Shown here piece after piece: positions 1 to 39,866 of a stretch of DNA of 39,866 bases (the first letter of the stretch is position 1; every line of letters begins with the position of its first letter). The notes beneath the pieces were generated by a model. The model searched no databases and was not told the DNA's origin. It saw only the letters and a program-made list of their open reading frames with translations. Position numbers and translations under genes: made by a program. The stretch comes from an uncultured Halieaceae bacterium (GTDB lineage: Bacteria > Pseudomonadota > Gammaproteobacteria > Pseudomonadales > Halieaceae): assembly GCA_913051825.1 (NCBI GenBank), contig CAJXCR010000010.1, forward strand, positions 1 to 39,866. The letters are read 5' to 3'.

Positions 1-1
1 T

Positions 2-868
2 TGGGCAGAGAATCCAGACGATATAGAATTTGGTGAAGTTCAAAAATGGTTTTATCGCCAGGAACCAGATGATCCAAATTCGGAGTTGATGAAAGAACGT
101 CGCCGTCGGCAGGAAATTCTAAAAGAACCTTTACCGCCTATAGCATCGGAACAGGTAAGTCTTGATCCACATCAATGGACGACTGCTCTGGATAGATTTG
201 TTTCTTCAGGGGATTGCGAGCGTGTTGGTGTGGCAAGAATGCGCCCTGAGTGGTTATATGAAAATAAGAAAACTGACTTCAGTAACGTCGTTATGCTTGG
301 AGTGCAACACGACTACGAAAAACTAAAGTTGGCTCCAGACAGAGTGGCAGGCGCCGATGTGACTCGTCAGTATGGTCGAGCTGCTGCAGCTGCGAAAAAG
401 ATTGCTGGATGGCTCAGGGAGCAAGGCTGGGACGCTGAACCAGTGACCGGGCCGATGGCTACTAAACTATTGATGATTCCTCCGGCACTGGAATGTGGTT
501 TTGGTGAGTTGGGCAAGCACGGGTCAATAATCAATCCTGAATTTGGATCCGCATTTAGGCTCGGCGCGGTACTGACCGATGCCCCCTTTGAATTGACCCC
601 CAAGCGCGAGTTTGGGATTGATGATTTCTGCTCTAGATGCCGTGTTTGTGAGAATGCGTGCCCGCCATTTGCAATTACCGATGAGAAGCAGATGGTTCGC
701 GGGGTCGAAAAATGGTACGTTGATTTCGACAAGTGCATACCTTTCTTCGCAGCCACATCAGGTTGCGCAATCTGTATCGCTGTCTGTCCGTGGTCCTTGC
801 CCGAGGTGGGATTCAACCTCCAGAGCAAGCTCGCTCGAAGAGCGCAAAGGCTAGAGAACAGTGATTGA
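2..868 (+). CDS. Reductive dehalogenase-type cobalamin/Fe-S protein, 5' end missing
   Basis: The frame is open from base 2, and no ATG, GTG or TTG occurs before base 86, so the gene almost certainly begins upstream of the window; 288 residues are visible. The C-terminal part holds two ferredoxin-type cluster motifs: CxxCxxCxxxCP at bases 629-661 and C-x9-C-x2-C-x3-CPW at bases 734-790. The preceding segment (GELGKHGSIINPEFGSAFRL) matches the corrinoid-binding region shared by RdhA dehalogenases and QueG. The closing GCAICIAVCPW is typical of proteobacterial RdhA-like proteins rather than QueG. The family uses a base-off corrinoid and two [4Fe-4S] clusters to cleave carbon-halogen bonds. The gene ends shortly after the second cluster, so the C-terminal flavin/ferredoxin reductase extension of BhbA/NpRdhA-type enzymes is absent. 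A nitroreductase follows 27 bp downstream. Family is firm; dehalogenase activity is inferred. Confidence 0.8.
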   Translation, partial: WAENPDDIEFGEVQKWFYRQEPDDPNSELMKERRRRQEILKEPLPPIASEQVSLDPHQWTTALDRFVSSGDCERVGVARMRPEWLYENKKTDFSNVVMLGVQHDYEKLKLAPDRVAGADVTRQYGRAAAAAKKIAGWLREQGWDAEPVTGPMATKLLMIPPALECGFGELGKHGSIINPEFGSAFRLGAVLTDAPFELTPKREFGIDDFCSRCRVCENACPPFAITDEKQMVRGVEKWYVDFDKCIPFFAATSGCAICIAVCPWSLPEVGFNLQSKLARRAQRLENSD

Positions 869-895
869 TAATGATTTTGGAAGGATGTTTTCGTC

Positions 896-1567
896 GTGAA
901 CCAGGCAGAGATTTTTAAAGAAATATCTGGGCAACGACGATCGATAAGAGCTTATTTATCCAAGCCAATCCCAAAACAAATTATAGATGAAGTTTTTACT
1001 ATCAGTTCACGCGCGCCGAGTAACTGCAATATTCAACCTTGGTTAGTTCACATTGCCTCAGGAAAAGTACTCGAAAATTTGCGAGACATTTTACCCAAGA
1101 ATTTTTCTTCAGGAGATATTACCTTTGATTTTCCCTATGATGGCAAATATGAAGGTGTTTACCGTGAGCGACAGTTTGCATCGGCCAAAGCTGTTTATGA
1201 TTCGATCGGAGTGACTAGGGAAGACAAAGAAGAGCGTCAAAAACAGTTTATGCGTAACTTCACGTTCTTCGATGCACCACACGTGGCGTTCTTTTTTTTA
1301 CCCGAGCCGTTCGGTTTGAGGGAAGCAGCTGACCTTGGAATGTTCTCGCAAACTGTAATGCTAAATCTAACCGCATTGGGATTGGGGTCTTGTCCGCAAA
1401 CTGCCCTGAGTTTTCATGCTGATTGTATTAGAGAAACACTTGGTATCGATAAATCAAATAAATTGCTGTTTGGTCTTTCCTTTGGATATCCCGATGAAGA
1501 ATCTCCGGTGAATACTTGTAGAACGGAGCGTGCCGATTTAGATGATCTCGTCACCTATCATGAATGA
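896..1567 (+). CDS. Nitroreductase family FMN flavoprotein
   Basis: This 223-residue protein has the nitroreductase fold signature: an N-terminal QRRSIRAY FMN-phosphate contact, RAPSNCNIQPW around residues 40-50, and a C-terminal MLNLTALGLGSCPQ segment followed by a glycine-rich LLFGLSFGYP strand. Family members are homodimeric FMN enzymes that reduce nitro groups, quinones or enones with NAD(P)H. The start is GTG at 896, supported by GGAAGGA at 879-885. Only 27 bp separate it from the dehalogenase-type gene, and the iron alcohol dehydrogenase follows 26 bp later, so the three look co-transcribed. It may supply reducing power or act on the same xenobiotic. Substrate cannot be read from sequence; the iodotyrosine deiodinase branch of the fold is possible but not specifically supported. 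Confidence 0.88.
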   Translation: MNQAEIFKEISGQRRSIRAYLSKPIPKQIIDEVFTISSRAPSNCNIQPWLVHIASGKVLENLRDILPKNFSSGDITFDFPYDGKYEGVYRERQFASAKAVYDSIGVTREDKEERQKQFMRNFTFFDAPHVAFFFLPEPFGLREAADLGMFSQTVMLNLTALGLGSCPQTALSFHADCIRETLGIDKSNKLLFGLSFGYPDEESPVNTCRTERADLDDLVTYHE

Positions 1568-1593
1568 GATAAAAGTTACTCCGATCCTTTTTC

Positions 1594-2778
1594 ATGGCTT
1601 TTAGGTGTTCGCAAAATATAGACCTTTCTCCTTTTCTAGAGAACCACAGCTGGTCTTTTCCAGTGCCTATAGAATATGGTTTGGGTCGTATAGACGAGAT
1701 CGGTAATTTCTGCCTGACTAAAAACTGTCGTCGTCCTTTAGTCGTTACCGATCGAGGAAGTGTCGATTTGCCCTATGTTAATAAGCTCCTCGATTCACTA
1801 GCGAAAGCGGGGTTCGATTCTGATTTGTTTTTTAATGTGTCTCCAAATCCGCGTGATATAGAGATTGAGAGTGGAAGATCACTTTTCTTAGCTGGCGAAC
1901 ATGACGCGGTCATTGCAATTGGAGGAGGCAGTGGGTTAGATGCGGGAAAAGCAATTGGATTAACAGTCAATAACTCATATGACCTTTGGGATTTTGAGTA
2001 TGAAAGAACGCCTCCTCCGCTTGTTGAGAGTGATTTCCCAATTCTTATCTGTATTCCGACAACAGCTGGTACCGGTGCTGAGACAGAAAGTACCGCGATG
2101 CTGACAGACACAGTTGATCAAGTAAAAAGATGTATCTGGCATCCCAATTTCAAACCAGCATTGGCCTTATTAGACCCCGAATTAACAATTAATCTGCCGT
2201 CGCATTTAACTGCCTGGACTGGTGTGGACGCTCTTACCCATGCTATCGAAGCTTATAGCGTGCCTGATCTTCATCCACTCTGTGATTCGATTGCTTTGCA
2301 AGGGATGGAACTTGCCCACTACTGTCTGCCTAAGGTTTACTCTGATCCTAATAATATTAGTGCCAGGGGTGGAATGCTTGTCGGCTCGTGTCTTTCCGGT
2401 ATTGCATTTTTGAAGGGACTTGGACTCGCCCATGCAATTTCTCACATGATAGGAGCGCTTTATGATACGCATCATGGATTGACTAACGCGGTTTTACTGT
2501 CTTCTGTCGTTAGATTTAACGCCTCGGTGCTTGAAAAGAAAATACCAAAGATGGCGAGTGCTATCGGTCTCAAAGATCATTCGCCAGAACGGTTCTTTAC
2601 TCAACTAGAAAATTTAATGATAGAGCTTGAGATCCCCAAGAATCTGCTCGACATTGGAGTGCCCAGTGGGTGTGCTCAACAAGTAGCCGAATTAGCTATT
2701 CGCGATAGTGCTGCATCAACTAATCCGCGAGAGTTGACCGTGCCGCAGATTGCGGCTGTGGTGAACAGTCTCTTGTAG
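1594..2778 (+). CDS. Iron-containing alcohol dehydrogenase
   Basis: 394 residues, the usual length for Fe-ADH (family III) enzymes. It carries the NAD-binding GGGSGLDAGK at about residues 110-119 and PTTAGTGAE at 155-163. The metal ligands expected from FucO are present: D212 and H216 in GVDALTHAIEAY, H280 in GLAHAISH, and H294, 14 residues later in YDTHHGLTNA. Such enzymes interconvert alcohols and aldehydes, or reduce maleylacetate, with NAD(P). The ATG at 1594 has no clear Shine-Dalgarno; it lies 26 bp after the nitroreductase stop. It is the last plus-strand gene before a convergent minus-strand operon. Maleylacetate reductases belong to the same superfamily but are usually shorter, so general alcohol dehydrogenase is preferred. 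Confidence 0.88.
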   Translation: MAFRCSQNIDLSPFLENHSWSFPVPIEYGLGRIDEIGNFCLTKNCRRPLVVTDRGSVDLPYVNKLLDSLAKAGFDSDLFFNVSPNPRDIEIESGRSLFLAGEHDAVIAIGGGSGLDAGKAIGLTVNNSYDLWDFEYERTPPPLVESDFPILICIPTTAGTGAETESTAMLTDTVDQVKRCIWHPNFKPALALLDPELTINLPSHLTAWTGVDALTHAIEAYSVPDLHPLCDSIALQGMELAHYCLPKVYSDPNNISARGGMLVGSCLSGIAFLKGLGLAHAISHMIGALYDTHHGLTNAVLLSSVVRFNASVLEKKIPKMASAIGLKDHSPERFFTQLENLMIELEIPKNLLDIGVPSGCAQQVAELAIRDSAASTNPRELTVPQIAAVVNSLL

Positions 2779-2816
2779 TCATGAGGAATCACCACGTTTA
2801 GTACCGAGAGTTTAGT

Positions 2817-4034
2817 CTATTTCTTAACGAACTCTGATAGGGGTGCTGAGATTAAACGATCTCCCACAAATGATCCCATGTAAACCCGTTTTCCCTGCGG
2901 TACAGCGACGGTAGCAGCTCCCATGGGCGGGCCTTTTTGAGAAAATACCACGCTAGTTTCCATGGTTTCAGTATTCAATTCTATAATTTCAAAAGAGGCG
3001 CCGCAGGGCTTAGATTGATTCTCTAGGCATGTTGCTTGTTCCATAATAGAACCGGTATGGCTGGCTACCCACAATCTGTGTTCCTTACTCCAGGCGCTAT
3101 TGTCTGGGCTAGCGATCTTCACCTTTGCAGCAACCCCTCCTTTTGTTGCATCGATCTTCCACACTTCTCCCTCAAAGTACATATTTGCATAGATATATTT
3201 CTCATCAGCTGAAATCTCGATTCCATTTGGTTCAGCTGCATTAGTTCCAGTCAGTATCCTTAGCCCATCCTCTTTATTCCATCGCCACACATCGCCTGTG
3301 GTAAAACCCAGGACACTGAATATGCGACTTAGTGGACTTGGTTCTGTATGAAACATCCTAGTAAAGATTAAATCTCCATCAGATAGTCCTACGACATCAT
3401 TCATGATTGTCTCTTTCTCTGCCAAAACGCAGCCGCGCCATACAAGTTTAGTATCATATCCGCTTAGTTCTGCCTCAAATAACTCGATCGACTCACGCGA
3501 ACCGTGATTGATTACAAGATATCGCCACCGACCGTTTTTTAACTGGTGAAGATGTGATCCATGTGGCCGAAATTTACTTATTTCAGGAGGTGGGCAACTA
3601 TTGTCACCCCAACTCTCATTAGGTGGTTTGAGCGATTGGTCGGAAGGGAAAAGTATTTTACTTGATTCGTCTACAGTATTGAAAAGAGAGAGGTATCCAG
3701 TCCCTGAAAACATGCCACCAAAATTAACTAACAGCAGGTGTTTGTCATCAGGCAGTGCTGCAATATCTTCTGGTGTTAGCATCTCACAAACTGGACGAAT
3801 CAATCCTGAGGGTTCGCAATTTGTAATGGAAAGTTCTTCTACAGAACATCCTTGGAAAAATATAGAAAAAACTGTTAGCAAAAATATGATGTGAGTACTT
3901 ATCTTTCTGCGTCCCGGTTTTATCTCAGGACATGCTTTTACGAATTGAGCTGGATCAATGGGATAAACTCCTTTTTTTGAAGGCAACATTATTATTGCAA
4001 AATAGTTTAACAGCTGGCGGAATATATTTTTCAA
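2817..4034 (-). CDS. Exported paraoxonase/SMP-30-like six-bladed propeller protein
   Basis: The body reads like a paraoxonase (PON)/arylesterase propeller. It has PHGSHLHQ (H158, PON1 H115 position), LVINHGSRESIELFE (H177, H134 position), NDVV (N212-D213), PNGIEISADEKYIY (N270), DNSAW (D311-N312) and a final GAATVAVPQGKRVYMGSF. The N, D, N, D-N set corresponds to the PON1 calcium ligands N168, D169, N224, D269 and N270. PON-type proteins are Ca-dependent lactonases/arylesterases, so a secreted lactonase is plausible. A hydrophobic stretch at about residues 48-60 ending in FQGC resembles an imperfect lipoprotein signal. The longest frame begins with TTG at 4034; an ATG at 3989 is an alternative, and neither has a good ribosome site, so the N-terminus is uncertain. 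It lies 10 bp after the UPF0145 gene and is the last gene of its operon. Confidence 0.68.
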   Translation of the reverse strand: MKNIFRQLLNYFAIIMLPSKKGVYPIDPAQFVKACPEIKPGRRKISTHIIFLLTVFSIFFQGCSVEELSITNCEPSGLIRPVCEMLTPEDIAALPDDKHLLLVNFGGMFSGTGYLSLFNTVDESSKILFPSDQSLKPPNESWGDNSCPPPEISKFRPHGSHLHQLKNGRWRYLVINHGSRESIELFEAELSGYDTKLVWRGCVLAEKETIMNDVVGLSDGDLIFTRMFHTEPSPLSRIFSVLGFTTGDVWRWNKEDGLRILTGTNAAEPNGIEISADEKYIYANMYFEGEVWKIDATKGGVAAKVKIASPDNSAWSKEHRLWVASHTGSIMEQATCLENQSKPCGASFEIIELNTETMETSVVFSQKGPPMGAATVAVPQGKRVYMGSFVGDRLISAPLSEFVKK

Positions 4035-4044
4035 TGTAATGACA

Positions 4045-4518
4045 TTACCGATCTGGAATCGGTGGTTTGGCAGTATTAAGAGAAAGAGCAGTTCCGTAAG
4101 CTAATATCTCTACAGAGCCTATACCTTGAGATGCGTTTCCAGAAACGCGACTAGTTTCAAACCTCGCATTGATAATCATCGTCGCACCAAGACGAAGTGC
4201 ATGTTCCTGCATTCGAAGTATAGCTTCCCTTCGAGCTCTTTCTAAAAGCGATTCATAGGCAGTAAGTCGTCCACCTATAATATTTTTAAATCCAGCAATA
4301 AACACCTTGAAGAAATCCACGGATACCACGGTGGATCCGCAAACGAGGTTAGAATGGTATTCACGATGAATATTAGGAGGTCGACGAATTGTCAATACTT
4401 GTAGCTCGCGAAATGCTTTTTCACGCGAAGATAGAGAGGAATAGTGACGGCGCTCCGCTACACGTCCAAAATAAAACCCCATTACTATCATGGTAATCAG
4501 AATAATTAGATTAGTCAT
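4045..4518 (-). CDS. UPF0145 (YbjQ-like) protein with N-terminal membrane anchor
   Basis: Residues from about 55 onward form a UPF0145/YbjQ domain: GSTVVSVDFFKVFIAGFKNI, GGRLTAYESLLERARREAI, then LGATMIINARFETS and a final EILAYGTAL. Unlike the standard stand-alone domain of about 105 residues, this copy has an N-terminal hydrophobic helix (residues 3-18, LIILITMIVMGFYFG) that should anchor it to the membrane with the domain in the cytoplasm. The family is widespread and thought to bind metal, but its function is not established. It lies 18 bp downstream of a shorter paralogue and 10 bp upstream of the paraoxonase-like gene, all on the minus strand. The ATG start at 4518 fits the position of the anchor. 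Confidence 0.82.
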   Translation of the reverse strand: MTNLIILITMIVMGFYFGRVAERRHYSSLSSREKAFRELQVLTIRRPPNIHREYHSNLVCGSTVVSVDFFKVFIAGFKNIIGGRLTAYESLLERARREAILRMQEHALRLGATMIINARFETSRVSGNASQGIGSVEILAYGTALSLNTAKPPIPDR

Positions 4519-4536
4519 TTGTATTAAATTCTAGCG

Positions 4537-4851
4537 CTAATCTATTATTACCGCTGTGCCATAAGCGAGAATCTCCGAGGCTCCGGCAGCGATAGCGGCA
4601 GTAGAGAATCGTATATTGATAATTGCGTTTGCACCCAGATCTTGCGCCTGCGCAATCATTCTATCAGTCGCGCTTTGTCGAGATTCTTGCAGCAGCTCGG
4701 TGTAAGCAGAAAGTTCACCTCCTACGATATTGCGTAAACCCGCCAATATGTCTTTACCTACATGCTTGGCTCGGACGGTACTTCCTTGAACAAGGCCGAT
4801 GTGTTGAACGATGTTTTTCCCCGGTATTACATCTATGTTGCTAATTAACAT
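4537..4851 (-). CDS. UPF0145 (YbjQ-like) protein
   Basis: A 104-residue stand-alone UPF0145/YbjQ domain of normal length: an N-terminal strand with the GKNIVQHIGLVQGSTV motif, then DILAGLRNIVGGELSAYTEL, LGANAIINIRFST and the terminal ASEILAYGTAVII. These proteins assemble into oligomeric beta-barrels in solved homologues; no enzymatic role is established. It is the first gene of a minus-strand operon (this gene, a membrane-anchored paralogue, then a paraoxonase-like exported protein). The 146-bp divergent gap to the SLC13 gene should contain both promoters, but I see no convincing -35/-10 pair there; it contains an 8-bp palindrome GGTTAACC at about 4938-4945. Confidence 0.87.
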   Translation of the reverse strand: MLISNIDVIPGKNIVQHIGLVQGSTVRAKHVGKDILAGLRNIVGGELSAYTELLQESRQSATDRMIAQAQDLGANAIINIRFSTAAIAAGASEILAYGTAVIID

Positions 4852-4997
4852 ATTTTCTTCACTCTTTAGGTTTTGAAGTAGAATAATTTTTATCCAAGAA
4901 ACTGGTTTTTCGTTTAGAACATTTAGTTTTTTAATTGGTTAACCTTATCAGAACAGCACGGTATGTAATATCATCAGCAAAACATTAGGGAAACTTC

Positions 4998-6803
4998 ATG
5001 ATTAGTGATCAAAGTCAGCTATTTATACTTTTAATTGGTGTATTTGGTTTTTTGGTTTGGGGTCGTTTTCGTTATGATCTTGTTGCCTTTTCAGCATTGC
5101 TGATCGCTTTATTTTGGGAAGTTGTTCCTGTGGAAGATGCTTTTTCTGGATTTGGTCACCCTGCTACAGTCGTTGTGGCGCTCGTTCTTATCGTCAGTAA
5201 AGGGCTGTTTAACTCTGGTGTGGTTGAGACAATTGTCAGAGTTGTGAGTGATGCTGTGCGAACGTTAAAAGCTAGATTTCCAAAAAGAGAAACGCAGTTT
5301 CATATCGCATTAATGTCGACATCAGCGGCGGCTTTATCGGCCTTTATTAACAATGTGGCCGCGCTTGCCGTACTCATGCCGGCGGATGTTCAGGCGGCGT
5401 CAAGAGCTGGTCGCAGTCCATCGCTTTCTTTGATGCCTCTATCTTTTGCTTCGATACTTGGTGGAATGATTACATTAATCGGTACTCCTCCCAATATCAT
5501 TGTCGCGGAAATTCGAGGGAGCCAGCCTGGTATAGAGCCATTTGGGATGTTTGATTTTGCTAATGTTGGGCTATGGTGTGCATTAAGTGGGATTGCATTT
5601 TTAATACTATTTGGTACTAGAATGATTCCTAATCGTTCTGGGGATACCTCTGGCTCGGAGAAATTTGATCTAGCAAACTATGTTGCTGAAATTAAGGTAC
5701 CAGAGGGTTCGGTTATAGAAGGGAGACGTGTTCGAGACCTCGATACAGAGGTCAAAGCAAACAATATTGAAATACTAGGATTGATTCGTAAAGCGAAACG
5801 TCTTCCAGGATTTGCTAGAAGAGAAAAAATCAGGGCTGGAGACGTGCTAGTCGTGGATGGAGCTCCAGCAGACATTGAAAGTACAGTTGGACAACTTGAG
5901 CTGGATTATGTTGGTTCAGGTACCGCGTTACTAAGAGAAGAGAAACTTGAATTAATCGAAGTCGTTGTTCCGGAGGGCTCTTCTTTAAGCGGTAGATCGG
6001 CTTCATCTATTCGTTTGTTATATCGATTTGGAGTTTCTCTAGTAGGTGTTTCTAGAGGCGGGGTGCGATTTCGTGAACATGTTAGAGAGCTTTCAATGAA
6101 GGCTGGAGACGTATTGCTACTCCTAGGTTCTGAAGGAAGGTTAAGTGACGTACTTGATCGAATGTCATTATTGCCATTGAAGGATAGAGGGCAACAATTA
6201 CTGCAGCGCGATTGGGCTTGGGGAGCCGTATCTATCTTTATTTTTTTTGTTGCGGTTGCCAGTTTTGGTTACTTAAGTTTACCGATTGCACTGGGTTTTG
6301 TTGCGGCTTTATACGTTTTTTTTAATTGGGTTCCTATTGGTAGAGTGTACGAGGCTATCGAATGGCCGATTGTAGTACTTTTAGGGTGCATGATTCCAAT
6401 AGGAACTGCATTGCAAGATACCGGTGGGACCGCTCTTATTGCGGAAACGCTACTTGTTATTTCTACCGAGTTTGGTCAGTCACCCCGTCTAGCCTTAGCA
6501 TTACTTGTCTTAGTTACAATGACTTTATCCGATGTGATGAATAATGCCGCTACTGCCGTGATCGCTGCACCGCTTGCGATTGAGATTGCCGACAAACTCA
6601 ACCTCAGTGCTGATCCTTTTTTAATGGGTGTTGCGGTAGCCGCATCATGCGCGTTTTTAACGCCCATCGGCCATCAAAATAATACTCTAATAATGGGTCC
6701 CGGCGGATATCGTTTTGGTGACTACTGGAGACTTGGTTTGCCATTAGAGATATTAGTTGTGTGTGTGGCAGTAGCTCTAATTCCTTACTACTGGCCATTT
6801 TGA
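4998..6803 (+). CDS. SLC13-family permease with two RCK_C (TrkA-C) domains
   Basis: 601 residues with membrane segments at both ends (about 8-220 and 405-600) and a soluble centre. The centre contains two TrkA-C/RCK_C domains: about 228-300 (VPEGSVIEGRRVRDLD...IRAGDVLVVDG) and about 317-395 (VPEGSSLSGRSASSIR...MKAGDVLLLLG). The two repeats of the DASS transport fold each show a substrate/sodium hairpin (FINNVAALAVLMP and VMNNAATAVIAAP) followed by GGMITLIGTPPN and FLTPIGHQNN. This layout is that of SLC13/CitT-ArsB superfamily permeases annotated for sulfate or organic anion uptake, with the RCK_C pair thought to bind ligands that gate transport. An AGGGA ribosome site lies about 7 bp before the ATG. 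Substrate is not determined by sequence. Confidence 0.87.
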   Translation: MISDQSQLFILLIGVFGFLVWGRFRYDLVAFSALLIALFWEVVPVEDAFSGFGHPATVVVALVLIVSKGLFNSGVVETIVRVVSDAVRTLKARFPKRETQFHIALMSTSAAALSAFINNVAALAVLMPADVQAASRAGRSPSLSLMPLSFASILGGMITLIGTPPNIIVAEIRGSQPGIEPFGMFDFANVGLWCALSGIAFLILFGTRMIPNRSGDTSGSEKFDLANYVAEIKVPEGSVIEGRRVRDLDTEVKANNIEILGLIRKAKRLPGFARREKIRAGDVLVVDGAPADIESTVGQLELDYVGSGTALLREEKLELIEVVVPEGSSLSGRSASSIRLLYRFGVSLVGVSRGGVRFREHVRELSMKAGDVLLLLGSEGRLSDVLDRMSLLPLKDRGQQLLQRDWAWGAVSIFIFFVAVASFGYLSLPIALGFVAALYVFFNWVPIGRVYEAIEWPIVVLLGCMIPIGTALQDTGGTALIAETLLVISTEFGQSPRLALALLVLVTMTLSDVMNNAATAVIAAPLAIEIADKLNLSADPFLMGVAVAASCAFLTPIGHQNNTLIMGPGGYRFGDYWRLGLPLEILVVCVAVALIPYYWPF

Positions 6804-6821
6804 GATTACAACAACAAACAC

Positions 6822-9263
6822 TTATCGGCGCATCTTCTCTCCTGAAGGATCATAAAGCGGCTTGAGAGTGGCCTTAGCAGCATGACGTTCGGTAGCAATC
6901 TCTATTTCCACTTTAGACTTTAATAGCGTTTCTTCGGAAAGATTAGGCAGGTTCACGTAACCCATGCCAATTGAAGATCCAATAGAATGTCCATACATAG
7001 CAGATGTTAAGTATCCAACGATAGCTTCATTTACTACGATAGGTTCATTGTGATAAAGGAATAGATCGGGATCTTGCAATGCAAATTGTACTAGACGTCT
7101 TTCAGTTTTCTTGGAATTAGCTGACCTTAGAAAAGCATCGCGACCAATAAAATCACTCGCATCAGGTTTGGCAGTGAACGAAAGACCAGCTTGGTGTAAA
7201 TTGTCTTCGGTACCAATATCATGGCCCCAATGGCGGAATCCTTTTTCTAAACGAAGGCTATTTACAGCATGCAAACCAACATTTGATAAGTCAAAAGCCT
7301 TCCCTGCCAGCTGAATATCTTTTAAGACTTTGACAGCGCTTTCGCTAGGGATAAAAATCTCCCATCCCAATTCACCCACATATGACAATCTTTGTATCCA
7401 AACGGTTTTTCCATTTAGCTTGGAAAATTTACCCGTGCCAAAATTAAACGCCTTTGAGGTTAGGTCTGATTCAATCATAGGCTGTAACAAATCTCTGGAA
7501 TTTGGGCCTTGTAATGCCAAGCAAGCGTAGCTCATAGTTAGATCAGTCAATTTTACATCGGGTTCAAGATGATGTTTCAATCTCCACCAATCTCGATTCA
7601 AGGATCCAATCCCCGTTATAATCCAGAAGCGATCTTCCTCTAATCTTGCGATAGTCAGATCTGCTTCAATCCCACCTCGATCATTTAACCACTGCGTATA
7701 AATCACCTTGCCGACTTCAACATCTATATTTGCGCAGCTCAGTCGCTGTAAAGTAGGCAGGGCACCAATACCTGATATTTCAAACTTTCCAAAAGATGAA
7801 ATATCGTAAAGGCCTACTGATTCGCGCACTGAAGTATGTTCTGCGGCCGCGCAGTCCAACCAGTTTTGTTTTCTGTAGGTATATTTGTAAGCGGGGTCAA
7901 TTCCGTTATGTGCAAACCAATTAGGTCGCTCGTAACCACCCACCTCTCCGAAGCAGGCGCCTTGATCAGCAAGCTCTTGATGCAGTGGTGATTTCCAGAG
8001 ATTTCTTGCAGTTTTATATTGATAGAAGGGCCAATGCATTGCATACGTGTGTCCCAAAGCCTCGGGAATGCGAGCTTCAACATAATTTTGTGTCGTTTGC
8101 ACAGAATTATTTCGTCTCACATCTGTCTCCGTAACTTCGCCTGACGGATATCCGTCAACTATCCAGTCTGAAAGAATTTTGCCTAGGCCGCCAGCAGCGG
8201 CGATACCTTTCGAATTCATGCCACACGCTACGAAAAGATTGTTAATTTCAGGGACTGGACCCATCAGATGCAAGTTGTCATTAGTGAAGCTTTCAGGGCC
8301 ATTAAAAAATGTTCTAATGCCAACCGAACCAAATTGAGGAAATGTCTCCATGGCATTTAATAGATATGGTTCGATGTGTTCCATTTCAGTTGGGAATTCA
8401 TCAAAACAAAAATCGTCCGTTATTCGTGACATTGGACAACCGATGGCATTTTTTTCAAACCAACCTACCAGCATTTTTCCGGCGTCTTCTTTGAAATATA
8501 TTTCTCTATCGAAATCTCTTAAGACCGGGCGTGGAGTGAGATCGGGGATTTCTTCTGTTACTACGTAATAGTGCTCACACGCATATAGCGGTAGATGGAT
8601 ATTTAGAGATGCCGCAATATCTCTTGACCATAAGCCTCCTGTAAGGATGACTTTTCTGCAGTTAATCTTTTCTTCACCGACTGTTACTCCAATTACTTTG
8701 GATTTGTCAGTCAAAATTCGATTCACCTTGGCAGATTCAATTATCTTTGCTCCTCTATTTTGAGCTCCTTTTGCGAGTGCCATCGTTGTGTCAATCGGGT
8801 TAGTTTGTCCATCCTTCTCAATATGTAAAGCACCAAGAATACCCTCAGAGTTGAGTCCGGGATAGAGTGCACTAATTTCATTAGGGCCAAGTATTTCTGA
8901 TTTAACACCAAATACTTTCGCCATGGACGCATTGCGCTTTAACTCTTCCAGTCTCTCTTTGTTTCTAGCTAGAGAAAGGCTGCCAATTTGTTTATACCCA
9001 GTAGCCTGTCCCGTCTCTTCTTCAAGGGTTGCGTAGAGTTCATGGCAGTATTTAGCGAGGTTCGTGAGGGTGGGAGTTGGCCAGAGCATGCTGACTAATC
9101 CAGCAGCATGCCAGGTTGTGCCACAGGTGAGTTGTTTTCTCTCTAGCAGGACTACATCATTTATCCCTCGCTTCGTAAGATGATAAGCAAGGGAGCAGCC
9201 TACTATTCCACCTCCAATAATGACAATTTCGGCTTCAGATGGCAGTAGATTCTGGGTACTCAA
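6822..9263 (-). CDS. Dimethylglycine/sarcosine dehydrogenase-type flavoprotein with GcvT domain (paralogue 1)
   Basis: 813 residues in the DAO-FAO_M-GcvT-GcvT_C arrangement. An N-terminal Rossmann motif (IVIIGGGIVGCSLAYHL, residues 13-29) precedes GTTWHAAG, whose H52 corresponds to the histidine that covalently holds FAD in mammalian DMGDH. The DAO domain runs to about 370 and a linker FAO_M domain to about 430. The folate-binding GcvT part includes LNDRGGIEADLTI with the conserved aspartate at 535, and GcvT_C ends with LKPLYDPSGEKMRR. Members oxidatively demethylate dimethylglycine, sarcosine or related N-methyl compounds and pass the carbon to tetrahydrofolate. Translation probably starts at TTG 9263, two bases after the stop of paralogue 2, with AAGG about ten bases upstream. 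It is the last gene of the mttB-dmgdh-dmgdh operon. The exact N-methyl substrate is unknown. Confidence 0.87.
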   Translation of the reverse strand: MSTQNLLPSEAEIVIIGGGIVGCSLAYHLTKRGINDVVLLERKQLTCGTTWHAAGLVSMLWPTPTLTNLAKYCHELYATLEEETGQATGYKQIGSLSLARNKERLEELKRNASMAKVFGVKSEILGPNEISALYPGLNSEGILGALHIEKDGQTNPIDTTMALAKGAQNRGAKIIESAKVNRILTDKSKVIGVTVGEEKINCRKVILTGGLWSRDIAASLNIHLPLYACEHYYVVTEEIPDLTPRPVLRDFDREIYFKEDAGKMLVGWFEKNAIGCPMSRITDDFCFDEFPTEMEHIEPYLLNAMETFPQFGSVGIRTFFNGPESFTNDNLHLMGPVPEINNLFVACGMNSKGIAAAGGLGKILSDWIVDGYPSGEVTETDVRRNNSVQTTQNYVEARIPEALGHTYAMHWPFYQYKTARNLWKSPLHQELADQGACFGEVGGYERPNWFAHNGIDPAYKYTYRKQNWLDCAAAEHTSVRESVGLYDISSFGKFEISGIGALPTLQRLSCANIDVEVGKVIYTQWLNDRGGIEADLTIARLEEDRFWIITGIGSLNRDWWRLKHHLEPDVKLTDLTMSYACLALQGPNSRDLLQPMIESDLTSKAFNFGTGKFSKLNGKTVWIQRLSYVGELGWEIFIPSESAVKVLKDIQLAGKAFDLSNVGLHAVNSLRLEKGFRHWGHDIGTEDNLHQAGLSFTAKPDASDFIGRDAFLRSANSKKTERRLVQFALQDPDLFLYHNEPIVVNEAIVGYLTSAMYGHSIGSSIGMGYVNLPNLSEETLLKSKVEIEIATERHAAKATLKPLYDPSGEKMRR

Positions 9264-9265
9264 TG

Positions 9266-11680
9266 TTAAGACCTTAGTTTTATATTGTCAGGGTCATAGG
9301 CAGGTTTTAGTTCCACATGAGCGTCTCTGAGTCCAGCTGCAGTTTGTACCTGAAGTCGTTCGTTCTGAGCTACAAGCTCTGGATGAATATAGGCGAAAGA
9401 CAAACTAAATCCAACACGGTGGCCAAATCCTCCACTGGTTGTTAGTCCGGCCAGCTCGCCATTACTGTATACCGCTTCATTTCCATAACATTCGGCGGCC
9501 ACGTCGTCATCAAATGCGAGATACGCTAACTTAGTATCAAGGCCTTTAGAAAGACGCTCATTGAGATTTTCTTTACCGATGAAGTCTTTTTCCAAACTAA
9601 TAAATCGAGTCATATCAGCTTCAAGTCCGCTGATTTCTTCAGTGAATTCAGTCCCCCAGGCTCTATATGCTTTTTCCATTCGAAGGGAGTTAAAGGCGTA
9701 TCCCCCAAAGTGATGCAGTCCGAGCTTTTCTCCAACTCGAAGTAATGACTCGAAAATAGATAACATTTGATATCGTTCCATATGTAGCTCGTAGCCAAGT
9801 TCTCCAGCATAAGAGACTCTGATAACTCTGACAGTCGCACTGTCTATTTTTACTGATTTACAAGTCAGCCAGGGAAAAGCATTATTTGACAAATCTTCAT
9901 CGGTAAGTGGTTGGAGAATTTCTCTAGCGTTAGGACCAGTTAAAAGAACTGCTGCTAATTCCTCAGTTTGATTATTTATCCGAACTTCGTATGTGTCGGC
10001 GTGATGATTCATCCATTGAATATCTCTTAGCTCAGACCCAATTGGTCCTACTAGATAGAAATGATTTTCCGTTATTCTCGTGATCGATTGCTCGGTTAAG
10101 ATTCCGCCATTGGCGGCATGAAATAATGTTAGTCCTAGCCGACCATCACTGTCTGGTAGTTGGTTGCAGGAAAGTTTATCTAAAAATAAGGCGGCATCTG
10201 TTCCAGTGATTTCAAATTTTGAAGATCCGGATATATCAATTATTCCTGCAGCGTCTCTTACATTTTGACACTCAGATGCGACGACTTCGTGAGTTGAACT
10301 TCTGGTCCATGTGGGTTTATCTTGTATATGACTTTTTTTAAACCAAAGTGGTTTTTCAAATCCCGAATTAACTCCGTGGACGGCTCCTCTATCAGCTAGT
10401 ATTGAGTAAAGTGGGCTGGTTCTTTTTATTCTCCCGTGATGTCTGTTTTCATTTGCACCCACTGCGGTATACATTACTTCATAGGATTCAATTGCTTTAG
10501 TAATACAGTAATCTTTATCTGCCCAAGGTCCAAATCTCCGACTATCTAAAGGAGCCATATTCAGTTCGGTTTGTCCATGCACCATCCATTGAGCTAGAAA
10601 CTTGCCTAAACCACCTTGCGCGATTCCAATGCTTGATCCGCACAGATTCCAGAAATTATTCAATCCTGACTGGGGGCCAACCAAGGCGTTATCGTCTGGG
10701 GTGTGAGTGATCGGTCCATTGATAATAGTTTTTACGCCGACTTCCGAGAAGATAGGCATCCTTTCCATGCACCGATCGAGAAATGGCATGAGTCTTTCCA
10801 GATCACCTTCAAATAATTCTCTATCGAAGCTCCAGTCCATGCCGCCTAGAGCCCAAGGCTTTGATCCACTGGTCTCATAAGGTCCTATTAGAAGGCCTTT
10901 TCCTTCTTGACGTAAATAGGCGGCACAGTAAGAGTCTCTGCATACCGGCAGTTCTGTTTCACGTGTTTCAAGTGAAGGATGACTTTCAGTCACTAAATAC
11001 TGGTGTTCCAGATTTATTATAGGAACTGATACCCCCACCATTTTCCCTACTTCAGGAGCGAAGCAGCCTGCTGCATTAACAACATGTTCAGCTGTTATCG
11101 TTCCTTTCTCAGTCACTACCTCCCATTTGCCTGACCTGGTGTAGTTGATCTCTATTACTCGATTAAATCTCTCTATCTGCGCGCCTTTTTTCTTGGCAAG
11201 CTGAGCCAGAGGCGTTACCACTGAAGTAGGATCGACATGCCCGTCATTTGGTGTATATGCAATTATTCTCGCGCTCTTTAAGTCTAGAAATGGGTGGATT
11301 TTTGAGGCTTCTTGTTTAGAAATTATGTGGAAGTCGCAGGGTACATTTTTAGCGCGGCTCTCCAGATGACGAAACCACTCTTCCTCGAGTTTACTGTAGC
11401 CAATTCTAAGGCTGCCAGTCTGGTGAAACGTGGATTGATCTCCTGTAAGTCTTGGCAGGATTTCGTTATAAAGCTTGATGGAGTAATCATGGATCTTTGC
11501 AACTGTCATGTTGCCGATAAAATTTGAGGCTAAGCCCGCTGCATGCCAGGTGGAGCCGCTTGTTAACTCTCCTTTTTCTATAAGGATAATATCTGTCCAA
11601 CCCTCTTCGGCTAAATGATAAAGTAGGTTGACGCCTAATGAGCCTCCGCCAACTATTGCGACTTGAACATGGGACTTCAT
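9266..11680 (-). CDS. Dimethylglycine/sarcosine dehydrogenase-type flavoprotein with GcvT domain (paralogue 2)
   Basis: 804 residues with the same domain order as the next gene: VAIVGGGSLGVNLLYHL at residues 7-23, GSTWHAAG with the putative flavin-linking H46, a DAO domain to about 370, FAO_M, then GcvT and GcvT_C ending LKPAYDPDNIKLRS. The two proteins are clear but diverged paralogues. In the folate-domain loop where paralogue 1 has GGIEADLTI, this protein has GGILTEQSI, so the conserved aspartate aligns with E530. That change could alter tetrahydrofolate chemistry. It lies 25 bp after mttB and 2 bp before paralogue 1. The products may form a complex or act on successive methylation states (for example dimethyl then monomethyl), which is inference. 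Confidence 0.86.
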   Translation of the reverse strand: MKSHVQVAIVGGGSLGVNLLYHLAEEGWTDIILIEKGELTSGSTWHAAGLASNFIGNMTVAKIHDYSIKLYNEILPRLTGDQSTFHQTGSLRIGYSKLEEEWFRHLESRAKNVPCDFHIISKQEASKIHPFLDLKSARIIAYTPNDGHVDPTSVVTPLAQLAKKKGAQIERFNRVIEINYTRSGKWEVVTEKGTITAEHVVNAAGCFAPEVGKMVGVSVPIINLEHQYLVTESHPSLETRETELPVCRDSYCAAYLRQEGKGLLIGPYETSGSKPWALGGMDWSFDRELFEGDLERLMPFLDRCMERMPIFSEVGVKTIINGPITHTPDDNALVGPQSGLNNFWNLCGSSIGIAQGGLGKFLAQWMVHGQTELNMAPLDSRRFGPWADKDYCITKAIESYEVMYTAVGANENRHHGRIKRTSPLYSILADRGAVHGVNSGFEKPLWFKKSHIQDKPTWTRSSTHEVVASECQNVRDAAGIIDISGSSKFEITGTDAALFLDKLSCNQLPDSDGRLGLTLFHAANGGILTEQSITRITENHFYLVGPIGSELRDIQWMNHHADTYEVRINNQTEELAAVLLTGPNAREILQPLTDEDLSNNAFPWLTCKSVKIDSATVRVIRVSYAGELGYELHMERYQMLSIFESLLRVGEKLGLHHFGGYAFNSLRMEKAYRAWGTEFTEEISGLEADMTRFISLEKDFIGKENLNERLSKGLDTKLAYLAFDDDVAAECYGNEAVYSNGELAGLTTSGGFGHRVGFSLSFAYIHPELVAQNERLQVQTAAGLRDAHVELKPAYDPDNIKLRS

Positions 11681-11705
11681 AAATTATCTCAATAGAAAAA
11701 TAGTG

Positions 11706-13253
11706 CTAATTTTCGCGTCCCATCGACTTGCGATCTAAGAAAATTGGGAAGGCTTCGCGAATATCTCTGTCGATAGTATCATCAATATGTTTGGGAAAAT
11801 AAGAAGACAGAATCTTTTCTTTCTCTTTGACTGCTTTTAGAAGTGGATCTGGTTTTTTGGCGTCCAACCATTCGCTAGGGCTATGTCGATCAAAATAATC
11901 TGGGTAAATGTATTCGCTTTGCATGACGTCTAAGGTTTGATCAGATCCTAAGTAATGGCCCTTGCCATTTAGGCAAACATCTCGCATGACATCGAAGCCC
12001 AAGGTTTTATCATTTACAGTAATTCCTTTTGTACTCCTGAGCGATGCTCCGAGGATGTCATTATCTAGCAGGAGGCTTTCGGGGCAGGCGCCGAGAAGGC
12101 TCGCATACATTCCAGCAGACTCATAGATTATATTTGCTCCAGCAAGTGCAGCACTAGAAACGTTAGCGGCGTGTTCCGCCCCTCCTTGAAAATCTGGCAG
12201 TTTGGAGTCAGACATTCCGCATCCTGTGCCAGTCGGTAGATTTAAGTTGAGTCCAACTTGAGCACATGCGGCTGATAGCAAGCCTTGTTCTGGTGATCCT
12301 CCGCTCATCGCTCCTGTCCGCAGATCAGATACGAAAGGCCATGTTCCTATTATGGCGGGCGCGCCTGGTTTAATTGCATTGACATACACGAGTCCGCCCA
12401 AGCATTCAGCCCAAGCTTGGGACACAGTGCCGGCGAGGCATGGTGGCGCGGTTGCGCCGGCCTGTCCCGCTGAAAGCAGTAAAACGGGCATGCCACCTTC
12501 AACCGCGATTCTTAAACATTCTAATGACTCTTCGGCAAATTTCATGGGCGGCACTACGAAGCAATTAGATTGGCTGACAAATGGTCTTGATCTCCATGCT
12601 TCCTCATCACCAGCGATCATGTGCAGCATCTTTAATGTTTGCTGCAGGTGAGCTGCTTCGGTCCAGCTAGATCCAACGTGTTTAGCTGTGCCCATAACCG
12701 CGTTGTAGGTTGTATTTAAATCCATTGCGTAGCTGTCAGAAATATCTCGCAGGACGCAAGTTCTCTGAAACATGTGGATGTGCTCGCAGGTATCTGTGAT
12801 TCTCGCCATGTCGTAAAGATCTTTTGCGGTGGAATCTCGATAAGTTTTGTTTATGGGATCCGCTATCATTCCCGCTGCGCCTGCCGTAGAGAAGTGCACT
12901 CTGCTTCCACTTAAATCAAGATCATATTTTGGATTCTGTCCATGCAGAACTAGGTCTTTCGTGCTGGATGCAATGGCGTTTTCTACTACTTCCCTTGGCA
13001 TTCTCAACCGACCATCATTTCCCAATTTAGCTCCAATAGACTGGCAAGTTTCTATGCAATGGGGCGTTGGCTGACTAAAACCAATTTCGGACAGAATCTT
13101 GAAAGAATTCTCGATAACATCGTCGACCTGATCCTCGCTGAGCGGTTTAAATTTCCCCCCACTTTCGCCTGCATGGACCGGCTTAAGGTTATCTGATAGT
13201 GGCGCGGAGCGTATTGCTACGCGAGATTTTCTACCTCCAGATCTTCGTGACAT
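11706..13253 (-). CDS. MttB-family (trimethylamine/betaine methyltransferase-like) protein, non-pyrrolysine
   Basis: 515 residues matching the MttB TIM-barrel family. Visible blocks include HFSTAGAAGMIADP, a central FVSQSNCFVVPPMKFAEE, PVLLLSAGQAGATAPPCLAG, GTWPFVSDLRTGAMSGGSPE and LPTGTGCGMSDSKLPDFQGG. The reading frame is uninterrupted, so it belongs to the non-pyrrolysine branch, whose characterised members (MtgB and relatives) transfer methyl groups from glycine betaine or other quaternary amines to a corrinoid protein. No corrinoid (MttC-type) protein or its reactivase is in the window. The first gene of its operon, it has a very strong ribosome site (AAAGGTGATC) just before the ATG. Two DMGDH-type genes follow, consistent with demethylation of a methylated amine into the folate pool. 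Confidence 0.87.
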   Translation of the reverse strand: MSRRSGGRKSRVAIRSAPLSDNLKPVHAGESGGKFKPLSEDQVDDVIENSFKILSEIGFSQPTPHCIETCQSIGAKLGNDGRLRMPREVVENAIASSTKDLVLHGQNPKYDLDLSGSRVHFSTAGAAGMIADPINKTYRDSTAKDLYDMARITDTCEHIHMFQRTCVLRDISDSYAMDLNTTYNAVMGTAKHVGSSWTEAAHLQQTLKMLHMIAGDEEAWRSRPFVSQSNCFVVPPMKFAEESLECLRIAVEGGMPVLLLSAGQAGATAPPCLAGTVSQAWAECLGGLVYVNAIKPGAPAIIGTWPFVSDLRTGAMSGGSPEQGLLSAACAQVGLNLNLPTGTGCGMSDSKLPDFQGGAEHAANVSSAALAGANIIYESAGMYASLLGACPESLLLDNDILGASLRSTKGITVNDKTLGFDVMRDVCLNGKGHYLGSDQTLDVMQSEYIYPDYFDRHSPSEWLDAKKPDPLLKAVKEKEKILSSYFPKHIDDTIDRDIREAFPIFLDRKSMGREN

Positions 13254-13255
13254 TT

Positions 13256-13265
13256 GATCACCTTT
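13256..13265 (-). promoter_or_regulatory. Strong Shine-Dalgarno site of mttB
   Basis: On the minus strand this reads AAAGGTGATC, two bases before the mttB ATG. It is complementary over nine or more bases to the standard 16S rRNA 3' tail (anti-SD for TAAGGAGGTGATCC), which supports the chosen start and suggests high translation of the operon's first gene. Confidence 0.7.
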
Positions 13266-13287
13266 GGAGCTTTTATCTAGGCAGAGT

Positions 13288-13314
13288 TTGCAGAATTTAT
13301 ATAATTCTACGCAA
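13288..13314. repeat. Imperfect palindrome in the mttB leader
   Basis: The core GAATT-TATAT-AATTC at 13293-13307 is a perfect inverted repeat. It extends by one more pair (A/T) and, after a two-base bulge, by TTGC/GCAA at 13288-13291 and 13311-13314. It lies about 35-60 bp upstream of the mttB start, between the start and a candidate promoter, so it could be an operator or an RNA hairpin. No known riboswitch consensus (cobalamin, glycine, SAM) was recognised in this 208-bp gap. Confidence 0.5.
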
Positions 13315-13359
13315 TACCTAAAGGCGACATTTTCTTGTCGTTTTTAGATGTAATTTTTA

Positions 13360-13388
13360 TTTAAAGGTTGCGTAACTTCTTGCTTCAA
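13360..13388 (-). promoter_or_regulatory. Candidate sigma-70 promoter for the mttB operon
   Basis: Reading the minus strand, TTGAAG (13388-13383) and TTTAAA (13365-13360) are separated by exactly 17 bases. Each hexamer matches the consensus at four of six positions. Transcription would begin near 13353, giving a leader of about 100 bases. Only this spacing and position support it. Confidence 0.3.
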
Positions 13389-13461
13389 TTATTAGAAACT
13401 TTCAAGGGAACGGGCAGAACAGATGCTAATTAGACCGATTCGTGCCGACTCTATCATAATC

Positions 13462-14475
13462 TTATAAGCCAATATTTTGATCGAGTTTGAGTGTGTCTAT
13501 TATCTGAAAGATTGATTGCATCTCACTCAACAAGCTTTTTGCATCGTCGATAAAATCTTCTCGTTCATGAATTGAACCAGGTTCAAACATATTACGTTTT
13601 ATTGAGATCAGCATAAGCAATGATTCGTTACAGAAAGAGCATTCGATTTTCTTTCCTCCGAACGTCGTTTTCAAGTCAAGCAGTCGTTGCATGAATGATG
13701 GTGTCAGCAGATATCTGGCCTCTACTTGATCGTTTGAATAGACTTCGAACTCATCTTCAAATTCAGGGTCCTCTAACCTGACTGACTCCAATGTAGACGT
13801 CTTGCTTTTTAACCAATTGCCGATGGATCCAGAATCTTTTCTAACTATGGTCTTTCCTTCAAAAGTTTTATTCATGCTGATCTCTATCATGATGCCTTTA
13901 AAGACAGTCTGAACACTTCTGTTTTTCCCGTATCCACTTTCTTTCTCAAGTTCTGATTCAAAAAGAGTAATTTGTACTCCTTTATATGTTCCAGTTATAA
14001 GATCTTCATTTGACTCACTCGTATAGCTGGGGAGAATCTCAAAATCCTTGTAATTCTTTGGTCCACCAGATTTCATCTCTGATGCGAAACTGAAATCCCC
14101 TAAGAAAGATAAAATATGCGGAAAAATTTCAGATTTAATACTTTCCTGGTAAACCTCACAAGAGCTTTTTACAAACCAAACCCAAGCAGAAATACCGAAT
14201 ATAAATACAAAGAAAGCTAGGTTCGGGGAATCGAATAATAAGAAATATGAAAACCAAACAAGGCCAACTAGTATGGGAAGCGTATAAAAGAGACGTTGTC
14301 TCGCAACCTTCAATGCATTTACGCGTTCAAATTCGTATTCTTCTACACGTTCTTTTAAGTGTGTTTGGTAATGTCTAGCGAACCCTTTTTCATACTCATG
14401 CTCTTCAATATATTTCTGTGCAGTTGCTGGTTTTTTGATTCCTAGGCCTAAAAAAAGCTTTGCTATGGATGCCAT
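13462..14475 (-). CDS. DUF3137 family membrane protein
   Basis: 337 residues. An N-terminal charged region is followed by two hydrophobic helices at about 62-82 and 85-106 (LFYTLPILVGLVWFSYFLLF and LAFFVFIFGISAWVWFV). A long cytoplasmic domain then carries the DUF3137 signature: GVQITLFESEL, QTVFKGIMIEISMNKTFEGK, and EDPEFEDEFEVYSNDQVEAR followed by YLLTPSFMQRLLDLK. The function of this family is unknown; galanin-receptor-like naming in some databases is not informative. A strong ribosome site (GAGGAGT) lies five bases before the ATG. The gene sits 50 bp after the NmrA-like gene on the same strand and may share its transcript, though no functional link is evident. Confidence 0.8.
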   Translation of the reverse strand: MASIAKLFLGLGIKKPATAQKYIEEHEYEKGFARHYQTHLKERVEEYEFERVNALKVARQRLFYTLPILVGLVWFSYFLLFDSPNLAFFVFIFGISAWVWFVKSSCEVYQESIKSEIFPHILSFLGDFSFASEMKSGGPKNYKDFEILPSYTSESNEDLITGTYKGVQITLFESELEKESGYGKNRSVQTVFKGIMIEISMNKTFEGKTIVRKDSGSIGNWLKSKTSTLESVRLEDPEFEDEFEVYSNDQVEARYLLTPSFMQRLLDLKTTFGGKKIECSFCNESLLMLISIKRNMFEPGSIHEREDFIDDAKSLLSEMQSIFQIIDTLKLDQNIGL

Positions 14476-14525
14476 CTACACTCCTCACTTAAAATCAGAT
14501 GTATCTTTTCCCGCGTCAAAGCTAC

Positions 14526-15377
14526 TTACTCCAAGCTCGCTCGGTGTCTTTCAGCAAAATCTGCTATAGATGCTGGTTCCCTGCCCAATATATTATGAAG
14601 ATCACTCGACACATCTTCGAGAGCACCTCCGGCTATCTCGGAGAATAGTGAAACTACTGCATTTACATGCCAAGTGCTTGGGATCGCTTTTTCGAGACTT
14701 TCCTGAAACTCGCCAATTGATATTGGCTGGTAGCGGATTTCTCGACCAAGAGATGCAGACAATTGCTGTGCCACTTCGGTGAATGATAATAATTGTGTGC
14801 CGCAAAGGTCATATTCTTTTTCTTTTAGATCGCTTCGCATGGCTATTTCGGCCGCTGCCACGCCCACATCACTTGCATCTACAATAGCTGTTTTGGCATT
14901 CCCCAGCGGAAGTGCGAAGCAATTCATATTCACGATAGAGTGTGCAAAAAGCAACATATTTTGCATAAAAAAGTTTGGTCTTAGAGATTGAAGTGAAATG
15001 GGCAACTCCGAAATAGCCTGCTCTATCTCGTAGTGAGCTTTTGGGAAAGGTGCGGTCGCGTCAGGTCCTGCTTCCATGGACGAAATCTTTATAATTCGCT
15101 CAGTGCCTTTTTCAACCGCGGCTTTTGCGATAGCAATTTCGTGTGTCGCCTGGTCTGGGTTATTGCCGGTGACTAGGATAATGGTTTGAATTTCGTTTAG
15201 ACCCATTGAAAAGTCTGGTCTTTCCGGTTCTATAACATGAATTTCTGCACCGGCCGCTTTTAGATCCTCGGCTTTTGAAAAGTCACGGGTAAAACCTCTG
15301 ACCTGGTAACCCGATGCCAATAGGTGACGAGCTGTAGATTTGCCGACACGCCCCGTTATTCCTGAGATTAAAATCAT
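14526..15377 (-). CDS. NmrA-like NAD(P)-binding protein (atypical SDR)
   Basis: 283 residues with an N-terminal nucleotide-binding motif ILISGITGRVGKSTARHLL (residues 2-20), followed by VRGFTRDFSKAEDLKAAGAE, the usual second strand and acidic/basic specificity turn of NmrA/YtfG-type atypical short-chain dehydrogenases. The conserved LRPNFFMQNML segment near residue 132 is also typical. Such proteins act as NAD(P)H-dependent quinone or isoflavone-type reductases, or as redox-sensing regulators without catalysis. No Tyr-x3-Lys catalytic pair is obvious, in keeping with the atypical group. The start lies only five bases after the MFS permease stop, with GGAGT upstream inside the permease gene, so the two are co-transcribed. 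Confidence 0.85.
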   Translation of the reverse strand: MILISGITGRVGKSTARHLLASGYQVRGFTRDFSKAEDLKAAGAEIHVIEPERPDFSMGLNEIQTIILVTGNNPDQATHEIAIAKAAVEKGTERIIKISSMEAGPDATAPFPKAHYEIEQAISELPISLQSLRPNFFMQNMLLFAHSIVNMNCFALPLGNAKTAIVDASDVGVAAAEIAMRSDLKEKEYDLCGTQLLSFTEVAQQLSASLGREIRYQPISIGEFQESLEKAIPSTWHVNAVVSLFSEIAGGALEDVSSDLHNILGREPASIADFAERHRASLE

Positions 15378-15382
15378 TAAAT

Positions 15383-16612
15383 TTACTCCGTTCCAGGTTT
15401 TTTAAGTGTAGCAATTGTTATAGCAGCTATTACGCAAAGCAATGCCATTCCAATTAGCGGCTCACGATATGAGCCCATGGATTCTCTTAACATTCCGATT
15501 GCTCGAGTACCCAGAGCACCACATAAAGTGTCGATAAGCACGAGGCAAGCCAATATCCGACCATAGCCTGGACCGACATAATATGCTGCTATCAATAGTT
15601 GTATACATGTAAAGGCACCGCTAAAACCAATGCCAGCGAGCACAGCATAGCTATAAAGAAAAATAGGTGCATGCACGTTAATATTGCTTAGGATAGCAAG
15701 TGATGTTCCGAGAATTATAATGGAGGCCGCCATCACCAAACGCTTGTCAAAATAATCAGATAGAAAACCAAATCCAAATTTTCCAATGACCGAGCACGCA
15801 AAGAAAACACTAAATACCTTTGGCAGGTTTTCTCTTGATAAGCCAAGATCCCTTGCTAGATAAATCGATTGATGTTGGGTGAGCGCAATGATCACGAACC
15901 ACAGTGCTCCTGTAGCAAACGCAATACGAAAAAATTGACTTTGACGCAAGGTAGGCCAAACCGAAGAAAATTTAGGTTGCCCAGGCGCCACATTATTAGA
16001 TCGCAAGACTTTGGATGGATGATCTCGAACAAATATGAGCACACTAAAAATCATTGTCGCTCCTGTGGCGAAAGCAACGATGGACACCGTATCACGCCAG
16101 CCCCAAGCCAAGAGTCCCTGACCTACCAGAAGGGGGAACACAGTCCCACCTAAGCTTGACGCCATCAGGAGTATACCAGTTGCACGTCCTCTGGTTGTGC
16201 TAAACCAGCTAGAAAGTACGACCATATTTGATACTAGTCCGCATAAGGACAGACCTGCGCCAAGTAAGCCGTAGATGACAACCAGCTGCCACAAAGTGCT
16301 TATTTGGGCATAGAAGGTTAGCGCTGCTGCCATAATGATGCTGCCACTAAGAATTATAATTCGCGGGGAAAATCGGTCCAAAAGCCATCCGGCGGGAGGG
16401 GAGGTGAATGCCCCAATCACAAAAAATATAGTGGCGGGCAAGGTTACCTGTGTTTCGCTCCAGCCAAATGTTTCTATAAGTTCCGGATATAGCAAGGGTA
16501 GTGTGTGCATGGTAATGCCATTTGAAGCCATGTAAATCATGAACAGCCCGCCCAACACTCCCCATCGACGGAAGGTGTCGGGGTTTTTAGAATGTGTCTG
16601 GGGATCGTTCAT
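15383..16612 (-). CDS. MFS transporter
   Basis: 409 residues with twelve predicted membrane helices. The N-terminal half shows WGVLGGLFMIYMASNGITMH and the loop motif PPAGWLLDRFSPRIIILSG between helices 2 and 3; the equivalent loop FGFLSDYFDKRLVMAAS occurs in the second half. The pattern resembles the oxalate/formate (OFA) or monocarboxylate-porter branch of the major facilitator superfamily, suggesting export or uptake of an organic acid. It is divergent from the FAD monooxygenase gene across a 92-bp gap, and upstream of the NmrA-like gene with five bases between them. A shared role with the monooxygenase (substrate entry plus hydroxylation) is reasonable but unproven. Confidence 0.87.
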   Translation of the reverse strand: MNDPQTHSKNPDTFRRWGVLGGLFMIYMASNGITMHTLPLLYPELIETFGWSETQVTLPATIFFVIGAFTSPPAGWLLDRFSPRIIILSGSIIMAAALTFYAQISTLWQLVVIYGLLGAGLSLCGLVSNMVVLSSWFSTTRGRATGILLMASSLGGTVFPLLVGQGLLAWGWRDTVSIVAFATGATMIFSVLIFVRDHPSKVLRSNNVAPGQPKFSSVWPTLRQSQFFRIAFATGALWFVIIALTQHQSIYLARDLGLSRENLPKVFSVFFACSVIGKFGFGFLSDYFDKRLVMAASIIILGTSLAILSNINVHAPIFLYSYAVLAGIGFSGAFTCIQLLIAAYYVGPGYGRILACLVLIDTLCGALGTRAIGMLRESMGSYREPLIGMALLCVIAAITIATLKKPGTE

Positions 16613-16704
16613 ATTTTGTACCTCGAAATTACCTTACTACGATACACTAGTCGGGTTTGGGAGCGTGAATAAAATTAGCTGTTCAGTTTTGATGGATTTT
16701 TGTA

Positions 16705-17874
16705 ATGAAAAGATTCGATATTGCCATTGTTGGCGCCGGCATCGCCGGTTCTGCTCTATCTGCTGCGCTTGCAGATAGCGGATTATCTATAGTCCTATTG
16801 GATAAGCGAACTAACTCGTTGGATACTGCCCGTGGTGATGCGATACAGCCTGTGATGTGCGAGACGCTTGCTAAATGGGGAGTGTTGCAGGCTTTGATTG
16901 ATGCAGGTGCAGAGAAACGTTATGCGACACGTTGGTTTGACAGTCAAGGATCGGAAATACTAAGTGTTCCTGTTGAGTTTAATGGGCTTAAAGCCCCTTG
17001 GTTTAGATTTCTTAATCATGAGGTGATCGGTAAGTGTTTAATTCGCCATGCGATAGATGGCGGGGCAAAAAGTTTAGAAGGTATTAAGAGCTGGAGTGTG
17101 GAACGCGTGCCTGATGGATGGAGAATGGAGGTTAAGGATAGTGACGGCAAGGCGCAGCAATTTTCTGCCACAATACTAGTAGGAGCTGATGGAACTGGCT
17201 CGTTAGTCAGAAAGCAACTTAGAATTAAAGATCAAGTTCATCGCTACAAATATCCGATAGCAGTGTTTTGGGGCAGAGAGTCAAGTGTTTCCAACCATCG
17301 CACTTTAGATGTTCATTTAACCCAAGATAGAATAGTGTCAATTATTCCTAGAACTCAAGGTGGGAGCAAAATTGCCTTTCCCATTGATCGTTCAGAGCTT
17401 AGTGAATGGAGGGTATGTGAATCAAAAAATATCTGTACACGGCTACGTGAATGGAGTTCGGCAATAGATCTTTCACAAGCAAAATTTGGTGCTATATATC
17501 TACCGGTTTCAGTTCAGACAGAGCGCTGGATCGGCGAAGGCGCTTCAGTACTTCTCGGCGATGCTTGTCATGCCATGCATCCTGCTCGCAGCATGGGAAT
17601 GAACACATGCTTTCGTTTGGCAGATAATTTGTCTAAATCATTGAAAGACCTTGGTTCTGGTTTCTCTGAAACCGATGCGTCTGAAATTTTAGTTCAATTT
17701 GAAAACGAGTTTAAACCTATTATCGATCAGCGACTTGCAGAAAATCATACCGCTGGTCAGGATATGGACACCCTGGCTGGCCAGGGTTTCCTGAACTTAA
17801 AATCTCGCCTGCAAAAGGCATCAAAAAATCAACAAATTCTACAAGGAATGGCGTTGAGCTCTGCAGGTCTTTAA
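16705..17874 (+). CDS. FAD-dependent monooxygenase (UbiH/PHBH-like)
   Basis: 389 residues with the three class A flavoprotein hydroxylase motifs. GxGxxG is at residues 10-15 (IVGAGIAGSALSAALA), the DG motif is ILVGADGTGSLVRK at 157-170, and the GD motif is VLLGDACHAMHPARSMGMN at 282-300. Enzymes of this family use NAD(P)H and O2 to hydroxylate aromatic rings or related substrates. The last part of the GD motif has RSMGMN where PHBH-like enzymes usually have G-x-G-x-N, a small departure near the flavin. The gene is alone on the plus strand, divergent from the MFS permease and convergent with an exported VOC protein. A good ribosome site before the ATG is not apparent. Substrate is unknown. Confidence 0.85.
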   Translation: MKRFDIAIVGAGIAGSALSAALADSGLSIVLLDKRTNSLDTARGDAIQPVMCETLAKWGVLQALIDAGAEKRYATRWFDSQGSEILSVPVEFNGLKAPWFRFLNHEVIGKCLIRHAIDGGAKSLEGIKSWSVERVPDGWRMEVKDSDGKAQQFSATILVGADGTGSLVRKQLRIKDQVHRYKYPIAVFWGRESSVSNHRTLDVHLTQDRIVSIIPRTQGGSKIAFPIDRSELSEWRVCESKNICTRLREWSSAIDLSQAKFGAIYLPVSVQTERWIGEGASVLLGDACHAMHPARSMGMNTCFRLADNLSKSLKDLGSGFSETDASEILVQFENEFKPIIDQRLAENHTAGQDMDTLAGQGFLNLKSRLQKASKNQQILQGMALSSAGL

Positions 17875-17907
17875 AAAAAGCAAAAACAATATCTTATTGA
17901 CTAATGC

Positions 17908-18504
17908 CTATAAAGGATCGAGCAGTTGGTTTAGTTCAACTAAAAAACCATCTGGGTCATAGAATTTCGATACTTTAACTCGAAGAACACCTTCTCCGTC
18001 GTAGCTCGGATATTTAGTAAGCTTTGGCGGGCTAATTATTTTTATACCTTCTTTATTCACAATACTTCGCCACTTGGCGTCCAGGTCAGTGGTATTGAAG
18101 ATTAAAATACTATTTCCGGGAGTGAAGCCCTCATGTCTCACTGGCTTTTGATGTGCGGGATGATCCGGATAACCATATTCATAATCAATGAGTCCAAGTA
18201 CTCCTACGAAGGAGTGGGTAGCCTTTAGAAAAATAAGCCTTAGCTTTTGTGTCCTATCTTGTGATGGGTGTGGTCTATTAATTTCTTGATCATATATGAC
18301 CTCCATACCTAGCGCGTCCCGATATAGCGCGAGCGAAGCTTCAATATCTCGTACGATCAGTGTTTGACGACGTAAAATCAATTCAGCATCGAAGGGTTTT
18401 TCTTTTGATTCAACTTCAGAGGGAGTTAGTTTCTGTTCGGCATATCCAACCGATTGAAAAAAAAGAAGTGCTAAAAAAATCAGCAAAGAATTTTTAATTT
18501 TCAT
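17908..18504 (-). CDS. Exported VOC (glyoxalase/extradiol-type) family protein
   Basis: 198 residues. A clear Sec signal peptide (KIKNSLLIFLALLFFQSVGYA, cleavage before EQ) precedes one VOC module pair: LILRRQTLIVRDIEASLALY and ALGMEVIYDQEI in the first half, and GNSILIFNTTDLDAKW, KVSKFYDPDGFLVELNQ in the second. E in FLVELNQ occupies the usual C-terminal metal-ligand position. VOC enzymes are normally cytoplasmic (glyoxalase I, dioxygenases, bleomycin resistance), so export is notable. It is divergent from the amine oxidase gene; a candidate promoter with a 17-base spacer lies upstream. The precise reaction is not inferable. Confidence 0.8.
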   Translation of the reverse strand: MKIKNSLLIFLALLFFQSVGYAEQKLTPSEVESKEKPFDAELILRRQTLIVRDIEASLALYRDALGMEVIYDQEINRPHPSQDRTQKLRLIFLKATHSFVGVLGLIDYEYGYPDHPAHQKPVRHEGFTPGNSILIFNTTDLDAKWRSIVNKEGIKIISPPKLTKYPSYDGEGVLRVKVSKFYDPDGFLVELNQLLDPL

Positions 18505-18536
18505 TTTTCATTTTATCCTTCTATAACCCATGGCAC

Positions 18537-18565
18537 TTTATACTTTGATTGGTGTGATTTGAAAA
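18537..18565 (-). promoter_or_regulatory. Candidate sigma-70 promoter for the exported VOC gene
   Basis: On the minus strand TTTTCA (18565-18560) is followed after 17 bases by TATAAA (18542-18537), matching four and five of the six consensus positions. It lies about 33-61 bases upstream of the gene's ATG. Confidence 0.4.
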
Positions 18566-18606
18566 CTAATTTGTAATAGGATGTTTATCTGATTTTAGTA
18601 TCTAAC

Positions 18607-18610
18607 AGGA
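18607..18610 (+). promoter_or_regulatory. Shine-Dalgarno AGGA that selects the CTG start of the amine oxidase
   Basis: AGGA (within ACAGGATAG) ends seven bases before the CTG at 18618. It is the only ribosome-site-like sequence between the in-frame stop at 18603-18605 and the twin-arginine codons, and its spacing fits initiation at CTG 18618. Confidence 0.45.
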
Positions 18611-18617
18611 TAGATTT

Positions 18618-20027
18618 CTGTCATCACTGACTCGAAGAGATGTTTTAGCATTTGGCGTTTCAAGTTTGACTGCAAGTGCGCTGAACTTAGAGGTTGCTGC
18701 GGCAGCTAGGCGAGTAATAGTTATCGGAGCAGGGCTCTCTGGGCTTAGAACTGCAATGCTCTTGCAAAAAATTGGATTTGAGGTTCGTGTCGTTGAAGGT
18801 CGCAATCGAGTCGGTGGTCGGGTTTTTACGTTGGATCATCTATCTGGGCATCCAGAAGCAGGTAGTAATGTAATTGGTCCAAACTACGGTCGTATTTTAG
18901 ATGTAGCGAATTCACTTAAGCTGGCAATCGAGGAATCACCTCGACCTTTTGCGTCTGGCTATATCATTAATGGCGAAAAGATCTCTCGAGAATCTTGGCC
19001 TGCTTCATTACAAAACCCTTTTCCTTCTGACTTAAAAAAAATAACACCAGATAGAATTGTCGCAACACTTCTTAAAAAGAATCCGCTTCAGGGTACATCG
19101 GATTGGCGAAAACCAGTAAATAAAGATCTGGATGTTTCAGCCATAGATGTTTTTCGAGCCAGTGGTTTATCTAATGAAGCGCTCAAACTCATTGATAGTA
19201 ATAATAGTTATGGAAATAGTTTGTCTGAAACGTCCGTATTAGCGCTTTACAGAGTGTCGCGCTCCTATGAGCGTGCGATGTCCATGAAGAAGAAAGTTTT
19301 TGAGGTAGAAAATGGGAATATGCGTTTACCAGAAAGGATGGCTAGTTCACTTTTAGATCCACCCATACTAGGGGAACAAGTTATTTCAGTAAATCGATCC
19401 GACGGTTTTACTCGAGTGAAAACCTATTCGGGTAAAGAAATTCTCGGTGATGCAGTTGTTTTTGCGCTGCCCACTTCAGCGCTTCAAAAGATACATATTG
19501 AGCCGCAATTACCGTCGGATCAGGCTCAAGCATTCGAACAACTTTCGTATCACAAGATTTTACAGATTCACCTCCTCGCTCAAGAGCTATTTTGGAAGTC
19601 GCCCCAAGATTATGCTGGTTACTGGACGAATGGACCTCTGGGAAGAATATTCACGAGACCAATTCCTGATTCTGAAAAAGCTAACATCACTATCTGGATA
19701 AACGGCGATTCCTGCGATCAGTTTGTATCGCAGTCCAGGGAGCAAGCAATTTCAAATATATTAAGTATCTACTATAAGCAGGTGCCTGAGGCGCGCGGCA
19801 AGGTGACTTTCGGTGAGTATATTGACTGGATTACTAATCCTTTCAATGAGGGTGCTTGGGCGATATGGGGACCCGGTGATATTGGTCGTTATGCGGATTT
19901 ATTGTATAGACCTTCAGGACGATATTTTTTTGCCGGAGAGCATACGGCTTATTCTAACGCTGGAATGGAAGGAGCTATGGAGTCGGCAGATCGCGTTGTG
20001 ATAGAAGTGTTGAGAGCATTGTCATGA
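18618..20027 (+). CDS. Tat-exported flavin amine oxidase (monoamine oxidase family)
   Basis: The body is a flavin amine oxidase: VIVIGAGLSGLRTAMLL dinucleotide motif followed by VEGRNRVGGRVFTLD, and the C-terminal FFAGEHTAYSNAGMEGAMES flavin motif. The first conventional start codon (TTG 18666) would begin the protein inside a hydrophobic stretch. The frame is open from 18606 and encodes SSLTRRDVLAFGVSSLTASA, an excellent twin-arginine signal (TRRDVLA, hydrophobic core, then AAAA). No ATG, GTG or TTG exists upstream of the arginines, so CTG 18618 with AGGA upstream is proposed as the start (469 residues). The stop overlaps the ATG of a cytochrome c gene by four bases. By analogy with NicA2/CycN, the enzyme probably oxidises an amine in the periplasm and donates electrons to that cytochrome. 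Family is firm, start and acceptor are inferred. Confidence 0.82.
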   Translation: MSSLTRRDVLAFGVSSLTASALNLEVAAAARRVIVIGAGLSGLRTAMLLQKIGFEVRVVEGRNRVGGRVFTLDHLSGHPEAGSNVIGPNYGRILDVANSLKLAIEESPRPFASGYIINGEKISRESWPASLQNPFPSDLKKITPDRIVATLLKKNPLQGTSDWRKPVNKDLDVSAIDVFRASGLSNEALKLIDSNNSYGNSLSETSVLALYRVSRSYERAMSMKKKVFEVENGNMRLPERMASSLLDPPILGEQVISVNRSDGFTRVKTYSGKEILGDAVVFALPTSALQKIHIEPQLPSDQAQAFEQLSYHKILQIHLLAQELFWKSPQDYAGYWTNGPLGRIFTRPIPDSEKANITIWINGDSCDQFVSQSREQAISNILSIYYKQVPEARGKVTFGEYIDWITNPFNEGAWAIWGPGDIGRYADLLYRPSGRYFFAGEHTAYSNAGMEGAMESADRVVIEVLRALS

Positions 20028-20449
20028 CTCGTTTACTAACGACTGTTTTTGTGACAAGTTTATGTAGTGCATTATTCTCACCTTATCCTAGATCCGAAGG
20101 TGATGTTTTAAGAAAAGATATGGAATCTATCCGGTCTATCTCTTTAAATAAGGGAGAGCAGCTATTTTTTGTTTGTGAAAGCTGTCATTCGCTAAACGAG
20201 GTTGGTCAAGGATATAAACTTGGACCGAATCTGTATGGGATTCTCGGTCGCCCGGCAGCGAGCAGAGAAGATTATGACTTTTCAGAAGAGCTTAAGCGAT
20301 CAGATATTGTTTGGACTCGCGAGAGTCTTATAACTTGGATAGTATCAACGGAAACTATGGTGCCGGGAACATTTATGCTTTACGAAAATTTTCTCAACGC
20401 CCAAGAAGTTAATTCATTAGTAAATTACATTATAGAAAAAGTGGAATAG
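20024..20449 (+). CDS. Periplasmic class I cytochrome c
   Basis: 141 residues. An N-terminal hydrophobic stretch (LLTTVFVTSLCSALFSP) should direct export. One haem site is present, CESCH at residues 51-55. The following LGPNLYGILGRPAA segment and a distal VPGTFM, whose M118 is the likely sixth ligand, place it close to mitochondrial-type cytochrome c/c2/c550. Its ATG overlaps the amine oxidase stop (ATGA), so the two are translationally coupled. The obvious role is electron acceptor for the flavoprotein, delivering electrons to a terminal oxidase. A 165-bp gap without a gene follows. Confidence 0.9.
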   Translation: MTRLLTTVFVTSLCSALFSPYPRSEGDVLRKDMESIRSISLNKGEQLFFVCESCHSLNEVGQGYKLGPNLYGILGRPAASREDYDFSEELKRSDIVWTRESLITWIVSTETMVPGTFMLYENFLNAQEVNSLVNYIIEKVE

Positions 20450-20614
20450 GTTTAATTCGCGAGGTGGATATCGGCAACTTTATGCGAAACATGCTTCAAA
20501 CAGTTATATACGAGTGACATTACATTTGTTATTTGTGTTGTTAATAGAAAATATGTATTACCTTAGCGGTCTTTAGAAGGTTTTCTTATCACACGTTTTA
20601 ATAAGGAGAATGGT

Positions 20615-21502
20615 ATGCGGTTTTTAACGAGATTTTTGCAGTGTTTTATCCTGTCTGCTTGCGTATTGCCAACATATGCGGAGCAGCTCGATCCGAACAA
20701 AGCTTCGGATGCTGTAAAAATAGCAATGAAATCCTACTGTTCCACGGTAGATGGCGAAATGACCACGTTTTGGTGGGAAGGCAAGGCGTTCTCAAGAAGG
20801 CAGGGTGAAAGAGATAAACATCTTTTTAATGTTGAAGGCATGAACACGCGAGCTTGTGTCAGCGATGATCATGTTAGTCGAGGGCAGGGCTTTAGACTGG
20901 TTTCAAAAGAAATACTTCTCTATCGCGACCCAAAAACAAACGAGGTGCTCGATTCTTGGCAAAACCCCTGGACGGATGAAACGGTTCGCGTATTGCATGT
21001 GGTGAATGATCCAGTGAATATGGCGGTTTATGAAAAAGGCAGGAGTGGAAAACCTTTCCGTTGGAGTGGACGGATTTCCGAGGGGAAGTGGCGTCTGAAC
21101 ATCACGGTGCCACTGTTTTATCCTAATCCTCTGGGCGGAAAATATCAGAGTGAAGTTGGTGGAACTTATCATGCCACGGAGATGTTCAACTTCCTGGGAG
21201 ACGCCAAAGAATTATTAGATCCTAAAACTACCACGGCCTTTAGCCATGTTGGTTGGGTTCGTATATCAGACTGGTTTCCTTGGATGAATATGGGAGGTCG
21301 CGAGGGTCAACTATATATGCACACAGCTGGTTTGCGACTTAGTTCCTGGGATGCGATGCCTGAGACAATGAAATCTGAAATTTTGACGTATTATCCCAGC
21401 TACACGAAACCACCCCCGTTAGATGATAACCGAAAAAACGTAACGAGCTGGGAATATTATAAGAGAGTGGCTAGTGGTGAGGAGGCGGTGCCCACCAGGT
21501 AA
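20615..21502 (+). CDS. Exported DUF1838 family protein
   Basis: 295 residues. A Sec signal peptide (FLTRFLQCFILSACVLPTYA, cleavage before EQ) is followed by a DUF1838 domain: MTTFWWEGKAFSRRQGERDK, HLFNVEGMNTRAC, EILLYRDPKTNEVLDSWQNP, VLHVVNDPVNM, and near the end HVGWVRISDWFPWMNMGGRE. DUF1838 proteins are common in marine proteobacteria and have no established function. The many tryptophans and the repeated DPxT/NDP elements suggest a lipocalin-like or ligand-binding beta structure, but this is guesswork. AAGGAG six bases before the ATG (20603-20608) is an ideal ribosome site. It follows the amine oxidase-cytochrome pair on the same strand after 165 bp, so it may be separately transcribed; a good terminator lies about 195 bp downstream. 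Confidence 0.8.
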   Translation: MRFLTRFLQCFILSACVLPTYAEQLDPNKASDAVKIAMKSYCSTVDGEMTTFWWEGKAFSRRQGERDKHLFNVEGMNTRACVSDDHVSRGQGFRLVSKEILLYRDPKTNEVLDSWQNPWTDETVRVLHVVNDPVNMAVYEKGRSGKPFRWSGRISEGKWRLNITVPLFYPNPLGGKYQSEVGGTYHATEMFNFLGDAKELLDPKTTTAFSHVGWVRISDWFPWMNMGGREGQLYMHTAGLRLSSWDAMPETMKSEILTYYPSYTKPPPLDDNRKNVTSWEYYKRVASGEEAVPTR

Positions 21503-21551
21503 TAATTAATCCAGCGTTTAGTTTCTGCATGCTGCCGAGGTCATCGGTCGT

Positions 21552-21629
21552 TCAAAGAATAATGATGAAGATGGCAGCGACAATGTAAGGGAGGAGCGCG
21601 AAAAAATAGGCTTTTTTATCTGAGTCCAT
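21552..21629 (-). CDS. Possible 25-residue single-helix membrane peptide
   Basis: An ATG frame of 26 codons encodes an acidic/basic N-terminus (MDSDKKAY) followed by a continuous hydrophobic helix (FFALLPYIVAAIFIIIL) to the stop. This is the usual architecture of bacterial small membrane proteins. It lies about 98 bp downstream of the aldehyde dehydrogenase stop on the same strand and opposite the 3' region of the DUF1838 transcript. The upstream GGA is a weak ribosome site. No homologue is recognised, and chance occurrence cannot be excluded. The rest of the 21503-21726 gap shows only the terminator. Confidence 0.35.
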   Translation of the reverse strand: MDSDKKAYFFALLPYIVAAIFIIIL

Positions 21630-21696
21630 ATCTAATTTCCAAGAGGTAAAAACTGTTCTAAGTTTATCTTTAGGTTTATTTTAACTGCGATGATAC

Positions 21697-21716
21697 GCTG
21701 CGCAAGCAGCTTTTTT
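21697..21716 (+). terminator. Rho-independent terminator
   Basis: GCTGC-GCAA-GCAGC forms a perfect five-pair GC stem with a GNRA-like tetraloop, followed immediately by TTTTTT on the plus strand. It would end transcripts coming from the DUF1838 gene before they enter the convergent aldehyde dehydrogenase gene. In the other direction the stem is not followed by a T tract. Confidence 0.75.
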
Positions 21717-21726
21717 GTACTTAAAG

Positions 21727-23154
21727 TCAATGGTCACCGCTTTCTTTGAATATGTCGATCGACATTGGTTTTGCCGTTTGAATTAGAGATGCACGTTTGC
21801 GTAGAAATCTAGTAAAACCGGCGTCCCCCATCCTCGATCCACCTAGGCCCGAATAGCAGAAAGAATTTTTTTCTACGTCGTTTACGACACTTGTCAGACT
21901 TGCATCATTAATACTGATTGCACCCACTACTAGCTTCTCTGCAATCCAAAGTGCTTCTTTTTGATCCTCGCAAAATACTGCAGCAGAAAGTCCAAACTCA
22001 GTATCGTTAGCAAGTGCAATTGCTTCTTCGATAGTGTGATATGCGACAATAGGAATTACTGGGCCAAAGGTTTCTTCTTTCATAACTCGCATTTTGTGAG
22101 AGATATTTGTTAATACAGTGGGTGTGCACCACAAACCTCCTTCATGTTCCACAACACCATCACCATAAATTACAGTAGCACCGTCTGAAATCGCCTCAGA
22201 TAATTGAGTTTGAATAATTTTTGCTTGAGGAGCGTGAATTATTGGACCTATATGCCCGCATTCGATATTAGGCCAATTCAATTTTACATGTGCGAGACGC
22301 TCTAATAGAGTGTCAGTAAATTCATCAATAATGTCTATATCAACATATATGCGTTCAAGAGACTGACAGGCCTGCCCCGTCATTCCTACGGCGCTACGAA
22401 TAATGGCATCAGCGGCCTTATGGATATCTGCCTGGCGAGTAACGATAGCGGGATCTTTTCCACCGAGTTCTAAAAAAGCAGGTATAAATCTTTCGGCAGC
22501 ATGTACGGCAACTAAACGACCCGTAGCCACGCTGCCGGTAAAGCATACCGCATCTGCAGCATCTATCATGGCTCTTCCCGTTAGACCATCGCCCATAATT
22601 AATGAAAAAACATCACTTAATTCGTCTACTAAATTTATGGTTTTTTCCAAAGGTGCAGCAAAGCGCGGTGTAACTTCACTTGGTTTTAACATGACTGCAC
22701 ATCCGGCGGCGAGTGCAGGAATGGCATCTATAAGACCCAAGATTAGTGGTACGTTCCAAGGACTTATTGCAGCCACTATCGGATAAGGGATTAAGGTATG
22801 TTGGTAGTTTACACTAGGCACCTGATTGGATATTCCCGAATCTTTTTTAAATAATGCGGGCGCGCGGTGAATCCAATGATCGATGAGTTTAAGTGCCACA
22901 TCGACTTCAAAACCGGAGAAAGCTTGTCGTCCGGTATCTATACACAATGCATTTGCGATTATATCTCTGTTATCTGAAATGGCGGTATGCCATTCTCGTA
23001 GGATATCGCAACGGTTTTCAATTGAGAGGCTCGCCCATTTTTTTTGTGCGTCTCGAACAGAAGTTGCTCTAAGTTTTATCTCATTTTCTGAAAAACATGG
23101 AATTTGATAGTCGATCTCGCCGCTGCGAGGGTTTCGGACCTGAATGGTTGTCAT
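21727..23154 (-). CDS. NAD(P)-dependent aldehyde dehydrogenase
   Basis: 475 residues, full length for the ALDH superfamily. The catalytic set is present: N134 in AISPWNVP, E229 in FLELGGKDPAIV and the nucleophile C263 in GMTGQACQSLERIYV. The cofactor-binding KPSEVTP and FTGSVATG segments are also seen, and the C-terminal EETFGPVIPI is standard. It oxidises an aldehyde to the acid (or CoA-independent semialdehyde oxidation). Its ATG overlaps the stop of the HMG-CoA-lyase-family gene by four bases (ATGA), so both are made from one message. It may feed or drain the same pathway, for example converting a semialdehyde to a diacid. Aldehyde identity is not evident. Confidence 0.9.
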   Translation of the reverse strand: MTTIQVRNPRSGEIDYQIPCFSENEIKLRATSVRDAQKKWASLSIENRCDILREWHTAISDNRDIIANALCIDTGRQAFSGFEVDVALKLIDHWIHRAPALFKKDSGISNQVPSVNYQHTLIPYPIVAAISPWNVPLILGLIDAIPALAAGCAVMLKPSEVTPRFAAPLEKTINLVDELSDVFSLIMGDGLTGRAMIDAADAVCFTGSVATGRLVAVHAAERFIPAFLELGGKDPAIVTRQADIHKAADAIIRSAVGMTGQACQSLERIYVDIDIIDEFTDTLLERLAHVKLNWPNIECGHIGPIIHAPQAKIIQTQLSEAISDGATVIYGDGVVEHEGGLWCTPTVLTNISHKMRVMKEETFGPVIPIVAYHTIEEAIALANDTEFGLSAAVFCEDQKEALWIAEKLVVGAISINDASLTSVVNDVEKNSFCYSGLGGSRMGDAGFTRFLRKRASLIQTAKPMSIDIFKESGDH

Positions 23155-24080
23155 TTGGCGGCTGAGTAGTTTAGCGGAAGTCCAGCTTCAGCAGTAAAAC
23201 CATACAGTTTTTCATTGGGTAGTGCCTGAGCTACGATTTTTCGCACATCTATCAGCGCCTCTAAATTGATACCAGTTCTTAAGCCCATTGATTCCAGCAT
23301 AAATACCAGGTCCTCGGTGACAATGTTTCCACTTGCTCCGGGTGCGAAAGGGCATCCTCCTAGTCCACCCAGCGAACTATCGATCGTATCAATCCCTAAT
23401 TCAACTGCCATAAGCGCATTTGCGAGACCTTGGCCTCTGGTATTGTGCAGATGTACGCTAGTCAGTTTATCTTTGCCACAGTGATGCCAGATACCTTGAA
23501 CAAGACGTTTTAGCTGGGCTGGATTTCCATAGCCGGTGGTGTCTGATAGGGCAACTTCATCTACACCCATTTCGGTTAATCGTTCAGCAAAATGTAATAC
23601 GCGATCTTCTGGGACTTCACCCTCCATGCTGCAACCGAAGGCGGTGGCCAAGCCAACAGTAAAAGTTGGACGTTCATCAGTAGCTGTAACGGAAAGGTAG
23701 TCGAGACAGTTCTTAATTTCATCTAGCATTTGGCTATGATTTTTTCGTAAGTTGTTTTGAGAGTGGGTTTCACTCATTGAAAAAGGGATTGAGACTCCAT
23801 GAACGCCTGCTGTAATGGCATTTTCAAGGCCTCGCCGATTAGGTACAAGTGCCACCACAGTTAGTCCCGGTAGGCTGCTGGCGAACTTGGCCAATTCGGC
23901 TGTGTCGGCCAATTGCGGAATAAGTTTGGCTGATACGAAGGAGCCGATTTCGATTTCAGGAATTCCTGCTTTGCTCGCACCTTCGATCCAAGACTTCTTG
24001 TCATCACTACTCATAATCGAGGCGATGCTTTGGAGGCCGTCCCTAAGACCGACTTCACTTATCCGGACATCAATATTCAT
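23151..24080 (-). CDS. HMG-CoA lyase-family (DRE-TIM) enzyme
   Basis: 309 residues. The DRE-TIM metallolyase core is plain: SEVGLRDGLQ (R13-D14), a central VALSDTTGYGNPAQ, SVHLHNTRGQGLANAL with the metal-ligand HxH, and the signature SLGGLGGCPFAPGASGNIVT that carries the catalytic cysteine loop of HMG-CoA lyase. The family cleaves 3-hydroxy-3-methylglutaryl-CoA to acetyl-CoA and acetoacetate; some homologues cleave citramalyl-CoA instead. It is first in a two-gene operon with aldehyde dehydrogenase and divergent, across 95 bp, from a family III CoA-transferase that could make its CoA-ester substrate. This pairing recalls both the SUGCT/HMGCL and the citramalate CoA-transferase/lyase pairs. 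Substrate is left open. Confidence 0.85.
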   Translation of the reverse strand: MNIDVRISEVGLRDGLQSIASIMSSDDKKSWIEGASKAGIPEIEIGSFVSAKLIPQLADTAELAKFASSLPGLTVVALVPNRRGLENAITAGVHGVSIPFSMSETHSQNNLRKNHSQMLDEIKNCLDYLSVTATDERPTFTVGLATAFGCSMEGEVPEDRVLHFAERLTEMGVDEVALSDTTGYGNPAQLKRLVQGIWHHCGKDKLTSVHLHNTRGQGLANALMAVELGIDTIDSSLGGLGGCPFAPGASGNIVTEDLVFMLESMGLRTGINLEALIDVRKIVAQALPNEKLYGFTAEAGLPLNYSAAK

Positions 24081-24082
24081 AA

Positions 24083-24144
24083 TTTGTGATTAAAATCCAA
24101 CGAAGACAACACTAAAAGAGATAATGTTATATCATAATTACAAA
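24083..24144. repeat. Inverted repeat in the divergent lyase/CoA-transferase control region
   Basis: TTTGTGATTA at 24083-24092 and TAATTACAAA at 24135-24144 are complementary at nine of ten positions, with the arms 52 bp apart. They flank the 95-bp intergenic region between the divergent genes, so they could be paired half-sites for a regulator, but AT-rich chance similarity is possible. Confidence 0.3.
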
Positions 24145-24175
24145 CTAGCTCCCAGCGCTGTAAATTAAGGAAATT

Positions 24176-25387
24176 ATGAGAACTGAAAAATCGAAAGAGT
24201 TGCCTCTGGCAGGCATTACGGTCGTAGAATTTACACATATGGTGATGGGGCCTGCCACGGGACTAATTCTTGCGGACCTTGGTGCAGACGTAATTAAGGT
24301 AGAACCACTTCATGGAGATAATACTAGACGTCTAAAGGGATCAGGTGCGGGATATTTCGCCATGTATAACCGTAACAAACGGAGTTTGTGCATCGATTTA
24401 AAGTCTCAAGAAGGATTAGAAATTGCTCGTCGAATAGTAGGCAAATCCGACATCTTGATTGAAAATTTCCGTCCCGGTGCAATGAAAAAGCTTGGTTTAG
24501 ATTATGAGACGCTTAATTTAGAAAATCCGAGTTTAATTTATTGCTCTTTAAAGGGTTTTTTGTCCGGTCCTTATGAACATCGAACAGCTCTGGATGAGGT
24601 TACTCAAATGATGGGTGGACTGGCATACATGACAGGCCTTCCTGATCGACCTATGCGTGCCGGATCTTCAGTCGTTGACATATCGGGTGGAATGTTTGGT
24701 GTAATAGGTATATTGGCTGCTTTACAAAAACGCAATTTGAGCGGTGTGGGCGAACATATTACTAGCGCACTATTTGAATCTACCGCTTTTATGGTCGGGC
24801 AACATATGGCTCAGGAAGCGGTGTTAGGTACAGAACCAGAACCAATGTCTGTTCGAAGATCTGCATGGTCAATCTACGACATTTTTGTTAGTGCTGATGA
24901 TGAAAAGATTTTTGTTGGCGTAGTCAGTGATACTCTTTGGAGAGCGTTTTGTGAGGAATTTGATCTCGATGAATTTGCGAGTGACTCATCGCTTGATTTA
25001 AATAACGGTCGTGTTTCTCAGCGTGATAAGATTCTTCCGCATCTCGAGTTATTATTTTCAAAACTCAGTACTAAAGAAATGATTGAAAAGCTAGATCGTG
25101 CAGGTGTTCCATTTGCACCGATTAATCGACCTTCAGATTTATTTGAAGACCCACATCTTAATGCACACCAAGGTTTGCAGGAGGTCACTTTGCCGAATGG
25201 CGACCATGAAGGGGTGTCAGTTCGCTTGCCATCAATTCCGCTAGAAATGTCTGGTGAACGATTTAACCTTCGAAGAGACATCCCTAGACAGGGCGAGCAT
25301 AGTCGTGAAATTCTACTAGAGTTGGGTTTGAGCGAAGAGAATATAACCGAACTTCTTGGTAGAGGTAGAGTTGCCTCCCTAAGTTAG
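24176..25387 (+). CDS. Family III (CaiB/BaiF) CoA-transferase
   Basis: 403 residues, the family's usual length. Visible features: GITVVEFTHMVMGPATG and LADLGADVIKVEPLHGD near the N-terminus, NRNKRSLCIDLKS, LIENFRPGAMKKLGLDYETL, and ALDEVTQMMGG with D140 at the position of the catalytic aspartate that forms the acyl-anhydride. Family III enzymes move CoA between carboxylic acids, often using succinyl-CoA as donor. AAGGAA a few bases before the ATG is the ribosome site. It is divergent from the HMG-CoA-lyase-family gene and converges with leuD, overlapping its last four bases. A substrate such as a branched hydroxydiacid (citramalate, HMG) would make sense in this neighbourhood. Confidence 0.88.
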   Translation: MRTEKSKELPLAGITVVEFTHMVMGPATGLILADLGADVIKVEPLHGDNTRRLKGSGAGYFAMYNRNKRSLCIDLKSQEGLEIARRIVGKSDILIENFRPGAMKKLGLDYETLNLENPSLIYCSLKGFLSGPYEHRTALDEVTQMMGGLAYMTGLPDRPMRAGSSVVDISGGMFGVIGILAALQKRNLSGVGEHITSALFESTAFMVGQHMAQEAVLGTEPEPMSVRRSAWSIYDIFVSADDEKIFVGVVSDTLWRAFCEEFDLDEFASDSSLDLNNGRVSQRDKILPHLELLFSKLSTKEMIEKLDRAGVPFAPINRPSDLFEDPHLNAHQGLQEVTLPNGDHEGVSVRLPSIPLEMSGERFNLRRDIPRQGEHSREILLELGLSEENITELLGRGRVASLS

Positions 25388-26031
25388 CGGTATTGCCAGG
25401 GCCTGTTAGGCTGATCCTTCTTTTCGAATTCGATTATTTCCTTCTGATTTATGAGGGTTTTATCGATCATGTCCCAGCCATTTAATAAGTTTTCGCGATC
25501 AGTGCTATTTAGCTCAAATTGAAAGCTCTTTCCATTCGATAGAGTGATTAAGTTTTTTTCCAGATCAATTTCAATGCGGTTCTCGATATTTTGATCAGTG
25601 ATTAGGCTCAAAATATCTAGGCACTGATTTTCATTAATTGCGGCGGGTAAAATGCCGTTGCGTACGCAATTTGTTAGAAAGATCCTGCCAAAAGAAGGGG
25701 CTATTATTGAGCGAATGCCATATTCGAGTAAAGCCCAAACGGCGTGTTCGCGCGAAGAGCCGCAGCCAAAATTCTCTCCTGTAACAAGTATAGTGGTCTC
25801 TCTGTAGCGATGTTGATTAAGCACAAACTCGGGGTTTGGTTCTTTTTTTCTTTCATTCAAATAGCGCCATCCAGAAAATAACCCTTGGGCTAATCCTGTT
25901 TTTGATACATGTTTCATTTCCCGAGAAGGGATTATCGTATCTGTATCGATGTTCGGCAGAGGAAGTGGAGCCGCAATACCTACATGCTGACGAAATTCAC
26001 GCATCGTATGCGCCGCAAATGGATCCCGCAC
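25384..26031 (-). CDS. leuD: 3-isopropylmalate dehydratase-type small subunit
   Basis: 215 residues. Aconitase-swivel domain with the LeuD signature: ADLPNIDTDTIIP-like segment near residue 25, then GENFGCGSSREHAVWALLEY and a GIRSIIAPSFGRIFLTNCVRNGILPA. It pairs with LeuC to form the hydro-lyase. The start overlaps the leuC 3' end by 35 bp, so expression is coupled. LeuCD normally isomerises 2- and 3-isopropylmalate in leucine synthesis, and the same fold also acts on citraconate/citramalate. leuA and leuB are absent and the neighbours are catabolic (CoA-transferase, lyase), so a degradative role is possible. The symbol denotes family membership only. Confidence 0.8.
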   Translation of the reverse strand: MRDPFAAHTMREFRQHVGIAAPLPLPNIDTDTIIPSREMKHVSKTGLAQGLFSGWRYLNERKKEPNPEFVLNQHRYRETTILVTGENFGCGSSREHAVWALLEYGIRSIIAPSFGRIFLTNCVRNGILPAAINENQCLDILSLITDQNIENRIEIDLEKNLITLSNGKSFQFELNSTDRENLLNGWDMIDKTLINQKEIIEFEKKDQPNRPWQYR

Positions 26032-27403
26032 AGGCCGAGGCAGCTACGGTGAGAGGACTGGCAATGTGCGTGCGGGTATTGGGTCCCTGACGTCCTTCAA
26101 AGTTCCGATTGGTACTTGATATGACACGCTTTCCAGCACCAAATGTCTCTCCCCCGGCATAGAAACACATAGAACAACCTGCTTCACGCCATTCAAAACC
26201 GGCATCAATAAAGATCTTATCCAAGCCTTCCTCTTCAGCTTTTATTTTTATTTTTGTACTGCCTGGAACACAAATAGCTGCAACTTTATTGGAAACCTTC
26301 TTGCCACGTAAGAAATTTGCAGCTAACCGGAGGTCGCTTAGCCTGCTGTTCGTGCATGATCCAATAAATGCGCCATCAATAGGCAGTCCTTTAAGCTCCA
26401 TTCCTGGTTCCAAATCCATGTATTTGAGTGCTTTTTGAGCAGCCAGACGATCAGTGATTGCTTCGATCATTTCCAGTTTAGGGATGTTGTCATCAATTGG
26501 GATTACCTGACTTGGATTGGTGCCCCAGCTTACGCTAGGTCGTATTTTGGAGCAGTCTACGACAATTTCCTTATCAAACAAGGCTCCAACATCTGTATGG
26601 AGATTTTGCCAATATACTTTAGCAATTTTCAAGTCAGAACCACGTGGCGCGAAATCGCGGCCAATTACGTATTCCACAGTTTTCTGGTCAGGTGCTACAA
26701 ATCCAGTAAAAGCGGAGAACTCTACGGCCATGTTGCATAGCGTCATTCGAGCTTCTGACTCTAGCCCTAATACCCCTGTGCCTGCAAATTCGATAGCATA
26801 CCCAGCTCCTCCACTAACTCCATATTGACTAATCAAAAAGAGAATCATGTCTTTGGCAGTGACTCCAGGCTGACACATTCCATCGAAAATGACTTTCATA
26901 GAACGAGGTTTTTTTACGCGTAAGGTGCTTGTTGCTAGAGCATGTTCCGCCTCAGTTGATCCAATCCCCCAGGCTAATAAGCCTATACCACCGAGTGTGC
27001 AGGTGTGGCTGTCGGGACAAACCAATGTACTGCCCGGTAGTGCAATTCCAGACTCGGCTGCGACGATGTGAGAAATTCCTTGCCGAGGATCATTTAGATC
27101 GAAAAGATTAATACCTGCCTTGCTGGCTTCTTTTCTAGTAGAGACAATGAAATTTGTTCCTCCTGGCATGAGAGTTTTGTCGTTGCGCCCTGGAAATGTG
27201 TCTACGATATGATCCATGGTGCAAAAGACCTTGCTGGGATGTCGCACCGTCCTTCCACTGCTATGAAGACTTTGCAGTGCTATGCTTCCAGTTCGTTCAT
27301 GAAGGAAAATTTTATCAATATATATCAGCGATTCTTCATCGCTAATGCTGACGACTTCATGAGCTTTCCAGATTTTTTCGAATAATGATTGCGGTTTGGT
27401 CAC
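25997..27403 (-). CDS. leuC: 3-isopropylmalate dehydratase-type large subunit
   Basis: 468 residues, the length of LeuC. The N-terminus (SLFEKIWKAHEVV) is canonical, and the [4Fe-4S] cysteines are C350 in FIGSCTNSR and C410/C413 in AGCSMC. CVPGSTKIK and STNRNFEGRQGP, which close the active site, are also present. After the CSMC pair the sequence reads FYAGGETFGAG, unlike the LxMNPD usually seen, so the substrate may differ from isopropylmalate. Translation begins at GTG 27403 with GGAG eight bases upstream; the stop codon of a 27-codon ORF overlaps the GTG. Together with LeuD it should hydrate or isomerise a branched C5-C7 diacid. Confidence 0.85.
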   Translation of the reverse strand: MTKPQSLFEKIWKAHEVVSISDEESLIYIDKIFLHERTGSIALQSLHSSGRTVRHPSKVFCTMDHIVDTFPGRNDKTLMPGGTNFIVSTRKEASKAGINLFDLNDPRQGISHIVAAESGIALPGSTLVCPDSHTCTLGGIGLLAWGIGSTEAEHALATSTLRVKKPRSMKVIFDGMCQPGVTAKDMILFLISQYGVSGGAGYAIEFAGTGVLGLESEARMTLCNMAVEFSAFTGFVAPDQKTVEYVIGRDFAPRGSDLKIAKVYWQNLHTDVGALFDKEIVVDCSKIRPSVSWGTNPSQVIPIDDNIPKLEMIEAITDRLAAQKALKYMDLEPGMELKGLPIDGAFIGSCTNSRLSDLRLAANFLRGKKVSNKVAAICVPGSTKIKIKAEEEGLDKIFIDAGFEWREAGCSMCFYAGGETFGAGKRVISSTNRNFEGRQGPNTRTHIASPLTVAASACAGSICGAYDA

Positions 27404-27483
27404 CTCAAGAGCTCCATTAAATCGAATATCTCTTCACAATATTTTTTTCCTGGGAAATTGCATTCTTGTCCAAAATTACTCAT
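27400..27483 (-). CDS. 27-codon ORF translationally coupled to leuC
   Basis: ATG at 27483 opens a frame of 27 sense codons whose TGA overlaps the leuC GTG start (GTGA). The peptide begins MSNFGQECNFPGKKY and ends FDLMELLR. Its composition looks like ordinary protein (two cysteines, mixed charges). The last seven codons include three different leucine codons (TTA, CTC, TTG), which invites comparison with a leucine leader. There is, however, no room for an attenuator hairpin between it and leuC. A role in coupling leuC translation is more likely. No good ribosome site is visible before it, which lowers confidence. Confidence 0.45.
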   Translation of the reverse strand: MSNFGQECNFPGKKYCEEIFDLMELLR

Positions 27484-27532
27484 AGATTAAATTTTTCGAT
27501 CTATCGTAGTTACTGAATCTTGCAATACTGCG

Positions 27533-27581
27533 CCAAGTTGGGTCTAAAATGATATATTGTCCTAACAATAATACAACTTGG
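27533..27581. repeat. Nested inverted repeats in the leuC/transporter divergent region
   Basis: CCAAGTTG at 27533-27540 is the exact inverse of CAACTTGG at 27574-27581. Between them lies TATTGT-CCTA-ACAATA (27555-27570), a perfect six-pair palindrome reminiscent of TTGT-n-ACAA operators used by several bacterial repressor families. A possible plus-strand -35 (TTGCAA 27520-27525) with TAAAAT/TCTAAA near 27543-27550 would put the inner palindrome at the transcription start. The outer half lies between the leuC-side ORF and the transporter ATG. This is a good operator candidate; the regulator is not in the window. Confidence 0.5.
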
Positions 27582-27592
27582 TCTGCCATTTT

Positions 27593-28309
27593 ATGACGCC
27601 TGAATTAATTTTACTTTTTACCACTACCGCTTCGGTAGCGTTTTTCCATACAGTCATGGGCCCGGATCACTATGTTCCATTCATTGCTCTTGGGAAAAAT
27701 AAAAGTTGGAGCCTTCAGAAGATGTGTTTGGTGGTTATTGCATGTGCTTTGGGACACGCTGTCGGTTCAATACTGCTTGGTCTAGTAGGTATATACTTTG
27801 GCTTAGAATTGCAGGTACTGAGCAGTTTTGAGGGCAATAGAGTAGTATTTGCAGCGTGGGCAATGATTGCTTTTGGACTCATCTACGGATCTTGGGGTCT
27901 TAAAAAAGCATTCCTGCGGCGTCCTCATGAACACTGGCACGCTCATGACGGTGTATTTCACAGTCACCAGCACGTGCATGATGAAAAACACACGCATATT
28001 CACAATCCGTATGATTTAGATAAGCGGGATAGTTCAGCATGGGCACTATTCATTATTTTTGTTCTGGGCCCATGCGAACCACTAATACCCTTAATGATGT
28101 TGCCTGCAGCGAACGAGAGCGTAATTGGTGTGATTGGTGTGATTGCAATTTTCTTTCTAGTGACGTTAATTACCATGCTCGGTGTTGTGATTGTCGGTTT
28201 CTATAGCTTGAATCGTGCAAGATTCGATTTTTTCTCACGATTTGGTTCGACTTTGACTGGTGGAAGTATTGCAGCCTGTGGCCTTTTAGTAATAATTTTT
28301 GAGATTTAG
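27593..28309 (+). CDS. TauE/SafE- or UreH-like membrane transporter with His-rich loop
   Basis: 238 residues from the ATG at 27593; an in-frame TTG at 27578 is a less likely start. There are about six hydrophobic helices. The first carries HTVMGPDHYVPFIALGK, comparable to the HxxxGxDH metal site of NiCoT/UreH-type permeases, and the second GHAVGSILLG. Between helices 3 and 4 there is a loop with eleven histidines in about 27 residues (HEHWHAH, HSHQHVH, HTHIH), as in nickel/cobalt exporters or importers. The later FVLGPCEPLIPLMMLP is typical of the family. It probably moves a divalent cation (Ni, Co or Zn), though sulfite or sulfonate export is annotated for some relatives. It precedes an amidohydrolase by 2-8 bp, so it heads an operon of amidohydrolase and CoA-transferase, perhaps supplying their metal. 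Confidence 0.7.
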   Translation: MTPELILLFTTTASVAFFHTVMGPDHYVPFIALGKNKSWSLQKMCLVVIACALGHAVGSILLGLVGIYFGLELQVLSSFEGNRVVFAAWAMIAFGLIYGSWGLKKAFLRRPHEHWHAHDGVFHSHQHVHDEKHTHIHNPYDLDKRDSSAWALFIIFVLGPCEPLIPLMMLPAANESVIGVIGVIAIFFLVTLITMLGVVIVGFYSLNRARFDFFSRFGSTLTGGSIAACGLLVIIFEI

Positions 28310-28311
28310 GA

Positions 28312-29184
28312 GTGGACGTGGATTACCAAGCAATTGATGCTGTTGTAAATATTTGGACTAGCGAAGCTTTATCTCATCGACCAGATTGGACCGATGAGTT
28401 TTTTGTAGGAAAAGTGAAAGGGAAGCACGATAGTTCTGGAATAAGCCTTGAGAAAATGCTGGAAGGTATGGATGCTGCTGGAATTGAATTGGCCTTTCTC
28501 GTGGCAGCTAAGTCGGGACGTGTTGGCCTGCCAGGTTGTTATCACATGCCGGCTGAGGTAGTTTCTCGCGCTGTAGATAAATACCCTGATAGATTTCTTG
28601 GCCTCATTGGAATCGATCCGTACACGGGAATGGAGGGAGTTCGTGCGCTAGAAGATGCCGTGAAAAATGAGGGATTTATCGGTGCTCATCTTTACCCTCA
28701 TTGGTTTGAGTTGGCACCAAATCATGCCAAGTACTATCCATTCTATTCCAAATGTATAGAGTTAGATATTCCAATTCAGATGCAGGTAGGACAATCATTA
28801 ATTTATTCTAAACAACAGAGGTGTCGATCAGTAGGCAGACCTATTTATCTTGATGATGTGGCGTGCGATTTGCCTGAATTAAAACTCATTGGATCACATG
28901 TTGGTATACCTTGGCATGATGAGATGATCGCAATGTCTTGGAAGCATGAGAACGTATTTATTAGCACGGATGCGCACAGTCCAAAGTATTGGCCTGATAG
29001 TGTGGTGAGATATATCAATTCTTATGGACAAGACAAAGTTATTTTTGGAAGTGATTTTCCTGTCTTACGTTTTCAGAGAACAGTCGAAGAAATAGATCAG
29101 TTAGATTTAAAGCCTGAGGTACGTCGAAAATTTATGCGCGATAATGTAGTTCGGATATACGGATTGGAGGATCGTTGGGCATGA
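28312..29184 (+). CDS. Amidohydrolase 2 (ACMSD/LigI-like) family enzyme
   Basis: 290 residues from GTG 28312; GTG 28318 has the better ribosome site (AGGAG at 28308-28312). The TIM-barrel has the amidohydrolase-2 layout: LEKMLEGMDAAGIELAFLVA, YPDRFLGLIGIDP, FIGAHLYPHWFE, GSHVGIPWHDEM and the terminal ligand aspartate in VIFGSDFPVLRFQ. The usual HxH in the first strand is not visible (AVVNIW instead of DxHxH), so metal coordination may be altered. Members include lactonases, hydratases and non-oxidative decarboxylases of ring-cleavage products. Its stop overlaps the next CoA-transferase ATG (ATGA), arguing for sequential steps on one substrate. Confidence 0.8.
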   Translation: MDVDYQAIDAVVNIWTSEALSHRPDWTDEFFVGKVKGKHDSSGISLEKMLEGMDAAGIELAFLVAAKSGRVGLPGCYHMPAEVVSRAVDKYPDRFLGLIGIDPYTGMEGVRALEDAVKNEGFIGAHLYPHWFELAPNHAKYYPFYSKCIELDIPIQMQVGQSLIYSKQQRCRSVGRPIYLDDVACDLPELKLIGSHVGIPWHDEMIAMSWKHENVFISTDAHSPKYWPDSVVRYINSYGQDKVIFGSDFPVLRFQRTVEEIDQLDLKPEVRRKFMRDNVVRIYGLEDRWA

Positions 29185-30386
29185 CAACACCTCTTGATGG
29201 AATACGCGTTGTGGAAATGACTAGTGTGGTTTTAGGTCCGTACGCATGTCAGATGCTTGGCGATTTGGGTGCGGACGTCATAAAGATCGAACCTCCCGCA
29301 GGAGACACAAATCGTAATTTAGGCCCACGTCGAAATTCACAAGATATGGGGTCTCTTTTCCTCACTTGTAATCGCAACAAGCGTTCGGTAGCGCTTGATC
29401 TTAAGTCTGACCGTGGACGAAAGGCTGCACTGGATATTATTAAGACCGCTGATGTTGTAGTTCATAATTTTAGGCCTCAGGCTATGCTGAGACTAGGTCT
29501 GGATTATGAAGCAGTGCGGCAGGTCAATTCAAATGTGGTGTACTGTGCAACATATGGATACAGTAAAAAAGGCCCTTATGGAGATAAAGGAGCCTTGGAT
29601 GACTCTATACAGGCTGCTAGCGGTGTTGCTGTTTTGCAGAGCATGGTAGAAGGCGAGCCTCGTTATCTTCCCACGATAATTGCGGATAAGACTACTGGAC
29701 AAATAGTAGTCCAAGCTGTCCTAGCTGCGCTTTTTCATCGAGAAAGAACAGGTGAAGGACAGTCGGTTGAAGTGCCAATGTTTGAATCTATGGTTTCTTT
29801 TGTCATGACTGAGCATCTTTGGGGGAAGACGTTTGATCCTCCATTGGGTGAGGCAGGTTATGTTCGCTTAATGGCCAGTCATCGCAGACCTTACAAGACG
29901 CGTGACGAAAAATATCTCGCAGTTTTGCCGTATTGGGATAACCATTGGCGAAATTTTTGTGAGATCGCAGGTCGTCCTGAACTTGCTGAAGACAAAAGGT
30001 TTATTGACATGGCGACGAGACTCAAAAATATCAATGAATCCTATCAAGTAACGGGAGAAATAATTGCTAGCAAGGATCGCGATGAATGGCTGGCCCTGTT
30101 AGGAGATACCAATGTGCCGATGATGGTAGTAAATAGTTTAGATGAACTTATAGATGATCCTCATCTAGTGGAATCGGGATTTTGGCAAACTTATGAACAT
30201 CCTTCAGAGGGTACTCTCAGGTTTAGCAGTCCTCCATTTAATTTTGAGCGAACTCCAGCAACTATAAGAGCGTTACCCCCACATCTTGGAGAGCACAGTG
30301 AATCTGTTTTACGCGAGATTGGATACGACGATAGCACATTAAACGCGATGTTAGCCGCAGGTGAACTGGTGGCTGTATCTGAATAG
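29181..30386 (+). CDS. Family III (CaiB/BaiF) CoA-transferase (second copy)
   Basis: 401 residues from ATG 29181, which overlaps the amidohydrolase stop and has GGAGG at 29166-29170; a TTG at 29175 is a poorer start. Diagnostic segments are GIRVVEMTSVVLGPYACQML, LGADVIKIEPPAGD, VVHNFRPQAMLRLGLDYE and GALDDSIQAASG with the catalytic aspartate D140. The protein is a second, distinct member alongside the copy at 24176. It probably transfers CoA to the acid released by the coupled amidohydrolase. It converges with a two-domain VOC gene; a 33-bp gap with an AT palindrome separates them. Confidence 0.87.
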   Translation: MTTPLDGIRVVEMTSVVLGPYACQMLGDLGADVIKIEPPAGDTNRNLGPRRNSQDMGSLFLTCNRNKRSVALDLKSDRGRKAALDIIKTADVVVHNFRPQAMLRLGLDYEAVRQVNSNVVYCATYGYSKKGPYGDKGALDDSIQAASGVAVLQSMVEGEPRYLPTIIADKTTGQIVVQAVLAALFHRERTGEGQSVEVPMFESMVSFVMTEHLWGKTFDPPLGEAGYVRLMASHRRPYKTRDEKYLAVLPYWDNHWRNFCEIAGRPELAEDKRFIDMATRLKNINESYQVTGEIIASKDRDEWLALLGDTNVPMMVVNSLDELIDDPHLVESGFWQTYEHPSEGTLRFSSPPFNFERTPATIRALPPHLGEHSESVLREIGYDDSTLNAMLAAGELVAVSE

Positions 30387-30419
30387 GTTATTTAGAACCC
30401 TCGCATTTAATTTAGAAAA

Positions 30420-31379
30420 TTAATTTTGCAGACAAAAAAATTCCATTTGGGCAGCATCGGGTGAAGTAATTGTTACGCTATCGACACTACCTATAGGTTG
30501 CCAATTGGATTGAGATCGCGAAGTAACGGAGAGACCATGGGCCTCAATTATCTGCATAAAATGATTCATGTTTTCAATAGGGAAGCGTAAAGCTTGTATC
30601 CCTCTCTTTTTGTCTCCAATAGTTTGAACTTCATGACTTCCAGGTTTAGCAACTTGTACTAATTCGATTGATCCGCTCATTTCATTAGATGGATGCATGA
30701 TGGAGATGTCGACGGATGTGGAAAGCGCTTCCGAATGAGTTAAGCCAAGCACTCGGCCGGCGCTATCAGGCAGGATTCCTTCGTGTCTTGAAAGCACATT
30801 AAAGCCGAGCTTCGAAAAAAAATCGATATTTTCAGACATGTTTCTGACAATCAGAGAGGAGTTGAAAACTCTGCTTACCGGATCAAGATGCCAGGAAGGA
30901 GGTTCTGGAGCGATGCGTTGGATTAGCGCCAGAATGATTCCATCATCGTTCTTCATGAGTACTTCTTTTACTTCGCTCGATCCAAAATTCCAGTGGATCG
31001 GTTCGCTAATCTCCTGCCATCCAAATTCTTTAAAAAGAGCGTGACTAACATTTATATCTTTCACCCTGACATTTAAATCAAAGATCCCTCCAGTATCCCA
31101 GCTGGTCTTATTTCCTCGTATTGTTCTTTTATTTGGCGGATCTGAAATGAGCAATCGCAGTCTGCCTCTGATGGTATCTGGCGGCGAGATGACGCATTCT
31201 CGATGATTTTTATCTGCCGCTAGATTCAGTATAGATGTCATCTCTTTACTAAGATTGTCTGCGTGAATAATCTTCCATCCGGCATGGGTTACCAGTAGAT
31301 CAAGCCAAGGTTTCTCATCTTTGACCGAAAGTAATACTTCTTCGAATCCTGATTTTATTCCCCGATCGTTTGTGTTCAA
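30420..31379 (-). CDS. Two-module VOC family protein, cytoplasmic
   Basis: 319 residues without signal peptide. It shares a distinctive set of motifs with the protein at 33914: WDTGGIFDLNVRV, WNFGSSEVKEV, SRVFNSSLIVRNM, a LGLTHSEA stretch, ISIMHPS, and LRFPIENMNHF. The two VOC-like halves (about 1-165 and 170-319) each repeat the beta-alpha-beta-beta-beta module. VOC proteins include dioxygenases, epimerases and glyoxalases. The longest frame begins at TTG 31379 with AAGGAG 11 bases upstream, which is a wide spacing. It is divergent from a small-ORF/bicupin operon and convergent with the CoA-transferase. Its exported paralogue lies 2.5 kb away. Function is unassigned. Confidence 0.75.
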   Translation of the reverse strand: MNTNDRGIKSGFEEVLLSVKDEKPWLDLLVTHAGWKIIHADNLSKEMTSILNLAADKNHRECVISPPDTIRGRLRLLISDPPNKRTIRGNKTSWDTGGIFDLNVRVKDINVSHALFKEFGWQEISEPIHWNFGSSEVKEVLMKNDDGIILALIQRIAPEPPSWHLDPVSRVFNSSLIVRNMSENIDFFSKLGFNVLSRHEGILPDSAGRVLGLTHSEALSTSVDISIMHPSNEMSGSIELVQVAKPGSHEVQTIGDKKRGIQALRFPIENMNHFMQIIEAHGLSVTSRSQSNWQPIGSVDSVTITSPDAAQMEFFCLQN

Positions 31380-31466
31380 GATTATGCTTTCTCCTTGGGA
31401 GATTTCTTAATTATTGACTAAAATTGAACTTTTTTGAACTCGCATAGTAGCAAGGTCCGTGCATAT

Positions 31467-31475
31467 TGGTATAAA
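31467..31475 (+). promoter_or_regulatory. Candidate extended -10 promoter for the small ORF/bicupin operon
   Basis: TGGTATAAA: a TG dinucleotide one base before TATAAA (31470-31475), the extended -10 form that tolerates a poor -35. It lies about 36 bp upstream of the ATG at 31512 in a 132-bp divergent gap. Confidence 0.35.
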
Positions 31476-31511
31476 GTTATGCCTTTAGTACAAATTAATT
31501 TGGAGTAGCGC

Positions 31512-31802
31512 ATGACGTTCAAAAATCTTCATATTGATCACGAACTTTCGGAAGAGGCAAAAGCATGGTTGCAGCAGGAAATTGAAGAGCAAGAGGAGCG
31601 TTTTGCAGTGATTGAAAAGCAGATGAATGATCTGGCTCCGACGAGGGAAAAGTGGTATCAGGAATTTTTCGATCGACTGAGAACAAATGGTTTTAATGTT
31701 GATGGAGATGAAAAAGTAAGGATCAGTTCTTCAGAATTGCCAGTTAAGCCTGAAGGGCGAAAAGATCAGGTAGTTTGGAAGTATGGTGTAGAAAACGATT
31801 GA
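31512..31802 (+). CDS. Small acidic helical protein of unknown function
   Basis: 96 residues. An amphipathic, highly charged N-terminal helix (LSEEAKAWLQQEIEEQEERF) suggests a coiled coil, followed by EKWYQEFFDRLRTNGFNVDG and a polar C-terminus. I do not recognise the family. A ribosome site (GGAG) lies about six bases before the ATG. The gene is 30 bp upstream of the bicupin, which also has its own GGAG site, so they form an operon. It could be a partner subunit or chaperone of the bicupin. No membrane segment or signal is present. Confidence 0.75.
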   Translation: MTFKNLHIDHELSEEAKAWLQQEIEEQEERFAVIEKQMNDLAPTREKWYQEFFDRLRTNGFNVDGDEKVRISSSELPVKPEGRKDQVVWKYGVEND

Positions 31803-31832
31803 TATATTGAATTAGTAGAAGCGGAGAAAAGT

Positions 31833-32843
31833 ATGGCACGTCCACATATTGAACCTTTTTGCGATCGTGATACAAGTTTTAAGAGTATGGTTCTGCCGGG
31901 TTTTTCCAGAGGCATGTCCTACAAGATGCTGAGTCTGGATGTAGATACTGGAGCTTGCTCTATGACTGTGCAGCTCGATGCCGGCTACATTCAACCCCCT
32001 GGATTTTCTTGGACTGAGAGAGAGATTATTGTCATTGAAGGAGAGCTTGCGATAGGTGATCGGACCTGTCGTAAGGGGCACTACTTTTTCATTCCCGCTG
32101 GATACGCGATGCCTTCAGTTAGTTCTGAGCAGGGATGTTTGATACTTGTGATGTATAACACCGCAGAACCAAGTCACGAGGAAGCTACCGAACATCATGC
32201 CTTGGCTCAGGTGGATCTATACCATGATGTTGACTCTTACATGGATATTCCTTGGGCAATGGGAAATGTGGCGAAACCTTCCGTCGCCAGTGGATGTCTT
32301 ATAAAACTACTTAACTTTAATCCTCAATCCCAGGCCATGACGTTCTTATATTGCATGACCCCTGGATTTTATCAGGATAATATCTCTTATCATGATTGTG
32401 CGGAAGAATCTTACCACCTCTGGGGTACTTCCTGGATGATGCAGTTTGGTGAAGTCCCGACAGGGGGATACTTTTGGCGACCGGCCTATATCAATCATGG
32501 TGCCTTTGCTTCTGAATATGGGTGTATTGCACTAGGGCGCGTTGATTCGAAATTGTTTAATCACTTTCATTACAACCCTTGGACCACGCCTGTTGAAAAC
32601 GCCGACAGATCTCAGGCCCGCCTATACAATAGAGATCCGCTGCTATACCGTTGGGCATTTAGCACAGATCACAATCATCCGCATAGCCCAGAAGATTTCG
32701 AGACAACTATGTCTAGGCGAGGGGAAGAAGGTGGTCATGACAATGAGCACAAAAGTGACGGTCATCGGCATGATCATTGGCACGGTCACCATCATCACGA
32801 AAAGGATAGTCATCATAACCACGGAGATCACGATCACAGCTGA
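31833..32843 (+). CDS. Bicupin protein with histidine-rich C-terminal tail
   Basis: 336 residues. Two cupin barrels are suggested: residues about 30-115 (REIIVIEGELAIGDRTCRKG, YFFIPAGYAMP) and about 150-235 (YHDCAEESYHLWGT, GGYFWRPAYINHG). The overall form is like (S)-ureidoglycine aminohydrolase-type or DUF4437-like bicupins, but no specific assignment is possible. The last 35 residues are exceptional: 15 histidines with D, E and G (GHRHDHWHGHHHH and HHNHGDHDH), a strong transition-metal-binding tail as in nickel metallochaperones. The tail probably stores or delivers a metal, perhaps to the cupin itself. GGAG lies six bases before the ATG. The gene is convergent with an MDR reductase 42 bp away. 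Confidence 0.8.
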   Translation: MARPHIEPFCDRDTSFKSMVLPGFSRGMSYKMLSLDVDTGACSMTVQLDAGYIQPPGFSWTEREIIVIEGELAIGDRTCRKGHYFFIPAGYAMPSVSSEQGCLILVMYNTAEPSHEEATEHHALAQVDLYHDVDSYMDIPWAMGNVAKPSVASGCLIKLLNFNPQSQAMTFLYCMTPGFYQDNISYHDCAEESYHLWGTSWMMQFGEVPTGGYFWRPAYINHGAFASEYGCIALGRVDSKLFNHFHYNPWTTPVENADRSQARLYNRDPLLYRWAFSTDHNHPHSPEDFETTMSRRGEEGGHDNEHKSDGHRHDHWHGHHHHEKDSHHNHGDHDHS

Positions 32844-32885
32844 GAGAAATAACTAGGAGTTTTTGCTTTTATTAACGCCTAATTG

Positions 32886-33908
32886 TTAGCGCGCGTCAGG
32901 ATCTATCTGAACTACTCGGACTCCACAATTAGTGCCTTCGTACAAGCCTATTAATGCGTCCGGCATTTTTTCCAGTCCGTGCATAATATCTTCCAGAGGA
33001 TGAAATTCTCCGGATCGAATCCAGTGAGCAAGGGTGCTCTCATAGTCTCTAAATCTTTCCTGAAAGTTGTAGATAAAGAAGCCCTCTAACTTCAGATCAT
33101 TGAGACCAATGAGGTAGAAATTACGCGGGCGATGGCATTCATCCGGTGCTTTAAGATACTCGGATATTCGACCGCATATGGCTATTCGTCCGCGACGCAA
33201 TACGTGACCTATTACAGTATCCAGCATTTCGCCACCAACGTTGTCAAAAAAGACGTTAATTCCATCAGGCATAGCCGAGTTAAGTTGTCTTTCGAAATCT
33301 TCTCCTTTGTAATCAATCGAATCATCATAAGCAAGCCGATCAGTGAGTAAATGACATTTCTTCTTGCCACCCGCAATACCGACTACTTGCTCACATCCTA
33401 GGCTTTTAGCGATAAAAGCAACTTGGCTACCGACGCCTCCAGCAGCTCCTGAAACTAGAACACGTTCTCCTTTCTTGAGGTTACAAATGTCGCGAAGGCC
33501 GAGTAGAGCGGTAAATCCACTCATAGCGAGTGCACTGACTCCATAGCTCCAGGGGAGGTCGGTTTGCTTCATGACAAATGGCATGTAGTAAGAATCATCG
33601 TCAATCAATGCATATTCGCGCCACCCTAGTTTACATTGCACTATATCGCCTTCTTTAAAAGACGAATTGCGAGACGCAACGACTATACCAACACCTCTTC
33701 CATGCATCACATCTCCAATTTCTAGTGGGCGTTCGAAGAAGGTTCCATTATTCATATATCTCAGCATTACTGGTGCTACTCCAAGATATTGAGTTTTTAA
33801 AAGAACTTGACCTTTATCGGGTGTGGGAATAGGGGATTCTTGCATTGCAAAATCACTCGTGCGCGCAAGGCCATCTGGTCGGCTCGCTAGAACCCATTGT
33901 CGCATCAT
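32886..33908 (-). CDS. Zinc-independent MDR family NAD(P)H oxidoreductase
   Basis: 340 residues. N-terminal GroES-like domain and a nucleotide-binding domain with RVLVSGAAGGVGSQVAFIAK (AxxGxxG) and GINVFFDNVGGEMLDTVIGH, IAICGRISEY. The pattern is that of the CurA/leukotriene-B4 dehydrogenase branch, which reduces activated C=C bonds with NADPH and lacks the structural zinc cysteines. It is co-directional with the exported VOC gene, whose stop is five bases upstream of this ATG. A second MDR gene lies across the divergent region at 35062. It may reduce an enone intermediate of the island's pathway. Confidence 0.87.
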   Translation of the reverse strand: MMRQWVLASRPDGLARTSDFAMQESPIPTPDKGQVLLKTQYLGVAPVMLRYMNNGTFFERPLEIGDVMHGRGVGIVVASRNSSFKEGDIVQCKLGWREYALIDDDSYYMPFVMKQTDLPWSYGVSALAMSGFTALLGLRDICNLKKGERVLVSGAAGGVGSQVAFIAKSLGCEQVVGIAGGKKKCHLLTDRLAYDDSIDYKGEDFERQLNSAMPDGINVFFDNVGGEMLDTVIGHVLRRGRIAICGRISEYLKAPDECHRPRNFYLIGLNDLKLEGFFIYNFQERFRDYESTLAHWIRSGEFHPLEDIMHGLEKMPDALIGLYEGTNCGVRVVQIDPDAR

Positions 33909-33913
33909 CTTGA

Positions 33914-34978
33914 TTAGCTCGGTTCCTCTTGCACATTTTTTTGTTCAAAGAAGGTTAACCATGCACCATCAGGTGCGGCGACGGTGAATAGTGTGCAAGG
34001 TCCATAGGGTTGGAGGTTGATTTCAATTGGATCTACTACTATGGGTACATCATGAGCGATCAGATGCTGGTGAAGGTTATTTAATCCACTAACAGGGAAT
34101 CGCAACGATAAGAGTCCCAGATTTGGCGCATTAGCGTTCTTGGAAAGGTCTCTGCCTTCCAGGCCTTCAAATGACAACAATTCGACCGAACCTTCGTTTA
34201 ATCCCTTTGGATGTAATATTAAGACGTCTCGGGATATTGTCTTTGCGACTGAAAGAGGGAGACCAAGAACATTTTTTCCATCACCGCTGCTGGTGCCCCG
34301 GTGTTCGAGATAGGTTTTAAATCCAAGGATATTCATATAAAAATGCTTTGCTGGTGCCATATCTTTTACAATTTGTGTGGAGTTAAACGTGCGACTAAAA
34401 CGTCTAAGATTAGGCCAGCCAGTCAGTGGAGGTGATAGCCTTTCTATCATTGCGAAAGAGACTCCATCTGGTCCGTCTGAAATCCATTCTATAACTTCAA
34501 ACGGTCCAAAATTGAACTTCACCGGATCAGAAGGGCCCCTCCATCCCAAACGTTGCATTTCATCGAAGCTAGACCACATGTCAGATACTCTGAAATTAAT
34601 ATCATAATGCCCTCCTGTGTCCCAGGGTTGGCTATTGGGACGAATTTGTTTGAGACTTCTGTTTAGTTCAATTAGGCGGACGAAGCCGGTGTTGGTTCCT
34701 GGATTGGACACAAGAATTTGTTTTGCTGGAGCGTCTTGAGGGTTAAGGTTCCAAGCTAATAAGAGTTCTTCGGCAACGGGTTCAATATCACCAGCGGTCC
34801 ATCCAGCAATCTCCTGGAAAAATCTGATGTGTTGATCAAGATCCGAGACACTTGCTACTACTTCTCGCCAGCCACTAATTTCAAAATGTGACGGCTGATT
34901 AGTAGCAAGGCAGGGTTGAATGGTTAAGTTAGATACAAAAAATAAAGATATTAAAAATGTACGCATTTTAGAATCCAT
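33914..34978 (-). CDS. Exported two-module VOC family protein
   Basis: 354 residues from ATG 34978 (an in-frame ATG at 34966 may be the true start). A Sec signal peptide is evident (RTFLISLFFVSNLTIQPCLA, then TNQ). The mature part parallels the protein at 30420: WDTGGHYDINFRV, FNFGPFEVIEWI, SRTFNSTQIVKDM, VLGLPLS, ILHPKG and LRFPVSGLNN. So this is a secreted paralogue of a cytoplasmic protein only a few genes away. The reaction is unknown. It is transcribed divergently from the second MDR gene, with a 15-bp palindrome between. Confidence 0.78.
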   Translation of the reverse strand: MDSKMRTFLISLFFVSNLTIQPCLATNQPSHFEISGWREVVASVSDLDQHIRFFQEIAGWTAGDIEPVAEELLLAWNLNPQDAPAKQILVSNPGTNTGFVRLIELNRSLKQIRPNSQPWDTGGHYDINFRVSDMWSSFDEMQRLGWRGPSDPVKFNFGPFEVIEWISDGPDGVSFAMIERLSPPLTGWPNLRRFSRTFNSTQIVKDMAPAKHFYMNILGFKTYLEHRGTSSGDGKNVLGLPLSVAKTISRDVLILHPKGLNEGSVELLSFEGLEGRDLSKNANAPNLGLLSLRFPVSGLNNLHQHLIAHDVPIVVDPIEINLQPYGPCTLFTVAAPDGAWLTFFEQKNVQEEPS

Positions 34979-35002
34979 CTTTCATCAGAGAAGCGAGTTT
35001 AT

Positions 35003-35017
35003 TAATATGTCATATTA
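35003..35017. repeat. Perfect 15-bp palindrome in the VOC/MDR divergent region
   Basis: TAATATG-T-CATATTA is an exact inverted repeat with seven pairs around a single central base. It lies 25 bp from the exported VOC start and 45 bp from the MDR GTG. A TATAAC hexamer begins two bases later on the plus strand. The position and perfection make it a good operator candidate for a shared regulator. Confidence 0.5.
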
Positions 35018-35050
35018 GTATAACAATAGTGGTTTTGTTTCATCACTTAA

Positions 35051-35056
35051 AAGGAG
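35051..35056 (+). promoter_or_regulatory. Ribosome site AAGGAG selecting the GTG start of the second MDR gene
   Basis: AAGGAG ends five bases before GTG 35062. The longer frame from GTG 35029 would include this site inside the coding region, so 35062 is preferred; the resulting MGQNMQVCLSKDP start matches the family N-terminus. Confidence 0.65.
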
Positions 35057-35061
35057 ACTTT

Positions 35062-36060
35062 GTGGGCCAAAATATGCAGGTTTGTTTATCTAAGGATCCA
35101 GTCGGCATCCCAGTGGTGGATGATTTTGAAATAAAAACTTCACCAATCCCAGACGCTGCTGATGATCAAGTGTTATGTCGCACCCTTTACCTCTCTCTTG
35201 ATCCATATATGAGAGGACAGATTGCAGGAAGGCACCTGTCAGGATCTGTGGCACCAGGTGATTTAATGCGAGGTGAGACTATTAGTGAGGTTGTAAACGA
35301 TGGAAGTGGTTTTGTCGCTGGACAGTTAATTAGATGTATGGGCGGATGGCAATCGTATTCGCTTCAAGACCCTACTATGATAGCGCCGGTTAGCTCCGAG
35401 ATCAGTCCATCTAGCTTTGCTCTTTCAGTATTAGGTATGACTGGATTGACTGCCTACGCCGGGATGGTCTGGCAAGCAGAAGTTGGAAAAGGGGATAACG
35501 TTTTTATTCCCTCTGTCACTGGAGCCGTTGGATCGGTGGCTGCCCAGATATGTATGACACGGGGAGCTCGGGTGGTTGGCATGGCTGGTGGACCCGAAAA
35601 ATGTTTGGGAGCGCTGGAATCAATTGGTGTCGATGCATGCATTGACCGTTTTGAGGAAAATCTGACTGAAAAGCTAGAGGAATACTTTCCCGATGGTATC
35701 GATGTGTACTTTGATTTAGTAGGAGGCACTCTTCTGAGTGACGTGTGTCAAAGGTTGGCTAACTATGGACGCATCGTTCTTTGCGGTTTGATGGCTGAAT
35801 ATAATCGAAAAGAGCGAGAACCTGGACCCTCTCCAGGATTGCTTATTGGTAAGAGAGCACAAGTGTCAGGTCTCGTGGTGTATGATTATGAGGCACGTCG
35901 AGACGAGTTTATTGATTCGCTCTTACCATTAATTCTTAACAAGACAATTACTCAGCAAGAAGATGTTACTTTTGGATTATCAAATGCACCCGAAGCCTTT
36001 TGTCGTCTGATGAGAGGCGAGAATTATGGAAAGGTTATAGTCGATCTTACTCAGGAGTAG
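35062..36060 (+). CDS. Zinc-independent MDR family NADPH oxidoreductase (second copy)
   Basis: 332 residues from GTG 35062. The GroES-like domain includes LYLSLDPYMRGQ, a hallmark of the CurA/PTGR/NADP-dependent alkenal reductase group, followed by the Rossmann domain with NVFIPSVTGAVGSVAAQICM and GIDVYFDLVGGTLLSDVCQ. Such enzymes reduce alpha,beta-unsaturated carbonyls. It is related to but distinct from the MDR at 32886. The SSS symporter gene begins eight bases after the stop, so the two are an operon (the symporter's ribosome site lies at the end of this gene). The glycine-rich segment is VTGAVGS where the neighbour has AAGGVGS, a small variation. Confidence 0.87.
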   Translation: MGQNMQVCLSKDPVGIPVVDDFEIKTSPIPDAADDQVLCRTLYLSLDPYMRGQIAGRHLSGSVAPGDLMRGETISEVVNDGSGFVAGQLIRCMGGWQSYSLQDPTMIAPVSSEISPSSFALSVLGMTGLTAYAGMVWQAEVGKGDNVFIPSVTGAVGSVAAQICMTRGARVVGMAGGPEKCLGALESIGVDACIDRFEENLTEKLEEYFPDGIDVYFDLVGGTLLSDVCQRLANYGRIVLCGLMAEYNRKEREPGPSPGLLIGKRAQVSGLVVYDYEARRDEFIDSLLPLILNKTITQQEDVTFGLSNAPEAFCRLMRGENYGKVIVDLTQE

Positions 36061-36068
36061 CATCATCG

Positions 36069-37481
36069 ATGGATAAGGTGACGATAGTTGCCATCACGCT
36101 TGTCAGCTACAAGCTTTTGTTGGTTGCGATTGGTTTTTGGGCGTCTAGGCGAACCCATGATGAGAAAGATTTCTTTTTAGGTGGTCGGCGATTAGGCCCT
36201 TTTGTAGCAGCCTTAAGTTATTCCAGTAGTTCTTCTTCCGCGTGGACATTACTGGGGCTTAGCGGTGCAGCTTATACTCTAGGTGTGTCCGCAATTTGGC
36301 TTGTTATCGGTTCTCTGATCAGCATGTTAGTTGCTTGGTACTGGATTGCACCACGTTTAATGGACAGATCTAGAGAACGTGATCAATTGACAATTACTGA
36401 TTTTCTACTAGATGACTCTACTGGTGTTATTCGAGCCGTAATGTTAGTGAGTATCTCCCTAATTATCTTGATTTCCTTCGTTTTTTATATAGCAGCACAG
36501 TTTCAGGGAGCTGGTAGTGCATTTTCTGCAGCCTTCGATTTCTCTTTAAATACCAGTATGCTTCTCGGTGCATTCATTATCATGTTATATACCTTAATGG
36601 GTGGCTTTTGGGCTGTGAGCGTTACAGACACGGTTCAAGGTTGCTTAATGGCATTTGCAGCCATTCTAATGCCTATCGCTGCACTACTTCAGGTAGGTGG
36701 CGTTTCAGGTTTTCTAACAGGTCTATCTGAGGTGAGTAGCGTCGATCAACTTAGCTTTTCTTCTGGCAATGTTGGCCTTTTGGCGATTGGTTTGGCGCTT
36801 GGTGGAATGTCTATTGGATTTGGCACCTATGGCCAACCTCATTTGTTGATTCGCTTTATGGCATTGAGGGACAAGAAATCTCTTGAGCAGGCCAGACTGA
36901 TTACTATTTTTTGGTATGCACTAGTATTCTTTGGAATGTATTTTTTAGGCTTGGTTGGCCACGTATTGCATCCAATGACAGACAATCCAGAGAATATTTT
37001 CTTTCTGTTGACAGACAGTTTGTTCTCGACAGTTTTGGGCGCGGTGTTGCTGGCTACGGTCTTATCCGCGATCATGTCCACAGCAGATAGTCAGTTGTTG
37101 GTGGCAGCTAGCACCATTGCGCATGATATGCGAGCTGGTGGTGGTAGTATTTCTGTTCTTTTTGTTTCTAGGGTCAGCATAGTAATTTTGGTATTTACTT
37201 CGCTGGCACTAGCTACGCTAGTGCCCCAGCAAATTTTTGATAGAGTGTTGTTTGCCTGGGTTGCATTAGGTGCAGCTTTTGGGCCGTTATTATTTATGCG
37301 ACTTGCGGGGTTTGAATTTGCGCGATGGGCACCTATTTTCTCAATATGGGTGGGGTTTGGTAGCGCGGTACTTTTGTATTTGTTGCCAAGCAATGTTCCA
37401 GGTTCATTGGATGATCGATTGTTGCCATTCTTTATTGCTTTATTTGCACTGTTGCCTTGGACTAAAAAACCGGCAAAATGA
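36069..37481 (+). CDS. Sodium:solute symporter (SSS family)
   Basis: 470 residues from ATG 36069, which has AGGAG at 36053-36057; a longer frame from 36000 would begin inside the MDR gene and is disfavoured. About thirteen membrane helices are apparent. Early motifs FLGGRRLGPFVAALSYSSSS and WTLLGLSGAAYTLG are the SSS/PutP-like helix 1-2 region. The later ATVLSAIMSTADSQLLVAAS (helix 8 area) contains the conserved serines that line the sodium site in PutP. It imports an organic solute with Na+. The next gene, a GlcD-like flavoprotein, follows by 47 bp, so the transported compound may be a 2-hydroxy acid or alcohol oxidised by it. Confidence 0.88.
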   Translation: MDKVTIVAITLVSYKLLLVAIGFWASRRTHDEKDFFLGGRRLGPFVAALSYSSSSSSAWTLLGLSGAAYTLGVSAIWLVIGSLISMLVAWYWIAPRLMDRSRERDQLTITDFLLDDSTGVIRAVMLVSISLIILISFVFYIAAQFQGAGSAFSAAFDFSLNTSMLLGAFIIMLYTLMGGFWAVSVTDTVQGCLMAFAAILMPIAALLQVGGVSGFLTGLSEVSSVDQLSFSSGNVGLLAIGLALGGMSIGFGTYGQPHLLIRFMALRDKKSLEQARLITIFWYALVFFGMYFLGLVGHVLHPMTDNPENIFFLLTDSLFSTVLGAVLLATVLSAIMSTADSQLLVAASTIAHDMRAGGGSISVLFVSRVSIVILVFTSLALATLVPQQIFDRVLFAWVALGAAFGPLLFMRLAGFEFARWAPIFSIWVGFGSAVLLYLLPSNVPGSLDDRLLPFFIALFALLPWTKKPAK

Positions 37482-37528
37482 TTCAATCCGATCACGCAAC
37501 TTGGTTTTGATTAACTTTTGGGGGATAG

Positions 37529-39130
37529 ATGTCAGTAATAGAAAAATCATCGTCTGATCAAATACATTCTCTAGGCATTAAGGAGCTCGAGAGCTTGCTT
37601 GGTTCGGAAGGCATAGAGACTGATTCTCATGAGTGTGCTGCTATTTCTCATGACGTCTATTCCGGTGGTCATGCAGTGGAGGCGATTGTTCGTCCAGCTA
37701 AAGTGGATCAGCTGGCTGAAATAGTGCGGATTGCAGTAAATAACGATATCGATTTAATCCCTCGAGGAGGGGGCATGTCCTACACCTCAGGCTATGTGCC
37801 GATCACCAAACACTCAGTGATGATTGATATGCGGCGAATGAATCGATTACTCGAGCTAAATTTGGAAGATATGTATGTCACGGTAGAAGCAGGAATGACT
37901 TGGTCGGAACTTCACGCTTTGCTTAAAGATACGGGAGTTAGAACCCCATACTGGGGTACGCTATCAGGACGATTTGCATCGGTTGGTGGAGGGATGTCTC
38001 AAAACAGTATTTTTTGGGGCTCCGGTCAATTTGGAACAGCGGTAGATAATGTACTAAGTATGGATGTGGTCCTGCCAGATGGGAGTGTTATCCGCACAGG
38101 ATCCGCAGCGCAGGTGAATGCGAGTCCCTTCTTTCGACACTATGGTCCAGATCTTACCGGGATGTTTTGCTGCGACTGCGGTGCGCTGGGGATTAAGGCA
38201 TCTATTACGCTGCGATTGATTCCGAAGTTATCTTCTCAAGCATTCGGATCCTTTAAATTCAATAATTCTTCTCAGATGATCGCAGCCATGTCCGAAATAT
38301 CTCGTCGAGGATTGGCAATGGAATGTTTTGGATTCGATCCTTATCTCCAGTCTCAGCGACTCAAGCGAGAAAGTATTTCTCGTGACGCAGAGCAATTTTT
38401 AGGTGTGCTTAAATCTGCAGGCGGAGTGGTTAAGGCTGTCAAAGAAGGCGCTAAGGTCGCTTTTGCGGGTCGAAGATTTATGGAAGATGTGGGATGGTCA
38501 TTTCACGTTATGATCGAGGAACGTGTTCAGGCAGCCGCCGATAATTGCCTGAGTGAAGTTAGAAAAATAGTAAGAGACCATGATGGTGATGAACTGACGG
38601 ACAGTATTCCCAAGCTTGTTCGAGCTAATCCATTTGGGCCGGTCAACAACATGATCGGACCTGAAGGCGAACGCTGGGCTCCGGTACATGGTCTCTTCCC
38701 GCATTCCACTGCCACAGGTGTACTAGATAAAATAGAGGAGCTATTTGCTCGGTTTGCCGACGATATTGATAAGCATGAGGTAGGCACAGGATATTTGCTA
38801 GCAACCGTGTCTACCAATTGCATGGTAATTGAACCTGTTTTTTTCTGGCCAGACGAATTGCAAGAAGTTCATCGTCGACATGTTGAAAAAAATCACCTGG
38901 CAGGTATTACCGAATTTCAAGGGAACGAGGAGGCCCGTAAGTTTGTGGCCAAATTGCGGAAGTTGCTAATTGATTTGCTACAAGCTGAGGGGGGTGTCCA
39001 CATGCAGCTTGGTAAGGCGTACCCCTTTCAGGAAAACCTTCGTCCAGAAAATAAACGGATCCTAATAGCACTTAAAAAAGAAATCGATCCTATGAATCGA
39101 ATGAACCCTGGAGCATTAGGATTAATTTGA
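37529..39130 (+). CDS. GlcD-like FAD-linked oxidoreductase (VAO/PCMH family)
   Basis: 533 residues. The PCMH FAD-binding domain is visible: EAIVRPAKVDQLAEIVRIAV, IDLIPRGGGMSYTSGY, VTVEAGMTWSELHALL, FASVGGGMSQNSIFWGSGQF, then LSMDVVLPDGSVIRTG and the short CGALGIKASITLRLIP. The C-terminal FAD-oxidase domain closes with the usual DPMNRMNPGALG. The group includes glycolate/D-lactate dehydrogenases and vanillyl-alcohol-type enzymes; the substrate cannot be fixed. A GGGGGA ribosome site lies close to the ATG. The stop overlaps the TTG start of an alpha/beta hydrolase, implying coupled translation. Confidence 0.85.
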   Translation: MSVIEKSSSDQIHSLGIKELESLLGSEGIETDSHECAAISHDVYSGGHAVEAIVRPAKVDQLAEIVRIAVNNDIDLIPRGGGMSYTSGYVPITKHSVMIDMRRMNRLLELNLEDMYVTVEAGMTWSELHALLKDTGVRTPYWGTLSGRFASVGGGMSQNSIFWGSGQFGTAVDNVLSMDVVLPDGSVIRTGSAAQVNASPFFRHYGPDLTGMFCCDCGALGIKASITLRLIPKLSSQAFGSFKFNNSSQMIAAMSEISRRGLAMECFGFDPYLQSQRLKRESISRDAEQFLGVLKSAGGVVKAVKEGAKVAFAGRRFMEDVGWSFHVMIEERVQAAADNCLSEVRKIVRDHDGDELTDSIPKLVRANPFGPVNNMIGPEGERWAPVHGLFPHSTATGVLDKIEELFARFADDIDKHEVGTGYLLATVSTNCMVIEPVFFWPDELQEVHRRHVEKNHLAGITEFQGNEEARKFVAKLRKLLIDLLQAEGGVHMQLGKAYPFQENLRPENKRILIALKKEIDPMNRMNPGALGLI

Positions 39131-39866
39131 GGCGCTTCTACGTAACTCTAGGCAACGGAACTCAAACTCATTATCGTAGAGTTGGGATTGGAGCGCAGGT
39201 CGTGTTGCTTCATCCTTCGCCTCTTTCCTCGAAATTTATGCAGCCGCTTATGGCTTCAGTTTCAAAGGAAAGTCTGGACGTGATTGCTCCCGATACACCA
39301 GGTTATGGAAATTCTGACTCGGTTTTAGAAAATGAAACAGATCTTTCACCGTACGTTAATTGGTTAAATGATTTTATTAATGTTCTGTCGCTAGATAAAC
39401 CAGTACTTTACGGATCCGCGACGGGTGCACAAATTGCCATAGAATATGCTCGAGCATATCCAAATCGAATTGCGGGGGTCGTGCTCGATAATGCGGCGCA
39501 TTTTGAACCCGCCGAGCGTGAAGAAATCATGGGTGAGTATTTTCCCAAACTTCATCCTGAAGAAGATGGCGCTCACCTTAAAAAAGTTTGGGAGATGGCT
39601 AGTGCTATGTCGCAGTGGTTTCCATGGTATAAGCAAGATGAAAAGCATCGAATCGGTCCTGCATTAGATGCTCCTGCAATTCATGCTATTGCCATAGAGT
39701 ATTTTTTAGCTGGCAGTAGTTATGATAGAGCATATCGAGCTGCTTTTGAAAATGAAGATGCAAGGCGCGTTCAAGACATAACCTGTCCAGTCAAGGTAAT
39801 CAGATGGGAAGGCAGTATGCTTAAGGCGTTTTCCGATCGTTATGATAACTACGAATGGCAAGAAAA
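39127..39866 (+). CDS. Alpha/beta hydrolase-fold protein, 3' end outside the window
   Basis: A TTG at 39127 overlaps the flavoprotein stop (TTGA) and opens a frame that remains open to the window end (246 codons). The N-terminal half is a clear alpha/beta hydrolase: VVLLHPSPLSS (oxyanion strand), LDVIAPDTPGYGNSD, KPVLYGSATGAQIAIEYARA and GVVLDNAAHF. At the nucleophile elbow the family pattern G-x-S-x-G reads G-S-A-T-G (residues 96-100), with Ala98 (bases 39418-39420) in the catalytic position. The protein may use a neighbouring residue or be non-hydrolytic. A later ATG at 39238 would remove the first strands, so TTG is preferred. Confidence 0.72.
   Translation, partial: MRRFYVTLGNGTQTHYRRVGIGAQVVLLHPSPLSSKFMQPLMASVSKESLDVIAPDTPGYGNSDSVLENETDLSPYVNWLNDFINVLSLDKPVLYGSATGAQIAIEYARAYPNRIAGVVLDNAAHFEPAEREEIMGEYFPKLHPEEDGAHLKKVWEMASAMSQWFPWYKQDEKHRIGPALDAPAIHAIAIEYFLAGSSYDRAYRAAFENEDARRVQDITCPVKVIRWEGSMLKAFSDRYDNYEWQE

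Follow-up and report, generated by a model that had tools for sequence, protein, structure and literature searches.

A Tat signal combined with an adjacent cytochrome c gene predicts flavin amine dehydrogenases, which are poor with oxygen and use a cytochrome (PMC12224317). Such enzymes work in the periplasm. The cytochrome c-using dehydrogenases of the flavoprotein amine oxidoreductase superfamily (NicA2, Pnao and the clades of PMC12224317) and the enzyme analyzed here belong to the same amine oxidase fold family and have a Tat signal in common, predicted in our case. They also share an adjacent Sec-type cytochrome c gene and the occurrence of cytochrome-fused relatives, as in subclade 3F; the fusions of subclade 3F carry Tat signals, whereas some of the fused relatives found here have Sec- or lipoprotein-like N-termini instead. 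Those systems start with ATG, GTG or TTG, while the gene described here would start with CTG. CUG accounts for 0.024% of bacterial starts and has 0.86% of the strength of AUG (sources quoted in PMC11497404). In the rare bacterial genes known to be CUG-initiated (PMC11497404; PMC5622118), as at this locus, CTG stands where relatives have a standard start; unlike in those genes, the start proposed here is argued from comparison alone. The locus was studied within a window, that is, the whole 39,866-nucleotide stretch of DNA that was analyzed. Among solved structures, the best sequence match of the window enzyme was to human MAO-A (2bxr, 107 bits), a member of the same family that sits in the mitochondrial outer membrane and works as an O2-using oxidase; unlike it, the window enzyme has a predicted export signal and is paired with a cytochrome c. 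NicA2, which we take to be the protein of structure 5ttj, was distant from the window enzyme in sequence (phmmer 49 bits, C-terminal half).

By direct reading, the enzyme frame opened after the TAA at 18603-18605 and remained open to the TGA at 20025-20027, giving 473 codons from 18606 (features are collected in Table 1). The codons after the TAA were CAG GAT AGA TTT CTG (18618) TCA TCA CTG (18627) ACT CGA AGA GAT GTT TTA, and the same frame continued with GCA TTT GGC GTT TCA AGT TTG (18666). No ATG, GTG, TTG, ATT, ATC or ATA was found in frame between the TAA at 18603 and CGA AGA, and the only plausible initiators before the arginine pair (18633-18638) were CTG 18618 and CTG 18627. The original prediction, whose coordinates were all correct, had held that ATG, GTG and TTG are missing before the arginines and that standard gene callers would begin at TTG 18666 and lose the Tat signal. 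Direct reading agreed on the first point; on the second, callers limited to these three codons would cut the signal off, and the mechanical ORF list placed the start of the enzyme gene at TTG 18666. A start in another frame, joined through one indel, was rejected, as the nearest upstream ATG (in aggATGtttatctga) runs into a stop after three codons.

Table 1. Features of the enzyme locus, in window positions.
Feature	Position	Strand	Remarks
AGGA, weak Shine-Dalgarno-like element	18607..18610	+	7 nt before CTG 18618
CTG	18618..18620	+	Most likely start of the predicted Tat precursor; near-cognate, with SD-like element, in the start region of relatives
Second in-frame CTG	18627..18629	+	Alternative start, less likely
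Predicted Tat signal peptide (TRRDVLA, hydrophobic core, AAAARR)	18630..18713	+	Homologous RR segments in most relatives
TTG	18666..18668	+	First standard start; inside hydrophobic core; gene caller's choice
Flavin-containing amine oxidase-family enzyme (PF01593)	18618..20027	+	Pfam E 7.2e-45; motifs intact
Small c-type cytochrome (CESCH), Sec-like signal	20024..20449	+	PF00034 E 2.7e-7

Genome contigs and whole-genome searches supplied the relatives; once duplicates had been removed, 118 distinct sequences had a readable 5' region. The contig scan returned no relatives when the enzyme was used as a single-protein query, and 80 when an alignment was the query. The RR segment on which the original prediction depended was retained in nearly all relatives: an in-frame twin-arginine motif was scored 22-50 codons before the FAD motif in 109 of the 118 sequences, the window included. 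A signal profile was then built from the segments of 108 relatives, with the window left out. Among the window's 856 open frames it put the window segment at the top, with a weak score (E 0.04), and none of 5000 shuffles of the same residues outranked it. The general Tat models Pfam PF10518 (TAT_signal) and NCBIfam TIGR01409 gave no match to the window segment. Because the profile ranks the segment first yet at E 0.04, and the general models are silent, the upstream segment is, judged by its sequence, a real Tat signal, though not a textbook one. The description 'textbook' in the original prediction was thus dropped, and a real, conserved, in-frame signal was what stood. Tat machinery was present in the genome: a TatC gene (E 1.1e-68) along with two TatA/B genes on contig C37. 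A standard start was available in each of the other Tat-like genes detected in the same genome, and no habit of CTG starts was seen among them.

A separate break was observed in the relative L043 at 2494-2620 (equivalent to L002 1385-1510, gamma proteobacterium NOR5-3), where the Tat signal ORF, reading MQEHSKRRDRRRILQAIGG...AAATRR, and the enzyme body lie in different frames. On the reading of these frames, the break is either a frameshift mutation or a sequencing error, and annotation would drop the Tat signal here too.

Start positions were compared across the RR-bearing sequences. An ATG, GTG or TTG lay at or before the RR motif in all 109 except the window and one relative, L045; a scripted no-start flag for L121 came from choosing the wrong RR, and the ATG of L121 precedes the true motif. 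ATG was present in most relatives and GTG or TTG alone in about twelve; the start column thus varies, and its codon is often a weak one. The usual start lay 34-42 codons before GAGLSG. When the orthologues were aligned upstream, as the original prediction had suggested, CTG 18618 fell at the relatives' start position: it sits at -36 codons, the same as the ATG of L123 (M-NSALSRRQLL vs. L-SSLTRRDVL in the window), and L177, the nearest relative at about 50% identity, has a GTG start at -38 codons. The genus mates G001 and G002 lacked the enzyme gene, and a search of the family of the nearest relative for more copies added none. The favored reading, held with reasonable probability, is that CTG 18618 is a genuine, weak start of a Tat-exported flavin amine dehydrogenase.

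Initiation at TTG 18666, the first standard start codon, would give a cytoplasmic enzyme whose FAD-binding fold is still complete. This codon lies at -20 codons, however, within the hydrophobic core and at a column where relatives show no conserved start, and its SD energy is only -2.7. The conserved partner of the enzyme is, moreover, an exported cytochrome c, and the upstream RR segment would have no reason for conservation if translation began at 18666. A start at TTG 18666 is accordingly rated as highly improbable.

The AGGA that had been placed seven bases before CTG 18618 was confirmed at 18607-18610. Its pairing energy with the anti-SD, which was assumed as the assembly's 16S matches do not reach the 3' end, was -4.9 kcal/mol vs. 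a mean of -5.3 across 24 window genes; among random 20-mers, 33% were equal to or better than -4.9 kcal/mol. Shine-Dalgarno evidence for CTG 18618 is weak and adds very little. The CTG and the AGGA share a weak, non-significant hairpin (accessibility 0.25; z 0.66), and mRNA structure around CTG 18618 is not special. The promoter scan gave no candidate on the + strand. The second CTG, at 18627, is in frame, nine bases downstream and one codon from the twin arginines; translation from it (LTRRDVL...) would leave a very short n-region, comparable to relatives with just two residues before RR (L111, GTG). The sole SD-like element, however, ends 16 bases upstream of 18627, which is too far, and the spacing of AGGA fits 18618 better; a start at 18627 was considered very unlikely.

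The start at CTG 18618 was also weighed against the loss of a standard start, whether by a consensus error in this draft assembly or by a point mutation that arose recently, after which an otherwise intact gene would be poorly or not expressed. One substitution turns a standard start into CTG, and the assembly is a draft (2.3 Mb, 160 contigs, 88% complete). Switches to CUG between close relatives were counted for 2 of 61,358 AUG, 1 of 5,080 GUG and 1 of 2,468 UUG starts (PMC5622118); because such switches are very rare, an error that removed the start has a comparable prior probability. Against this loss, no frameshift or stop was found over the 473 codons, the overlapping cytochrome c gene is intact, CTG 18618 lies mid-contig, and L045, a separate relative, has the same CTG replacement. 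A lost start is regarded as a serious alternative, though a somewhat unlikely one.

L045 likewise has no ATG, GTG or TTG before its arginines. The first standard codons of L045 (TTG, GTG) fall within the beta-strand leading to the FAD loop, and an enzyme begun at either would be broken. In an alignment begun at the stop of the upstream gene and free of gaps, CTG 2917 of L045 occupied the position of GTG 2974 in its sister L047 (75% identical). In the tree, the window and L045 were separate CTG lineages, each next to a GTG relative, with the pairing of the window and L177 only moderately supported. As the window had been chosen for its missing start, L045 alone adds evidence, at about 1 in 107. 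Measured against the 0.024% CUG rate, this corresponds to a chance of roughly 2.5% by our own arithmetic, a value that is indicative only, since the 0.024% probably reflects annotation seldom allowing CTG. L045, too, comes from a metagenome-assembled genome, and its CTG may for that reason also be an error.

In the window enzyme, the FAD motif VIVIGAGLSG and the C-terminal FFAGEHT..GMEGAMES were both intact. The ATG of the cytochrome gene overlaps the enzyme stop by 4 bases (ATGA; TCATGACT). Across 120 loci with enough flank, a cytochrome c was next to the enzyme gene in 31 and fused to it in 3; these 34 cytochrome-linked loci are essentially the closest relatives, and the more distant ones have no cytochrome c. 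The fused forms (L004, L049 and L051) had Sec- or lipoprotein-like N-termini (e.g. LVGAC, VSGC) and no RR, which suggests that export is kept though the route changes. c-type cytochromes mature outside the cytoplasm. The enzyme must therefore be exported to meet its partner, and a start at 18666 would preclude export. The original prediction had named an amine oxidase; from its gene context and predicted signal, the protein is more probably a periplasmic cytochrome c-dependent amine dehydrogenase. As an enzyme it adds one more ordinary member to a kind already known.

The sequence itself, the homology of the signal, the placement of CTG in the relatives' start column, the cytochrome c partner and the Tat genes were observed directly; initiation at CTG, export and electron transfer are what we infer. 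Translation would begin at CTG 18618, read as fMet, and the signal peptide made would be fM-SSLTRRDVLAFGVSSLTASALNLEVAAAA-. TatABC would export the folded, FAD-loaded enzyme, the signal would then be removed, and the periplasmic enzyme would hand the electrons gained by oxidizing the amine to the Sec-exported cytochrome c of the overlapping next gene. As CTG initiation is inefficient, the enzyme would be made at low level. Whether CTG starts recur here (window and L045) as a selected brake, keeping the supply of an exported flavoprotein low, was also considered, and such selection is quite unlikely.

Should CTG serve as the start, automatic annotation would strip such genes of the Tat signal and record a periplasmic enzyme as cytoplasmic. 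Because cytochrome-using amine dehydrogenases have been searched for by way of their Tat signal (PMC12224317), CTG-started members would then be missed. Two CTG cases in one family would also allow natural CTG initiation to be tested cleanly at the bench. The useful lesson lies in the annotation error and in the possible recurrence of CTG starts.

Further observations were made around the enzyme genes. In the Luminiphilus group (L032-L040, L112-L125), a strongly conserved block, GTTTGAGAAAAGATATAAACATATGACAATATG, was found ~40-110 nt before the start; it is probably a promoter, very near the start codon. Within the window, ORF translations inspected by eye at 6822-13253 included two genes (about 800 aa each) resembling dimethylglycine/sarcosine dehydrogenases, and a trimethylamine methyltransferase-like protein was seen by eye in the same interval. 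These amine genes hint at methylated-amine catabolism and at a possible substrate class of the exported enzyme. In L002 and L003, the gene immediately after the enzyme-cytochrome pair resembles a sodium:solute symporter; a similar gene is present in the window at 36000-37481, about 16 kb off.
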